From Pseudomonas oryzihabitans (GTDB lineage: Bacteria; Pseudomonadota; Gammaproteobacteria; Pseudomonadales; Pseudomonadaceae), in assembly GCF_001518815.1 (NCBI RefSeq), contig NZ_CP013987.1:1405001-1469000 (forward strand): 64,000 bases of DNA, read 5' to 3'. The notes under the pieces were generated by a model, which was not told the origin of the DNA, did not search any database, and saw only the letters and a program-made list of their open reading frames with translations. Within the stretch, counting starts at the first letter, position 1, and each line of letters opens with the position of its first letter. This document shows positions 1 to 64,000 of this stretch, in pieces. The position numbers and the translations under genes are program-made.

Positions 1-49
1 GTTCTCCGTGGGGGGTGATGTTCATCTGACCGCAAATGACGGCCAAGAC

Positions 50-1033
50 TCACTCGCGACCCTGCCAGACCTCCGGATTGACCAGGTTGGCCGGGCGCTG
101 ACCGGTGAGGGCGGTTAGCAGATTGTCCACCGCACAGCGAGCCATGGCTTCGCGGGTCTCGTGGGTCGCCGAGCCCAGGTGCGGTGTCGGCACTACATTG
201 GGCAGTTGCAGCAGGGGCGAGTCCGGTGCCACCGGCTCGCGGTCGAAGACGTCCAGCCCGGCGCCGCGGAGTCGGCCTTCCTGCAGGGCGGCGATCAGGG
301 CGGCTTCATCGATCACCGGGCCGCGCGAGACATTGATCAGGATGGCGTGCGCCGGCAGCCGAGCGAGCTCGGCGGCACCCAGCAGGTGGTGAGTCTCGTC
401 GCTCAGGGGCACGGTGACGCAGAGGAAGTCGCAACTCGCCAACAGCTCGGGCAACGGCAGGAAACGCGCAGCATAGCGCTCGTCCACCTCGGGCTTGGCG
501 GCATGGGCGGTGTAGTTGACCTGCATGCCGAAACCCAGGTGGGCGCGGCGGGCGATGGCCTGGCCGATACGGCCCATGCCGACCAAACCCAGGGTCTTGC
601 CGTAGACGTCGCAGCCGAAATGCGCTTCGCCCAGACTGGCCTGCCACTGGCCGGCGCGCACCCAGTCCGCCAGCTCGACGATGCGCCGCGCCGTGGCGAG
701 CAGCAGGGCGAAGGCAGCGTCGGCCACGCTTTCAGTCAGGACATCCGGCGTGTTGCAGAGCAGGATGCCGCGGCGTTGCAGATAGGGCAGGTCATAGCTG
801 TCGAAGCCGACCGAGACGCTGGCGATGGCCTCCAGTCGGGGTGCCAGGTCCAGCAGCTCCGGGGTCAGCTTGAAGCTGGAGCCGAGCAGGCCCTGGGCAT
901 CGGGTAGACGCTCACGCAGCCGGGCTTCGCCGTCCGGCGCCTTGACGTCGACGTATTCCAGATCGAAGGCCTCGCTCAGCCGTGCGGTCAGGGCGGGCGA
1001 CAGGGCCTTGTAGTGGATCACCTTCTTTTTCAT
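50..1033 (-). CDS. kguD: 2-ketogluconate 6-phosphate reductase-type D-2-hydroxyacid dehydrogenase (KguD)
   Basis: 327 aa, the usual length of the D-isomer-specific 2-hydroxyacid dehydrogenase family. The NAD(P)-binding GxGxxG motif lies at residues 152-157, and the family catalytic triad is visible as Arg237 (NVSRG), Glu266 (FDREP) and His285 (TPHLG). In pseudomonads KguD reduces 2-keto-6-phosphogluconate to 6-phosphogluconate, feeding the Entner-Doudoroff pathway in the cytoplasm. It is the last gene of the minus-strand operon kguE-kguK-kguT-kguD, 15 bp after kguT. The assignment rests on fold motifs plus operon context; by sequence alone glyoxylate/hydroxypyruvate reductase would be the alternative. 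Confidence 0.9.
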   Translation of the reverse strand: MKKKVIHYKALSPALTARLSEAFDLEYVDVKAPDGEARLRERLPDAQGLLGSSFKLTPELLDLAPRLEAIASVSVGFDSYDLPYLQRRGILLCNTPDVLTESVADAAFALLLATARRIVELADWVRAGQWQASLGEAHFGCDVYGKTLGLVGMGRIGQAIARRAHLGFGMQVNYTAHAAKPEVDERYAARFLPLPELLASCDFLCVTVPLSDETHHLLGAAELARLPAHAILINVSRGPVIDEAALIAALQEGRLRGAGLDVFDREPVAPDSPLLQLPNVVPTPHLGSATHETREAMARCAVDNLLTALTGQRPANLVNPEVWQGRE

Positions 1034-1048
1034 GGTCAGAGTATCCCT

Positions 1049-2332
1049 CTAGTGACTGGTGGCGGGCTTGAGCGCCGCGGTGCGGTTGACCGGCTCTTGG
1101 CGCAGCAACAGCGTCAGGAACACGGCCACCAGCAGGGCGCCGCCCATGAAGCCGAAGGAGGCCCCGGGACCGCCGGTCACACCATTGAGGTAGCCCACCA
1201 GATAGGAGCCGGCAAAGGACCCCAGGGCGCCCATGCTGTTGATCAGCGCCATGGCGCCGCCGGCGACGTTGCCCGGCAGGATCTCGGGGACGATGGCGAA
1301 GAAGGGGCCGTAGGGGGCGTACATGCAGGCCCCGGCGACCACCAGCAGGGCATAGGACCACCAGAAGTGCTGGGTGCCAAGGGCGAAGGAGCCCAGGAAG
1401 GCCAGGGCGGCGATCAGCAGCGGCGGCCAGACGAACAGCTTGCGATTCTGCATGCGGTCCGAGGCCCAGGACACCCCGAGCATGGCCAGCACGGCAGCCA
1501 GATAGGGCAGGGAGGACAGCCAGCCGGCCTGGACGATGTCTAGGTGGGCGCCCTGGCGCAGGATCGATGGCAGCCAGATGACGAAGCCATAGACGCCGAT
1601 GCTCCAGCAGAAGTACTGCAGCGATAGCAGGATGACCTTAGGCGAGCGGAAGGCTTCGGCGTAGTTCTTGACCGGCTTCATGCCCTGTTGCTCGGCCTTC
1701 AGTGCCTCTTCCAGGCGGGCCTTTTCCTCAGGGGCGAGCCACTTGGCATCCTTGGGCCGCTCGGCGGCCAGGCGCCACCAGATGAAGGCCCAGATCACTG
1801 CCGGCAGGCCTTCGATGATAAACATCCAGCGCCAGTCCAGGGCATGGATCAGGTAGCCCGAGACCACCGACATCCAGAGAATGGTCACCGGGTTGCCGAG
1901 GATCAGGAAGGTATTGGCCCGCGAGCGCTCACGCTTGGTGAACCAGTGGCAGAGATAGACCAGCATCGCCGGCATCACCGCCGCTTCGACGACGCCGAGC
2001 AGGAAGCGGATGGCGATGAGCAGGGTGACGTTGGGCACCATGCCCGTCAGGGTAGCGAGGCCGCCCCAGGCGATCAGGCTCCAGAAGATCAGCCGCTTGA
2101 CGCTGCGCTTTTCGGCATAGATGGCGCCGGGCACCTGGAAGAAGAAATAGCCGAGAAAGAACAAGGCGCCGAGCAGGGAGGACATCGCCGGGGTGATGCC
2201 CAGGTCGTCGGCCATGCCCGAGGCGGCGGCGAAACCGTAGTTGGCCCGGTCGAGGTAGGCCAGGCTGTAGGTGATGAAGACCACTGGCATCAGATACCAC
2301 CAGCGGCGTGGAGCGAGAGAAGAGGCGTTCAT
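1049..2332 (-). CDS. kguT: 2-ketogluconate transporter, MFS (KguT)
   Basis: 427 aa major facilitator of the anion:cation symporter (D-galactonate/phthalate-like) type with about twelve hydrophobic segments. The TM1 region (YLMPVVFITYSLAYLDRANYG, shown here only as context, begins near residue 12) has the family Asp-Arg pair after TM1. I chose the start Met-Asn-Ala-Ser at 2332: the frame stays open for 115 codons upstream, but that part overlaps kguK and has no membrane character. It lies between kguK and kguD, so import of 2-ketogluconate across the inner membrane is the expected role. Confidence 0.9.
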   Translation of the reverse strand: MNASSLAPRRWWYLMPVVFITYSLAYLDRANYGFAAASGMADDLGITPAMSSLLGALFFLGYFFFQVPGAIYAEKRSVKRLIFWSLIAWGGLATLTGMVPNVTLLIAIRFLLGVVEAAVMPAMLVYLCHWFTKRERSRANTFLILGNPVTILWMSVVSGYLIHALDWRWMFIIEGLPAVIWAFIWWRLAAERPKDAKWLAPEEKARLEEALKAEQQGMKPVKNYAEAFRSPKVILLSLQYFCWSIGVYGFVIWLPSILRQGAHLDIVQAGWLSSLPYLAAVLAMLGVSWASDRMQNRKLFVWPPLLIAALAFLGSFALGTQHFWWSYALLVVAGACMYAPYGPFFAIVPEILPGNVAGGAMALINSMGALGSFAGSYLVGYLNGVTGGPGASFGFMGGALLVAVFLTLLLRQEPVNRTAALKPATSH

Positions 2333-2369
2333 GAGGTCACCTGCTTGATTGTTCTTGTAGGGGTGAAGA

Positions 2370-3299
2370 TCAGGGTAGTTCGTGACGGTGGGGGAGGCCT
2401 TCCATGTCGCCGACGACCTGTACGGCGCGCGCGCCGATCCAGTTGCCACGGGCGACAGCGGCAGCGACGTCGAGGCCGTCGAGCAGGCCGCTGACGAAGC
2501 CGGTAGCGAAGCCATCGCCGGCGCCGACGGTGTCGACCACCTCGGCCACGGCGACGCCGGGTACCTCACCCTCGGCCTCGGGGGTGCGCCAGTAGCCCCC
2601 CTCGGGGCCGAGCTTGATGGCCACGGCCTTGGCTCCGCGGTCGAGGTAGAAGGCAGCGATGTCCGCCGGGGTGTCATAGCCGGTCAGTAGGCGGCCCTCG
2701 GCCAGCCCGGGCAGCACCCAGTCGGCCAGGGCTGCGAGTCCGTTGAGTTCGCGGCGCATCTGCGCCTCGCTGTCCCATAACGAAGGCCGCAGATTGGGAT
2801 CGAAGGAGATGCTGCGTCCGGCACCCCGCATGGCTTCCAGCAGATGGCGGCTGAAAGCGCAGACGCTGGGCGACAGTGCCGGGGGAATGCCGGTGGCGTG
2901 CAGATGGCGCGCCCGCAGCAGGCTGGGGTCGAAATCTTCCTCGATGTTGAGGTGACTGGCCGCCGAGCCACGGCGGAAGTACTCGACGACCGGGTCGCTA
3001 CCATCGGAAACGCGGGATTTGAGCTGGAAACCGGTGGGATGCTGCGGGTCGACCTTCAGGCGGCTGCAGTCCAGGCCCTCGGCTTCGAGGCTGGCGCGCA
3101 CGAAGCGGCCGAAGGAGTCGTCACCGACTCGCGACAGCCAGGCGACCTTGAAGCCCAGGCGGCTCAGGCCGATCGCCACGTTGTTGTCGGCGCCGGCAAT
3201 ACGTTTGCCGAACTGGCCGACCGTGGCGAGCTCGCCAGGGGTCTCGGCGACGAACATGGTCATGGTTTCGCCAAAGGCGAGGATATCGAAGTCAGCCAT
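2370..3299 (-). CDS. kguK: 2-ketogluconate kinase, PfkB family (KguK)
   Basis: 309 aa PfkB/ribokinase-fold sugar kinase. The N-terminal signature FGET is near residue 9 and the C-terminal ATP/anion-hole motif DTVGAGD is at residues 256-262, Asp262 being the predicted catalytic base. Related enzymes are 2-keto-3-deoxygluconate kinases; the kgu operon context favours 2-ketogluconate, giving 2-keto-6-phosphogluconate. Its start overlaps the 3' end of kguE by 8 bp, which suggests translational coupling. Confidence 0.9.
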   Translation of the reverse strand: MADFDILAFGETMTMFVAETPGELATVGQFGKRIAGADNNVAIGLSRLGFKVAWLSRVGDDSFGRFVRASLEAEGLDCSRLKVDPQHPTGFQLKSRVSDGSDPVVEYFRRGSAASHLNIEEDFDPSLLRARHLHATGIPPALSPSVCAFSRHLLEAMRGAGRSISFDPNLRPSLWDSEAQMRRELNGLAALADWVLPGLAEGRLLTGYDTPADIAAFYLDRGAKAVAIKLGPEGGYWRTPEAEGEVPGVAVAEVVDTVGAGDGFATGFVSGLLDGLDVAAAVARGNWIGARAVQVVGDMEGLPHRHELP

Positions 3300-4071
3300 G
3301 CTGGCGCTCCTGCTGCTGGCTATCGAAGGTGCGCAGGGCCGCTACCTGGCGGCGGGTCTCGGCCAGCAGGTCGGCCCCCATGAGGGGAAACTCGATGGCG
3401 CGCCGCAGGCCGGCGGGGAAGTGGACCATCAGGCTCTGCCAGGCCAGCAGATCGGCCGCTTCCGGAGGCACGGCGTGCAGGCCGCCGGCACGTCGGCGCA
3501 CCGCCTTGCAGTGCAGGTAGCGGACGTCCCGTCCGAGTAGCCGTGCAGCCTGGAGGGGATCTTCGTCCTGCCAGCGCCAGTTGCCGACATCGAAGGTCAG
3601 CCCGACCGGCAGGCCCTTGGCACGGGCGGCCTGGATGAAGGCGCGCAGCGGCTCGACCCGTCCTCCCTGGGCGGTCTGGTCGTTTTCCACCAGCAACTGC
3701 GGACCGTCGCCAGCCAGCTGTTCGGCCAGGGACTGCAGGTCGGCCGCGGTGCGATAGTGACCGAGGGACACCTTGAGGGTATCGGCGCCCAACTGACGCG
3801 CTTCGGCGAGTGCCGTGGGCAGGCGCGGCGACAGGGCCGCTCCGGCTTCGGGCCAGAGCTCCAGGGGAACGGAGTAGACGCAGCCCAGGCCGGCGGCCTT
3901 GATGGCCACGCCCAGGGCGGTGAAATCGGGGGCATCGGTGAACAGCTCGGCGCGGATTTCCACATAGCTGGCCCCCGCGGCGGCGATCAGGTCGAGCCAG
4001 GCAGCCTGACCCTGGGTACGGACCCCGTCGGCGCCAAAGGCCGAGGTGGTGATGGCGATCTCCGGTGGCAT
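3292..4071 (-). CDS. kguE: KguE, xylose isomerase-like TIM-barrel protein
   Basis: 259 aa, AP-endonuclease-2/xylose isomerase-like TIM-barrel family. The metal-ligand pattern of that family is visible (VENDQT near residue 131, and LTFDVGN near 158). KguE is the first gene of the 2-ketogluconate operon in pseudomonads; its reaction is not well defined, a sugar-acid epimerase/isomerase being the usual guess. A PtxS palindrome lies 12 bp upstream of its start codon, so this is the promoter-proximal, PtxS-controlled gene. Confidence 0.88.
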   Translation of the reverse strand: MPPEIAITTSAFGADGVRTQGQAAWLDLIAAAGASYVEIRAELFTDAPDFTALGVAIKAAGLGCVYSVPLELWPEAGAALSPRLPTALAEARQLGADTLKVSLGHYRTAADLQSLAEQLAGDGPQLLVENDQTAQGGRVEPLRAFIQAARAKGLPVGLTFDVGNWRWQDEDPLQAARLLGRDVRYLHCKAVRRRAGGLHAVPPEAADLLAWQSLMVHFPAGLRRAIEFPLMGADLLAETRRQVAALRTFDSQQQERQHG

Positions 4072-4082
4072 TGTTATTCTCC

Positions 4083-4096
4083 TGAAACCGGTTTCA
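4083..4096. promoter_or_regulatory. PtxS operator upstream of kguE
   Basis: The perfect 14-bp palindrome TGAAACCGGTTTCA sits 12 bp upstream of the kguE start. It is the established PtxS recognition sequence; PtxS represses the kgu genes until it binds 2-ketogluconate. The identical sequence recurs at 5198-5211. Confidence 0.92.
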
Positions 4097-4128
4097 ACAA
4101 ATGACGGATAAAAATGCGAAAGGTGCCC

Positions 4129-5166
4129 TCAGGCCCGGGCGCGAGTCGACTGGCGTACGCACAACTCCGCGCCGAAGGTCTGCTGGAATGGCGCGCTGCG
4201 GTCACCGTCGATGCGTCGCTGCAGGCGCTCGAAGGCGGCTACGCCCAGGGCATGGGTAGGCTGGGCCAGGGCGCTGATGCCACCACCAACCAGGGGAAAC
4301 CAATCCAGATCATCCAGAGCCAGCAGGCCAAGGCGCTCGAACAGGGGCTCACCCAGGGCCTGCAGGGCCAGGGTCGTCGCCAGGGTCGCCACGCCATTGG
4401 CGGTGAGCAGGGCCTTGGGGCCGGGGCCGGGGCTGGCGAGGAAGGCGGCCAGGGCGGTTTGCAGCGCCAGGGCGTTGTCGGCCTCGCCACAGTGTCCGCC
4501 ACGACAGTCAGGGTGCTCGGCCAGGGCCGCGTCGAAGGCGCCCAGGCGCTGGAGGCGCGAGCTGGTCCCGTCCAGGGGCTCGCTCACCAGCAGCAGGTCG
4601 CGATAGCCCTGCTCGCGCAGGTGCGCCACCCCTAGCTCGATGGCCTGGTGGTTGTCGAGGCCGACCAGATCGGCCTCGACGCCCGGCAACTCGCGGTCCA
4701 GCAGCACCAGTGGCAGACGGCTGCCCAGGTGCTGCAGGTCGGCGGCATGTTGGCCGAAGGTGTTCACGATCAGGCCTTCGATGCTGTAGGACTGCAACGC
4801 CGCCAGTTGCTGGCGCTCCTGCCGGGCATCCTGGTCGGTATTGCAGATCAGCAGCGAATAGCCCTGCTGGCGGCAGGCCGTCTCGACGCCGTGCATCACG
4901 GCGGTGGAGTAGGGATTGAGCAGGTCGGCCACCAGCATGCCGATCAGTCGGCTACGTCCGCGCTTGAGACCGCGGGCCATCTGGTTGGGCTGGAAGTCGA
5001 GGGCGACCACGGCCTGCTCGATGCGGGCGGCGAGGGAATCTGACAGCAGGCGACGATCACCGCTGATATAGCGTGACACGCTGGCCTTGGATACGCCGGC
5101 AGCGGTGGCCACTTCGGCGATGGTCGCGCGGGTGGCGCGCGGACCGGGGAGATACATATCGTTCAT
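4129..5166 (-). CDS. ptxS: PtxS, LacI-family repressor of 2-ketogluconate metabolism
   Basis: 345 aa LacI/GalR-family regulator. The helix-turn-helix lies around residues 14-36 (TIAEVATAAGVSKASVSRYI), followed by the hinge helix and a periplasmic-binding-protein-like effector domain to the C-terminus. In P. putida and P. aeruginosa PtxS binds 2-ketogluconate and represses kgu and its own gene. It lies 57 bp upstream of kguE on the same strand, and both the kguE and ptxS upstream regions carry the same operator, which fits autoregulation with a separate kgu promoter. Confidence 0.93.
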   Translation of the reverse strand: MNDMYLPGPRATRATIAEVATAAGVSKASVSRYISGDRRLLSDSLAARIEQAVVALDFQPNQMARGLKRGRSRLIGMLVADLLNPYSTAVMHGVETACRQQGYSLLICNTDQDARQERQQLAALQSYSIEGLIVNTFGQHAADLQHLGSRLPLVLLDRELPGVEADLVGLDNHQAIELGVAHLREQGYRDLLLVSEPLDGTSSRLQRLGAFDAALAEHPDCRGGHCGEADNALALQTALAAFLASPGPGPKALLTANGVATLATTLALQALGEPLFERLGLLALDDLDWFPLVGGGISALAQPTHALGVAAFERLQRRIDGDRSAPFQQTFGAELCVRQSTRARA

Positions 5167-5197
5167 GGCGTACCGCTGTTAGGATTTTGTAGGTGCC

Positions 5198-5211
5198 TGA
5201 AACCGGTTTCA
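5198..5211. promoter_or_regulatory. PtxS operator upstream of ptxS
   Basis: A second copy of TGAAACCGGTTTCA lies 31 bp upstream of the ptxS start codon. It is identical to the copy before kguE, supporting autorepression by PtxS. Confidence 0.92.
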
Positions 5212-5331
5212 GTAAATCTTTTCTCACGCGGGCCGGCAAGCCGGTCTAAGGTGCAGGCCGACCAGTGGTCGCCGTAGGCAGTCGCTTGCCGCGGTCACCT
5301 TTTATGTTCTCTTTTGCACAGGAAGGTCTCG

Positions 5332-5832
5332 ATGGACTCCCTCGACAGTCTCGCCCAACAACTGGGTGACGCCCTGCAGGCGGCCGGCGCCCAGGTCACC
5401 ACTGCCGAATCCTGCACCGGTGGCGGCATCGCCGAGGCGATCACCCGCGTCGCCGGCAGCTCGGCCTGGTTCGAGGCCGGCTTCGTCACCTACTCCAACC
5501 GCCAGAAGACCCTGCAACTGGACGTGCCCGAGGCGCTGTTTGAGCAGGTCGGCGCGGTCAGTGAGGAGGTGGTGGCGGCCATGGTCCATGGCGCCCAGCG
5601 GCGCGCCGAGGCGCGCTTCGCCGTGGCGGTGAGCGGCATCGCCGGGCCGGGTGGCGCGGTGCCCGGCAAGCCGGTCGGAACGGTCTGGCTGGCCTGGTTG
5701 GATGGGGAAAAACTGCGCACCGAACGTCAGGTCTTTGCCGGCGATCGCGCTGCCGTGCGTCAGCAGACCCAGGTCCGCGCGCTGCAGGTTTTACTGGCGT
5801 TATTGGCCGAGGAAAAAGCCCCTCAGGTGTAG
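5332..5832 (+). CDS. pncC: nicotinamide-nucleotide amidohydrolase PncC (CinA C-terminal family)
   Basis: 166 aa, consisting only of the CinA C-terminal domain, the size of stand-alone PncC enzymes. The conserved TAESCTGG motif is near residue 22 and the VSGIAGPGG motif near residue 102. PncC deamidates nicotinamide mononucleotide to nicotinate mononucleotide in NAD recycling. I chose ATG 5332, preceded by AGGAAGG with good spacing, over an in-frame TTG at 5314. It lies directly upstream of recA, as is usual in Pseudomonas, where the gene is often labelled cinA. Confidence 0.92.
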
Positions 5833-5859
5833 CAACCGAGAGGCGACTATGGTTTAATA

Positions 5860-5875
5860 CTGTTCACTTATACAG
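5860..5875. promoter_or_regulatory. LexA (SOS) box upstream of recA
   Basis: CTGTTCACTTATACAG matches the CTGT-N8-ACAG gammaproteobacterial SOS box and lies 43 bp upstream of the recA start codon. It implies LexA repression relieved by RecA filaments on single-stranded DNA. Confidence 0.9.
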
Positions 5876-5918
5876 GTATCCACGGCCGTCTGGCCCTTCT
5901 TTCTCCGAGAGGAATCTA

Positions 5919-6962
5919 ATGGACGACAACAAAAAGCGCGCCCTGGCCGCGGCCTTGGGACAAATTGAAAAGCAATTCGGCAAGGGCACCGTGATGCGCA
6001 TGGGCGATCACGAGCGTCAGGCCATTCCGGCGATTTCCACCGGCTCCCTGGGGCTGGACATCGCCCTTGGCATCGGTGGTCTGCCCAAGGGCCGGATCGT
6101 CGAGATCTACGGTCCCGAATCCTCGGGTAAGACCACGCTGACCCTGTCGGTCATCGCTCAGGCCCAGAAGCAGGGTGCCACCTGCGCCTTCGTCGACGCC
6201 GAACACGCGCTGGATCCGGATTACGCCGGCAAGCTGGGTGTCAACGTCGACGACCTGCTGGTGTCCCAGCCGGACACCGGTGAGCAGGCGCTGGAAATCA
6301 CCGACATGCTGGTGCGCTCCAACGCGGTCGACGTGATCATCGTCGACTCGGTGGCGGCCCTAGTGCCCAAGGCCGAGATCGAAGGCGAGATGGGTGACAT
6401 GCACGTGGGTCTGCAGGCACGTCTGATGTCTCAGGCGCTGCGCAAGATCACCGGTAACATCAAGAACGCCAATTGCCTGGTCATCTTCATCAACCAGATC
6501 CGCATGAAGATCGGCGTGATGTTCGGCAACCCCGAAACCACCACTGGCGGCAATGCCCTGAAGTTCTACTCGTCGGTCCGTCTGGACATCCGCCGGATCG
6601 GCGCGGTGAAGGAAGGCGACGAGGTGATCGGTAGCGAAACCCGCGTCAAGGTGGTCAAGAACAAGGTGGCCCCGCCGTTCCGCCAGGCCGAGTTCCAGAT
6701 CCTCTACGGCAAGGGTATCTACCTGAACGGCGAGATCATCGACCTGGGTGTGCAGTTGGGTCTGATCGAGAAGTCGGGCGCCTGGTACAGCTACCAGGGC
6801 AGCAAGATCGGCCAGGGCAAGGGCAACGCCGCCAAGTTCCTGGAAGACAATCCCGAGATCAAGGGCGCCGTGGACAAGGCGATCCGCGAGAAGCTGCTGA
6901 GCCAGCCGACCAATCAGAAGGCCGAAGTGGCTGCTGAAGAAGACGCTGACATCGATCTGTGA
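5919..6962 (+). CDS. recA: recombinase RecA
   Basis: 347 aa, standard RecA length. The Walker A motif GPESSGKTT is at residues 65-73 and Walker B is in [12 protein letters not shown]; the L2 DNA-binding region ([14 protein letters not shown]) is intact. RecA forms ATP-dependent nucleoprotein filaments for strand exchange and stimulates LexA self-cleavage. The C-terminus ends in the acidic tail EEDADIDL. A purine-rich GAGAGG lies before the ATG. A LexA box lies upstream, and a terminator separates recA from recX. Confidence 0.99.
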
Positions 6963-6984
6963 TCAGGTACCACGTTTGAAACGA

Positions 6985-7008
6985 CCCCCGCCACGTGCGG
7001 GGGTTTTT
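6985..7008 (+). terminator. rho-independent terminator between recA and recX
   Basis: A 7-bp G+C stem (CCCCCGC/GCGGGGG, 6985-6991 and 6997-7003) with a 5-nt loop is followed by TTTTT. It sits 22 bp after the recA stop, so recX would be expressed only by read-through or weakly, which suits the low RecX:RecA ratio known elsewhere. Confidence 0.88.
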
Positions 7009-7026
7009 GCATAGGGGAGATTACTC

Positions 7027-7479
7027 GTGGGCAATCCGCTGGACACCACCGCTGCCATCCGCTTCGCGGCCATGGACCTGCTGGCACGCCGCGAGCATGG
7101 CCGCGAAGAGCTATCGCGCAAGCTGCGTCGACGCGGAGCCGAGGAAAGTCTGCTCGGTCCGGTACTGGATCGGCTGGCCGAGGACGGTCTGCTCAATGAG
7201 AGCCGCTATCTGGACAGCTATATCGCCAGCCGTGCTCGCGCCGGCTATGGCCCCATGCGCATTCGCGAAGAGCTAGGGCAACGCGGCTTGAAACGGGATC
7301 AGGTGGAAGCCGCGCTGCGCGAGGCGGACGTGGACTGGCAGGCGCAACTGGAAGACGTCTGGCGCAGGAAATTTGGTACGCCCCCCGCCGATGCCAAGGA
7401 GCGCGCCAAGCAGGGCCGCTTTCTGGCCTACCGTGGTTACGCCATGGATGGGATCAACCGGGTGTTGAGCCGGCGGTAG
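7027..7479 (+). CDS. recX: regulatory protein RecX
   Basis: 150 aa, within the RecX family range, with three tandem three-helix repeats (for example [19 protein letters not shown] near residue 14). RecX binds RecA filaments and limits their extension. It starts with GTG at 7027, shortly after the recA terminator and a GGGGAGA ribosome-binding site. Confidence 0.95.
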
Positions 7480-7976
7480 TGGGTTGTGGCCAGTGCTGTT
7501 GGGCTTCGCTACGCTCAGCGCCAGCCTGCAGGTCCATTCTGCCCCCCGGTGAGCGGCTGATTGCGGAAAACGGCTAACCCTCTCTTACTCAGGGAGAGGG
7601 TTGGGGTGAGGGCGCGCTTCGCGGTCATGCCCGAGGGGAAAAGGATTCGCCATTCCCGTGCGCTTGCCAGGAAACGCGTCGAGTTCAGAGCCATCGCGGC
7701 CATGGGCCGCTCCTACAGACCCTGATTTGACTGTAGGAGCGGCCCATGGCCGCGATAGCAGCGATCAACTTCGGTCGCGCAGGTTCGCGGTGGGCACATT
7801 GCAGACCATCTCGGCTCTGGTACCAGGGAACGTTGGGCTTCGCTGTACTCAGCGCCAACCTGCGGGCTGGTGACGTAGGTTGGGTTGAGACGGCCTTATC
7901 GTCGAAGCCCAACATTCAGTCGGAGGCCTGGGTTCGTTGGGCTTCGCTGTGCTCAGCGCCAACCTACATCTTCACC
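7480..7976. repeat. extragenic repeat patch between recX and the LOG-family gene
   Basis: This 497-bp convergent intergenic region has no credible gene. It holds a GTTGGGCTTCGC...CAGCGCCAACCTGC element near 7498, a CCCTCTC...GGGAGAGGG element near 7579, a perfect 26-bp inverted repeat at 7693-7756, and three more members of the GTTGGGCT/GCCCAAC family near 7831, 7877 and 7937. The same modules recur elsewhere in the window at 25521-25610, 26370-26673, 56386-56740 and 61978-62620. Confidence 0.85.
7693..7756. repeat. perfect 26-bp inverted repeat (REP/BIME-like)
   Basis: The arms at 7693-7718 and 7731-7756 are exact reverse complements (26 bp each) around a 12-nt spacer. Each arm contains GTAGGAGCGGCCCATGGCCG, a motif typical of Pseudomonas REP elements, and two inverted REPs form a BIME-like unit. 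It could fold in RNA as a strong hairpin between the convergent genes. Confidence 0.88.
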
Positions 7977-9053
7977 TCAGGCCACCCAATGCTCCGGCCG
8001 ATTGAGCTCGTCCACCAGTTCACGCAGGCGGCCGTAGTGGCGGCCGTGGAAGTCGAAGGTGAGGCGCGTCAGGTGGGAGAATTCCGCCTCGTCGGCCTCG
8101 CCTTCACCCGGCGACAGCTGGGTGAAGCCCGGGGTGCGGCACAGATCACCGAAGTCGGCGGCCAGGCGTTGCAGGCAGGCGGGGGTCACGGGGTGCTTGA
8201 GGCGGATATGGAGATGGCCGTCGCGTCGGCGCGTGGAATGATAGTTGCCGTAGAAGTGCTCGATCTCAGCGGCGGCCGCCTCGGGCGAGCGCACCAGGCG
8301 CACCAGCTTGAGATCGGCGGGCAGGATGTAGCCTTCCTCCAGCAGATTGCGCTCCAGATAGGCCAGGGCGTCGTCCCAGAAGTGGCCGTCGGGCGTATCC
8401 AGCAACACCAGCGGCACCAGCGGGCTCTTGCCGGTCTGGATCAGGGTGAGTACCTCGAAGGTCTCGTCCAGGGTGCCGAAGCCTCCGGGGCAGAGCACCA
8501 GCGCGTCCGCCTCTTTGAGGAAGAACAGCTTGCGCACATAGAAGAAGTGGAAGGACAGCAGGTGATCCGTGCCTTCGATGGTTGGATTGGCACGTTGCTC
8601 GAAGGGCAGGGTGATGTTGAAACCCAGGCTGGCTTCAGGGCCGGCGCCCTCGTGGGCCGCACCCATGATGCCGGCGCCGCCGCCGGTGATGACCATCATG
8701 TCGCGACGGGCCAGGGCGCTGCCCAATTCGCGAGCGAGGGCGTAGAGGCCGTGATCGATCCGGGTCCGCGCTGAGCCGAACACCGTGACCTTACGCCGCC
8801 GGCGAAAGCGCTCCAGGGTGCGGAAGGCCTGCTCCAACTCCTTCAGCGTCTGCAGCATGATCTTGGCGTCCCAGCGTGCCGGGTTGGTTTGCGCCATGCG
8901 CACCACCGTCACCAGCATCTCGCGGTACAAACCCAGATTCGGGCTGCCGCCGGGCAGGGCATGCTCCAGCAGTTCGTCGATACGCTGACCGAGATCGGCG
9001 GCGCTGGGCTCCACGTGACGCGCCAGGTAGCTGTCGTCGCTGTCCTCGGTCAT
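7977..9053 (-). CDS. LOG-family (lysine decarboxylase-like) nucleotide-binding protein
   Basis: 358 aa with the LOG/TIGR00730 Rossmann core. GGGAGIM is at residues 124-130 and the diagnostic PGGFGTLDE motif at 189-197. Proteins with this motif are ribosyl-monophosphate hydrolases (cytokinin-activating LOG, PpnN) rather than lysine decarboxylases. It is longer than the roughly 190-aa plant-type LOG: there are about 85 residues before the core and about 110 after it, so a substrate different from plant LOG is possible. The substrate cannot be read from the sequence. Its 5' end is followed upstream by the PA3611-like gene on the same strand. Confidence 0.85.
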   Translation of the reverse strand: MTEDSDDSYLARHVEPSAADLGQRIDELLEHALPGGSPNLGLYREMLVTVVRMAQTNPARWDAKIMLQTLKELEQAFRTLERFRRRRKVTVFGSARTRIDHGLYALARELGSALARRDMMVITGGGAGIMGAAHEGAGPEASLGFNITLPFEQRANPTIEGTDHLLSFHFFYVRKLFFLKEADALVLCPGGFGTLDETFEVLTLIQTGKSPLVPLVLLDTPDGHFWDDALAYLERNLLEEGYILPADLKLVRLVRSPEAAAAEIEHFYGNYHSTRRRDGHLHIRLKHPVTPACLQRLAADFGDLCRTPGFTQLSPGEGEADEAEFSHLTRLTFDFHGRHYGRLRELVDELNRPEHWVA

Positions 9054-9068
9054 GCTGCGACCCTCCGC

Positions 9069-9476
9069 TTACTTGCCCAGGCCGCAGTCGGCGGCCTGGA
9101 AGCGCTCGACCATGACCGGCTTATTGGTCTGGTATTCGGTGAAGTCATAGACCAGGGTGGCGCCACGGGCCAGCAACTGGCGATAGCCGTTGTTCTGGCA
9201 GACGCTTTCGGCGAGCTGCACCCGTACCGTGGCTGGATTCTCGCGCATGCGGGCGGCATGGGCCGGACGGACGCTGAGGCTATTGATCAGCTGCTTGCCC
9301 TGCACAGTGTAGCCGCGGTCGAGGATGTCTTCGTTGACGGCGCGGGGCGTACCCTGGCTGCTCTCGGCAGCCACCTTGCGCAGCATCTGGTTGAGCTCGT
9401 GGTCCTTGAGCGACTCGGCCGCCTGAACGGTGAGGGGCAGGGCGAGGGTCAGGGCGAGCAAAGCAAAACGAGGCAT
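9069..9476 (-). CDS. PA3611-like small secreted protein
   Basis: 135 aa with an N-terminal signal peptide (cleavage probably after VQA-A near residue 19). The mature part resembles P. aeruginosa PA3611, described as a quorum-sensing-regulated virulence-associated protein, including the stretches GTPRA and NEDILD near residue 42 and the paired cysteines in ESVCQNNGY and AADCG, which could form a disulfide. Its biochemical role is unknown. It is located 15 bp upstream of the LOG-family gene on the same strand. Confidence 0.8.
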   Translation of the reverse strand: MPRFALLALTLALPLTVQAAESLKDHELNQMLRKVAAESSQGTPRAVNEDILDRGYTVQGKQLINSLSVRPAHAARMRENPATVRVQLAESVCQNNGYRQLLARGATLVYDFTEYQTNKPVMVERFQAADCGLGK

Positions 9477-9617
9477 CGTGTTCTCCAGCGTAGAGGAGCC
9501 CGTTTCGACCGTGGTCGCGGGCGGGGGTTCGCAAGGCGTCTATGCAGGGTAACCCGCCTGGCCGCCGCGGGCATCCCGATCGCTCTGGTAAACTGCGCTT
9601 TTTCACGTGAGCCCGGC

Positions 9618-10355
9618 ATGACCCCGATCAGCGACATCCCTCCCCATGCCGTGGCCCGTTTGCGCCAGGAACGCCTGGCGCGCAGCATCAAGCCCTTCAT
9701 CGCCCGCGGCTCGCGCATGGCACGTTGTCCGGCGTGCCGGCTGGCGCCCACCCATTGCCTCTGCGACCTGCGCCCCTTGCGTCAGACCCGCGCCGGGATG
9801 TGCCTGCTGATGCATGACGTGGAGCCGCTCAAGCCAAGCAACACGGGTTGGCTGATCGCCGACGTGGTGGCCGATACCCATGCCTTCGGCTGGAGTCGCA
9901 CGGCAGTGGATCCGGCGTTGCCTGAGCTGCTCAGGCAGCCCGAGTGGCAGCCATTGCTGGTATTTCCCGGCGAATACGCCGACCCAGGTCGGGTAGTCGA
10001 AAGCCTGCCACTGGCCCCCGGCCAGCGACCACTGTTCGTGCTGCTGGATGCCACCTGGACCGAGGCGCGCAAGATGTTCCGCAAGAGTCCGTACCTGGAC
10101 AGCCTGCCGGTGCTGAGCTTCCAGCCCACCGCCCTGTCGCGCTACCGTCTGCGGCGCTCCACCCGCGGCGAGCACCTGTGCACCGCCGAGGTCGCGGCCC
10201 TGTGCCTGGAGCTGGCCGGGGAGGCGCCCGCCGGGCGGCTGCTGGAGGCCTATCTGGATGTCTTCAGTGAGCGCTATCTGGACGCCAAGCATCATCTGCC
10301 ATTGGCGGCGGACAGCCCGGCGAGCCAGCAGCTGAAGGCGCTGCGCGCTAGTTGA
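9618..10355 (+). CDS. tapT: tRNA-uridine aminocarboxypropyltransferase (DTW domain, TapT/YfiP-like)
   Basis: 245 aa. An N-terminal cysteine cluster (Cys37, Cys40, Cys47, Cys49) is followed by the DTW domain with DATWTEA at residues 144-150. DTW proteins such as E. coli TapT transfer the 3-amino-3-carboxypropyl group of S-adenosylmethionine to a tRNA uridine (acp3U47). The open frame extends upstream to 8889, but that part is antisense to two other genes; ATG 9618 gives a family-length protein. The 3' end overlaps the convergent EamA gene by 8 bp. Confidence 0.85.
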   Translation: MTPISDIPPHAVARLRQERLARSIKPFIARGSRMARCPACRLAPTHCLCDLRPLRQTRAGMCLLMHDVEPLKPSNTGWLIADVVADTHAFGWSRTAVDPALPELLRQPEWQPLLVFPGEYADPGRVVESLPLAPGQRPLFVLLDATWTEARKMFRKSPYLDSLPVLSFQPTALSRYRLRRSTRGEHLCTAEVAALCLELAGEAPAGRLLEAYLDVFSERYLDAKHHLPLAADSPASQQLKALRAS

Positions 10356-11244
10356 CCGGCTTGACCTCGACCGGCGCCTGGCGTGGCCAGAGTTGGGCCG
10401 CCAGCATGCCGGCGAACATCAGGGCGCAGCCGAGGTAGCCACGGTCGCTGAGGGCCTCACCCAGCAGCCAGGCGCCAAAGCCGGCAGCGAACACCGCTTC
10501 CAGGGAAAAGATGACCGCCGCGTGGGAGGCGATGGCGCCGCGCTGCGCGAAGACCTGCAGGGTATAGCCGATGCCGGCGGCGATCACGCCGCCATAGAGC
10601 AGGTCAGGCAGGGCAAGGGCGATCCGGGCCGGCTGAAGCGGCTCGAAGGCCAGCGCCAGCAGCAGGCTCAGCACGGCGCAGACCAGAAATTGCAGGATCG
10701 ACAGTACGGTGGCGTCGTGGCGGCTGGAGTAGTGACCCACGAGCAGGACATGGACGCCCCAGGCTAGGGCGCCAGCCAGTTGTAGCAGATCGCCCGAAGC
10801 GACGTGGAAGTTGTCGCCGATGCTCAGCAGCCCCATGCCGACCACCGCCAGGCTGGCACCGATCCAGGTCCCCAGATGGCTGCGCTGGCCCAGCAGCAGG
10901 CCCAGCAGTGGCACCACGATGACATAGAGCCCGGTGATGAAGCCGGAATTGGTCACGCTGGTGAACAGCAGGCCGACCTGTTGCAGATTGATCCCCAGGG
11001 TCAGCACCAGGCCCATCAGCAGTCCGCCCTTGAAGGTGTCGCGGGTCAGGCGTTGCTGGCGACCGCGGCGGCGCAGGAACAGCAGCAGCGGCAGCAGGGT
11101 AAGGGCGCCCAGGGCGAATCTCAGGCCGGTGTAGAGGAAGGGACCGATGTGCTCCATGCCACCGGTCTGGGCAATGAAGGCGCTGCCCCAGATGATGGCG
11201 GTGAGCAGCATGAGCAGGTCGGCACGCAGGGCAGCGCTGGGCAT
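10348..11244 (-). CDS. EamA-family (DMT superfamily) membrane transporter
   Basis: 298 aa with about ten hydrophobic segments arranged as two EamA repeats. TM1 carries the family signature WGSAFIAQ near residue 18. Members export metabolites or amino acids; the substrate cannot be told from the sequence. I chose Met-Pro-Ser-Ala-Ala at 11244; the upstream extension to 11529 is not membrane-like and has poor coding character. It is convergent with tapT. Confidence 0.85.
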   Translation of the reverse strand: MPSAALRADLLMLLTAIIWGSAFIAQTGGMEHIGPFLYTGLRFALGALTLLPLLLFLRRRGRQQRLTRDTFKGGLLMGLVLTLGINLQQVGLLFTSVTNSGFITGLYVIVVPLLGLLLGQRSHLGTWIGASLAVVGMGLLSIGDNFHVASGDLLQLAGALAWGVHVLLVGHYSSRHDATVLSILQFLVCAVLSLLLALAFEPLQPARIALALPDLLYGGVIAAGIGYTLQVFAQRGAIASHAAVIFSLEAVFAAGFGAWLLGEALSDRGYLGCALMFAGMLAAQLWPRQAPVEVKPVN

Positions 11245-11569
11245 CGGGTGTCTCTTGGGCAAAAAAGCGCAACTGTGCCGCAACCGCCGGGCCTTGCCTA
11301 CCGTCTGTGGTCCACTCGGCCTTGCCCCCGTCCGCGCCGTTCGGCATGCTGGCGCGATCTCGCATGCAGCCGGCACGCCAGGCTGCTGGTCTGCGCGGAC
11401 CTCGGAGGCTGTTCCAAGGCTCACGAGCTGGAGACGAACCAGGTGAAGATGACCGAGGGCGCGACGTTTACGCAGGGTAGATGAGCGTCCCGAAGTCATG
11501 TCCACCGCCGTTTGGCCAACGCGCAGCAAGCGTTGAGCAGGCTCTCACGACAACAAGGAAGGCTACACC
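11245..11569. other. 325-bp divergent intergenic region, no gene
   Basis: The region lies between the divergent EamA transporter and ErdR-like regulator. I see no credible ORF, no strong inverted repeat and no T-tract hairpin. A purine-rich AACAAGGAAGG just upstream of 11570 serves as the erdR ribosome-binding site. Promoters for both flanking genes are expected here but I cannot place them. Confidence 0.6.
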
Positions 11570-12220
11570 ATGGCGGCTGCCTATCAGATATTGATCGCCG
11601 ATGATCATCCGCTGTTTCGCAGCGCGCTGCAGCAGGCGCTCACCCTGGGCCTGGGCGCCCAGGCGAGTCTCACCGAAGTGGCCGACATCGCCGAACTCCA
11701 GGCCTGCCTGGCCGAGCGCACCGACTGGGATCTGGTCCTGCTCGATCTCAACATGCCCGGCGCCTACGGCTTTTCCGGGCTGGTTCTCCTGCGCGGCCAG
11801 TATCCCCAGGTGCCCGTGGTGATGATCTCGGCGCAGGAAGAACCGGCCGTGGTGCAACGCGCCCGGGAGTTCGGTGCCAGCGGCTTCATCCCCAAGTCCA
11901 GCGATCTGAGTACCCTGCAGCAGGCCGTCAGTCAGGTGCTGGACGGCGACACCTGGTGGCCACCACAGGTGGAAGGTGCCGCGGCCCTGAGCGAGGAGGC
12001 CAAGGCGGCCAGCGCCGGGCTTGCCAGTCTCACGCCGCAGCAGTTCCGGGTGCTCACCATGCTCTGCGAAGGCTTGCTCAACAAGCAGATCGCCTTCGAG
12101 CTGAATGTCTCCGAAGCCACGGTCAAGGCCCATGCCACGGCCATCTTCCGTAAACTCGGGGTCCGTACCCGCACCCAGGCGGCGCTCCTGCTGCAACAGC
12201 TGGAGAGCACCTCCAGCTAG
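11570..12220 (+). CDS. erdR: ErdR-like LuxR-family response regulator
   Basis: 216 aa, receiver plus LuxR-type HTH. Acidic residues 11-12, phospho-acceptor Asp59 (LLDLNMP) and Lys108 (FIPKSS) complete the receiver site. The HTH is at about residues 150-196 (LTPQQFRVL through VKAHATAIFRKLGV). The neighbours (dgkA and the zinc metallopeptidase downstream) match P. aeruginosa PA3604/ErdR, which acts in ethanol and acetate metabolism control. No histidine kinase is adjacent, so it is an orphan regulator here. The acs-type role is taken from the orthologue, not from this sequence. Confidence 0.88.
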   Translation: MAAAYQILIADDHPLFRSALQQALTLGLGAQASLTEVADIAELQACLAERTDWDLVLLDLNMPGAYGFSGLVLLRGQYPQVPVVMISAQEEPAVVQRAREFGASGFIPKSSDLSTLQQAVSQVLDGDTWWPPQVEGAAALSEEAKAASAGLASLTPQQFRVLTMLCEGLLNKQIAFELNVSEATVKAHATAIFRKLGVRTRTQAALLLQQLESTSS

Positions 12221-12342
12221 CTTCGGTTGCCGTTGCCGCTTTCGATGGGCGGTCGCCTTGTGCGCGGCCCCCGGTCCTCACCCTTTTTTGTACCTGCCGT
12301 CCGCCGGGACCGGCAGTGCGACGCTGCTGGATGGAGCTTTCG

Positions 12343-12711
12343 GTGATTTCTCCCTACAAAGGCAAGACCGGTCTACGCCGGGTCATCAATGCCACGGGCT
12401 ACTCCCTGGCCGGGCTGCGCACGGCCTTTCGCCAGGAAGCGGCCTTTCGTTCGCTGGTGGTGCTCAACCTTGTGCTGGTGCCGCTGGCCTTCTGGCTGGA
12501 CGTGAGTCGTGGCGAGCGGGCGCTGCTGGTGGCGGTCTGCCTGCTGTCGCTGGTGGTCGAGCTGTTCAATGCCGCCATCGAGGCGGTGGTGGATCGCATT
12601 TCCCTGGACTGGCACGAACTGTCGAAGAACGCCAAGGATCTTGGCAGCGCTGCGCAGTTCGTGGCCATGATCATCATCGCCGTGGTCTGGGGCATCGTCC
12701 TGCTCGGCTGA
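12343..12711 (+). CDS. dgkA: diacylglycerol kinase DgkA
   Basis: 122 aa with GTG 12343 as start: GGAG lies 6 bp before it, and the protein then begins at ISPYKG, as in P. aeruginosa DgkA. ATG 12331 or GTG 12316 would add 4 or 9 residues. Three membrane helices and the family signature (EAVVDRIS near residue 74 and SKNAKDLGSAAQ near 90) are present. DgkA phosphorylates diacylglycerol released during periplasmic glucan or lipid A modification, returning phosphatidate to lipid synthesis. Confidence 0.93.
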   Translation: MISPYKGKTGLRRVINATGYSLAGLRTAFRQEAAFRSLVVLNLVLVPLAFWLDVSRGERALLVAVCLLSLVVELFNAAIEAVVDRISLDWHELSKNAKDLGSAAQFVAMIIIAVVWGIVLLG

Positions 12712-12723
12712 GCAGGAAAAGGA

Positions 12724-13923
12724 TCAGACGGTAGCGCCCAAGGTGGCACCCGCTGCGGTGTCATCCGCGGCCAGGCGCTGTTCCAGCACGCTGGGCTGGG
12801 CCGAATGGATGACCTTGTGGATGAAGTGCAGCTTGGCGATCACCGGGGCCGGCAGGGCGAAGGGATAGAAGTCCGGCTGGCCCATGCTGCGCGACAGCTC
12901 GTTGAGCATGGCGGCCAGCTCGATCCAGGCATTGGCGAAGCCGAGGAATTCGTCATCGCTGCGGTCTTCGGCCTCATAGAGCGCCTCGCGGGTGAACGGC
13001 TGGAAGTCCAGCTGTAGGCTGCCAGCGTTCATGCCCAGGCTGGCGGCGGTGGCCAGGGTGTCCATCATGTGCAGGTAGTGCGCCCAGGTCTCCGCCCAGT
13101 CTTCCCAGGGGTGCATGGTGGCGTAGGCACTCACGTACTGGCTTTCCCAGTTGGCCGGAGCACCCTGCTCGTAGTGACGCTTGAGGGCCTCGCCATAGTC
13201 GGCGCGCTCGTCGCCGAACAGGACGCGGAAGGGCTCTTCCCAAGCGGTGCCGGCGACCAGACGATCGAAGTAGTAGTGACCCACCTCGTGGCGGAAATGG
13301 CCGAGCAGGGTGCGATAGGGTTCGTGCATGTCGGCGCGGACCTTTTCCCGGTGGGCATCGTCCGCTTCGAGGATGTTCAGGGTGATGAGGCCATTGGCAT
13401 GGCCGGTGGTAGGGGTACCGGTGGCGTCAGGGGCGAGAAAGTCGAAGGCGAGACCGCGCTCGGCATCGACCGTCTGGGGGATTACCTGCAGCCCCAGGCC
13501 CAGCAGCTGGGCGACCAGTTGCCGCTTGGCCAGCTCCAGCTTGCGCCAGCGCTCGCCGTTGCCCTCGAAGGACAGGTCCGGAATGGTGTGGTTGAGCTGG
13601 CAGGCCACGCAGAAGCCGTCGCCCGATTCGGCTGGCACCAGCCAGTTGCAAGCGGCTGGGGTATCCAGGTTGGCACAGCGGCGATAGAGGCCGCTGGTCG
13701 TCTCGGGTAGCTGCCAGAGGCCACCTTCCGCCGGCAGCAGTGCCGTCGGCATGCCCTGGTCCGGGGCGTAGCCCAGGGCATTGCCGCAGGCCAGGCATTC
13801 GCTGTTGGGAAAGAAGATGGCCTGGCCGCAGGTGCAGTTGGCGACCTTGCGCTGGACGGGCAGGGCGCGCAGGACATTGCGTTGCTGGCGATTCGAACTG
13901 TAGCTTCCGAGAAAATTGCGCAT
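12724..13923 (-). CDS. putative zinc-binding metallopeptidase with N-terminal zinc ribbon (PA3602-like)
   Basis: 399 aa. N-terminal cysteines at about 30, 32, 43 and 46 and again at 83, 92, 105 and 108 form zinc-ribbon-like clusters. A gluzincin HEVGH motif is at residues 212-216, with a downstream Glu-rich helix (PWEDWAETWAHY) that probably gives the third ligand. Members of this family (putative zinc-binding metallopeptidase) are common in Pseudomonas next to dgkA, but I know of no established substrate. No signal peptide is seen, so it is likely cytoplasmic. It is convergent with dgkA. Confidence 0.82.
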   Translation of the reverse strand: MRNFLGSYSSNRQQRNVLRALPVQRKVANCTCGQAIFFPNSECLACGNALGYAPDQGMPTALLPAEGGLWQLPETTSGLYRRCANLDTPAACNWLVPAESGDGFCVACQLNHTIPDLSFEGNGERWRKLELAKRQLVAQLLGLGLQVIPQTVDAERGLAFDFLAPDATGTPTTGHANGLITLNILEADDAHREKVRADMHEPYRTLLGHFRHEVGHYYFDRLVAGTAWEEPFRVLFGDERADYGEALKRHYEQGAPANWESQYVSAYATMHPWEDWAETWAHYLHMMDTLATAASLGMNAGSLQLDFQPFTREALYEAEDRSDDEFLGFANAWIELAAMLNELSRSMGQPDFYPFALPAPVIAKLHFIHKVIHSAQPSVLEQRLAADDTAAGATLGATV

Positions 13924-14230
13924 GGGGAATACCTGGCGAGAGCGGCCGCGTCGGACGCCAGGCGGAGCGCCGGCGTCTTGCTAGCGCTTTAGTAGAGCGG
14001 CCCGACCCTGGAGTTCCGGGTTGTTCGTCGCCTGGGGGTGCTGGCAAGAGCTCTGGAATCGGCGCCCGGACCAGAGGCCAGCCCGCGCGCATCGGCGGCC
14101 CGCGTTAGCGGTGGCGCATCCAGGCGCGCACCACTACCCTAGGTTACCGTCGACACTGTCGCGCGCCCCTAAGGCGTCGGCCCGTTCGGCTCTTGCGAAC
14201 CTGCTCTCGTATCCTGTCAGCCGTCCAACC
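13924..14230. other. 307-bp divergent intergenic region, no gene
   Basis: This region separates the metallopeptidase (minus) from the ATP-grasp/alpha-E gene (plus). An ORF continues upstream from 14231, but it has no recognisable protein character before the chosen start. I see no repeat-family element and no clear hairpin here. Confidence 0.55.
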
Positions 14231-16711
14231 ATGCCCCCGATCGCCTCCCACAATGCCAGCGACATGACCGGCAGCTACCACGAACTCTGGAGTCCGCGGG
14301 GTGGCGTGCGGCCGACCTGGCGGCGCTTCTATGGACACCTGGCGGGTCTGCGCCCGGCGCAGCTCGACCAGCGCCAGGCCCTGATCGCCCGGCAGATCCA
14401 GGAAAACGGCGTGACCTACAACGTCTATGCCGATCCCAAGGGCAGTGACCGGCCCTGGGCGCTGGATCTCCTGCCGCAGCTGATCTCGGCGGAGGAGTGG
14501 GCACCCCTGGCCGCTGGGGTGGCGCAACGGGCGCGACTGTTGAACCGGGTACTGGGCGATCTCTATGGTGAGCAACGTCTGCTGCACGAGCGACTGTTGC
14601 CGCCAGAGCTGGTATTTGGTCATCACAACTTTCTCTGGGCCTGCCAGGGCCTGCGACCGCCGGGCGATACCTGGCTGCACGTCTATGCGGTGGACCTGGC
14701 GCGGGCCCCTGACGGCCGCTGGTGGGTGCTGGCGGATCGTACCCAGGCGCCCTCCGGTGCCGGCTATGCCCTGGAAAACCGGCACATCGTGGCGCGGGCC
14801 TTTCCCGAATTGCACCGTGATCTGCAGGCGCAGCCCCTCAATGGCTACTTCCAGGCCCTGCAACGCACCCTGAGCACGGGCCTGGACACCGGCGACGAAG
14901 CGCCGCTGGCGGTGTTGCTGACGCCGGGGCGCTACAACGAGACCTACTTCGAGCACCTCTACCAGGCGCGCCAGCTGGGCTTTCCGCTGGTGGAGGGCCA
15001 GGACCTCACGGTCCGCAACGACTGCCTGTACCTGAAGACCTTGAGCGGGCTGCGTCGCGTCCATGCGGTGTTTCGCCGGCTGGACGACGACTTCTGCGAT
15101 CCCCTGGAGCTGCGCACCGATTCGGCCCTGGGCGTGCCTGGCCTGTTGGAGGCTGTGCGCCAGGGTAATGTCATCATGGCCAACGCCTTGGGCAGCGGCC
15201 TGCTGGAATCGCCCGGCCTGCTCGGCTTCCTGCCGGGGGTCTGCCAGGCCTTGCTGGGCGAGACCCTAGCGCTGCCCTCCGTCGCCACCTGGTGGTGTGG
15301 CGAGACGCCGGTCCGGGAAGCGGCCCTGGCGCGGCTGGCGGAACTGGTGATCAAGCCGGCCTATCCCGGCCAGGGATTCGAGCCGGTGTTCGGCAAGGAA
15401 CTGGATGCTCAGGGCCTGGCCGCCCTGCGTGAGCGTATTCTGGCCACGCCCCATGCCTATGTGGCCCAGGAGCGCATCCAGCTCTCGCAGGCGCCGGTCT
15501 GGCAGGGCGGCAGCCTGCAGTCACGGGCCATCGGCATGCGTGTCTACGCAGTGGCCAGCGAAGACGGCTACTGGGTCATGCCCGGTGGCCTGACCCGCGT
15601 GGCCCACGAAGGCGCTGCCGTGGTGTCCATGCAACGCGGTGGGTCGAGCAAGGATACCTGGGTGCTGGGCGGCAGCCGCGGCGCCGCCGAGGTGCCCGGG
15701 GCCCGGGTGCTGGGGGTGCGCGACCTGGTGCGCAAGGACCCCTTCCTGCCCTCGCGCACGGCGGAAAATCTGTTCTGGTATGGCCGCTACAGCGAGCGCT
15801 GCGAAGATGCCGCGCGTCTGCTGCGGATCGTGCTGAGCCGTTACCTGGACGCCGACGATGAGGGGCCGGCGGTGCAATCGGCCATCGACCTGGCCACTGC
15901 CCTGGAATGGCTGCCGGGGCAGGGCGGTCTCGCCGAGCAGCTGCACGCAGCCCTCGGGCCTGGCGACTTTCCCAGCGGCCTGGGCGCCAATCTGCAGCGC
16001 CTGCATTGGGCCGCGGCCCAGGTACGCGGACGGCTGTCGCCGGAGAACTGGCGCGCCATCCGCGAGGTGGAGCGCGAGGCCCATGGCCTGGGCCAGGTAG
16101 GCAGCGAGCCGGGCGAAGCGCTGCAGAGTCTCAACCGGCTGGTGATGGCGCTCGCCGCGGTGGCCGGCTTCACCTTCGACGACATGACCCACGACGAGAG
16201 CTGGCGCTTTCTGATGATCGGCCGACGCATCGAGCGGGTGCAGTTCCTCGCCGGCAGCCTGGCGCACTTTCTCGAAGGTGGCGCCACCTGGGATGCGGCC
16301 GGTCTGGAGTGGCTGTTGGAGCTGGGCAACAGCATCATCACCTATCGCTCGCGCTACCAGGCCGCGCCTCAGTTGATCCCGGTGCTGGACTTGCTGATGC
16401 TGCACGAGCACAACCCCTATTCGATCCGCTTCCAGCTGCACGCGCTGATCAACGCCGTGGAGCATCTGGAGCGCTACCATGGCCTGCCGCCCGATCCGGC
16501 ACTGCACGACGCCTACGACCGGCTGCGTCGCTTCGACCTCGGCACCCTGGAAAACACCCTGTTCGGCGATGCCGGCCGGGTCGAGGTGCAGCAAGGCTTG
16601 GCGCGCCTGCTGCGGCAGATCGCCGGGGCCAGCAGCCAGCTGTCCGAGCGGGTCATCTATCGCTGCTTCGCCCATGTCGACGCGGTCAGCCAGCGCACGG
16701 TATCCATGTGA
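14231..16711 (+). CDS. fused circularly permuted ATP-grasp / alpha-E domain protein
   Basis: 826 aa. Roughly residues 15-480 resemble the circularly permuted ATP-grasp family (formerly DUF404/DUF407; for example ITYNVYADP-like NVYAD near 60 and KPAYPGQGFEPVFG near 377). Residues from about 520 (LPSRTAENLFWYGRYSER) to the end are the helical alpha-E domain (formerly DUF403). In many bacteria these are two separate proteins; here they are fused. Comparative genomics predicts peptide or amide bond formation, but the substrate is unknown. ATG 14231 is the first plausible start; ATG 14264 (MTGSYHELW) is a good alternative. The stop overlaps the next ATG by 1 bp (TGATG), so the pair is translationally coupled. 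Confidence 0.88.
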   Translation: MPPIASHNASDMTGSYHELWSPRGGVRPTWRRFYGHLAGLRPAQLDQRQALIARQIQENGVTYNVYADPKGSDRPWALDLLPQLISAEEWAPLAAGVAQRARLLNRVLGDLYGEQRLLHERLLPPELVFGHHNFLWACQGLRPPGDTWLHVYAVDLARAPDGRWWVLADRTQAPSGAGYALENRHIVARAFPELHRDLQAQPLNGYFQALQRTLSTGLDTGDEAPLAVLLTPGRYNETYFEHLYQARQLGFPLVEGQDLTVRNDCLYLKTLSGLRRVHAVFRRLDDDFCDPLELRTDSALGVPGLLEAVRQGNVIMANALGSGLLESPGLLGFLPGVCQALLGETLALPSVATWWCGETPVREAALARLAELVIKPAYPGQGFEPVFGKELDAQGLAALRERILATPHAYVAQERIQLSQAPVWQGGSLQSRAIGMRVYAVASEDGYWVMPGGLTRVAHEGAAVVSMQRGGSSKDTWVLGGSRGAAEVPGARVLGVRDLVRKDPFLPSRTAENLFWYGRYSERCEDAARLLRIVLSRYLDADDEGPAVQSAIDLATALEWLPGQGGLAEQLHAALGPGDFPSGLGANLQRLHWAAAQVRGRLSPENWRAIREVEREAHGLGQVGSEPGEALQSLNRLVMALAAVAGFTFDDMTHDESWRFLMIGRRIERVQFLAGSLAHFLEGGATWDAAGLEWLLELGNSIITYRSRYQAAPQLIPVLDLLMLHEHNPYSIRFQLHALINAVEHLERYHGLPPDPALHDAYDRLRRFDLGTLENTLFGDAGRVEVQQGLARLLRQIAGASSQLSERVIYRCFAHVDAVSQRTVSM

Positions 16712-17592
16712 TGAGCCCGGTCCGCTATCGCATCCAGCACGATACCCACTACCGCTACGAGGCGCCGGTGTCGCTCTCGCAGCAGTTGCTGCACCTGTTG
16801 CCGCGCGACTGCGCCTGGCAGCGTTGCCTGTCCCGGCAACTGGCGATCCTGCCGCAGCCGACGCAACGCCAGGACGCCTGGGACGCCTTCGGCAATCCGC
16901 TGACCCGACTGTCTTTCAAGCGCCCGCACGACGAACTCTATGTCGGGACCGAACTGGACGTGGAAGTGGACTCCCGCGCAGGTCTCCCGCTTGCGGACTC
17001 GCCCGCCTGGGAGCAGGTACGCGACGGGCTGCGCTATCCGGCTGCCCGCGCGGCGCTGGAGGTGCATCACTTTCGCTTCGAATCGCCGGCGGTACCCCTC
17101 GACGGCATCTTCGCCCGCTTCGCCGAGGACTGCTTTCCGCCCGGGCGGCCCCTGTTGCTGGGCTGCCGGGCGCTGATGGAAAAGATCCATCGCGAGTTCC
17201 GCTTCGACGCTACCGCTACCCAGGTGGCCACGCCCCTGCGCGAGGTGCTCGCGCATCGCCATGGCGTCTGCCAGGACTTCGCCCACCTGATGCTGGCCTG
17301 CCTGCGTGGCCTGGGATTGGTGGCGCGCTATGTCAGCGGCTATCTGCTGACCCGTCCACCACCCGGTAAGCCGCGGCTGATCGGCGCCGACGCCTCCCAT
17401 GCCTGGATCAGCGTGCATTGTCCGGTGCTGGGCTGGGTCGACTTCGATCCCACCAACGACGTCCTGCCGGATCTCGAACACATCACCCTGGCCTGGGGCC
17501 GCGACTTCACCGATGTCTCACCGTTGCGCGGGGTGATCCTCGGTGGCGGCCACCACGATCCGGTGGTGGAGGTGACGGTGACGCCGTTGTAG
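16711..17592 (+). CDS. transglutaminase-like protease of the ATP-grasp/alpha-E system
   Basis: 293 aa. An N-terminal beta-rich bacterial transglutaminase N domain starts RYRIQHDTHYRYE, and the papain-like transglutaminase core has Cys187 (HGVCQDF), His230 (ASHAW) and an Asp in DFDPTND near 246. It is the standard partner of the ATP-grasp/alpha-E proteins and may hydrolyse or ligate the peptide or isopeptide they make. No signal peptide is visible, so it is probably cytoplasmic. It is translationally coupled to the upstream gene. Confidence 0.9.
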   Translation: MSPVRYRIQHDTHYRYEAPVSLSQQLLHLLPRDCAWQRCLSRQLAILPQPTQRQDAWDAFGNPLTRLSFKRPHDELYVGTELDVEVDSRAGLPLADSPAWEQVRDGLRYPAARAALEVHHFRFESPAVPLDGIFARFAEDCFPPGRPLLLGCRALMEKIHREFRFDATATQVATPLREVLAHRHGVCQDFAHLMLACLRGLGLVARYVSGYLLTRPPPGKPRLIGADASHAWISVHCPVLGWVDFDPTNDVLPDLEHITLAWGRDFTDVSPLRGVILGGGHHDPVVEVTVTPL

Positions 17593-17643
17593 CGTCCTGC
17601 CGTGCTCGGAGTGACTTCGCTGCGGCAGCTGACTTCTGTGTAA

Positions 17644-17655
17644 TTGTCTATACAA
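17644..17655. promoter_or_regulatory. candidate HutC operator 1
   Basis: TTGTCTATACAA fits the HutC-subfamily GntR half-site pattern GT-N-TA-N-AC (GTCTATAC). It lies 148 bp upstream of hutI. A second, closer candidate is at 17773-17784. Confidence 0.7.
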
Positions 17656-17746
17656 AGCGAAGATGGCGCTTCCCTGCGGTAGCTCCCCCGATTCCTCATG
17701 ACTGAGCTCGATTGGGTAGAGAAACAGGGCTGAAGATTGCCTCTGC

Positions 17747-17774
17747 TTGACGATTATCTGTCTCTCGATTAAAT
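17747..17774 (+). promoter_or_regulatory. candidate sigma-70 promoter of the hut operon
   Basis: A -35-like TTGACG at 17747-17752 and a -10-like TTAAAT at 17769-17774 are separated by 16 bp. The -10 box abuts HutC operator 2, so a bound repressor would block the polymerase. I looked for a sigma-54 GG/GC pair upstream of hutI and found none with correct spacing. Confidence 0.5.
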
Positions 17775-17785
17775 GTATATACATT
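17772..17785. promoter_or_regulatory. candidate HutC operator 2
   Basis: AATGTATATACATT is a perfect 14-bp palindrome containing GTATATAC, which fits the HutC-type GT-N-TA-N-AC pattern. It lies 17 bp before the hutI start codon and overlaps the likely promoter, so it is probably the main repression site. Confidence 0.8.
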
Positions 17786-17802
17786 AATCGGAGAGACCTT
17801 TT

Positions 17803-19020
17803 ATGTCCGCCATCGCTCCCCAACCGCTGCTCTGGCGTAACGTCACCCTGTTCGATGGCATGCAGACTTGGCCCACGCCCATGGCGGTACGGGTGGAGGG
17901 CGAGCGCATCACGGGGCTTTGGAAAGAAGCCGACTTTCACGCTGAGCAGGGCGAAGGTGCCGAGGTCGTGGGGCAGGGCGGGGTGCTGACGCCCGGGCTG
18001 GTGGATTGCCATACGCATCTGGTCTACGCCGGCCAGCGCGCCGGGGAATTCGAGCAGCGTCTGGAAGGCGCCAGCTACGCCGAAATCGCCCGCGCGGGTG
18101 GCGGCATCCTGGGTACCGTGCACGCCACCCGGGCGGCCAGCGAGGCGGAACTCTTCGCCTTGAGCTTGCCGCGCTTGCAGGCCCTGGCCGACGAGGGTGT
18201 CACCACCGTGGAGATCAAGTCCGGCTACGGCCTGACGGTGGCCGACGAACTCAAGTTGCTGCGTGTCGCTCGCCGGTTGGGTGAGGCGCTACCAGTCCGG
18301 GTGATGACCACGCTGCTGGGCGCCCATGCCGTGCCACCGGAATTCCAGGGCGATGCCGATGGCTACGTCGATCTGGTCTGCCAGGAGATGATCCCCGCCG
18401 CAGTGGCTGAGGGTCTGGCCGATGCGGTGGACGTCTTCTGCGAGGGGATCGCCTTTTCGCCGGCCCAATGCGAGCGGGTCTTCCAGGCAGCACGGGCGCA
18501 CGGCCTGCCGATCAAGGCCCATGCCGAGCAGCTGTCCAATCTGGGCGGCAGTGCCCTGGCCGCGAGCCTGGGCGCCCTGTCGGCGGATCATGTTGAGTAC
18601 CTCGACGAAGCCGGCGTGCGCGCCATGGCAGCAGCCGGTACCGTCGCCGTGCTCCTGCCCGGTGCCTTCCTGATGCTAAGCGAAACCCAGCAGCCACCGG
18701 TGGAGCTGCTACGCCGGCACGGGGTGCCCATGGCCCTGGCCAGTGACGCCAATCCCGGCACCTCGCCGCTCTATCTGCCCACCCTGATCGCGCATCTGGG
18801 CTGCACCCTGTTTCGCCTCACGCCACGCGAGGCCCTGGCCGGCATGACCGCCCATGCCGCCCAGGCCCTGGGGCGCCCGGAGTTGGGCCGTATCCAGGTG
18901 GGCGCCCCGGCGGATCTCTGCCTGTGGGACGTCGGTCAGCCGGCCGAGCTGGCCTATGAGGTACGCCCCGGCCGTTTGCGGCAGCGTGTCTTCGCCGGGG
19001 AGGTGCAGCATGTTCGCTGA
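17803..19020 (+). CDS. hutI: imidazolonepropionase HutI
   Basis: 405 aa amidohydrolase-fold enzyme. The metal-binding DCHTH is at residues 68-72, with a later His in HAEQLS and the catalytic Asp in [10 protein letters not shown]. HutI hydrolyses 4-imidazolone-5-propionate to N-formimidoyl-L-glutamate, the third step of histidine degradation. It is the first gene of the hut operon, directly behind the HutC operators, and its 3' end overlaps hutG by 11 bp. Confidence 0.97.
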
Positions 19021-19986
19021 TCGTCAGACGTTGGAACTCTGGAGCGGTCGTACCGATCCGGAAGCCGACGCCTTGCGCTGGCACCAGTGCATCCAGCCGC
19101 TGACCGTGAACAGCGCGCCGGGTATGGCGCTGCTGGGTTTCGCCTGTGACGAGGGCGTAAGGCGCAATCAGGGTCGCGTGGGCGCCGCCGAAGGCCCCAC
19201 CGCAATGAGACGCGCCCTGGCCAATGTCGCCTGGCAGCGCCAGGGGGCGGCCTATGACGCCGGTGACATCCGCTGCGCCGACGGTGATCTGGAAGGCGCC
19301 CAGCAGCGCCTGGCCGAGGGCGTATGCCTCTTGCTGGACGCCGGCCACCTGCCGCTGGTGATGGGGGGCGGCCATGAGGTGGCCTGGGCCGATTGGTCGG
19401 GACTGGCGCTGCACCTGGCCAAGACCTTGCCCAAGCCGCGCATCGGTATCATCAACTTCGACGCCCATCTGGACCTGCGCGATCCGGTGCAGGGCCCTAC
19501 CTCCGGTACGCCCTTCACCCAAATCGCCGCCCACTGCGCCACCCACGGCTGGCCCTTCCACTACGCCTGCCTGGGACTGAGTCTGGCCGCCAATACCCGC
19601 ACCCTGCTCAGGCGAGCCACCGAGCTGGACGTGCTGATCCGCGAAGACCACGAAATCCGCGAGGGTAGCCTGGAGCGGATCGGCGCCGAGCTGGACGCCT
19701 TCGCCGCTGGCTGCGATGCCCTTTATTTGACCTTCGACCTGGATGTGCTACCGGCGGGCGAGGCACCCGGGGTCAGCGCCCCCGCCGCTCATGGCGTCAA
19801 CCTCGTACTGCTGGAACCCCTGATCCGCCGGCTCAAGGCCAGCGGCAAGTTGCGCCTGGCCGATGTGGCCGAACTCAATCCCGCACTCGACCAGGACGGC
19901 CGCACGGCCCGGATCGCGGCGCGGCTGATCCATACCCTGGCCCTGGATCTCCAGACCGGCTCCGAACAACAAGAGAGGAAGACCGC

Positions 19987-19990
<4 letters not shown>
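19010..19990 (+). CDS. hutG: formimidoylglutamase HutG (arginase family)
   Basis: 326 aa ureohydrolase. The two-manganese site is complete: GGGHE (His122), DAHLD (Asp151, His153, Asp155) and DLD (Asp243, Asp245). This is the arginase-fold formimidoylglutamase (EC 3.5.3.8 type), which releases formamide and L-glutamate directly, and not the N-formylglutamate deformylase also called HutG in many pseudomonads. ATG 19010 overlaps hutI by 11 bp, and the stop overlaps the hutU ATG by 4 bp, so translation is probably coupled. No hutF deiminase gene is in the cluster, consistent with the four-enzyme pathway. Confidence 0.93.
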
Positions 19991-21651
<1,661 letters not shown>

Positions 21652-21735
21652 GCGTCCTGACGCCGGTGGTAGCACCGGCGTCCCGTTCCCGACAACAACA
21701 AGAGCGCCGACCTTCGGCGCCGTGGAGCGCGAACC

Positions 21736-23127
21736 ATGCCCAAGGCCAACACCCCCCTGATCGAGCGGCGCTCGATCGACTTCATTCCCAAGACCGAGCG
21801 GCACGGTCGGCTCTACAGCCAGTTCACCCTCTGGCTGGGCGCCAACCTGCAGATCACCGCCATCGTCACCGGTGCCCTCGCCGTAGTGCTGGGGGGTGAT
21901 GTCTTCTGGTCGTTGATCGGGCTGTTCATCGGCCAGTTGCTGGGCGGTGGGGTAATGGCGCTGCATGCCGTCCAGGGCCCCCGGCTCGGCCTGCCGCAGA
22001 TGATCTCCAGCCGGGTGCAGTTCGGCGTCTATGGCGCGGCGATTCCCATCGTGCTGGTGTGCCTGATGTACCTGGGCTTCACCGCCACGGGCACCGTGCT
22101 GTCCGGCCAGGCGATCGCCCAGCTGGCCGGCATCAGCGACAGTGCCGGCATCCTGGTCTTCGCCACCTGCATCGTGGTGGCCACGGTCCTCGGCTACCGG
22201 GTGATCCACTGGGTCGGTCGACTGGCCAGCGTCCTAGGCATCCTCGCCTTCTGCTACCTGTTCGCCCGGCTGATCAGCCTGGGCGACCTGGGCGCCTTGC
22301 TGCAGATCCGCCACTTCAGCTGGGCGTCCTTTCTACTGGCCGTGTCCCTGGCCGCTTCCTGGCAGATCGCCTATGGCCCCTATGTGGCGGACTATTCCCG
22401 TTATCTGCCGAGCGCTACTTCGAGCTGGAAAACCTTTGCCGCCGTGGGGGCCGGTTCGATACTCGGCGCCCAGGCGGCCATGATCCTCGGCGTGCTGGCT
22501 GCAGCCCTGGCGAACGGCCAGTTCGCCGGGCGCGAGGTGGCCTATATCGTCGGCCTTGGCGGCAGTGGTGTGACCGCGGCGCTGCTGTACTTCAGCATCG
22601 CCTTCGGCAAGATCACCATCTCCACGCTCAATTCCTATGGCAGCTTCATGTGCATCGCCACGGTGATCAGTGGCTTTCGCGGTCATCTGGAGGTGTCGCG
22701 GCTCCAGCGGCTGTTCTTCGTGCTCGCCATCGTCGGCGCCGCCACCCTGGTGGCGCTGCTTGGCCAGCGGGAATTCCTCGGCGCCTTCAAGTCCTTCATC
22801 CTCTTCCTGCTGACCTTCTTCACGCCCTGGAGCGCGGTCAACCTGGTGGACTACTACGCCGTCAACCACGGCCGCTACGACCTGGCCGCCCTGGCTGATC
22901 CTGACGGGCGCTACGGTCGCTGGAATCGGGCCGGCCTGCTCGCCTACGGCGTCGGGGTGCTGATCCAGCTGCCGTTCCTCTCGACCAAACTCTACACCGG
23001 CCCGCTGGTGGCGCATCTGGGCGGCGTGGACATCTCCTGGATCATCGGCCTGCTGGTGCCGGCGGTCCTCTACTACCTGCTGGCCCGTCGCCAACCACTG
23101 CCGAACACGCGCCCGGCGGCAATCTGA
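21736..23127 (+). CDS. NCS1-family permease of the hut cluster
   Basis: 463 aa with about twelve membrane segments and NCS1 (cytosine/purine/allantoin) family hallmarks, including a long N-terminal loop and GANLQITAIVTGAL near residue 34. A permease of this family is found in hut clusters of several pseudomonads. From its position between hutU and hutH, urocanate, histidine or a related imidazole is the likely substrate, although the family by itself would suggest nucleobases. Confidence 0.87.
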   Translation: MPKANTPLIERRSIDFIPKTERHGRLYSQFTLWLGANLQITAIVTGALAVVLGGDVFWSLIGLFIGQLLGGGVMALHAVQGPRLGLPQMISSRVQFGVYGAAIPIVLVCLMYLGFTATGTVLSGQAIAQLAGISDSAGILVFATCIVVATVLGYRVIHWVGRLASVLGILAFCYLFARLISLGDLGALLQIRHFSWASFLLAVSLAASWQIAYGPYVADYSRYLPSATSSWKTFAAVGAGSILGAQAAMILGVLAAALANGQFAGREVAYIVGLGGSGVTAALLYFSIAFGKITISTLNSYGSFMCIATVISGFRGHLEVSRLQRLFFVLAIVGAATLVALLGQREFLGAFKSFILFLLTFFTPWSAVNLVDYYAVNHGRYDLAALADPDGRYGRWNRAGLLAYGVGVLIQLPFLSTKLYTGPLVAHLGGVDISWIIGLLVPAVLYYLLARRQPLPNTRPAAI

Positions 23128-23176
23128 ATTTCTCGATCAACGCCGACACCTGCGGTGTGCGGCTCTGGAGTCCTAG

Positions 23177-24709
23177 ATGAACACCCTGACCCTGAAACCC
23201 GGCACCCTCGATCTGGCCCAGCTGCGCCAGGCCTACCAGCAGCCACTGCGCGTCGAGCTGGATCCAGCGGCCTATGCGGCCATAGACGCCAGTGTGGCCT
23301 GCGTGGAAAACATCCTGGCCGAAGGCCGGACTGCCTATGGCATCAACACCGGTTTTGGTCTGCTGGCCTCGACACGGATCGCGCCGGCGGATCTCGAAAA
23401 GCTGCAGCGCTCCCTGGTCCTGTCCCATGCCGCTGGCGTCGGTGAGGCGCTGGACGACGATCTGGTGCGGCTGATCATGCTGCTCAAGGTCAACAGCCTG
23501 GCCCGTGGCTTTTCCGCCATCCGCCGCCAGGTCATCGAAGCCCTGATCGGCCTGATCAACGCCGAGGTCTATCCGCATATCCCGCTCAAGGGCTCGGTGG
23601 GCGCCTCGGGTGACCTGGCGCCGCTGGCGCACATGTCGCTGGTGCTGATCGGCGAGAGCAAGGCGCGTTACCAGGGCCAGTGGCTGCCGGCCCGCGAGGC
23701 GCTGGCGGTGGCGGGTCTCGAACCCCTGACTCTGGCGGCCAAGGAGGGCTTGGCGCTGCTCAATGGCACCCAGGTGTCCACCGCCTATGCCTTGCGCGGA
23801 TTGTTCGAGGGGGAAGACCTGTTCGCCGCGGCCACCGTCTGTGGCGGCTTGAGCGTCGAGGCCATGCTCGGTTCCCGGGCGCCCTTCGATGCGCGCATCC
23901 ATGCCGCACGGGGCCAGCGCGGCCAGATCGACGTGGCAGCGGCCTATCGCGAACTGCTCACCGCCAGCAGCGAGGTGTCCCGCTCCCACGCCAATTGCGA
24001 CAAGGTCCAGGATCCCTATTCGCTGCGCTGCCAGCCCCAGGTGATGGGTGCCTGCCTGACCCAGCTGCGCCAGGCGGCCGAGGTATTGGAGGTCGAAGCC
24101 AACGCCGTGTCCGACAACCCCCTGGTATTCGCCGAGGAAGGTGATGTCATCTCCGGCGGCAACTTCCACGCCGAGCCGGTGGCCATGGCCGCCGACAATC
24201 TGGCCCTGGCGCTGGCCGAGATTGGCGCCCTGTCGGAGCGGCGCACCTCGCTGATGATGGATAGGCACATGTCCCAGCTGCCGCCCTTCCTGGTGGAGAA
24301 CGGCGGGGTCAATTCCGGTTTCATGATAGCCCAGGTCACCGCGGCGGCCCTGGCCAGCGACAACAAGGCGCTGGCCCATCCGGCCAGCGTCGACAGCCTG
24401 CCCACCTCGGCCAACCAGGAAGACCACGTGTCCATGGCGCCCAACGCCGGCAAGCGCCTGTGGGCCATGGCCGAGAATGTGCGTGGCATCCTCGCCATCG
24501 AGTGGCTGGGCGCCTGCCAGGGCCTGGATTTCCGTCACGGCCTGAAGAGTTCGGAGCGACTGGAAAGGGCGCGCAGCATCCTGCGCGAGCGGGTGCCCTA
24601 CTATCAGGAAGACCGCTTCTTCGCCCCGGACATCGAGGCCGCCAGCGCTCTGCTGGCCAGCGGCTGCCTGAACGCGCTGGTCACGCCGCGGCTGCTGCCC
24701 AGTCTTTGA
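23177..24709 (+). CDS. hutH: histidine ammonia-lyase HutH
   Basis: 510 aa. The autocatalytic MIO cofactor triad Ala143-Ser144-Gly145 sits in [12 protein letters not shown], and Tyr53 ([10 protein letters not shown]) and the C-terminal [10 protein letters not shown] segment are conserved. HutH deaminates L-histidine to trans-urocanate, the first step of the pathway. It is 49 bp after the permease gene and 76 bp before hutC. Confidence 0.97.
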
Positions 24710-24785
24710 GGCACACGCGGTCCGGCAGCCAGAAGGCCAGACCGCGCGTTATCATCGGCTTCCCATTTTCCGGCCTGGAGTTCGC

Positions 24786-25499
24786 GTGAGCAGCACGACA
24801 CCCCCGCGCTACAAGGTGATCGAGGACTTCCTGCTCGAACGCATCCAGGGTGGTGCCTATCCGGTGCATCACCAGATCCCCACCGAAGAACAGCTGGCGC
24901 GGGATTTCGCCGTCAGCCGCATGACCGCCAACAAGGCCATCACCCGCCTGGTGCAGCAGGGCTACCTGATGCGCCAGGCGGGGCTGGGCACCTTCGTCAT
25001 CGAGCGCAAGGCCGAATCCTCGCTGCACGAGGTGATGAACATCGCTGCCGAGGTACGCGCCCGGGGGCACCAGTATTCCAACGAGGTGCTGCGCAGCGAG
25101 GCCGTCGCCGCCGATGACGAGGTGGCCCTGCGCCTGGGGCTGCGGATCGGCAGCCAGGTTTTTCACAGCATCCTGGTACACCGCGAGGATGGCGTGCCCA
25201 TCCAGCTGGAAGACCGCTACGTCAATCCGCGCTGGGTGCCGCATTATCTGGAGAGTGACTTCAGTCGCCAGACGCCCAATGAGGTGCTGGTAGCCAGCTG
25301 TCCGATCAGTGATGTGGAGCATATCGTCGAGGCGGTGCTGGCTAACGCCCAGACGGCGCGCTGGTTGGAGATCACCGAGGGGGCGGCTTGCCTGTCGATG
25401 ATCCGCCGCACCTGGTCGGACGAACACCTGGTCAGCTATGTACGGCTGCTGCATCCGGGGGACAGGTACAAGTTGAGTTCGACGACCCGGCACCGTTGA
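24786..25499 (+). CDS. hutC: histidine utilisation repressor HutC (GntR family)
   Basis: 237 aa. A winged HTH fills the first 70 residues (EEQLARDFAVSRMTANKAI near 31), followed by a UTRA effector domain ending in WSDEHLVSYVRLLHPGDRY. HutC binds urocanate and then releases hut operators. It starts with GTG at 24786 behind GGAG. An imperfect stem of 7 bp with a long loop (24716-24746) precedes it, so partly separate expression from hutH is possible. Confidence 0.95.
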   Translation: MSSTTPPRYKVIEDFLLERIQGGAYPVHHQIPTEEQLARDFAVSRMTANKAITRLVQQGYLMRQAGLGTFVIERKAESSLHEVMNIAAEVRARGHQYSNEVLRSEAVAADDEVALRLGLRIGSQVFHSILVHREDGVPIQLEDRYVNPRWVPHYLESDFSRQTPNEVLVASCPISDVEHIVEAVLANAQTARWLEITEGAACLSMIRRTWSDEHLVSYVRLLHPGDRYKLSSTTRHR

Positions 25500-25520
25500 G
25501 GGGCGAGAGTGGGGAGGGGT

Positions 25521-25610
25521 GTTGGGCTTCGCTGCGCTCAGCCCAACCTACGAGACTGTTCGCACGCGCCGATTTGCCCCCTCTCCCCTTAAGAGAGGGT
25601 TGGGGTGAGG
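25521..25610. repeat. extragenic repeat pair between hutC and azoR
   Basis: The GTTGGGCT...AGCCCAAC hairpin element at 25521-25547 is followed by CCCTCTC...GAGAGGG (25579-25599) and GGTTGGGGTGAGGG. Both belong to the repeat family found at four other places in this window, and they lie between convergent genes. Confidence 0.82.
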
Positions 25611-25630
25611 GTAGCCCCTGCAGCCAGCGA

Positions 25631-26239
25631 TCAGAGCTTGCTCACCAGCGCCACGGCGTCCTGTTTGGCCTGGTCGCGCGAAGCCTGATCGACCTCGGCA
25701 CCGAACAGAGTCTTTTCCACCACCACGGTGTGCATCCGGTCGATGCCGACCATCTCGCACCAGGTGCGCAGATAGGACTCTTGGTGCTCCTGGCGATCCA
25801 GGGCCGCACCGCGGGCGGCGATCACCAGTGCCTGGCGGCCGCCGAGCAGGCCATTGAGGCCGCGGTCGTCGAAGGTGAACAGCAGGTCTTTCTGGCTGAC
25901 CACGTCGAACAGCTGCTTGAGCTTGTAGGGGATGCCGAAATTCCAGCAGGGCACGCCGAACACCAGCACATCCGCCGCCTTGAAGCGCTGCGCCAGCGCC
26001 TTGGCGACCGTCCAGGCGTACGCCTGCTCGGCGCTCAGGGACTCGCCCTGGATGCCGGCGTACTTGGCGTCGAGAATGGGACCGTCGAATTCCGGCAGGT
26101 CGCAGTGCCAGACATCCAGGGTGTCCACCTCGGCATCTGGATGCCTGTCCTGCCAGGCCTGGATAAAGGCGTTGGCGACGTCCAGGGAGGCGGAGCGATC
26201 CTGGCGGGGCGAACCTATCACGTGCAGCAGTCGGGGCAT
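25631..26239 (-). CDS. azoR: FMN-dependent NADH:quinone oxidoreductase / azoreductase
   Basis: 202 aa flavodoxin-like fold of the AzoR family. The FMN phosphate loop is SPRQDRSASL near residues 9-18, and PCWNFGIPYKLKQ near 96 matches the family PMYNFxxPxxLK flavin and dimer motif. Such enzymes reduce quinones by two electrons with NADH and reduce azo dyes in vitro. It appears to be a single-gene unit with repeats on both sides. Confidence 0.92.
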   Translation of the reverse strand: MPRLLHVIGSPRQDRSASLDVANAFIQAWQDRHPDAEVDTLDVWHCDLPEFDGPILDAKYAGIQGESLSAEQAYAWTVAKALAQRFKAADVLVFGVPCWNFGIPYKLKQLFDVVSQKDLLFTFDDRGLNGLLGGRQALVIAARGAALDRQEHQESYLRTWCEMVGIDRMHTVVVEKTLFGAEVDQASRDQAKQDAVALVSKL

Positions 26240-26691
26240 GGGCAGATCCTCGCTCGATGGGGATTGCGATAACTATAAGCGTCTCGCTGGAGCGTGCCAG
26301 CCTCGAATGGGGTGTGCCGATGGATGGTCTGGGGGGCGGTTCCTGGAGTGACAATTGGTGTTGGGCGGGCCCTTATCCCAGCCCTCTCCCGGAGGGAGAG
26401 GGGCCGCCTGGCGCGGGCGGGAGGCTGCACTCCACGCGTTCGGGATGGCCCAGGTGGAAAACGCTGCGCGGTTTTCCACGCTACGGCTGCGATTGGGGAC
26501 GGGCCCTCACCCCAGCCCTCTCCCAGAGGGAGAGGGGGCGGATTGGTGTGAGCGGGAGGCTGCGCTCCACGTGTGCGGCATGGGCACAGGTGGAAAACGC
26601 TGCGCGGTTTTCCACGCTACGGCTAGGTGAGGAGGTAGCTACGTAGGTTGGGCTAAGCGCAGCGAAGCCCAACGACTACCCCATCGTCCCA
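26240..26691. repeat. 452-bp repeat patch between azoR and the PepSY gene
   Basis: There is no credible gene. The patch has two CCCTCTCCC...GGGAGAGGG hairpins (near 26383 and 26516), two nearly identical GGTGGAAAACGCTGCGCGGT-type elements (26453-26488 and 26589-26624; arms GTGGAAAA/TTTTCCAC) and one GTAGGTTGGGCT...AGCCCAAC element (26643-26673). The first two element types alternate, so this is an older, shorter version of the array at 61978-62620. Confidence 0.85.
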
Positions 26692-28071
26692 TCAAGCCGA
26701 ACCGGCCTCGGTGCGCAGCGCCGGACCGCGTAGGCCGAGCAGGGTGTCCAGCAGCAGGAACAGCAGCAGGCTGCCACCCAGCACCGGCAGGCACAGGCCG
26801 AGCAGAACGGCCGTCACGGGCACCAGCAAACGGGGCAGCGGCGAGAGCTGACGCCAGAGGGCGATCAGACCGGGTTGCGCCGGATCGCGGGTGGGACGGC
26901 GGCGCCACCAGAGCAGGTAGCCCCAGACGGTCATCACCAGCAGCCCCAGGGCGATGGCCACCAGCACCAGCTGGTTGGCCAGGCCGAACAGCACGCCCAT
27001 GTGGGCATCGATGCCCCAGCGGGTCAGCTTGGCTGGCAGCGAGTACTGGGCGAAGCGCACCTGATCCACCACTTTCAGGCTGGTCGGATCGACGGAGACG
27101 GCGTCCACCCGGGTCGGCCAGCGGCGATCGATTTCGCTGACCGTCCAGGCCTTGTCGGTGCTACGAGCCGGACGGATCTCCAGCTTGCCGGCGTCGATAC
27201 CGGCCGCACGGGCACTGGCCAGCACCTGGTCGAAGGTGGTCGGATCCAGCGACGGCGCCTTGGCCATGTGCATGGCGCCATGGCCGTGGTGCTCAGCATG
27301 CTCGTCGTGGGCCATGGCCGGGGCCGGGGCGCTGCCCAGGGCGGTCTTCACGCTGGGGGTGGACCACCCGTAGTGGGCGCGCAGCACGCCGATGTTGTCG
27401 CCGGCGAAGCGCGACCAGGTCAGGCCGGTGGCGGACAGGAACAGCAGCCCGCCCAGCAGCCAGACACCGGTGCTGGCGTGCAGGCCGCGCAGCCCTCGGG
27501 CCGGACGGCGTCGGCGGCGGCGCACCAGCCAGAGCGTCAGGCCGCCGAGGGCGGCGACCCATAGCCAGGAGGCGGCCAGTTCGCTGTAGAGACGTCCGGG
27601 CTCACCCAGCAGCAGGCTGCGGTGGAACTGATCGATGGCGGTGCGCAGTGGCAGGATGCCGCTGGTGCCATAGACGGTCAGGTCGCCACGAATGGCGCCG
27701 GTGACCGGATCGACGAAGAGGGCGCGATGGGCCGATTCGCCCAGGGACGGATCGTTGAACATCACCCGGGTGGTGTCGCCCACCGCCGGGGCCGGACGCA
27801 CGGCGCCCAGGCTCAAGGCCGGGCCCGCCACCGCCTGGGCAGCACGGATCTGCTCGGCCAGCGGCAGCGTCTCACCGCGACTGGGGGTGTGCAGGGCCTC
27901 GGCATAGAGGCGTGCTTCGAGTTGCGGCGTCAGGGCATAGAGCAGGCCGCTGGCGGCGGCCACCAGCAGGAAGGGGCCGACGAAAAGGCCAATCAGGAAA
28001 TGCAGCCGCGCCAGCAGTTGCAGCAGCGGCCCCGGCGTCTTGGCGGCCGGAGCGGAGGGGTGCGAAGTCAT
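26692..28071 (-). CDS. PepSY-domain inner-membrane protein (possible iron/ferric reductase-type)
   Basis: 459 aa, PepSY-associated TM family. Hydrophobic segments are near residues 20-44, 160-185, 205-225, 370-400 and at the C-terminus, with periplasmic PepSY-like regions between them. A His-rich loop (DEHAEHHGHGAMH) near residue 257 may bind metal. Relatives include the ferrisiderophore reductase-type FsrB/PiuB proteins. ATG 28071 is chosen; GTG 28080 is three codons upstream. The DUF2946 gene follows upstream on the same strand. The TonB receptor set lies about 5 kb away, so a functional link is only a guess. Confidence 0.82.
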   Translation of the reverse strand: MTSHPSAPAAKTPGPLLQLLARLHFLIGLFVGPFLLVAAASGLLYALTPQLEARLYAEALHTPSRGETLPLAEQIRAAQAVAGPALSLGAVRPAPAVGDTTRVMFNDPSLGESAHRALFVDPVTGAIRGDLTVYGTSGILPLRTAIDQFHRSLLLGEPGRLYSELAASWLWVAALGGLTLWLVRRRRRRPARGLRGLHASTGVWLLGGLLFLSATGLTWSRFAGDNIGVLRAHYGWSTPSVKTALGSAPAPAMAHDEHAEHHGHGAMHMAKAPSLDPTTFDQVLASARAAGIDAGKLEIRPARSTDKAWTVSEIDRRWPTRVDAVSVDPTSLKVVDQVRFAQYSLPAKLTRWGIDAHMGVLFGLANQLVLVAIALGLLVMTVWGYLLWWRRRPTRDPAQPGLIALWRQLSPLPRLLVPVTAVLLGLCLPVLGGSLLLFLLLDTLLGLRGPALRTEAGSA

Positions 28072-28159
28072 AGCGTTCACCACGGGTCGGCACGCGGCCA
28101 GCCGTTGGCCGCGTGCGGGATTACGAAAAAAGAGCACAGCAGTTTTCGTAGCCGGGGCG

Positions 28160-28567
28160 TCAGGGGGCCTGGGGGTGAAGCGCGGAGCGATAGGCCCGTG
28201 GTGGGGGCGGCAGGGCGCTCTGGTAGCGGCGGCGATGGGGATCGCCGGGCCGCAGCAGCCATTGCAGGGCGATGGCCAGCAGGGTGGCCAGGAACAGGGT
28301 GGCGGCAAAGACGCAATCGCCGGTGGGCGAGAGCGTGGTGATGCTGCCACCCGGCAGGCCGGCGTGCATGCCGGCCATGTCGTCCTGGGCCGCCTGTGAC
28401 TGGGCGCCCTGGTGGTGCTCGTGCACCTGCGTGGAGAGGGGCGAGGCCGGCAGGGTAAGGCGCGCCAGCATCTGACCGTGGCCCAGGGCGCAGACGAGTC
28501 CGTTCAACAGGATGCAGGCCAGCAGCATCCAGGCGAGCGAAGCGCGTGGGGAACGGACGGTTTTCAT
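28160..28567 (-). CDS. DUF2946 family small membrane/exported protein
   Basis: 135 aa. It has an N-terminal hydrophobic segment (residues 13-31), a His/Met-containing middle (VHEHHQ, MAGMHAG), one Cys near the second hydrophobic segment (GDCVFAATLFLATLLAIALQ) and a Pro/Arg-rich tail. DUF2946 proteins often neighbour copper or TonB-linked genes; the function is unknown. It probably shares an operon with the PepSY gene 88 bp downstream, and both carry His-rich segments. Confidence 0.75.
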   Translation of the reverse strand: MKTVRSPRASLAWMLLACILLNGLVCALGHGQMLARLTLPASPLSTQVHEHHQGAQSQAAQDDMAGMHAGLPGGSITTLSPTGDCVFAATLFLATLLAIALQWLLRPGDPHRRRYQSALPPPPRAYRSALHPQAP

Positions 28568-28669
28568 GGCAGGGGACTGTATCATCGTCGTAGGCAGCGC
28601 ACAGCCCGGCGGGCGCCGCCCTGCGCCGAAATGTCGCGCCCCCGTGGGCCGCCCAGACCAGAAGAGACC

Positions 28670-29188
28670 ATGAGCGAAGCGCCAATCATCACCCTGGATC
28701 GGATCATCTCAGCGGATGACGGGATAGCCACCTTTCTGCTGGCGAGCTATCGCGAGGTGTTCGCCAGCCGCGCCGATGCCGCGCCCGTGCCGAAGGATCT
28801 GCGTCTTTTCGCCGATCACTATGGCGTTGGCCAGGGCTGCCTGCTGATCGCTCGCGACGCCTCTGGCAAGCCCATCGGCAGCATCGCCTATCGGCCCTAT
28901 GACCGGCGTTTTCCGCAGCTGGCCTATCCTGGCGAGCGGGTGGTCGAAGTGGTTCGCCTGTATGTCGCACCCCCCTACCGGCGCCAGGGCCTGGGGCGAC
29001 GGCTGTTCGGCGCGCTGCTGGCACAGGCAGGGCGGGACGGCGTGGCGCGTCTCTACTTGCACACCCATCCCTTCCTGCCCGGTGCCGAGGCCTTCTGGCT
29101 TGGCCAGGGCTTTCGGGTCGTCGAACGGGAGTCGGCCTTGCCCTGGCAGACCATCCATCTGGATCGCCGGCTAAGGGACGCACGATAG
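28670..29188 (+). CDS. GNAT-family N-acetyltransferase
   Basis: 172 aa. Motif A, the acetyl-CoA pyrophosphate loop, is visible as VRLYVAPPYRRQGLGRRLF near residues 95-113 (Q/RxxGxG/A type), and a C-terminal FWLGQGF segment is typical of GNATs. The acceptor substrate cannot be inferred. ATG 28670 follows GAAGAGA. It is divergent from the DUF2946 gene and convergent with cobF. Confidence 0.88.
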   Translation: MSEAPIITLDRIISADDGIATFLLASYREVFASRADAAPVPKDLRLFADHYGVGQGCLLIARDASGKPIGSIAYRPYDRRFPQLAYPGERVVEVVRLYVAPPYRRQGLGRRLFGALLAQAGRDGVARLYLHTHPFLPGAEAFWLGQGFRVVERESALPWQTIHLDRRLRDAR

Positions 29189-29192
29189 CGGC

Positions 29193-29951
29193 TCAGGCGT
29201 CTGCCGGCCCTCGGCAGAGCAGATAGGTATCCATGATCCAGCCGTGCCGGGCACGGGCGGCGCTGCGGGTCTGGTGGATGGTCTCGGCCACCGCCTGCAG
29301 CGGTCCGGCGATGAGGATCTCGTCCGCCGTGCCCACATAGGCACCCCAGTAGATATGCAGGCCGGGCTCGTCCAGGCGGCGATAGGCTTCGTGGGCGTCG
29401 AGCATCACCACCAGGCTGTCGAGGTGGGCGGGAAAGCGCTCCAGGCGCCGGCCGGGAGTGATCTCCAGCGCCTGGCCGATGCGATTGAGCGGCACCCGAT
29501 GACGGGCGGCCAGGGCCTGGACACTGGAAATCCCGGGGATCACCTCGTAGTCGAAAGCCAGGCCCTCACGCCGGAGGGCGGCGAGGATGCGCAGGGTGCT
29601 GTCGTACAGCGCCGGATCGCCCCACACCAGGAAGGCACCGCAGTCGTCCGGCCCCAGTTCCTCCTCGATCATCCGCGCCATCAGCCTCTGCTTGGCGGCG
29701 TTGAGGTCGTCCACCGCCCGGCGGTAGTCACCCTCGCGGCGGCGTTCGGGGATGGGCGCGCTGACGAAGCGATAGCCCGGCTCGCGGATGTGGCGGGCAC
29801 AGATCGTTTCGCGCAGGTGGATCAGGCTGCCCTTCTCGGCGCCCTTGTCGAACAGGAAGAACACCCGGGCGCGATTCAGCGCCTTGATGGCCTGGAGGGT
29901 GAGGTGGTCGGGATCGCCGGCGCCTATGCCGATGACCAGCAGCGTTTTCAT
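29193..29951 (-). CDS. cobF: precorrin-6A synthase (deacetylating) CobF
   Basis: 252 aa, SAM-dependent tetrapyrrole methylase fold. The N-terminal GIGAGDPDHLTLQA motif is near residue 8, with WGDPALYDST near 110 and the IPGISS loop near 138. CobF methylates C-1 of precorrin-5 and removes acetate in the aerobic cobalamin pathway. No other cob gene is nearby in this window, so it is an orphan locus; cobF is also unlinked in other pseudomonads. Confidence 0.93.
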   Translation of the reverse strand: MKTLLVIGIGAGDPDHLTLQAIKALNRARVFFLFDKGAEKGSLIHLRETICARHIREPGYRFVSAPIPERRREGDYRRAVDDLNAAKQRLMARMIEEELGPDDCGAFLVWGDPALYDSTLRILAALRREGLAFDYEVIPGISSVQALAARHRVPLNRIGQALEITPGRRLERFPAHLDSLVVMLDAHEAYRRLDEPGLHIYWGAYVGTADEILIAGPLQAVAETIHQTRSAARARHGWIMDTYLLCRGPADA

Positions 29952-30252
29952 GGCGTCGTCTCAGCGCAGGTCGGGGGCTCCAGTGTAACCAGGGACGTGG
30001 CCTCGGGAGAGCCGTTCGCCATCGTCGGCCACGTTCTTCGCCAGCACCGGCAGGCCAGTCCAGGCGATGCCGATAGGGCAGTGCAGCAGCCAGTCCAAGG
30101 GGGCTTCAAGGCGAACGCCTGGTAAAGCCCACTCTGGGCCGGCTCACCGCCCTGCGCGACGGCGTGCGCCACGCTGCCGTCTGCCCGGCACCCCGCTACC
30201 TGAAGTGCCCGCCGTTCCAACGCCTGTTGGGTATCCGTCAGCGCCGCTCGGT
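29952..30252. other. 301-bp region between cobF and the uvrA2-type gene, no confident gene
   Basis: Short open frames exist on both strands. One minus-strand frame (about 30130 down to 29958) reads DWLLHCPIGIAWTGLPVLAK but starts after a stop and has no start codon, so it may be a remnant of a lost gene. I do not recognise it. The cobF promoter is expected here. Confidence 0.4.
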
Positions 30253-32868
30253 TCAGGCGTCGAACAAGGGCCGCAAATAGGGCGCCGTGGGGCTGGCGGG
30301 ATCCTCCGCCACTGCGCGCGGCGTGCCGCAGGCGACGATGCGGCCGCCCGCCGTGCCGGCGCCGGGACCGATGTCGATCAGCCAGTCGCTGCCGGCCACC
30401 ACCTGCAGGTTGTGCTCCACCAGCACCACGGTATTGCCTTCGTCGACCAGGCCGTGCAGTTGGCGCATCAGCCGCTCCACGTCGGCCGGGTGCAGGCCGG
30501 TGGTGGGTTCGTCCAGCACATAGAGGGTAGTGCCACGGCTGGTGCGCTGTAGCTCGGTGGCCAGCTTGATGCGCTGGGCCTCGCCACCGGAGAGTTCGGT
30601 GGCCGGTTGACCCAGGCGCAGGTAGCCCAGGCCGATGTCGACCAGCACCCGCAGCGCCCGCGCCACCGGGGCTTCCTCGGCGAAGAAGGCCAGGGCCTCG
30701 TCCACCGTCAGGCCCAGGACCTCGGCGATGGTCTTGCCTTGCCAGCGCACCTCCAGGGTCTCGGGGTTGTAGCGCGCGCCCTGGCAGGTGGGGCAGGCGG
30801 CGTAGACGCTGGGCATGAACAGCAGTTCGACGCTGACGAAGCCCTCGCCTTCGCAGGTCGGGCAGCGGCCCTTGGCGACGTTGAAGGAGAAGCGCCCGGC
30901 ATCGAAGCCGCGTTCCTGGGCCTCGGGGGTGGCGGCGAACAGCTTGCGCACCCCGTCGAACAGGCCGGTGTAGGTCGCGAGGTTGGAGCGTGGCGTGCGG
31001 CCGATGGGCTTCTGGTCCACTGGCACGAGGCGACGGATGCCACCGAGGCCGCCGACCACCTGGCCGGTGGTGGCGGGCAGGGCGTCGCCGTCCAGTTCCG
31101 GCGCTTCGTCCCCGTCCTCGGCGGCGCGCTGGCCCAGTTCGGCGCCTACCAGCTCCAGCAGCGCCTGGCTGACCAGGCTGGACTTGCCCGAACCGGAGAC
31201 GCCGGTCACCGCGGTCAGGCAGCCCAGCGGAAAGGCGGCGTCCAGCCCCTGCAGATTGTTGCGGGTGACCCCGGCCAGGCGCAGCCAGCCCTGGGGCTCG
31301 CGGGGTGGTCGGGTCTCGCGTTGCGGCGCGGCGAACAGGTAGCGCGCCGTCACCGACTCCGCGACCTCGGCCAGACCCGCGGGGGGACCGCTGTAGAGCA
31401 CCCGGCCACCGCCTTCGCCGGCCGCGGGGCCGACATCCACCAGCCAGTCGGCACGCTTCATGGTGGCCAGGTCGTGCTCCACCACGAACAGCGAATTGCC
31501 CTGGGCCTTGAGGCCGTCGAGGGCTTCCAGCAGGGACTCGCCATCGGCCGGATGCAGGCCAGCGGAAGGCTCGTCCAGCACATAGACCACGCCGAACAGC
31601 TGGGACACCAGCTGTGTGGCCAGCCGCAGGCGCTGCAATTCACCGGAGGAAAGAGTAGTGGTGCTGCGCTCCAAGGCTAGATAACCAAGGCCCAGGCGGG
31701 TAAGGGTCTGCAGCCGTTCCAGCAATTCGGTGGCCATGCGCTGGGCGGCCAGGCGTTTCTCCGGCGAGAGATCGGGGGTACGGCGCACGTCCGGGGCACT
31801 GGCGTGATCGCTGCCGCCAGCGGCCTTGCGCCGGGCGCGATCCTGCTTACCGGCCTTGGCGTCCAGCACGCCCCTGTCCTGGGTGTCGTCGAAATTCCCC
31901 GCGGCCACCCGGCGCAGCAGCACGCTCAGGTCATCCAGCGGCAGCCGCGACAACTCGCCGATGTCCAGGCCGGCGAAGGTCACCGAGAGCGCCGCCCGGG
32001 TCAGGCGCTTGCCGTGGCACAGCGGGCAGGTCTGGCCAATCATGAAGCGCGCCGCGCGCTGCTTCATCTTGGCGCTCTGGGAATTGGCGAAGGTGTGCAG
32101 CACATGGCGCCGCGCCCCGGTGTAGGTGCCCTGGTAGCTGGGCTCGGCCTTGCGTTTGAGCGCGGCGCGGGCCTGTTCGGGGGTGAGGCCGGCATAGACC
32201 GGGACGGTGGGCTGCTCCTCGGTGAAAAGGATCCAGTCGCGCTGCTTCTGCGGCAGGTCGCGCCAGGGAATGTCGACGTCATAGCCCAGGGTGACCAGGA
32301 TATCGCGCAGATTCTGCCCGCCCCAGGCGGTGGGCCAGGCGGCGATGGCGCGCTGGCGGATGGTCAGCGAGGGGTCCGGCACCATGGAGGCTTCCGTCAC
32401 CTCGTAGACCCGGCCCAGGCCGTGGCACTCGGGGCAGGCGCCCTGGGGCGTGTTGGGCGAGAAATCCTCGGCATAGAGCATCGGCTGGTCGGCAGGGTAG
32501 CGACCGGCGCGGGAATAGAGCATCCGCACCAGGCTGGAAAGCCCGGTCACGCTGCCCATGGACGAACGACTGTTGGGCTGGCCGCGCTGCTGTTGCAGGG
32601 CCACCGCCGGCGGCAGGCCTTCGATGGCCTCCACCTGGGGCACCCCCACCTGGTCGATCAGCCGTCGGGCATAGGGCGCCACCGATTCGAAGTAGCGGCG
32701 CTGGGCCTCGGCATAGAGGGTGCCGAAGGCCAGCGACGACTTGCCCGAGCCGGATACCCCGGTGAACACCACCAGGGCATCGCGGGGGATATCCACGTCG
32801 ACGTTCTTCAGGTTGTGCTCGCGGGCACCGCGGACGGAGACGAAACCGGGACGGGGGGAGGAGGGCAT
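30253..32868 (-). CDS. UvrA2-type excinuclease ATPase (UvrA paralogue)
   Basis: 871 aa, shorter than UvrA (about 940). Two ABC ATPase cores are present: Walker [10 protein letters not shown] at residues 37-45 and again in the C-half, with ABC signatures and the CPEC, CPLC and CPTC zinc modules. After the first core the chain runs from [20 protein letters not shown] straight to CPECHG, skipping the UvrB-binding insertion of true UvrA, as in UvrA2/DrrC-type proteins linked to drug or lesion tolerance. A charged linker follows near residue 345. Start 32868 is used; the frame is open 16 codons further. Confidence 0.87.
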
Positions 32869-32999
32869 GACGGGCGGAAACCTTGTCTGAGAGCGTGCAG
32901 ATTCGGACCGCGGCACGGCGCAAAGGATCGCCGGGCGATACCGGACGACGGGACAGAGGTCTCATCGTCCGGTTGCCCAGGCTCAAGGTTGCAGCGGGC

Positions 33000-35396
33000 T
33001 CAGAAGGTGTAGCTGACCGACAGCGTCGCGTTGCGCGGCGCACCGTAGTTGCCGCTGGTGGCGTTGTTGTACAGCGACAGCAGGTATTTGCGGTCGGTGA
33101 GGTTGTTGAGATTGAGCTGGGTGCTCCAGTGTTCGTCGACGTCGTAGCTGCCCAGCAGATCCACCAGCGCATAGGCGTTCTGGTGGATGCGGCTGTTGTT
33201 GTCGTTCTCGATACCGCTCTGCCATCTCAGCCGCGCGCCGACCTTGGCCTGGGGCAAGCCCGGCAGGCGATAGGTCGCCAGGCCACGCAGACTGTGGCTG
33301 GGCACGAATTTGCGCGCCCGCTCGCCGTCCGCGTCGTCGATGCGCACATAGGTGTAGCCGGCCAGCAGGTCCAGGCCGGGCAGCGCCTCGCCGGAGACCT
33401 GCAGCTCCAGGCCATGGCTCCGGTAGTCGGTGGTGTCGTAGAGGGTACGCGAACCCGTGAGCACCGAGGTCGAGGCGACGTTGCGCTGCTCGGTCTTGAA
33501 CACCGCGGCGGTGAGGCTCAGGCGATCGTCGAACAGGCCGCCCTTGATGCCGGCTTCCAGGCTCTTGCCCTCCAGCGGATCGAGCAGCCGACCATCCAGC
33601 CCAAAGCTGTATTGCGGGCTGAAGATCTTGGTCCAGCTGGCATAGAGACTCCACTGCGGACTCAGGTCGTAGACCAGACCGGTGTAGGGGGTGACTTCGC
33701 CATGGACGCGGGTGTAGTAATCGTCGCCATAGCTCAGGCCGCTGGCATCGGCGCTGAGCATCCGCGCGCCCACGATCCAGTGCAGATCGTCGATCAGGTT
33801 GAAGCGGGCACCGGCGAACAGGCTCTTCTGGCGATCGGTGAAGTCCTGGGTATGGCCGATATCGTCGGTGTATTGCAGCGACGGCTCGGGGACGCCGGCC
33901 AGGGAGCCGGAGAGGGTGGTGGGGTAGTAGCCGTCCTCGGCGAGGATCTTTTCGCGTAGCTTCTGGTGGGTCCGGCCGTAGCTGGCGCCCAGGGTGAGTT
34001 CGTGGTCACGGCCGAACAGCTGGAAGGGGCCGGACAGCCTGGCTTCGCCGATCAGTTGGTGCGCCTTGCTGGCGGAGTGGTCGCCGAAGGCGGTGGCATC
34101 ATCGCCACTGACTCCGAAGAGGTAGTACATGTCGGCGTTCTGCCGCTCGGTGACGCCGGTCGCCGTGAGGGTACCCTGCCAGCCGTTGCCGAAGTCGTGG
34201 GTGAATTCGCCGAAGACACGCTGGGTGTCCAGATTCCAGTAGGTCCAGTCCTGGCCGACACTGGCGCTGCGACTGCCGTAGTGGAGGGGATTGCCGTCCA
34301 CATCGGCCAGCGGCAGGTTGCCCCAGGAGCTGCCGTTGGCGTCGCTGTTGTGCTGGGAGAAGCCGAGGGTCAGGGTATCGGCGTCGCTGAGGTCGAAGGC
34401 CACCAGGCCGGCGGCAACGTTCTTTTCATGACCATAGCGATCCAGCCAGGAATTGCCCTTGTCGTGGGCGTAGATGAAGCGCCCGCGCACGTTGCCGGTC
34501 TCGGTCAAGGGCCCGGAGACATCGGCGTCCACCCGGCGGTTGTCCCAGGAACCGACGCTGGCGCCGAGCCTGGCCTGGAAGTCGGCGGTGGGCCGCTTGC
34601 GCACGAAGTTGACCGCCGCGGAGGGATTGCCGGTGCCACTCATCAGGCCATTGGCCCCGTGCAGGACGTCCACCTGCTCGTATTCGGCCAGGTCCTGGTC
34701 GCCCACCAGGGTGGTGCTGACGAAGGGCATGCCCATGCCGTCGTACTGGAAGCTGTTGATGTCGAAGCCGCGCGAGGTGAACTGGGTGCGGTCGGTCTCG
34801 GTTTGCTCGACGGTCACCGACGGGGCGGCACGCAGGGCTTCCTTGATGCTCTGCAGGCGGAAATCCTCGACCTGGTCGCGGGTCAGGGTGGTGATCGCCT
34901 GGGGTGTCTGCCGCTCGGTCAGGCCCAGGCGCGTGGTGCTGGTGCTGACCGGGCGCTGGTAGCCGACATCCGCGCCACCGCCCGTGGCGCTGGCCTGGAT
35001 GGTGGTTTCGGGCATGGCCAGGGCGGCCTCGGCGCTGCCGGCTTCCAAGGCATAGATGCCGGCGCCACGTTCGCTCCAGCGATAGCCGCTGCCACGCAGC
35101 AGGCGCTCGAAACCCTGGTCGAGGGTATAGCGGCCCTGCAGTCCCGGACTGCTGCGCCCGGCCAGCGGCGCCGGATCGAATACCAGCTGGACCCCGGCGG
35201 TGGCAGCGAAACGGGCCAGCACCGCAGTCAGCGGACCGGCGGGAACCCGGTAGTCACGCACCTCCGCGGCGGCCAGGGCCGGCAGCGGCAGCAGGGCCAG
35301 TCCAGTAGCGGCCAGGGGCACGCCCTGCAGGGCGACGGCCAGGATCAGTGGGGTGAAGGCTCGGGTGCCGGGTTGCTGCCGGTGGATCTTTGCCAT
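33000..35396 (-). CDS. TonB-dependent siderophore receptor with N-terminal signalling (STN) domain
   Basis: 798 aa. It has a signal peptide (about residues 1-42, ending ALAA), an STN domain at about 45-115 (YRVPAGPLTAVLARFA), a plug domain from about 150 (TERQTPQAITTLTRDQV; DVLHGANGLMSGTGNPS near 252) and a 22-strand-type barrel ending in the canonical terminal Phe (SVSYTF). The STN domain passes ligand status to an inner-membrane FecR-type protein, whose gene lies 138 bp upstream. The ligand is probably a ferric siderophore, but which one is unknown; ferripyoverdine/ferrichrome-type receptors are the nearest family. Confidence 0.93.
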   Translation of the reverse strand: MAKIHRQQPGTRAFTPLILAVALQGVPLAATGLALLPLPALAAAEVRDYRVPAGPLTAVLARFAATAGVQLVFDPAPLAGRSSPGLQGRYTLDQGFERLLRGSGYRWSERGAGIYALEAGSAEAALAMPETTIQASATGGGADVGYQRPVSTSTTRLGLTERQTPQAITTLTRDQVEDFRLQSIKEALRAAPSVTVEQTETDRTQFTSRGFDINSFQYDGMGMPFVSTTLVGDQDLAEYEQVDVLHGANGLMSGTGNPSAAVNFVRKRPTADFQARLGASVGSWDNRRVDADVSGPLTETGNVRGRFIYAHDKGNSWLDRYGHEKNVAAGLVAFDLSDADTLTLGFSQHNSDANGSSWGNLPLADVDGNPLHYGSRSASVGQDWTYWNLDTQRVFGEFTHDFGNGWQGTLTATGVTERQNADMYYLFGVSGDDATAFGDHSASKAHQLIGEARLSGPFQLFGRDHELTLGASYGRTHQKLREKILAEDGYYPTTLSGSLAGVPEPSLQYTDDIGHTQDFTDRQKSLFAGARFNLIDDLHWIVGARMLSADASGLSYGDDYYTRVHGEVTPYTGLVYDLSPQWSLYASWTKIFSPQYSFGLDGRLLDPLEGKSLEAGIKGGLFDDRLSLTAAVFKTEQRNVASTSVLTGSRTLYDTTDYRSHGLELQVSGEALPGLDLLAGYTYVRIDDADGERARKFVPSHSLRGLATYRLPGLPQAKVGARLRWQSGIENDNNSRIHQNAYALVDLLGSYDVDEHWSTQLNLNNLTDRKYLLSLYNNATSGNYGAPRNATLSVSYTF

Positions 35397-35534
35397 GTCG
35401 TGTTGCCGTCCTCTAGAGCGCGCCAGGCGCGGGCTGCCACCGCTCTCCATGAGGGCGTCTGCAGCTATCCCGGACGAGCGCGGGAAAGTGCTCAGGGGCG
35501 GCGCACTTTATTTTTTCGCATCCGCCGCTGCCGT

Positions 35535-36488
35535 TCAGGGCGCACCCACCGCGACCCAGTAGCGGGTGCGGCGCGTGACGCGGATCGGCAGGGTGCGTTC
35601 CAGCGCCAGCAAGGCCTGGTCCGTGTCATCCAGCGACAGGGCGCCGGATACCCGCAACTCGGCCACCGCCGGGTCGCAGCGCAGCAGCCCAGGGCGATAG
35701 CGACCCAGTTCTGCCAGCACCTCGGCCAGGGGGCGGTCGTGGGCCAGCAGCATGCCACGCGTCCAGAGGCTGGCGTCCTCGTCCACCGGGGCGAGGCGCT
35801 GTACGCCACGGGCGTCGAACCAGGCCTGCTGCCCCGCGGCCAGGCGTATGGCCGCGCCCTGCTGCGGCCGCACTTCCACGCCATGGGCAAAGACCGCCAC
35901 CCGACAGAGGTCCTCCTCCAGGCGCATGCTGAAACGGGTACCCAGGGCTTCGACCTCGCCTTGCGCCAGGCTGACCACGAACGGTCGCCGTGGCACCAGG
36001 GGATCGGTATGGGTGGTCACCAGCACCTCGCCGCGCCGCAGTCGCAGGCACCGCACCTGCGCGTCGAAGCGCACGTCCAGGGCGGAGGCGGTGTTCAGGA
36101 CCAGCTGACTACCATCGGCGAGCACCAGGCTCCGGCGCTCGCCCGTGGCGGTGGCCAGGTCGGCCTCCGGTTCGCCCAGCGGCAGGCTACGCAGGGCCAG
36201 CCAGCCGCCAGGAACCCCCACCAGCAGGGCCGTGAGCAGGCGCAGGGTGCGTCGCCGGCTGAGCGTCCGGTCACCTGCACGCCGCACCACCTGCTGACCG
36301 ATGTCGGTGGGAACGCTGGCGAAGGTGCCCATGACCCGTTCGGCCCGCGCCCAGGCGGCGCGATGGGCCTCGCTCTGCCCACGCCAACGCTCGAAGGCCT
36401 GGCGCTGTGCCTCGTCGGCTTCATCGAATTTGAGGGTGAGCAGCCACTCGGCCGCCTCTTCGAGCAGGCGTGGCGCGGGACGGGTCAT
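35535..36488 (-). CDS. FecR-family anti-sigma / sigma regulator
   Basis: 317 aa. A short cytoplasmic N-terminal domain (WLLTLKFDEADEAQRQAFERW, beginning near 15) is typical of FecR-type proteins, followed by one TM segment at about residues 82-99 and the periplasmic FecR domain (GERRSLVLADGSQLVLN near 116). It relays the receptor STN signal to the ECF sigma factor. Its start overlaps the sigma gene by 4 bp. Confidence 0.93.
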   Translation of the reverse strand: MTRPAPRLLEEAAEWLLTLKFDEADEAQRQAFERWRGQSEAHRAAWARAERVMGTFASVPTDIGQQVVRRAGDRTLSRRRTLRLLTALLVGVPGGWLALRSLPLGEPEADLATATGERRSLVLADGSQLVLNTASALDVRFDAQVRCLRLRRGEVLVTTHTDPLVPRRPFVVSLAQGEVEALGTRFSMRLEEDLCRVAVFAHGVEVRPQQGAAIRLAAGQQAWFDARGVQRLAPVDEDASLWTRGMLLAHDRPLAEVLAELGRYRPGLLRCDPAVAELRVSGALSLDDTDQALLALERTLPIRVTRRTRYWVAVGAP

Positions 36489-37000
36489 GCCTCGCTGGCC
36501 ACCAGGCAGGCGACCAGGGCGCGCTGGATGTGGCGGCGCACCGTGATCACCGCCAGGTCCAGCCGCACCGCGATCTCGGCCAGGGTCAGCCGCTGGAATT
36601 GCGCCAGCAGAAAGGCCTCCCGTACCGGCGCGGGCAGGCCGTCGAGCATGGCATCGATGCGCAGCAGGGCGTCGACGATCAGCCAGTGCGTCTCCGGCGA
36701 GGGCACCTGGGCTTCGGGCAGGTGGGCGATGGCTTCACGGTAGGCGCGCTCCACCTCTTGCCGCCGCCAGAGGTCGATCACCAGTCCCTTGGCCACCTGC
36801 ACCAGATAACGCCGCGAGTCCTCGCGACCTGGGAGGCGCCCGGAGGTCAGGATGCGCAGGTAGGTGTCTTGGGCGATATCCGCCGCATCCGGCGCATTGC
36901 CCAGCCGCCCGCGCAGCCAGCCACTGAGCCAGCCATGATGGTCGCGATAGAGTTGGTCCAGCGCGACGGTCGGCGAGCCGGCAGGCAGGGCAGGGTGCAT
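36485..37000 (-). CDS. FecI-type ECF sigma-70 factor
   Basis: 171 aa with regions 2 (LYRDHHGWLSGWLRGRLGN, DIAQDTYLRIL) and 4 (FLLAQFQRLTLAEIAVRLDLAVITVRRHIQRAL) but no region 3, as in iron-starvation sigma factors. It would direct transcription of the downstream receptor gene when released. It is first of the sigma-regulator-receptor set, downstream of a candidate Fur box. Confidence 0.94.
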   Translation of the reverse strand: MHPALPAGSPTVALDQLYRDHHGWLSGWLRGRLGNAPDAADIAQDTYLRILTSGRLPGREDSRRYLVQVAKGLVIDLWRRQEVERAYREAIAHLPEAQVPSPETHWLIVDALLRIDAMLDGLPAPVREAFLLAQFQRLTLAEIAVRLDLAVITVRRHIQRALVACLVASEA

Positions 37001-37030
37001 GGAAGATCCTTGGCGCGAGCGCCAGCCTCT

Positions 37031-37053
37031 AAATGATAAAGCGTCTCATTTTA
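37031..37053. promoter_or_regulatory. candidate Fur box upstream of the FecI-type sigma gene
   Basis: AATGATAAAGCGTCTCATT is a dyad with AATGA/TCATT arms in an A+T-rich patch, 31 bp before the sigma gene start. It resembles a degenerate Fur box (GATAATGATAATCATTATC), but the match is partial. Iron-repressed FecI genes are the usual arrangement. Confidence 0.5.
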
Positions 37054-37234
37054 TTTAAAGGACAGACATCGCACAATGCGCGATTGCGTGGATCGACGAA
37101 GCGGGTAAGGGGCAAGCGGAAAGCGGTGGTGAGCGTAGCCCCTGGCAGACGGAGCCTGGCGGGCAGGTCCCAGGGGAGGGCATGGCAAGGGCGCGGCCTG
37201 AGGCGGACAGCCTCAGGCCGGCTTCACGACGAGC

Positions 37235-38428
37235 TCAGTCCTGCGCATGCTCCAGCGCATAGGCGCGGCAATGGGCGAGGTAGCCCATCTCGTGGGCGCC
37301 CACCAGCTGCACCACGCTGCTCCATAGCCAGGAGGGGGCATCCAGGGTGCGGGTGCGATTGCGTTGCAGATCGCTCATCCACTCCACGCGCGTGGCCAGG
37401 TCCATCTGCCGGGCGTGGGCGCGACCGACCACGCGAGCGAGATAAGCCGCGGCGCTCATGGCTTCGCGGGCGCTGAGTTCGTCCAGCTCCAGCTTGAGGT
37501 CCTGGGGCAGCAGTTCACGGATGAAGAAGGAGTGATCGAGCATGCGCACCGCCAGCATGCGATTGCCCAGCGCGGGGGAGAGCTGGCGTGCCCCTTCCAC
37601 TACGCGCTTGCCGTTATCGCGTGGCATGGTCGCGTGAGCCACGCGCGGAGCGGCGGCGGCCACCGCCTGCTTGACGTCGATCAGGCAGTAGTCCTGATCG
37701 TCGCCATCGTCCACGCCCAGCAGCACGGCGTAACGGCGCAAGCCCAGGGAGCTGCAGCCCTTGACCCAGTAGGCACTGTCGAGCAGCTCGACGCGGCTGT
37801 CGTGGCTGCGGCCCTTGAGCGAGGTCACCAGGGCATGGATACCCGGGGTCTCGCACAGCTCGGCGATGGCCTGGCGCTCGGCCTTGCTCAGCTGCCAGAA
37901 GTGCTTGCCCAGCGGCAGCTTGGGTCGGGTGTTTTCCATACGCTCGCGGGCCAGGTGCTTCCAGGTGCGTTGCACCGCGCTGCGCATCCCGGCCTTGACC
38001 TGGGCCGGTCGCGGCACCTCGCGCTCGAGGTCGTCTTCGAAGGCGATCTCGTAGCCGCGCATCATTTCTTCGAGCATCCGCGCCGTGGTCACGCCCGGCA
38101 GGTCGGAGCCGCGTGCCGCCGTGGCCAGCGACAGCGCCAGGCGCACCAGGTCATGTGCCGGATTGCCGACCACGGTCTGGTCCAGGTCGCGGATATTGAC
38201 GTCGGTGGCACCATGCAGGTCGCCGGTAGGGCCAAGATTGCCGGCGTGGCAGTCGCCACAGATCCATACCGCCGGCCCGTTGGGCAGGCTGCGGCCGGGT
38301 TGGCTGTGCAGCCACTCATAGAACTGGACCGTGCTGCCGCGGACATAGGCGTGGGCGGAACGGGCCATCTTCAGGTTACGCAGCTGGTTGAGGCGGGGAA
38401 TACGATCAGCGGGACGCGGGGTTTTCAT
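37235..38428 (-). CDS. DUF2252 family protein (kinase-like fold)
   Basis: 397 aa DUF2252 protein. Conserved motifs are KMARSAHAYVRGS near residue 20, the WICGDCHAGNLGP loop near 55 and NIRDLDQTVVGNPAHDLVRLA near 77, which resemble the catalytic HxDxxxxN and DxD loops of aminoglycoside-phosphotransferase-like kinases. No substrate is established, and no signal peptide is seen. It appears monocistronic, upstream (minus strand) of the chemoreceptor. Confidence 0.85.
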   Translation of the reverse strand: MKTPRPADRIPRLNQLRNLKMARSAHAYVRGSTVQFYEWLHSQPGRSLPNGPAVWICGDCHAGNLGPTGDLHGATDVNIRDLDQTVVGNPAHDLVRLALSLATAARGSDLPGVTTARMLEEMMRGYEIAFEDDLEREVPRPAQVKAGMRSAVQRTWKHLARERMENTRPKLPLGKHFWQLSKAERQAIAELCETPGIHALVTSLKGRSHDSRVELLDSAYWVKGCSSLGLRRYAVLLGVDDGDDQDYCLIDVKQAVAAAAPRVAHATMPRDNGKRVVEGARQLSPALGNRMLAVRMLDHSFFIRELLPQDLKLELDELSAREAMSAAAYLARVVGRAHARQMDLATRVEWMSDLQRNRTRTLDAPSWLWSSVVQLVGAHEMGYLAHCRAYALEHAQD

Positions 38429-38546
38429 GCAGGGCGCAGGCCTCGAGGGATACGCCTGTGTGACCGCTTCGCTCGGTGAATGTTGCGGGGTATTTCACGG
38501 CCTGACCCCGGCAGCTGGCCGGGGTCGTGATCCGCCGGGTGAAGGG

Positions 38547-40178
38547 CTAGCAGCGGAACTGGCCGATCTGGCGATTCAGGTCGTTGGCCAGGGCATCGAG
38601 GGAGACGGCGGTCTGCACCGTCTCGTCGATGGCTTCGCTGTTCTGTTGGGCCATCTGCGCCAGGCGCTCCACGGTGCGGGCGACGTCGTGACTGGCGGCA
38701 GTCTGCTCGCGCAGCGCCAGGGAGATCTGGTTGACCACCCGCACCACATTGTCCGAGGACGCGTTGATGCTGACCACCGCCTCGCCGGCCTGGTTGGCCA
38801 GGTCGACGCCGCCGTTGACCTGGCGTACGCCCACTTCCATGTCGCTCATGGCGGCCTGGGTCGCGGCCTGGATCTTCTCGATCATGGCGGCGATCTCCTG
38901 GGTGGAGTTGGTGGTGCGTTGCGCCAGCTGGCGAACCTCATCGGCCACCACGGCGAAGCCGCGGCCCTGTTCGCCGGCCCGCGCCGCTTCGATGGCCGCG
39001 TTGAGCGCCAGCAGGTTGGTCTGGTCGGCGATGCCCTTGATCACGCTGACGATGGAGGACACCCGCTCGGAGTGCTCGCCCAGCTCGCCGATGCGCGTGG
39101 CCGAGGACTGCACCGTGCCGGCAATGGATCTCATGCTGTCCACCGAGGCCTGGATGGTCTGGCCGCCGTCCTGGGCCAGGCGGCCCGACTGGCTGGAGAG
39201 GTCGTGGGCTTCCCCGGCGTTGTCCGCCACGTGATTGATGCTCACGGTCAGTTCCTCCACGGTAGCGGCCATGCTGGAGGCGGCACTGGACTGCTCCTGG
39301 GCGGCGGCCGACAGCTGCTGGGAATTGGCGGAGATGGTATGGGCGGCGGCGACCAGCTGGTCGGTCCCCTGCTTGATGCCCTGGATCATGGCGCGCAGCT
39401 TTTCCTGCATCTGGCCAAAGGCGCCGAGCAGCTGACCCACTTCGTCGCGACCCGCGGCCGGGATCGGCGAATCCAGCTGGCCCGCGGCGATGTCGCGAGC
39501 GACGGCGACGGCCTGGGCCAGGCGGCCGACCACCGTCCGCGACAGCGACCAGGCGATGACCAGGGCCAGCAGGGTGGCGAGAATGCCCCCGCTGATCAGG
39601 ATCAGCATGGCGTGCTGCTTGGCGTCCTGCATCGACTCGGTACGGCTGTCCAGCAGGCGGGTCTCACGGGTCTTGATCTGACCTAGCACGTCACGCATGT
39701 CGTCCATCTTGCCCTTGTCCTGGGCGGTGGCGATGCGGCTGGTGAGGACGTCCAGCGGCTGGCTGCCAGCATTGACCTGCCGCCGCAGCGCCAGGATCTG
39801 CTGCACCGACTCCTGGTGCCACTGCGCCTCGGCCTGACCCAGTTGTACCAGGCTGGCCTGCTGCTCGGGATTGTCACGGGTGAGCTGGGTCAGCTCCTGC
39901 AACTGCTCGGCGAATTGGCGTTTCCCCTGGTTGAGAGGATCGAGAAATTCGTCCTTGCCGGTCAGGGCGAAGCCGCGCATCCCGGTTTCCATGTTGACCA
40001 GCGCCAACAGCGCGGCGTCGGAATCCTGCAGTACGTGGTAGGAATGGATGTTCTGCTGGACCGCCGAATTGACCTGGTTGAAGCCCTGGCTGGCCGCCAG
40101 GATCAGCGCCAGGATGATGACCAGGATCGCGCCGAAGCCGAGTTTGAGTTTGTTCGAGATGGTCAGCTGTTGCAGCAT
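38547..40178 (-). CDS. methyl-accepting chemotaxis protein
   Basis: 543 aa. TM1 lies near residues 10-30, a periplasmic helical CHASE3-type sensor spans about 40-180 ([17 protein letters not shown] near 61), TM2 near 188-210 is followed by a HAMP linker, and a long cytoplasmic coiled-coil carries the highly conserved hairpin tip ([18 protein letters not shown] near 396). The ligand is unknown. No CheR-type pentapeptide is evident at the C-terminus (RQIGQFRC). Confidence 0.94.
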
Positions 40179-40582
40179 GGGAAAACCTCAAGCGCTAGGT
40201 AGTCGACTCAGGCCCATCGGGCAGACGTTTGGGGGTACAGCGAGCTAGCGGAGGGGAACGCGACTGATCCGTGTCTTGCGCCGACGGCGGGGAAGCGTGG
40301 CTCCTGGTAGTGCAGGTACCGCTGAAAGGTGTGGCTCGCTCGGCGCGCTCTCGGAGTACAGCGAAAGCAGTACGGTTTCGACTGAAGAGGTGCAGGCCAG
40401 AGCCTTCGAGCTGGGTGTTTGAGCGAAGAGGCAGGAAAAAGTTTTATGTGACGCAGTAAACATTTTTGCGGTTGGCGTCAGGTGGCGCAGAGGGTGCGCC
40501 AGGGGCGAGCGGTAACCGGCTCCTGCCTACTAGGAGAGGTCGTCCTGCGTGAGCAGCGGTTCGGAGGTGCAAGGTGCGTTGC
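40179..40582. other. 404-bp region between the chemoreceptor and MocR genes, no gene seen
   Basis: Only short unsupported frames are present. The stretch near 40330-40460 is less GC-rich (AAAGTTTTATGTGACGCAGT). I see no member of the repeat family and no clear terminator. The chemoreceptor promoter must lie here. Confidence 0.5.
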
Positions 40583-41986
40583 CTAGGCATTCCTCAGCCG
40601 AGCCAGTCGCCAAGCCAGTTCGGCGGCTTCCGCAGGGCTGGCGACGTTGGTGAAGCCCAGCAGCAGGCCCTGCCGCTCTGGCGTTTCCAGGTACCAGCGT
40701 GACAGGGCCTGGACCGCCAACCCCTCAGCCTGGGCGGCAGTTGCCCAGGGGCGGTCATCTCCCTCGATCAGGCGTGCCAGCAGGTGTAGGCCGCCCGCCT
40801 GGAGCTCGACTTGGACCCCCGGCGTGTTGGTTGCCAGCAGCGCCTCGGCCAGCCACTGGCGGCGCTGCCGGTAGAGGGTACGCATGCGGTTGAGATGACG
40901 AGCGAAATGCCCTTCTTCGAGAAAGCTTGCCACCGTGGCCTGCAGCAACTGGGGCGCGTGGTTGTGCAGGTGATCGGCGCTAAGGGTGAAGGCCTCGATC
41001 TGCTCGGGCGGCACGACCAGGTAGGCAAGGCGCAGACCGGGAAACAGCACCTTGCTGAAGGTGCCGGCATAGAGTACCCGTCCTTGGTCATCCAGACTCT
41101 TGAGCGCCGGCAGCGGCTTGCCCTGGTAGCGGTACTCGCTGTCGTAGTCGTCTTCGATGATCCAGGCCTGCTGGCGCTGTGCCCAGTCCAGCAGCGCCAG
41201 TCGCCGGGGCAGCGACAGGGCTACGCCCAGCGGACTCTGATGGCTGGGGGTAACCAGCGCGCAGCGCGCTGTGGGTGCCTGGGCTAAAGCGGCGGCCACA
41301 TCCAGTCCTACGTCATCCACCTTCACCGGAATCAGCTCGAGACCCGCGGTCTGCAAGGCGCGCCGGGCGATGAAATAGCCGGGTTCCTCGAACCAGCAGG
41401 CATCACCGGGCGTTAGCAGCGTCTGGACGACCAGGTCCAGGCAGGCGCGATAGCCCGCGCAGACGAACACCTGTGCTGGATGACAGGCGATGCCCCGGGA
41501 CAACCCCAGGTAGGTAGCGATGGCCGTGCGTAGGCCGGCATGACCCCGGGCATCGGGATAGACCAGCCCCTCCAGCCCCTGGTGGCGCAGCTGCCGCGCG
41601 GCCAGGCGTGTCCATACCTTGCGCGGAAAGGCATCCAGGGCGGGCAAGCCCAGCTGCAGGGGCAGGGGTGGCCCGCCAGCATGGGTCGTCAGCATCCGAG
41701 GCGCGACGGGGCTCATCGGTGGCGGTACAGCGGAGCGATTCCACTGCGGCGAGACGATGGTTCCGGCCGGGCCGCGTGGCAGCAGGAAGCCTTCGGCGAT
41801 CAGCTGCTGGTAGGCCATCTCCACCGTTCCCCGGGCCACGTTCAGCTCCGCCGCCAGGGCACGCACCGCGGGTACCCGATCACCGGGACGCAAACGCCCG
41901 TCGTCCAGTGCCTGACGAAAGCGCTGATAGAGCTGCCGATAGAGAGGCAAGGCGAGGCGGCTGTCGAGGGCGGCGTTCAGGGTCAT
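40583..41986 (-). CDS. MocR/PdxR-family GntR-aminotransferase fusion regulator
   Basis: 467 aa. An N-terminal GntR winged HTH (about 1-75; VRALAAELNVARGTVEMAYQQL near 43) is joined to a type-I aminotransferase domain (about 105-467). The PLP-lysine region TFSKVLFPGLRLAY and the IIEDDYDSEYRY segment are intact, so PLP binding is likely. MocR proteins usually control a divergent neighbour; here that is the AhpD-like gene at 42197, 210 bp away. No pdxS/T genes are adjacent, so pyridoxine regulation is not implied. Confidence 0.92.
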   Translation of the reverse strand: MTLNAALDSRLALPLYRQLYQRFRQALDDGRLRPGDRVPAVRALAAELNVARGTVEMAYQQLIAEGFLLPRGPAGTIVSPQWNRSAVPPPMSPVAPRMLTTHAGGPPLPLQLGLPALDAFPRKVWTRLAARQLRHQGLEGLVYPDARGHAGLRTAIATYLGLSRGIACHPAQVFVCAGYRACLDLVVQTLLTPGDACWFEEPGYFIARRALQTAGLELIPVKVDDVGLDVAAALAQAPTARCALVTPSHQSPLGVALSLPRRLALLDWAQRQQAWIIEDDYDSEYRYQGKPLPALKSLDDQGRVLYAGTFSKVLFPGLRLAYLVVPPEQIEAFTLSADHLHNHAPQLLQATVASFLEEGHFARHLNRMRTLYRQRRQWLAEALLATNTPGVQVELQAGGLHLLARLIEGDDRPWATAAQAEGLAVQALSRWYLETPERQGLLLGFTNVASPAEAAELAWRLARLRNA

Positions 41987-42196
41987 GGCCTGGTCATTTG
42001 TATCTTTCTTGGCTCTATAGCCTAGGCCATCGGCTGCCTAGAGTGGGCGCAGCTTTCCCGGCAACGCTCGCCAGGGCTTTGGGTACTCAGCTACCTGGAG
42101 GGCCCGTCCGACATTGCCGGACCCTGGCGACCGCCCGTAAACAACACTTCCGTGAGGCCATCTCGCCCACCTTGTGACCACTACCTGGAGTAAGCC

Positions 42197-42628
42197 ATGA
42201 GCCAACTGCGCCTGCCGTTTTCCACCCTCTCGCCCGCCGCCTACCAAGGCCTGATCGCCACGGGCCAGGCCCTGGCGCAGAGTTCGCTCGGCCTGGAACT
42301 GGTGGAGCTGGTCTACTTGCGCATCTCCCAGATCAATGGCTGCGCCTTCTGCCTGGGCAAGCATGCCCAGACATTGCGCAAGCAAGGCGTGGCCCAGGCC
42401 AAGCTCGACCGTCTGGCCGGCTGGCGCATCAGCGATCTCTTCGACGCCCGCGAGCGCGCTGCCCTGGAATGGGCGGAAGCCCTGACTGCCGTCAGCCAGC
42501 AGGGCGCACCCGATGCCCTTTACGAACCACTCAAGATGCACTTCAGTGACGTCGAGGTCTCCGACCTGACCTTTGTCGTGGCACTGATGAACGCCTTCAA
42601 TCGGCTGGCGGTGGGAATGAAGCTCTAG
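42197..42628 (+). CDS. carboxymuconolactone decarboxylase / AhpD-like protein
   Basis: 143 aa all-helical AhpD-like protein. The redox motif is Cys49-Ala-Phe-Cys52 with His56, within NGCAFCLGKHAQ, as in alkylhydroperoxidase AhpD; true carboxymuconolactone decarboxylases lack this cysteine pair. A role in peroxide or thiol detoxification is likely. It has its own RBS (TGGAG) and is divergent from the MocR gene, its likely regulator. Confidence 0.88.
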   Translation: MSQLRLPFSTLSPAAYQGLIATGQALAQSSLGLELVELVYLRISQINGCAFCLGKHAQTLRKQGVAQAKLDRLAGWRISDLFDARERAALEWAEALTAVSQQGAPDALYEPLKMHFSDVEVSDLTFVVALMNAFNRLAVGMKL

Positions 42629-43109
42629 CCGGTGACGCGGCCAAAGGCGGCGGCCGGGAGCGAAAGGATCAGCCGAGACCCGGACGGACTGCGCCGAAAT
42701 ACCCGATGAATGGCAGGTACAGGTGCCAGGTGAGTTCCATCCGAAAAAAGCCAGGTGCAGGAGCGTTCGACCTCCATGCCAGGTCAGTGACGGCGGGCTG
42801 CCGGTGTCCTACCGTGCCTGGCCATGGGGAGCGGATTTCAAGCCCGCAAAGTCTGTTTTCGTGGCGCCGATTCGCGGTGGCTGCGCTTTTGACAGCTCTA
42901 AAATGCTGTGCTTAGGTTCTTTGGGCCATGCCGACGTAAGTCTTCATATGACCAGACTAACGTCGGCGGGGCGCCCTCGCTGTCAGGAGTTTCCTGCAGG
43001 GCAAGGTGGCGTAGCAGGTGGAGCCGTGGCTCTCCGGGCCGCTAGACGGCCAGGCCGGATGTCACTTCACCTCGTTCCGCTCGCGGATCCCTGGTCGAAG
43101 GCAGCCCTC
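42629..43109. promoter_or_regulatory. 481-bp leader region upstream of aspT
   Basis: No credible gene is seen; the open frame that continues upstream of aspT lacks membrane or other protein character. It contains several CAGGT motifs between 42714 and 42785 (TACAGGTGCCAGGTGAG and similar) and a long dyad at 42930-42967. The length suggests promoter and regulator sites, or a structured 5' leader, for the aspT-aspD pair. Confidence 0.5.
42930..42967. promoter_or_regulatory. 14-bp-arm inverted repeat upstream of aspT
   Basis: GCCGACGTAAGTCT (42930-42943) pairs with AGACTAACGTCGGC (42954-42967) with a single mismatch. The 10-nt spacer begins TCATATGA, itself a palindrome. There is no T-tract after it, so an operator or RNA hairpin is more likely than a terminator. 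It lies 143 bp before the aspT start. Confidence 0.65.
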
Positions 43110-46443
<3,334 letters not shown>

Positions 46444-46566
46444 GCCCGTTGCACACCCGAGTTACCGACGCTACCTGCCCGTGTCGCCTGGGGCACCCGG
46501 AGCTGGCGATGAACGCCAAGTGCCCGGACGCTGCGACTGGCCAACCCACTGTCGAGGAAAGCGCCC

Positions 46567-48543
46567 ATGCGTCTGTCAGGCTGGATGATCCCCCTTTCCC
46601 TCATCGGCTCCCTGGCGAGTGCGGCAGAGCAGGCGTCCGCGCCGCAAGGCGCCAGCCCGGCAACCATCACGGCCAATCGGCAGCTCCTTGGCGTGCTGGA
46701 CTTCGCCGATACCTCCGACTTCGATGACGCCTTGCGTGGGCGGATCGCGACGTTTCCCGAGGGTGTGATCCGCGATGAAAAAGGCAAGGTGGTCTGGGAC
46801 CTGGCGGGCTATGGGTTCCTGGAGGCGCCGCAGGCGCCGGATACCGTCAATCCCAGCCTGTGGCGGCAGGAGCGCCTGAACAACATCGCGGGTCTTTTCC
46901 AGGTCACCGAGGGTATCTACCAGGTGCGGGGGCTGGACTTGTCCAACATGACCCTCATCGAGGGCAAGACCGGCGTCATCGTCATCGACCCGCTGATTTC
47001 CACCGAGACCGCCGCCGCTGCACTGGCGCTCTATCGCCAGCAGCGCGGCAATCGCCCAGTGAAGGCCGTCATCTATTCGCACTCCCATGTGGATCACTAC
47101 GGCGGCGTGAAGGGCGTGGTCAGCGAAGACCAGGTTCGCTCCGGAGCGGTCAGGGTCTATGCCCCGAACGGTTTCCTCGAGCACGCGGTTTCCGAAAACG
47201 TCTATGCCGGGACCGCGATGAGCCGTCGGGCCCAGTACATGTACGGGGCGCTGTTGCCGAAGAGCCCCACGGGTCAGGTCGGCGCCGGGCTGGGCAAGAC
47301 CACCTCGCGGGGCACGGTGAGTCTCATCGCGCCCACCGACATCCTCGGGGCCGACGGCGAGGCTGAGGTGACCAGGACCATCGACGGCCTGGAGGTCGAG
47401 TTTCAGCTGACACCCGGAACCGAGGCTCCGGCCGAAATGAACATGTACCTCCCGGCCTATCGGGCGCTGGGCGCAGCGGAGAACGCCACCCATACCCTGC
47501 ATAACATTCTCACGATCCGTGGCGCGGAAGTGCGGGATGCCAAGAAATGGTCCGAGTATCTCGACCAGACCCTGGCTCGCTACGGCAACAGGAGCGAGGT
47601 GCTGTTCGCCCAGCACCATTGGCCGACCTGGGGGCGGGACAGGGTCGAGACGCTGCTGGCGGATCAAAGGGACATGTATCGGTACATCCATGACCAGACG
47701 CTGCGGCTGATAAATCTCGGCCTGACGCCCATGGAGATCGCTGATACGCTCGAAAGCCTACCGGAGCCGTTGGCGCGGCGGTGGTACAACCGCGGCTACT
47801 ACGGGACCCTCAGTCATAACGTACGCGCAGTCTACCAGCGCTATCTGGGGTTCTACGACGGCAACCCCGCGAATCTCAACCCCTTGCCGCCCGTCGAGGC
47901 CGCCCGGCGCTACGTCGCTGTCATGGGGGGCGAGGAGCAGGTCGTCAGCAAGGCTCAGGTGTCCTATGACCAGGGCGACTATCGCTGGGTGGCGGAGCTC
48001 ATGAAGCACGTGGTGTTCGCCAACCCCGCTTCGCGGCGTGGCCGGGAGCTCCTGGCGAATGCGCTCGAACAGATGGGCTACCAAAGCGAGGCAGGCACCT
48101 GGCGCAACGCCATGCTGATGGGCGCCAGCGAGCTCCGCAACGGTGTCCCTCCCGCATCGTCCACTACCGCCTCGCCTGATACGCTCAAGGCCCTGACCCT
48201 GGATATGTATTTCGATTACCTGGGCATTCGCCTGAATGGTCCCAAGGCAGCCAGATCCGGCGACAGCGTCTTGAACTGGATCTTCGACGACCTGGGCGAG
48301 ACGCAGGTGCTGACCCTGCGTTCGGGGGTCCTGACGCATCGCAAGGCGCAGGCGGTGGCGACGGCGGACGCCACCGTCCGGCTCTCGCGAAGCACGCTCG
48401 ACACCATCAACCTGGGCCAGACGACCTTCGACAAGGCCATCGAGGACGGGGCCATCGTCATCGAAGGACGTCGCGAGGCGGTCACTCAACTGCTGGCCAA
48501 CCTCGACGACTTCGAAAATGTCTTCAACATCGTGACGCCTTGA
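46567..48543 (+). CDS. SdsA-type alkyl sulfatase (metallo-beta-lactamase family)
   Basis: 658 aa with a signal peptide (LASAA cleavage near residue 20). The metallo-beta-lactamase zinc motif SHSHVDHYGG has His172, His174, Asp176 and His177. A dimerisation domain follows and an SCP2-like C-terminal domain runs from about residue 535. This matches P. aeruginosa SdsA1, which hydrolyses primary alkyl sulfates such as dodecyl sulfate to alcohol and sulfate in the periplasm or outside. The gene begins 123 bp after aspD. The next gene follows after 12 bp, so the two are an operon. Confidence 0.92.
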   Translation: MRLSGWMIPLSLIGSLASAAEQASAPQGASPATITANRQLLGVLDFADTSDFDDALRGRIATFPEGVIRDEKGKVVWDLAGYGFLEAPQAPDTVNPSLWRQERLNNIAGLFQVTEGIYQVRGLDLSNMTLIEGKTGVIVIDPLISTETAAAALALYRQQRGNRPVKAVIYSHSHVDHYGGVKGVVSEDQVRSGAVRVYAPNGFLEHAVSENVYAGTAMSRRAQYMYGALLPKSPTGQVGAGLGKTTSRGTVSLIAPTDILGADGEAEVTRTIDGLEVEFQLTPGTEAPAEMNMYLPAYRALGAAENATHTLHNILTIRGAEVRDAKKWSEYLDQTLARYGNRSEVLFAQHHWPTWGRDRVETLLADQRDMYRYIHDQTLRLINLGLTPMEIADTLESLPEPLARRWYNRGYYGTLSHNVRAVYQRYLGFYDGNPANLNPLPPVEAARRYVAVMGGEEQVVSKAQVSYDQGDYRWVAELMKHVVFANPASRRGRELLANALEQMGYQSEAGTWRNAMLMGASELRNGVPPASSTTASPDTLKALTLDMYFDYLGIRLNGPKAARSGDSVLNWIFDDLGETQVLTLRSGVLTHRKAQAVATADATVRLSRSTLDTINLGQTTFDKAIEDGAIVIEGRREAVTQLLANLDDFENVFNIVTP

Positions 48544-48555
48544 GGGCCATGCATC

Positions 48556-49449
48556 ATGGGCATCCGGATACCCCTTGCTCCGCTGGCCTTCATCCTGATC
48601 CTCCGGTCCGCAGACGTTACGGCCGACGGCGCCCGGGACTGGGAAAACGTGCCCGTCGACACCAACATCCTGTTTCTCTATTACACCTATTCGAACAGCG
48701 AGGCGTCGGTCGATCCCTCCTTGCCGATCAAGGGGGTGGAGGTTGATGCCCATGTTCCCCTGGTGAGGTATGCCCGCACCTTCGCGCTGGGCGATCGCGT
48801 GGCGGGCTTTCAGTTGATAGTGCCCTACGGCTTCGTCGATGCGCGGCTCAAGGGGACGCGATTGAGTACCGACACCGAGGGCCTCGGCGACATTACCGCC
48901 ATCTTTCTGGCAAACCTCTATGGCGCTCCGGCTCTGACTCGGCAGCAGTTTCAGACGTGGACCGCGGGCCCTTTCCTGACCGCTTCGATGGCGGTGACCC
49001 TGCCAACCGGCGACTACGACAAGGATGCTCTGCTCAACGTAGGCAAGCACCGCTGGGCCTTGAAGCCGCAACTGTCCTTTGGGGCACCCTTTGGCCAGGG
49101 CGGCCTGTTGGCGATCAATGGCAACGTGCAGTTCTTCAGTGACAACAGCGAGAATCGCAACGGGCGGTTGGAGCAGGCACCGCTCTACGGTATCGAGGCT
49201 CATTTGAGCCATGACGCAGGCAAGCGCGCCTGGCTGTCGCTGGATACCTTCTATGCCTATGGCGGAACCACCCGCGTGAGTGACGAGGATCAGGACAATC
49301 GCCAGCGTACGCTGCGCCTGGGCGTCAGTGGCAGCTACAGTTTCACCTCCACGACGGCGGTGAGCACAGCGGTCACCCGGACCGTCCTGCGCGAGGATTA
49401 CACCCCGGCCGCCACGACCTTCTCGATAAACGTCAACCATGCGTTTTAA
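48556..49449 (+). CDS. outer-membrane transporter-like protein of the MetA/phenol-degradation family
   Basis: 297 aa. An N-terminal signal-like stretch (RIPLAPLAFILILRSADVTA) is followed by beta-strand-rich sequence (VAGFQLIVPYGFVDARL; TLPTGDYDKD near 153) of the PF13557-type family, ending in an aromatic Phe (NVNHAF), as outer-membrane barrels do. Members sit in gene sets for hydrophobic substrates. It lies 12 bp downstream of the alkyl sulfatase gene, so uptake of the alcohol or the sulfate ester is plausible but unproven. Confidence 0.82.
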   Translation: MGIRIPLAPLAFILILRSADVTADGARDWENVPVDTNILFLYYTYSNSEASVDPSLPIKGVEVDAHVPLVRYARTFALGDRVAGFQLIVPYGFVDARLKGTRLSTDTEGLGDITAIFLANLYGAPALTRQQFQTWTAGPFLTASMAVTLPTGDYDKDALLNVGKHRWALKPQLSFGAPFGQGGLLAINGNVQFFSDNSENRNGRLEQAPLYGIEAHLSHDAGKRAWLSLDTFYAYGGTTRVSDEDQDNRQRTLRLGVSGSYSFTSTTAVSTAVTRTVLREDYTPAATTFSINVNHAF

Positions 49450-49496
49450 CTCGCGGGAGAGGAAACGCGCCTAACTCGCGCAAGCCTGAGGCTCCC

Positions 49497-49535
49497 GCGC
49501 CCGGTGTCCCGGCGCGATACCAGGACACCGGGCGC
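49497..49535. terminator. 13-bp perfect hairpin after the outer-membrane gene
   Basis: GCGCCCGGTGTCC (49497-49509) and GGACACCGGGCGC (49523-49535) are exact reverse complements around a 13-nt spacer. No T-run follows, so it may be a stabilising or rho-dependent element rather than a classic terminator. It lies 48 bp after the previous stop and 43 bp before yajD. Confidence 0.6.
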
Positions 49536-49577
49536 AGGCTATACTGACGGTCTCTTCTAGACCCCTAAGGGTGCAGC

Positions 49578-49934
49578 ATGGCTACCGATACCTCGAAGCT
49601 GGATCGAATCCTCGCCGAGACCCAGCGCGAGCGCGAACGCGGCTATCGTGACAAGGCGCTGAAGATGTATCCCCACGTCTGTGGTCGCTGCGCGCGGGAA
49701 TTCGCCGGCAAGCGCCTGAGCGAGCTGACCGTGCATCATCGCGACCACAACCACGACAACAATCCCCAGGATGGCTCCAACTGGGAATTGCTCTGCCTGT
49801 ACTGCCACGACAACGAGCACAGCCGCTACACCGATCAGCAGTATTTCAGCGACAGCTCCCTGGGCACGCCCAAGGTGGCCCAGGCCACCCACAACCCCTT
49901 CGCGGGGCTGGCGGGACTGCTGAAAAAGGACTAA
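49578..49934 (+). CDS. yajD: YajD-family HNH nuclease
   Basis: 118 aa HNH endonuclease. Zinc cysteines are in CGRCAREF (near 35) and LYCHDNEH (near 75), and the catalytic beta-beta-alpha segment is VHHRDHNHDNN near residue 54. This is YajD-like, about the same size as E. coli YajD. Its function is not established; the family includes phage-, defence- and housekeeping-type nucleases. It appears monocistronic. Confidence 0.9.
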   Translation: MATDTSKLDRILAETQRERERGYRDKALKMYPHVCGRCAREFAGKRLSELTVHHRDHNHDNNPQDGSNWELLCLYCHDNEHSRYTDQQYFSDSSLGTPKVAQATHNPFAGLAGLLKKD

Positions 49935-50038
49935 GCGCACGGCGATCCAGGCAGTCCGTCCTGCCTTAAGCCGATCTTAAGTCTCGCCCTCTAGCGTTTC
50001 AGGTCTTTGGCTGATTGCCGACCTGGGAGCGAGAGGGG

Positions 50039-50740
50039 ATGAGACGTTCGAGCGTTGCTAAACGGTTGGCCGCCGGGGCCTTGGTCGTGCTGGCCGCAGG
50101 CTGTCTGCCGGAGGCCTCCGCCGAGATGGCCGTCATCCGCGGCGAGGGCACGGCTGCCAGCGCCGACACCGCGTCGGTGTACTTCAACAGCGGTATCAAC
50201 GACCGCTCGGTCAGCTCCCTGCTGGCCGCCCTGAGCGACATCGCCCTCAAGTACCCCGCCACCAAGAACGTCAACCTCTATCTCAACAGCCCGGGCGGCA
50301 GCATGGAGGCGGGCTATGTCGCCTACGACTTCATCCGCCACTATCCGCTGCACATCAATACCATCGACGCCGCCGCGACGGATTCATCCGCCACCATGAT
50401 CTATTGCGCGGCCGAAGATCGTTACGCGGCGCCACTCGCCAGCTTTCTCCTGCATCCGGCCGCGGCGGCCATCGCCGTCAACGGCTACATGAAGCCGGAT
50501 CAGGCCAAGCAGGCGTTCGAGGACGTCGAGCGCGAGAACCTCAAGTTCCGTGAGATCTACAAGGGCTGCCTCAAGCTGGCGCCAGAAGAGCTCACCACCC
50601 TGCTGTCCTCCGAAAGCAACAGGCGACGACTGGGCTACGACGCCGCCAAGGACATCGGTTTGATCACCCGGGCACCGGACCGGCTGCCGCGTGGGACCGA
50701 CCGGGCTACCTACTTCGTCAGCGACGGCGGAAGCAGGTGA
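50039..50740 (+). CDS. exported ClpP-fold protease-like protein
   Basis: 233 aa. An N-terminal signal peptide (about 1-28; weak lipobox LAAGC, or cleavage after ASA) precedes a ClpP/crotonase-fold domain. The oxyanion region NSPGGSMEAGYVAYDFIR (near 84) is well kept; nucleophile candidates are Ser116-Ser117 in TDSSATMIY, and His139 is in FLLHPAA. ClpP is normally cytosolic with no signal sequence, so this would be a periplasmic or outer-membrane-anchored member. No ClpX/A-type unfoldase is nearby. A Cys in TMIYCA may pair with KGCLKL. ATG 50039 has GAGAGGGG before it; an in-frame start at 50015 would break the signal peptide. Confidence 0.8.
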   Translation: MRRSSVAKRLAAGALVVLAAGCLPEASAEMAVIRGEGTAASADTASVYFNSGINDRSVSSLLAALSDIALKYPATKNVNLYLNSPGGSMEAGYVAYDFIRHYPLHINTIDAAATDSSATMIYCAAEDRYAAPLASFLLHPAAAAIAVNGYMKPDQAKQAFEDVERENLKFREIYKGCLKLAPEELTTLLSSESNRRRLGYDAAKDIGLITRAPDRLPRGTDRATYFVSDGGSR

Positions 50741-51003
50741 GGGCAGGTTGACGCCCGGCCAGACCGGCAGGTGCGGTCTACAAACCCTCGTTCTTTCGTG
50801 ATACCTTCCGGGTATGCATTTCCCCTCCCGCGACTGGCAACCCAGTCCCCCATAGCTCGCACCTCTCCCGTTCTTGCATCGCTGATGCAAGAACGTCTGC
50901 CGTCCTGTCGCGCCCGCGGCGTGACGGCTGCCAACCCTGGAATTCACGCCTGATCCGGCGTCTGCCACTCGCTCGACGGGTCAGGCACAGGTGCGAGTTG
51001 TCC

Positions 51004-52488
51004 ATGTTGAATACCCTCAAGACACATTGGTTTTCCAATGTGAAGAACGATGTGCTGTCCGGATTGGTCGTCGCCCTGGCGCTGATCCCCGAAGCCATCG
51101 CCTTTTCCATCATCGCGGGACTCGATCCCAAGGTGGGGCTCTACGCCTCCTTCTGCATCGCCGTGGTGATCGCCTTCGTCGGTGGTCGCCCCGGCATGAT
51201 CTCGGCGGCTACCGGCGCCATGGCGCTGCTGATGGTGACCCTGGTCAAGGAGCATGGCCTGCAATATCTGCTGGCCGCGACCCTGTTGACCGGGGTGCTG
51301 CAGATCGCTGCTGGCTATCTGCGCCTGGGTGCGCTGATGCGCTTCGTGTCCCGATCCGTGGTCACGGGGTTCGTCAATGCTCTGGCGATCCTGATCTTCC
51401 TGGCCCAGCTGCCCGAGCTGACCCATGTCGGCTGGGAGGTCTACGCCATGACCGCCACCGGGCTGGGCATCATCTATCTGTTCCCGCTGCTACCGGTGGT
51501 GGGCAGGCTGCTACCTTCGCCGCTGGTGTGCATCCTGGTGCTGACGGCTGTCTCCCTGGCCCTGGGTCTGGACATCCGCACGGTGGGCGACATGGGACAG
51601 CTGCCCGATACCCTGCCGGTGCTGCTCTGGCCCCAGGTGCCGCTGAATCTCGACACCCTGCTGATCATCCTGCCCTATTCCCTGGCGCTGGCCGTGGTGG
51701 GGCTGCTGGAATCCCTGATGACGGCCACCATCGTCGACGACATCACCGATACGCCTAGCGACAAGAATCGCGAGTGCAAGGGGCAGGGGATCGCCAACAT
51801 CGCCGCCGGCCTGCTGGGCGGTATGGCGGGCTGCGCCATGATCGGCCAGTCGGTGATCAACATGAAATCCGGCGGGCGCACCCGGCTGTCCACTCTTTGC
51901 GCCGGCGTCTTCCTGCTGCTGATGGTGGTGTTTCTCGGTGACTGGCTCGCCCGGATTCCCATGGCGGCGCTGGTGGCGGTGATGATCATGGTCTCCATCG
52001 GCACCTTCAGCTGGGATTCGATCCGCAATCTGCGGCGGCACCCGCTTTCCACCAACCTGGTGATGGTGGCCACCGTGGTGGTCGTGGTCGCCACCCACAA
52101 CCTGGCGCTCGGCGTGCTGGTCGGGGTGCTGCTGGCTTCGCTGTTCTTCGCCAACAAGGTGGGGCACCAGCTGACGCTGACGTCTCGTCTGGAAGCGCCC
52201 GGCATTCGCGTCTACGAGGTGCGTGGCCAGGTGTTCTTCTCATCCACCGCGGCCTTCATCGAGGCCTTCGATTTCAAGGAGGTGCTGGACGAGGTCCGCA
52301 TCGATCTCAGGGCGGCCCAGTTCTGGGACATCACCGCCGTCGCCGCCCTGGACAAGGTCGTGCTCAGGTATCGCCGGGAAGGCGTAACCGTGCAGGTCCT
52401 CGACCTCGATCAGGCCAGCGCGACCCTGGTCGACCGCTTTGGCATCCACGACAAACCTGGGGCCGACAGCCAGCTGTTGGGCCACTGA
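51004..52488 (+). CDS. SulP-family anion transporter with STAS domain
   Basis: 494 aa. About ten or more membrane segments carry the SulP signature (LSGLVVALALIPEAIAFSIIAG near residue 17), and a C-terminal STAS domain starts near residue 400 (YEVRGQVFFSSTAAFIEAF). SulP proteins carry sulfate, bicarbonate or other anions; clear substrate motifs are not visible. TTG 50998 is an alternative start two codons upstream. It precedes a UspA gene by 16 bp; similar SulP-UspA pairs are common, with UspA probably modulating the transporter. Confidence 0.88.
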   Translation: MLNTLKTHWFSNVKNDVLSGLVVALALIPEAIAFSIIAGLDPKVGLYASFCIAVVIAFVGGRPGMISAATGAMALLMVTLVKEHGLQYLLAATLLTGVLQIAAGYLRLGALMRFVSRSVVTGFVNALAILIFLAQLPELTHVGWEVYAMTATGLGIIYLFPLLPVVGRLLPSPLVCILVLTAVSLALGLDIRTVGDMGQLPDTLPVLLWPQVPLNLDTLLIILPYSLALAVVGLLESLMTATIVDDITDTPSDKNRECKGQGIANIAAGLLGGMAGCAMIGQSVINMKSGGRTRLSTLCAGVFLLLMVVFLGDWLARIPMAALVAVMIMVSIGTFSWDSIRNLRRHPLSTNLVMVATVVVVVATHNLALGVLVGVLLASLFFANKVGHQLTLTSRLEAPGIRVYEVRGQVFFSSTAAFIEAFDFKEVLDEVRIDLRAAQFWDITAVAALDKVVLRYRREGVTVQVLDLDQASATLVDRFGIHDKPGADSQLLGH

Positions 52489-52504
52489 GAGGGAGAACAG
52501 ACCC

Positions 52505-53356
52505 ATGAAAGACATCATCGCCTGCCTCGACGGTTCGCCGCTGACAGCCAGCGTCTGCGACCATGGCGCCTGGCTGGCACAACGGCTGGAGCTGCCCCTC
52601 ACCCTGCTGCATGTCCTGGAGCGCAGCCTCTATCCCACAGCCCCCGATGCCAGCGGCACCATAGGCCTCGGTTCGCGCGAGCACCTGCTCGAGGAACTGG
52701 CGCGGCTGGACGAGCAGCGCGCGCGTCTGGCGCGTGCCGATGGCGCGGCCCTGTTGGCCGGGGCCGTGGAACGGTTGCAGGACCGCGGGCTGGTCAAGGC
52801 ACCTGCCACGCTCCAGCGGCACGACTACCTGGTGGATACCTTGCGCGAACTGGAGGCGGACATGAGCCTGCTGGTGATCGGCAAGCGCGGCGAGCACGCC
52901 GGTCGCCGCGGTATCGGTAGCCAGCTGGAAACGGTGGTGCGAACACTGCACAAGCCCATCCTGGTCTGCGCCGCCGACTTCCGCGAACCCCAGCGCTTTC
53001 TACTCGCCTACGATGGTAGCGAGGCTACCCATCAGGGACTGCTGGAAGTCGCCAGGAGCGGGTTGCTGGCAGGGCTGCAGGGAGAGGTCTTGCAGGTCGG
53101 TGAGTCCACGCCGGCGCGCGTGGCCGAACTGGAGGCCGCTGCGGAGCTCCTGCGTACCGGCGGCAGCGAGGTGACGACCCACCTCATGGCAGGGCATCCG
53201 GCCGAGGTGATTCCCGAGCGGGTCCAGGCCTCTCGGGCCGACCTGCTGGTGATGGGCGCCTACCGCCATTCCGCCGCCCGGCGCTTGCTGCTGGGCAGTC
53301 AGACGTCCCACCTGCTGCACCACACCGACATCACCACCCTGGTACTGCGCCCCTGA
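52505..53356 (+). CDS. universal stress protein with two UspA domains
   Basis: 283 aa with two UspA domains of about 140 aa. The second ends with the ATP-binding-type G-2x-G-9x-G(S) pattern (GAYRHSAARRLLLGSQTSHLLH). The first domain has DGSPLTASV near 9 and GKRGEHAGRR near 127. The start ATG 52505 has GAGGGAG upstream, and the gene is probably co-transcribed with the SulP gene. Confidence 0.92.
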   Translation: MKDIIACLDGSPLTASVCDHGAWLAQRLELPLTLLHVLERSLYPTAPDASGTIGLGSREHLLEELARLDEQRARLARADGAALLAGAVERLQDRGLVKAPATLQRHDYLVDTLRELEADMSLLVIGKRGEHAGRRGIGSQLETVVRTLHKPILVCAADFREPQRFLLAYDGSEATHQGLLEVARSGLLAGLQGEVLQVGESTPARVAELEAAAELLRTGGSEVTTHLMAGHPAEVIPERVQASRADLLVMGAYRHSAARRLLLGSQTSHLLHHTDITTLVLRP

Positions 53357-53362
53357 GAAAGA

Positions 53363-53390
53363 GGCTCTGGTCGCTACGACGGCCAGGGCC
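53363..53390. terminator. possible terminator between uspA-like and LysR genes
   Basis: GGCTCTGG (53363-53370) can pair with CCAGGGCC (53383-53390) using one G-T wobble around a 12-nt loop. It is short of a T-run but lies exactly between the two convergent genes. Confidence 0.4.
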
Positions 53391-53398
53391 TTCGCCTG

Positions 53399-54313
53399 TC
53401 AGGAATCAGGCTGCAGGGCCTGTTCGAGAAAGTCGATGAAAGCGCGAACCTTGCCGCTCAGCGCGGAACGCTCGGAAACGCAGGCATAGATGTCCATCGG
53501 CTCCGACTGCGCGGCGGTGGCGCCTTGGCTCTGGGCGTCGAACAGCCGCACCAGTTGGCCCCGCTCGATCAGCGGCAGGGCGACGAAGTCCGCCAGGCGC
53601 GCGATGCCGCCCCCGTTCACGGCGAGCTGGGCGATCATGTCAATGTCGTCGCAGACGAAGCCAGGGCGGGTGGCCGCCTCGAAGGTCTGACCCGCGCGCA
53701 CGAAGCGCCAGGGCAGATAGCGTCCATCGGTGGGGTAGCGAAACAGCAGGCAGGCGTGCTGCTGCAGCTCTTCCGGGGTGCGGGGTGTGCCGGCCTGTTC
53801 GAGATAGGCGGGCGCGGCGCAGAACACAAAGGCACGAGAAGCGATCCGGCGGGCGACCAGGCTGTCGCTCAGCTGCGCCTTGATCCTCAGGCTGACATCG
53901 ATCTGTTCCAGGCGATGATCCAGGCGCCGGTCGCTGCCGATCAATTCGATGTCGATGCCCGGATAGGTATGTTTGAACGCCGGCAGCAGCGGCGCGAGCA
54001 GGTGGCGGCCAAAGGCGGCGGTGGTGGCTATCCGCAGCGATCCCTGCGGCTCGCTGGCCAGGGTCGCCAGGTGGGCGGCGATCTCGACGTCCTGGGGGAT
54101 GTGCCGGACTTTCTCGAAATAGCGGGCGCCACTTTCGGTCATGGCGAGACGGCGCGTGGTCCGCGACAGTAGCCGTACGCCCAGATGCGTTTCCAGGCGA
54201 GCGATGCTCTGGCTCACCGCGGCCGCGCTCAGGCCCTGAGCACGGGCGGCGCCGGCGATGCTGCCCGCTTCCACGACCCTGATGTAGGTACTGATCAAGC
54301 CCAGGATGTCCAT
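53399..54313 (-). CDS. LysR-family transcriptional regulator
   Basis: 304 aa. The HTH is near residues 18-40 (GSIAGAARAQGLSAAAVSQSIARLE) with a LysR-type substrate-binding domain from about 90. It is divergent from a small DUF2798 gene at 54432, 118 bp away, which it may regulate. Its effector and targets are not identifiable. Confidence 0.93.
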   Translation of the reverse strand: MDILGLISTYIRVVEAGSIAGAARAQGLSAAAVSQSIARLETHLGVRLLSRTTRRLAMTESGARYFEKVRHIPQDVEIAAHLATLASEPQGSLRIATTAAFGRHLLAPLLPAFKHTYPGIDIELIGSDRRLDHRLEQIDVSLRIKAQLSDSLVARRIASRAFVFCAAPAYLEQAGTPRTPEELQQHACLLFRYPTDGRYLPWRFVRAGQTFEAATRPGFVCDDIDMIAQLAVNGGGIARLADFVALPLIERGQLVRLFDAQSQGATAAQSEPMDIYACVSERSALSGKVRAFIDFLEQALQPDS

Positions 54314-54431
54314 GGGGGCCCTGCCGAAGGATTCGTTGATTTCTGTTTATAGTGAACCAAGGCGGAGAAGGCTACCGGCAGATATTCGCCCTTGTAAGCT
54401 TGGCCTCGATTCCTTGACCCGAGGCAACCCG

Positions 54432-54692
54432 ATGAATCCGATCAGTCCTGCTACTTCCACCAAGCGCCGCTTTCCCAAGCGGGCGACGCCCTATGTCTTC
54501 GCCCTCTATATGTCGACCATCATGGCCCTGCTGATGTGCCTGGTGATCACCCTGGCGGAGTTCGGCTTCGACGCCGACTACTTCAGGAATGTGATGAGTG
54601 CCTATCAGGTGGCCATGCCGTCCGCCTTCGTCTGTGTGTTGCTGGTACGGCCTGTGGTCGCCCGGCTCGTCGCCCTGACCGTCCATGCTTGA
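54432..54692 (+). CDS. DUF2798 small membrane protein
   Basis: 86 aa with two hydrophobic helices (about 23-48 and 60-80), matching small DUF2798 proteins (ALYMSTIMALLMCLVITLAEFG near 25). The function is unknown. ATG 54432 follows GAGGC. The gene is divergent from the LysR gene and convergent with the DUF998 gene, 22 bp apart. Confidence 0.82.
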   Translation: MNPISPATSTKRRFPKRATPYVFALYMSTIMALLMCLVITLAEFGFDADYFRNVMSAYQVAMPSAFVCVLLVRPVVARLVALTVHA

Positions 54693-54714
54693 GCGGTTTC
54701 AGGCGGCTGGTCGG

Positions 54715-55371
54715 TCACGGCTGGCTACCTGGGCTGCGCCTGGCCATTCCGCTCAGGACGGCGAGCCAGCCAACGCCCACGGCATAGTTGAGGCGCTGGT
54801 AGAGTCCGAAGCCTTGGCCGTCGGCGACCGCGCTCGCCATCATGCCTGCGGTGACCAGGGCCAGCAGGGTGCAGATCGCCGAGAAAACAGCCAGGCCGGG
54901 CGAGGCCAGCAACCGCTTGCCGAGCCAAGCCCAGAGCGCGCTCGCCAGGGTCAGCGACAGGAACATCACCAGGCCGGCCAGGTTGTGCAGCTGCTGGGAA
55001 ACGGAGGGCTGCAGCGGGGCGCAGCCCTGGTCGCAGGGGAACAGCCCGGTGGCGAAGCTTGCCAGGCCATGGAGCAGGATCAGGGCCGCGCTCAACCCGG
55101 CCAGGCGCGACGTGCGAAAACGTCTGGCCAGCCCCAGGGCAACCAGCACGAAGAGCACCCCCAGAGGAACGTTGTTGAGCCAGGCGGAAAATCCCTGAGT
55201 GGGCGCATCGACAGCCCCCAGCCGACTCAGGGCATGATCGACATGGCTGTAACCGGGATACGCCAGGGCGGTCAGCCCTACGCCGATAGTCAACCAGAAC
55301 GGAATCAACAGACCCGTGCCCAGCAGCAGCCGATCCATCCGGTTCCAGGCGAACGTCCTCGTCATCATCAC
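54715..55371 (-). CDS. DUF998 family integral membrane protein
   Basis: 218 aa with about six membrane segments. The DUF998 pattern includes YPGYSHVDHALSRLGA near residue 38 and FPCDQGC near 110, the two cysteines being conserved in this family. The function is unknown. An ATT/ATG-rich start (MMMTRT) makes the exact start uncertain by a few codons. It is divergent from the LysR gene at 55500. Confidence 0.82.
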   Translation of the reverse strand: MMMTRTFAWNRMDRLLLGTGLLIPFWLTIGVGLTALAYPGYSHVDHALSRLGAVDAPTQGFSAWLNNVPLGVLFVLVALGLARRFRTSRLAGLSAALILLHGLASFATGLFPCDQGCAPLQPSVSQQLHNLAGLVMFLSLTLASALWAWLGKRLLASPGLAVFSAICTLLALVTAGMMASAVADGQGFGLYQRLNYAVGVGWLAVLSGMARRSPGSQP

Positions 55372-55499
55372 TCCTGCTGCCTCCCTGGTGTCGTCTGGTC
55401 ATGCTAGGAGGTGCTGGCGGGCAAGCGTTACGGATTTTTTTGCAAGGCAGCTTGCCCAGGCGTCATCCTGGGGCGCCCCGCTGCCAAGGATGACCGCTG

Positions 55500-56369
55500 A
55501 TGACTAGACGCCTACCCAGTACTACGGCGCTGGTGGCCCTGGAGGCGGCCGCCCGCCATCTCAGCTTCGCCAAGGCGGCGCAGGAGCTGTCGCTCAGCGA
55601 GGGCGCGATCAGCCGGCAGATCGCCAAGCTGGAGGCTGCATTGGGCGTCAGGCTGTTTCTGCGGATCGGCAATCGCGTCGAGCTTTCCGCTGCCGGAGCC
55701 CGCTATGCCGCGCACATGCGCACGGCCCTTGCCGACATCGAACGCCACACGCGGCAACTGATCGCCCAGGCCCGCGGCACCACCGCGCTGGAGATCGGCG
55801 TCATCCCGACCCTGGCGGGTCGCTGGCTGATCCCGATGCTGGCGCGCTTCCAGGAGCGCTGTCCGGACATCGAGGTCAATCTGCGCGAGCGGACGCAGCC
55901 CTTCGCCCTGGAAGACAGCGGACTGCACGCCGCGATCAACTATGACCATCCGGTCTGGCACGGTCTGCGGGTGCAGCCGTTGTTCGAGACGCAGCTGGTC
56001 GCGGTCTGTCATCCGCGCCTGGCGGGCAATCCTCCGGCCAGCCTGCCGCTCCTGCACAAGCTGGAGAGTCCGCACAGCTGGGCCCGTTATGCCACGCTCA
56101 CCGGGTTACCCCTGGGCGCCCAGGCGGTTGGTCCTACCTATGATCGCTACTCGCTGCTGATCGAGGCCGCCAAGGCCGGCTTTGGCATGGCCCTGGTACC
56201 TGAGCACTACATCGAGGAGGACCTGGTCGCCGGCCGGCTCCAGGCGCCCTGGCCGGTCCTGCCGGAACTGCGCGAACGCTATGTGCTGGTCACCCGTCCC
56301 ACGACGGAAATCGATACTGCGCTCGCAAGTTTCGAACGTTGGCTACTGGAAGAGGCGAGGGTGGGGTGA
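55500..56369 (+). CDS. LysR-family regulator (GcvA-like)
   Basis: 289 aa. The HTH at about residues 19-40 (SFAKAAQELSLSEGAISRQIAKLE) and a substrate-binding domain with GcvA-type character (LPSTTALVALEAAARHLSF at the N-terminus) are visible. A weak RBS precedes ATG 55500. It is divergent from the DUF998 gene (128 bp). The regulated gene is unknown. Confidence 0.92.
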   Translation: MTRRLPSTTALVALEAAARHLSFAKAAQELSLSEGAISRQIAKLEAALGVRLFLRIGNRVELSAAGARYAAHMRTALADIERHTRQLIAQARGTTALEIGVIPTLAGRWLIPMLARFQERCPDIEVNLRERTQPFALEDSGLHAAINYDHPVWHGLRVQPLFETQLVAVCHPRLAGNPPASLPLLHKLESPHSWARYATLTGLPLGAQAVGPTYDRYSLLIEAAKAGFGMALVPEHYIEEDLVAGRLQAPWPVLPELRERYVLVTRPTTEIDTALASFERWLLEEARVG

Positions 56370-57058
56370 GGGAGGTCGTGGAGCCGTAGGTTGGGCTGAG
56401 ACGGCTCCACCGTCGAAGCCCGATGGCCCAGCCTTCACCTAAACTGGCGTTGGGCTTCGCTGTGCTCAGCCCAACCTGCCTTCGTGCCAGCGTGGAAAAG
56501 GCTGCACCGTTTTCCACCCTACGCCAGGCATGACAGGTGCCTCCCACTCCCTCGGGTAGAGCCAGCCGTAGGTTGGGCTGAGACGGCTCCATCGTCGAAG
56601 CCCAACGGCCCAGCCTTCACCTGACTGATGTTGGGCTTCGCTGTGCTCAGCCCAGCCTACCTTTTGTGCCGCGTTTTCCTTCCTGCTGGATGTCCATCCC
56701 AGGCGCTCCCTCTCCCTTGGGGCGAGGGCCGGGGTGAGGGAAAGGAGCGGGCGCAAGGAGCGCTAGGATCACACCTTGAGGCGTCTCATCGTCTTCTGCG
56801 GATGGCTGCGCAGGGTGGCCATGGCGACCTTGGTGGATTCCATGTCCGGGCTAGTAGCTCGATCTGGTCGACTGCCTTGCTCACTGTCGGACTCGTCTTC
56901 ACCCAGTCGGGCAAGACCTTCGATCCGGAGCAGGTGGGGACGCGCCGAATCCCACGCAGCTGTAGCTTCCGGTAGTGCAAAGCTGGCGCAAGACACCGCC
57001 AAGCAAAAACGCCCCGACCTCACGGCCGGGGCGTTTCCCATGGGGCTAGGCTACCCGA
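56370..57058. repeat. 689-bp intergenic region: repeat patch plus an unassigned segment
   Basis: From 56386 to about 56740 it contains four GTTGGGCT/AGCCCAAC-family elements, a GTGGAAAA/TTTTCCAC element near 56491 and a CCCTCTCCC...GAGGG element near 56708. From about 56770 to 57005 nothing is recognisable; short frames exist on both strands but lack support. Convergent genes flank it, and a bidirectional terminator ends it at 57008-57035. Confidence 0.8.
57008..57035. terminator. bidirectional rho-independent terminator after acetolactate synthase
   Basis: AACGCCCCG (57008-57016) pairs with CGGGGCGTT (57027-57035), 9 bp with a 10-nt loop, preceded by AAAA and followed by TTT. It ends the minus-strand acetolactate synthase gene 24 bp before it and works on both strands by sequence. 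Confidence 0.8.
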
Positions 57059-58705
57059 TCACACCGCTGCGCTGCGCTCCTTGATGTCCTGGTGCAGGAT
57101 GCGGTCGTTCTCGGAGTAGTCCACCGGGCAGTCGATGACGTGGACGCCGGGGGTGTCCAGGCAATGCCGCACCAGCGGCGCGAAGGCCGCGGCGCTTTCC
57201 ACGCGATGGCCGTTGGCGCCGTAGCTTTCGGCGTAGCGGACGAAGTCCGGGTTGCCGTAGTCCAGGCCGAAGTCCTCGAAGCCCATCTGCGCCTGCTTCC
57301 AGCGGATCATGCCATAGCCGTCGTCGCGCAGGATGATGACCACCAGGTTCATCTTCAGGCGCACCGCGGTTTCCAGCTCCTGGCTGTTCATCATGAAGCC
57401 ACCGTCACCGCATACCGCCACGATGGGGGTATTGGGGTAGACCAGGCGCGCGGCCATGGCCGACGGCAGGCCAGCGCCCATGGTGGCCAGGGCGTTGTCC
57501 AGCAGCACCGTGTTGGGCATGTAGGCCTTGTAGTTGCGGGCGAACCAGATCTTGTAGATGCCGTTGTCCAGGGCGACGATGCCGTCGGACGGCAGCACGT
57601 TACGCAGATCGGCCACCAGGCGCTGCGGATAGACCGGGAAGCGGTCATCGGTCGCGCCTTCGGCGACATGGGCCTCGTTGGCTTCGCGGATGGTCAGCAG
57701 GCGGTCGAAGTCCCAGGTGGGCTGGACCTCGATGCGCTCCTTGATCTCCCAGATGGCGTTGGCGATGTCGCCGACCACCTCGACCTGGGGGAAGTACACC
57801 GGATCGACTTCGGCGGAGCGGAAGTTGATGTGGATGACCTCGGTGCCGCCCCGGGTCATGAAGAACGGCGGCTTCTCGATCACATCGTGGCCGATGTTGA
57901 CGATAAGGTCGGCGGACTCCAGGGCGCGGTGCACGAAGTCACCGGCGGAAAGAGCGGCGTTGCCCAGGAAGCGCGGATGGCGCTCGTCGACCACGCCCTT
58001 GCCGAGCTGGGTGGTGACGAAGGGGATGCCGGTCTTCTCGATCAGCTGACGCAGCACCCGGGCGGTCATCTTGCGGTTGGTGCCGGCGCCCAGCACCAGT
58101 ACCGGGCTGCGGGCGTTTTCCAGCTTGGAGACGGCGGCGGCGATGGCCTTGGCTTCGGCGACCGGACGACGGCTCAGGCTCGGCGGTACCGGCAGGCTCT
58201 CGGTGTGCTCGTCGGCGATGTCTTCCGGCAGTTCCAGGTGCACGGAGCCGGGCTTTTCTTCCTCGGCGAGGCGGAAGGCCTCGCGGATGCGCGACGGGAT
58301 GTTGTCGGCGGAGGCGAACTGGTGGGTGTACTTGGTGAGCGGCGCCATCATGCGGCACACGTCGAGAATCTGGAAACGCCCCTGCTTGGATTTCTTGATC
58401 GGCTTCTGGCCGGTCAGCATCAGCATCGGCATGCCGCCCAGGTAGGCGTAGGCGCCGGCGGTGACCAGGTTGGTGGCCCCTGGACCGAGGGTGGAAAGGC
58501 AGACACCGGTCTTGCCGGTGAAGCGGCCGTAGGTGGCGGCCATGAAGCCGGCGGACTGCTCGTGGCGAGTCAGGATCAGCTTGATCTGCGAGGAGCGACG
58601 CAGGGATTCCAGCAGGTCCAGGTTCTCTTCGCCGGGAATGCCGAAGATGTATTCCACACCCTCGTTTTCCAAGCAGCGAACGACCAGATCGGAGGCCTTC
58701 ATCAT
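57059..58705 (-). CDS. acetolactate synthase large-subunit-type ThDP enzyme (stand-alone)
   Basis: 548 aa ThDP-dependent enzyme. Glu49 (RHEQSAGFMA) is the cofactor-activating glutamate, and the GDGGFMMNSQELETA motif near residue 434 is the ThDP/Mg site. Length and N-terminus resemble acetolactate synthase large subunits. The ilvN-type regulatory subunit gene is absent next to it, which suggests a catabolic or FAD-independent relative rather than the biosynthetic IlvBN. It has its own terminator and is monocistronic. Start MMKASD; the second Met is equally possible. Confidence 0.87.
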   Translation of the reverse strand: MMKASDLVVRCLENEGVEYIFGIPGEENLDLLESLRRSSQIKLILTRHEQSAGFMAATYGRFTGKTGVCLSTLGPGATNLVTAGAYAYLGGMPMLMLTGQKPIKKSKQGRFQILDVCRMMAPLTKYTHQFASADNIPSRIREAFRLAEEEKPGSVHLELPEDIADEHTESLPVPPSLSRRPVAEAKAIAAAVSKLENARSPVLVLGAGTNRKMTARVLRQLIEKTGIPFVTTQLGKGVVDERHPRFLGNAALSAGDFVHRALESADLIVNIGHDVIEKPPFFMTRGGTEVIHINFRSAEVDPVYFPQVEVVGDIANAIWEIKERIEVQPTWDFDRLLTIREANEAHVAEGATDDRFPVYPQRLVADLRNVLPSDGIVALDNGIYKIWFARNYKAYMPNTVLLDNALATMGAGLPSAMAARLVYPNTPIVAVCGDGGFMMNSQELETAVRLKMNLVVIILRDDGYGMIRWKQAQMGFEDFGLDYGNPDFVRYAESYGANGHRVESAAAFAPLVRHCLDTPGVHVIDCPVDYSENDRILHQDIKERSAAV

Positions 58706-58857
58706 GAGTGTTGTGTTCCTTGTAGGGTGGGTGGCGAGCGCCTGAGGCGCCTCCTCTATGAGGCGCAGCGGCCACTGTACTCAGGAACGGCGAAACATTT
58801 CAAAACAAGGTGCGACCCCGTTTTACTTCTGTGACGAATAGCCGCAGCGGAAACGAT

Positions 58858-60006
58858 TCAGGCGATGCAGCGTTGCAGTGACGCCCGGGCACTGCGCAGT
58901 TGCAGACCGGCGAAGAGCAGGCCCAGGGCGGCGATCACCAGCGCCGGTTGCAGGTTGCCGGCATAGTGACTGCTCACCGCGCCCAGCAACGGGCCGAGCA
59001 GCTGGCCGCTGGCGAAGCTGGCGGTCAGCACCCCGGCGTTGCGTTGCGGCGTGGCCGGCGCCAGCTCGCGACCGTATTGCATCGCCAGCTGCATGCAGGC
59101 GAGGAAGGGGCCACCACAGAGCAGCACGCCCAGGAACAGCGCCAGGCTGCCCGGCAACAGGCAGAGCACGACGCCCGTAGCCTGCAACCAGAGGGTCGCG
59201 ATCAACCAGCGGCGGGTATCGGTGCCCGGGCGTCTCAGGCTGACCAGCACCACGCCCAGCGCGGCGGCCAGGCCGTATCCCGGCCAGAACATGTCGGCCT
59301 GCCACTGGCCATGGAAGCGGCTGGCCGCCATCTGCGACAGGAAGGTGGCCGGCAGGATGTAGCCGACGCCCACCAGGCCGTAGGCCAGGATCAACCGGTT
59401 GAAGGCGGGCGAGCGCTTGGCCGGCGCCGCGGCGGTGGTAGGCAGTGGGGTGGCGGGACCACGCCGCGGCAGCAGGGGCAGCAGCGCCAGGGTCGCGACG
59501 CTGGCGAGCAGGCCGTAGCTCAGCCACAGCTGGTTGGAGTCACCGCCCAGGCGATTGCTGACCAGGGCCATCAGGCCGCTGATGAGGATACCCACCCCGG
59601 GACCGGTAAAGACCAGGGCGCCCAGGCGCGGCCGTCCGGCCTCGGCGGCCAGGGGCTGGCTCAGACCGGTCACCATCACCAGCACCCAGGCACTGGCGAG
59701 GCCGGTGCCGAAGCGCAGCAGCGCCTGGGCGGCCAGGCCATCGGCCAGCAGCGACGCCAGGGTCAGGCCGGCGCAGAGCCAGAGGCCACCGACCAGGCGC
59801 GCGTGGGTGCGACGGGCGAAGAGGGCATCTAGGGCCCCGAGCAGATAGCCCAGGTAGTTGGCCGCGGCCAGCAGACTGGCGCCGGTGAGATCGATCTGAC
59901 CTTCGGCGATGAGATGGGGCAGGGCAGGGGTGAGAGCGAAGCGGCCGATGCCCATGGCAGTGGCCAGGGCCAGCAGGCAGGCCAGCAGGCGGGCGGTGGC
60001 GGTCAT
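58858..60006 (-). CDS. YbfB/YjiJ-family MFS transporter
   Basis: 382 aa with about twelve hydrophobic segments and the YbfB/YjiJ family start (LACLLALATAMGIGRFALTPALPHL near 9). The substrate is unknown. It is divergent from a LysR gene 110 bp away, the usual arrangement of regulator and exporter, so the LysR protein probably controls it. Confidence 0.88.
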   Translation of the reverse strand: MTATARLLACLLALATAMGIGRFALTPALPHLIAEGQIDLTGASLLAAANYLGYLLGALDALFARRTHARLVGGLWLCAGLTLASLLADGLAAQALLRFGTGLASAWVLVMVTGLSQPLAAEAGRPRLGALVFTGPGVGILISGLMALVSNRLGGDSNQLWLSYGLLASVATLALLPLLPRRGPATPLPTTAAAPAKRSPAFNRLILAYGLVGVGYILPATFLSQMAASRFHGQWQADMFWPGYGLAAALGVVLVSLRRPGTDTRRWLIATLWLQATGVVLCLLPGSLALFLGVLLCGGPFLACMQLAMQYGRELAPATPQRNAGVLTASFASGQLLGPLLGAVSSHYAGNLQPALVIAALGLLFAGLQLRSARASLQRCIA

Positions 60007-60116
60007 CGAAAAGGCTCCGGAAGCGAGTGGATGTGGACAGCCTAGGCCTTGAAGTTGATCAATAAAAACGAATAATAGAGAAATAGATGTTCAGCTAAAG
60101 AGAAAGGTGGTGATCC

Positions 60117-61001
60117 ATGGAGTTCGCAGAGCTACGCATCTTCCAGGCGGTGGCCGAGGAAGGTTCCCTGGTGAAGGCCGCCGAGCGACTCAATCGGGTG
60201 CCATCCAATCTCTCCACGCGTTTGCGCCAGCTGGAAGACAAACTGGGCGTGGAGCTGTTCCTGCGCGAGCGCCAGCGGCTGCACCTGACCGCCGCCGGCC
60301 ATCGCCTGCTGGACTACGCCCACCGCCTGTTCGCCCTGGCCGACGAGGCACGCAGCGCGGTGCAGGGTAGCGAGCCGGCTGGCACCTTCGTCCTGGGTTC
60401 CATGTTCAGTACTGCAGCCATCCATCTGCCCGGCCTGCTGGCGCGCTATCACCAGCGCTATCCCAAGGTGAATCTGCAGGTGCACAGTGGCCCCAGTGGC
60501 GAACTGGTGGAGGGGCTGCTGGCCGGCCGTCTGGACGCCGCCCTGGTGGACGGCCCGGCGCCCGACGCGGCGCTGGAAGGCCAGCCCTGGTTCGAGGAGC
60601 GGCTGGTGCTGATCACCGGATTGGAGCTCGGACCGGTACGCTCGCCGGCCGACGTGGCGGGGCGCCCGGTGTTCGGCTTTCGCGCCGGCTGCTCTTATCG
60701 CCGCTACCTGGATACCTGGTACGCCGCGGCGGGGGTGCCCAGCGGGCCGGTGATGGAGATCGAGTCCTACCACAGCATGCTGGCCTGCGTGATCACTGGT
60801 GGAGTGGCGCTGATGCCGGAATCCATGCTCGACAGCCTGCCTGGCCGCGAGCGGGTGCAGCGCCACGCGATCCAGGCGCGCTTCGCCCAGGCCACTACCT
60901 GGCTGATGTGGCGCAAGGGCCGCGAGGGCGCCAATCTGCACAGCTGGCTGGAGTTGCGCGAGAGCCTGCAGACCGACCGCGAAGCTGTTGCTTTGGTGTG
61001 A
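60117..61001 (+). CDS. LysR-family transcriptional regulator
   Basis: 294 aa. The HTH is around residues 16-38 (GSLVKAAERLNRVPSNLSTRLRQLE) with a substrate-binding domain to the end. The 110-bp region to the divergent MFS gene is A+T-rich (ATAAAAACGAATAATAG) and likely holds both promoters. The downstream dehydrogenase gene, 50 bp away on the same strand, may also be under its control. Confidence 0.92.
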   Translation: MEFAELRIFQAVAEEGSLVKAAERLNRVPSNLSTRLRQLEDKLGVELFLRERQRLHLTAAGHRLLDYAHRLFALADEARSAVQGSEPAGTFVLGSMFSTAAIHLPGLLARYHQRYPKVNLQVHSGPSGELVEGLLAGRLDAALVDGPAPDAALEGQPWFEERLVLITGLELGPVRSPADVAGRPVFGFRAGCSYRRYLDTWYAAAGVPSGPVMEIESYHSMLACVITGGVALMPESMLDSLPGRERVQRHAIQARFAQATTWLMWRKGREGANLHSWLELRESLQTDREAVALV

Positions 61002-61051
61002 TGATTGCCCGATCCTAGACGGCGAACTTCCACCGTCTACCGAGGACGATC

Positions 61052-61972
61052 ATGATAAGAATAGCCATCGTCGGTTTGGGCAAGATCGCCCGTGACCAGC
61101 ACCTGCCGGCGCTCGCCGCCAATCCTGAATACGAGCTGGTCGCCGTGGCCAGCCGCAACGCCCAGCTCGACGGCGTCGCCCACTATCCCAGCCTGAGCGC
61201 CCTGCTCGAAGACGGCCCGGCCATCGACGCTGTGTCCCTCTGCGCGCCAGCGGCGGTGCGCTACGAACAGGCGCGCGAGGCCCTGGCCGCCGGCAAGCAC
61301 GTGATGCTGGAAAAGCCCCCGGGGGCGACCCTGAGTGAAGTGGAAGCCCTGACCCGTCAGGCCGAGGCGGCGGGTCTTTCGCTGTTCGCCACCTGGCATT
61401 CCCGCTATGCCCAGGGCGTGCAGCCGGCCCGCGAATGGCTGGAAGGCAAGCGCATCCAGGCGGTGCGCATCGAATGGAAGGAAGACGTGCGCGTCTGGCA
61501 CCCCGGTCAGGCCTGGATCTGGGAACCGGGCGGCATGGGCGTCTTCGATCCGGGCATCAATGCCCTGTCCATCGTCACCGCCATCCTGCCGCGGCCGTTC
61601 TTTCTCAAGGAGGCCGCGCTGCAGGTACCCGGCAATTGCCAGACCCCGGTGGCCGCGCAACTGGCCTTCGTCGACAGCGCCGGCGTACTCATCGCCGCCG
61701 ACTTCGACTTCCTGCAGACCGGACCCCAGACCTGGGACATCCACGTCGACACCGAGGCCGGTCGCCTGACCCTGAGCAAAGGCGGCAGCGAACTGTACCT
61801 GGACGGCCAACTGACCCACCAAGGCCCCGACCAGGAATACGCCGGCCTCTATGCCCGCTTCGCCGAACTGGTCGCCCAGAACCGCTCCGACGTGGACGTG
61901 GCACCGCTCCGCCACGTGGCCGACGCCTTCCTCTATGGCCGTCGCGAGACAGTGGCGGAGTTCCACGAGTAG
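61052..61972 (+). CDS. Gfo/Idh/MocA oxidoreductase, L-arabinose/D-galactose 1-dehydrogenase-like
   Basis: 306 aa. An N-terminal NAD(P) Rossmann fold (GLGKIARDQHLPAL near 8) and the catalytic EKPPG motif (Lys near residue 90) characterise the family. The stretch WHPGQAWIWEPGGMGVFDPGINALSIVT resembles the Azospirillum L-arabinose and Pseudomonas D-galactose 1-dehydrogenases. These oxidise the sugar to its lactone. No lactonase, dehydratase or sugar transporter is next to it. Confidence 0.85.
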   Translation: MIRIAIVGLGKIARDQHLPALAANPEYELVAVASRNAQLDGVAHYPSLSALLEDGPAIDAVSLCAPAAVRYEQAREALAAGKHVMLEKPPGATLSEVEALTRQAEAAGLSLFATWHSRYAQGVQPAREWLEGKRIQAVRIEWKEDVRVWHPGQAWIWEPGGMGVFDPGINALSIVTAILPRPFFLKEAALQVPGNCQTPVAAQLAFVDSAGVLIAADFDFLQTGPQTWDIHVDTEAGRLTLSKGGSELYLDGQLTHQGPDQEYAGLYARFAELVAQNRSDVDVAPLRHVADAFLYGRRETVAEFHE

Positions 61973-61977
61973 GGCGA

Positions 61978-62620
61978 CCCTCACCCCAACCCTCTCCCCG
62001 AGGGAGAGGGGGCGCTTGGAACTAGCGTAGGGTGGAAAACGGCGCAGCCTTTTCCACGCGCGGTACTCGTAGGTTGGGCTGAGCGCAGCGAAGCCCAACG
62101 GGACGGGCCTGTTGGGCTCCGACAATGGAGCCGTCTCAGCCCAACCTACGGGTTAGCGGTTCCCTCACCCCAACCCTCTCCCTGAGGGAGAGGGGGCGCT
62201 TGGACCCAGCGTAGGGTGGAAAACGGCGCAGCCTTTTCCACGCGCGGTACTCGTAGGTTGGGCTGAGCGCAGCGAAGCCCAACGGGACGGGCCTGTTGGG
62301 CTTCGACGATGGAGCCGTCTCAGCCCAACCTACGGGTTAGCGGTTCCCTCACCCCAACCCTCTTCCTCTGAGGGAGAGGGGGGCGCTTGGACCCAGCGTA
62401 GGGTGGAAAACGGCGCAGCCTTTTCCACGTGCGGTACTCGTAGGTTGGGCTGAGCGCAGCGAAGCCCAACGGGGGGTGGTCCTGCCTGTTGGGCTTCGAC
62501 GATGGAGCCGTCTCAGCCCAACCTACGGGGTAGCGGTTCCCTCACCCCAACCCTCTCCCTGAGGGAGAGGGGGCGCTTGGACCCAGGTAGGGTGGAAAAC
62601 GGCGCAGCCTTTTCCACGCG
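61978..62620. repeat. tandem array of about 3.5 copies of a 184-bp composite repeat
   Basis: Units begin with CCCTCACCCCAACCCTCT at 61978, 62162, 62346 and 62539 (spacing 184, 184, 193). Each complete unit has four inverted-repeat modules: CCCTCTCCC/GGGAGAGGG, GTGGAAAA/TTTTCCAC, TTGGGCT...AGCCCAA, and GTTGGGCTTCGACGATGGAG...AGCCCAAC. The last copy stops after the second module. The array occupies almost the whole 654 bp between two convergent stops. Confidence 0.95.
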
Positions 62621-62626
62621 GGCGGA

Positions 62627-63715
62627 TCAACGCCGCTCCAGCAGCACCCCACTCTCCATATGGTGCGTCCAGGGGAACTGGTCGAACAGGGCGCAGCGGG
62701 TGATGCGGTGGGTGTCGTGCAACTGGGCGATGTTCTCGGCCAGGGTTTCCGGGTTGCAGGAGATGTAGAGGATGCGCTCGAAGCGGCGGGTCAGTTCGCA
62801 GGTGTCCCGGTCCATGCCGGCGCGGGGCGGGTCGACGAAGACGGTGCCGAACTGGTAGCTCTTGAGATCCACGCCGGCCAGGCGGCGGAAGGGCCGGACC
62901 TCGTTGAGCGCCTGGGTCAGTTCCTCGGCGGAGAGGCGAACCAGGGCGACATTGTCCACGCCATTGCTGGCCAGGTTGTGCAGCGCGGCGTTGACCGAGG
63001 TCTTGCTCACCTCGGTGGCCAGCACCCGGCGCACCCGGCTGGCCAGCGGCAGGGTGAAGTTGCCGTTGCCGCAATAGAGCTCCAGCAGATCGTCGTCACG
63101 TTCGCCCAGGGCGGTGTGGGCCCAGGTGAGCATCTTCTGATTGACCGTGCCATTGGGCTGGGTGAAGCCGCCCTCGGGTTGCAGATAGCGGTAGGTCTTC
63201 CCGGCCACCTCCAGTTCTTCGATCACATGATCGCGACCGATCACCAGGCGCTGGCCGCGGGAACGACCGATCAGGCTGACGCCGAGGTCGGCGGCCAGGC
63301 GCTCGGCGGCAGCCTGCCAGGCGGCGTCCAGGGGGCGGTGGTAGGCCAGGGTGATCAGGGCGTCGCCGCTCAAGGTAGTGAGGAATTCTGCCTGGAACAG
63401 CTTGAACGACAGGGCCACGTCCGCCTGCCAACCGGCCTTGAGGCGCGGCATCAGGTCATTGATGCGCTGGCTGGCGATGGGAAAGTCTTCGATGAGGATC
63501 GGCGTGTGCTTGTCGCCCGGGGCGAACATGGCGTAATGGCGTTCTTCGTTCTCCCGCCATAGGCGGAATTCGGCGCGCAGGCGGTAGTGCTGCAGCGGCG
63601 AGGCGAAGACCTCCGCTTCGGGAGCCTGGAAGGGCGCTAGCAGCTCGCGCAGACGGGTGGCCTTGGCGTCGAGTTGGACCTGGTAGTCGGCGGGGGCGAA
63701 GGAGGGCTGGGACAT
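62627..63715 (-). CDS. trmA: tRNA (uracil-54-C5)-methyltransferase TrmA
   Basis: 362 aa, the length of E. coli TrmA. The SAM motif [14 protein letters not shown] is near residue 213, [10 protein letters not shown] near 300, nucleophile Cys320 (YISCNPETL) and general-base Glu354 near the C-terminus (HHMESG). TrmA methylates U54 in the T-loop of tRNAs. No TRAM domain or iron-sulfur cysteines are present, which excludes RlmC/RlmD. It is monocistronic, and its 3' end abuts the repeat array. Confidence 0.97.
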
Positions 63716-63747
63716 GGGCGAATCCGGAGAGGCGATGAGGCGGGGAA

Positions 63748-63769
63748 CCTCGGGGCCGAAGCCCCGAGG
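63748..63769 (-). terminator. terminator of the NCS2 permease gene
   Basis: CCTCGGGGC (63748-63756) and GCCCCGAGG (63761-63769) form a 9-bp stem with a 4-nt CGAA loop (TTCG on the minus strand) 8 bp after the permease stop. The following minus-strand sequence has only TT, so it may be weak. Confidence 0.6.
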
Positions 63770-63776
63770 GGAGGGG

Positions 63777-64000
63777 TCAGGCGTTGAACCAGCCCAGCTT
63801 GATGACGAACAGGATCGACAGGATGATCAGCGCCGAATTCAGCTCGCGGGTGCGGCCGGACAGCAGCTTGATGGCGGTCCAGGCGATGAAGCCGAAGGCG
63901 ATGCCGTTGGCGATCGAGTAGGTCAGCGGCATGGCCAGGGCAGTGACCAGCACCGGGGCGGCGGTGGTCAGGTCTTCCCAGTCGATTTCGGCCAGGCCGG
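63777..64000 (-). CDS. NCS2-family (AzgA-like) purine permease, C-terminal part
   Basis: Only the last 74 residues are in the window; the gene runs off the end. The sequence [20 protein letters not shown], then [20 protein letters not shown], then a hydrophobic final helix matches the C-terminus of NCS2/AzgA hypoxanthine-guanine permeases, with the IANGIAFG segment typical of that branch. The stop TGA is at 63777-63779. Confidence 0.85.

Follow-up and report, generated by a model that had tools for sequence, protein, structure and literature searches.

Tandem arrays of REPs are already known among bacterial repeats, and several described systems stand close to the one considered here. In the hybrid BIMEs of Stenotrophomonas, as set out in the available part of their description (PMC2817692), modules follow each other head to tail with inverted REPs and site-specific inter-REP segments, and REPs from two RAYT systems are brought together, all of which recurs in the present array. 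The GTAG-REP super-family is portrayed in the accessible portion of PMC3733652 as having a GTAG tag, a stem, dimers with short and long loops and a preference for convergent and unidirectional intergenic gaps, a portrait shared by the modules termed REP-B and REP-C/D below. A third repeat, TM, corresponds to the motif described by Holder 2015 (PMC4666352) as an intrastrand triplex, and its triplex fold is predicted. For the TMs of Escherichia coli the sections available of that paper report no association found with mobile elements, in contrast to the situation here, where TM stands within arrays of REPs and is often oriented antiparallel to B. The admixture of a triplex motif is the unusual part of the array.

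The array was studied in a window, meaning the whole 64-kb stretch of Pseudomonas oryzihabitans DNA analysed (64,000 nucleotides), which is part of a one-contig assembly of 4,834,356 bases, hereafter the host genome. Judged from its sequence, it is classed as a hybrid BIME, a tandem REP mosaic, that also carries putative TMs. The BIME was quite probably settled in an ancestor and re-amplified locally, and is most likely tolerated rather than required.

Structure of the array

Tandem Repeats Finder (TRF), run on the 64-kb window, reported the stretch 61978-62620 with a period of 184, 3.5 copies and 95% matches. The units start at 61978, 62162, 62346 and 62539, at spacings of 184, 184 and 193, the fourth being partial, and the best 150-nt self-match within 61501-63100 was 0.987, compared with at most 0.46 in 200 dinucleotide shuffles. 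All three agree with the earlier sequence-only reading, which had described a 184-bp composite repeat amplified 3.5-fold between convergent genes. The four modules in fixed order that it proposed were borne out by the module map, in which a unit is laid out as TM - 16 or 17 nt - B - 11 nt - C - 11 or 17 nt - D - 12 nt and the partial last unit as TM - 15 nt - B, the whole being written (TM-B-CD)x3, TM-B (Table 1). With gaps counted, units 1 and 2 are 97.3% identical, units 1 and 3 90.7%, and units 2 and 3 93.3%. Several head-to-tail modules, inverted REPs and site-specific inter-REP segments, the features of a BIME, are all present.

The array starts 5 nt past the oxidoreductase stop and ends 6 nt short of the trmA stop, leaving just these few bases of the gap that it had been said to fill. 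The gene on the right had been correctly named trmA, scoring 567.7 bits with TIGR02143 (cut-off 334.65); among 80 of the 416 relatives of TrmA found, the best six were 94-96% identical and came from Pseudomonas, including P. oryzihabitans, and the rest were at most 83% identical, which places the host in the P. oryzihabitans group. The "gal-like" label for the left gene did not hold, as its 306-aa oxidoreductase product fell below every NCBIfam cut-off, the best being PRK11579 with 53.5 bits against a cut-off of 330. From its resemblance, we take this protein to be of the Gfo/Idh/MocA type.

Table 1. Array modules and flanking genes, in window positions
Feature	Position	Strand	Basis
Oxidoreductase, 306 aa, left flank, stop 61970-61972	61052..61972	+	ORF list
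Whole tandem array, 3.5 units	61978..62620	.	TRF and repeat search
TM copy 1 (published orientation on - strand)	61978..62010	-	Pattern match and module map
REP-B copy 1	62027..62057	+	Exact match
REP-C copy 1, left REPIN half	62069..62099	+	Exact match
REP-D copy 1, inverted long-loop partner of C, right REPIN half	62111..62149	-	2 differences from consensus
TM copy 2	62162..62194	-	Pattern match
REP-B copy 2	62211..62241	+	Exact match
REP-C copy 2	62253..62283	+	Exact match
REP-D copy 2	62295..62333	-	0 differences from consensus
TM copy 3, arm altered, fails the strict TM pattern	62346..62380	-	Pattern match and module map
REP-B copy 3	62398..62428	+	Exact match
REP-C copy 3	62440..62470	+	Exact match
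REP-D copy 3	62488..62526	-	0 differences from consensus
TM copy 4	62539..62571	-	Pattern match
REP-B copy 4, final array module	62587..62617	+	Exact match
trmA, right flank, convergent	62627..63715	-	ORF list and TIGR02143

The constituent modules

The host genome holds 102 copies of C and 82 of B (at most 3 mismatches) and 72 of TM (strict pattern), and reversed-pattern controls for C, B and TM gave no match there; the module maps rest on approximate matching, by which degenerate copies are missed. The palindromes of B and C each have a GTAG tag at their base, and D is C inverted with a longer loop. B thus tagged is a short imperfect palindrome present in high copy number and, in four related genomes, flanking a cognate RAYT, as expected of a GTAG-REP, and C/D likewise combines tag, palindrome, high copy number and a flanked cognate RAYT.

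The stem of B was analysed in 25 distinct copies drawn from 45 of the 82 in the host genome. All but one of its 11 pairs are intact in at least 24 of these copies and the remaining pair in 23. One pair is read as AT, CG, TA or GT and another as GC or CG, so paired changes have kept the hairpin. C and D, inverted and parted by a spacer, form REPINs dispersed as units, being paired over 81-87 nt at the array locus in seven genomes, with 78 further distinct pairs in the scanned loci of the host genome. TM, also a high-copy repeat, is composed of three blocks that would fit a class II purine triplex, three of the four array copies conforming to the strict pattern; the triad count (71/71) is circular because the search pattern itself demands triads, and was left unused as evidence.

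The same gap in related genomes

The gap was compared across 13 Pseudomonas genomes, one per species, comprising 10 ingroup genomes (host included) and three outgroup genomes. Nine ingroup gaps measured 230, 378, 506, 518, 622, 654 (host), 993, 1952 and 2168 bp, and all nine sequences were distinct. The three outgroup gaps were 32, 43 and 44 bp long and free of modules, and a genome-wide search of these three genomes for C, B and TM gave no match. P. oryzihabitans KNF2016 (G001) has TM-CD, (TM-B-CD)x2, TM-B in the gap; G003 has (TM-CD)x3, one TM being degenerate, then TM-B; G006 has (TM-CD)x2, TM-C, TM-B; G008 has five CD and one TM-B together with REPs of another class, R; G012 has (TM-B)x2, again with R REPs; and G011 has a single CD and a single B. 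An insertion after TM-C, 78% identical over 1697 nt, is common to G009 and G010. A gene scan of G010 alone found LysE-type and AraC-type genes within this insertion. For G007, the oxidoreductase was not found within 4.6 kb beside trmA, which TM and C still adjoin.

The idea of a recombination hot spot, raised in the sequence-only reading, is upheld only in the sense of structural variability between species (the nine gaps, the insertion in G009 and G010, and the state of G007). The gap amounts to a natural experiment with nine solutions in nine species and a known module-free outgroup state, and the array provides a further example of REP-driven intergenic turnover.

Amplification of the units

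The three REPINs of the array are 92% identical to each other (3 pairs), 90% to those at the same locus in KNF2016 (9 pairs) and 82-88% to those at the locus in five other genomes; against the 78 other distinct REPINs of the host genome the mean was 73% and the best 90% (234 pairs). The array REPINs are more like the same-locus REPINs of other species than like other REPINs of the host genome, and the array therefore descends from REPs already at the locus. Mean identities within a genome at the locus (host 92, KNF2016 96, G003 92, G006 93 and G008 92%) exceeded those between genomes, except in G010 (a single pair, 85%). This pattern is the one that repeated local amplification predicts. The earlier claim of a recent tandem duplication is accordingly retained for the duplication, the units being on average more alike within than between genomes and the related genomes having different unit compositions at the same place, and given up for a single recent event: KNF2016 already has the TM-B-C-D unit, so duplication has been recurrent at the locus, and not all amplification is recent because the likeness of unit 3 to the first two units is no more than 91-93%.

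Tandem arrays also occur at other loci of the host genome. Twenty-six tandem arrays of period at least 60 were found in 145,863 bases (39 merged stretches), 18 of them containing the listed modules, which overturns the claim that the modules appear singly at other sites. The genome has 135 module clusters; of the 37 inside scanned stretches 18 overlap a tandem array, a fraction biased upwards by the selection of these stretches for strong hits or for clusters of several modules. The arrays include (TM-B)x4 at host position 4461871, (TM-D)x3.5 at 1236878, Bx5 at 3427972 and, in the module map and absent from the TRF list, (TM-D-C)x3 from 2760522. The arrays at other loci repeat their own site-specific linkers.

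Three further sites were recorded. The window itself has another tandem array at 26366-26624, made of TM and B with period 136 and 1.9 copies, which is one of the 18 with listed modules; a mosaic of array modules on the opposite strand, at window positions 56354-56742, matches part of the array with 69% identity across 389 bases; and host positions 1763103-1763671 hold a tandem array of C and R-type REPs with period 172 and 3.3 copies.

In the favoured account, the ancestor of the P. oryzihabitans group would have acquired a mosaic of mobile REPs in the gap where the two genes converge, B and C/D having presumably been inserted long ago by RAYTs. The repeated modules would then have been the short direct repeats at which unequal recombination or slippage during replication took place, assisted by the hairpins and perhaps by a triplex-forming TM, with whole blocks and their local linkers being duplicated. 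Local re-amplification at the gap has probably recurred repeatedly since then.

RAYT transposases and the rolling-circle alternative

A PF01797 search of the host genome detected one RAYT, flanked by the separate REP class R. The resulting notion of a single host RAYT, with C/D REPs devoid of a transposase, was ruled out by a protein search that revealed a second RAYT, an open gene at C1:4097578-4098108 with C/D REPs on either side, which scores 191.4 bits with NF047646 (cut-off 80) but 21.2 bits with PF01797 (cut-off 23). It is 92% identical to the RAYT of G008, which is also flanked by C/D REPs, and such REPs stand on both sides of the RAYT in the host, G008, G003, G011 and KNF2016. RAYTs of the C/D type (at least 76% identity) occur in seven of the ten ingroup genomes, namely these five, G010 and G012. 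No C/D REP was detected beside the 76%-identical RAYTs of G010 and G012, the genomes with the fewest C matches among the ten (16 and 9, respectively).

A second type is found in KNF2016, G006, G010 and G012, flanked by B REPs (one side degenerate in G006), the G006 protein reaching 198.7 bits in the NF047646 profile search. The two REP classes, B and C/D, each flank their own RAYT type. The protein search of the host genome found no B-type RAYT, its one match at E 1e-20 or better being the C/D RAYT, so the host B REPs are without a visible cognate RAYT. Profile and protein searches found no RAYT in G009 despite its 95 C and 97 B matches, and no transposase was found for TM.

These transposases suggest another route, in which the RAYT itself amplified the array by rolling-circle copying of a REP-bounded module, without recombination or slippage. 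Such a route for BIMEs was proposed by Nunvar and colleagues in the available part of PMC2817692, it would likewise copy the local linkers, and the open C/D RAYT gene of the host has its REPs on both sides. It is nevertheless rather unlikely for this locus, given that the host has (TM-B)x4 and Bx5 arrays with no B-type RAYT found, for which a since-lost RAYT could account, that G009 has no detected RAYT yet 95 C matches, and that TM with its flanks forms a tandem pair without listed REPs at host positions 212961 and 213091.

The same TM-only pair lends something to a different proposal, that TM drives amplification through an intrastrand triplex formed during replication. Each array unit has a TM (altered in copy 3), and TMs have been linked with variable loci in E. 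coli, according to the accessible sections of PMC4666352. In vivo footprinting described in those sections, however, gave no sign of a stable triplex; Cx3 arrays have no listed TM inside at host positions 3731908, 4150392 and 4657532, and Bx5 at 3427972 has one just outside and none listed inside. A driving role of TM is thus improbable, and recombination or slippage between repeated modules, settled in the gap long ago, is preferred.

Possible function

RNA of one array unit folds strongly on either strand (z -7.2 and -6.1), in line with the hairpins on both strands noted from the sequence earlier. Such hairpins, together with the genomic distribution of the modules, raise the prospect that the array has been selected as a 3'-end element acting in both directions, in termination, in mRNA protection or as a read-through barrier between the convergent genes. 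Of the 19 module clusters with scored neighbours, 14 lay in convergent gaps, compared with 6 of 24 window gaps of at least 60 nt (Fisher p 0.002), a count covering 19 of the 135 clusters by rough GC3-based ORF calls in a sample selected by hits; among the window's neighbouring gene pairs 9 of 49 are convergent. This bias is compatible with an RNA role as well as with mere tolerance where genes end, and could mean function.

Against this, no intrinsic-terminator-like site (GC-rich hairpin plus T run) was found in 61800-62800, and TM is stated to lack promoter and terminator activity in the discussion of PMC4666352, citing earlier work, so the sequence-only proposal of a terminator array is not sustained; Rho-dependent effects are possible. 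An Rfam RNA element was considered and ruled out, as no family exceeded its gathering score anywhere in the 64-kb window. The composition of the gap also differs in each of the nine ingroup genomes, and the three outgroup genomes have no array. On these grounds tolerance is favoured over an RNA role, and a selected 3'-end element seems doubtful. Where two genes converge, their 3' ends offer a safe location, so the array would be tolerated there; its function is probably incidental, and its hairpins may incidentally protect or end transcripts of both genes.

Misassembly, to which tandem repeats are prone, is scarcely credible as the origin of the array through wrong expansion of one unit, since substitutions and indels set the units apart, the 4.83-Mb assembly that contains the window is a single contig, and the related genomes, to which the earlier reading had looked for a one-copy state, carry arrays of several units in this gap, the complete record of KNF2016 among them.

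Association of TM with REP-B

TM and B also keep company outside the array. Of the TM-B pairs at most 60 nt apart, 21 of 24 in the host genome are antiparallel, as are 36 of 38 at the places listed for KNF2016, a genome with totals of 113 TM and 105 B. Antiparallel pairs with B 3' of TM are 20-25 nt apart in all nine host cases and 20-26 nt apart in 18 of 19 KNF2016 cases; with B on the 5' side the distance is variable (13 to 59 nt). Counted by 1.5-kb bins, since pairs within arrays are non-independent, antiparallel exceed parallel pairs in the host by 19 to 3. The array itself is arranged differently, each B standing 5' of a TM and 15-17 nt away from it. One composite site lies at host positions 4461871-4462309, and others occur in KNF2016.

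The linkers between TM and B are alike at 10 host sites (score -0.29 versus -3.73 in shuffles, sd 0.51, with none of 500 as high). The 23 nt before TM are alike at eight sites with B (3.25 versus -4.55) and less so at 50 without (-1.67 versus -4.12). A two-genome comparison gave z values of 15.1 for the linker, 20.4 before TM and 5.2 after B; it mixes genomes with orthologous sites and includes many shifted duplicates of one match, and the host-only test is the one relied on. In the host genome, 23 of 72 TMs stand within 100 nt of a B against a random mean of 0.3, a control that flatters the association because it spreads the modules over the whole genome and not over gaps only.

These regularities describe a dispersed composite repeat, TM - about 22 nt - antiparallel REP-B. 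A further reading, though an unlikely one, is that TM in this clade is not just an independent repeat and also belongs to a composite element in which a triplex-forming hairpin replaces the second REP of a REPIN. None of the four B-type RAYT genes has a detected TM beside it, most host TM copies have no B within 60 nt, and G008 has 169 TM with no B-type RAYT found; all three count against a mobile TM-B composite. The constant geometry of TM with a transposase-linked REP nevertheless offers a testable route of spread, and the interest of the array lies mostly in the TM-REP composite.

Comparison with known systems

Within the literature searched, which left subscription journals largely outside, no description was found of TM inside BIMEs, of a TM-REP composite or of the REPs of P. 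oryzihabitans, and the species is absent from the main text, as far as available, on the GTAG-REP super-family (PMC3733652). Module C resembles the Coxiella burnetii REP of Table 1 in PMC2817692 in tag, stem and most of the loop; the two differ in the loop, where the Coxiella REP has TT instead of GCA, and the latter is listed in that table without BIME association. The ordered REPIN clusters of P. fluorescens SBW25 show a 184-bp spacing in GI-GIII clusters in the portion available of PMC3116915, which is taken as coincidence; those clusters are built of other REP families, with no TM in that portion. The TM of the array is like the published one, CCCTCTCCC-loop-GGGAGAGGG-loop-GGGTGAGGG, and item 17 in Table 1 of PMC4666352 is two loop bases apart from array TM copy 2. 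Compared with the BIMEs of Stenotrophomonas, as far as these are covered in the accessible text of PMC2817692, the present array is set apart by a unit that includes TM, a repeat for which no RAYT was detected.
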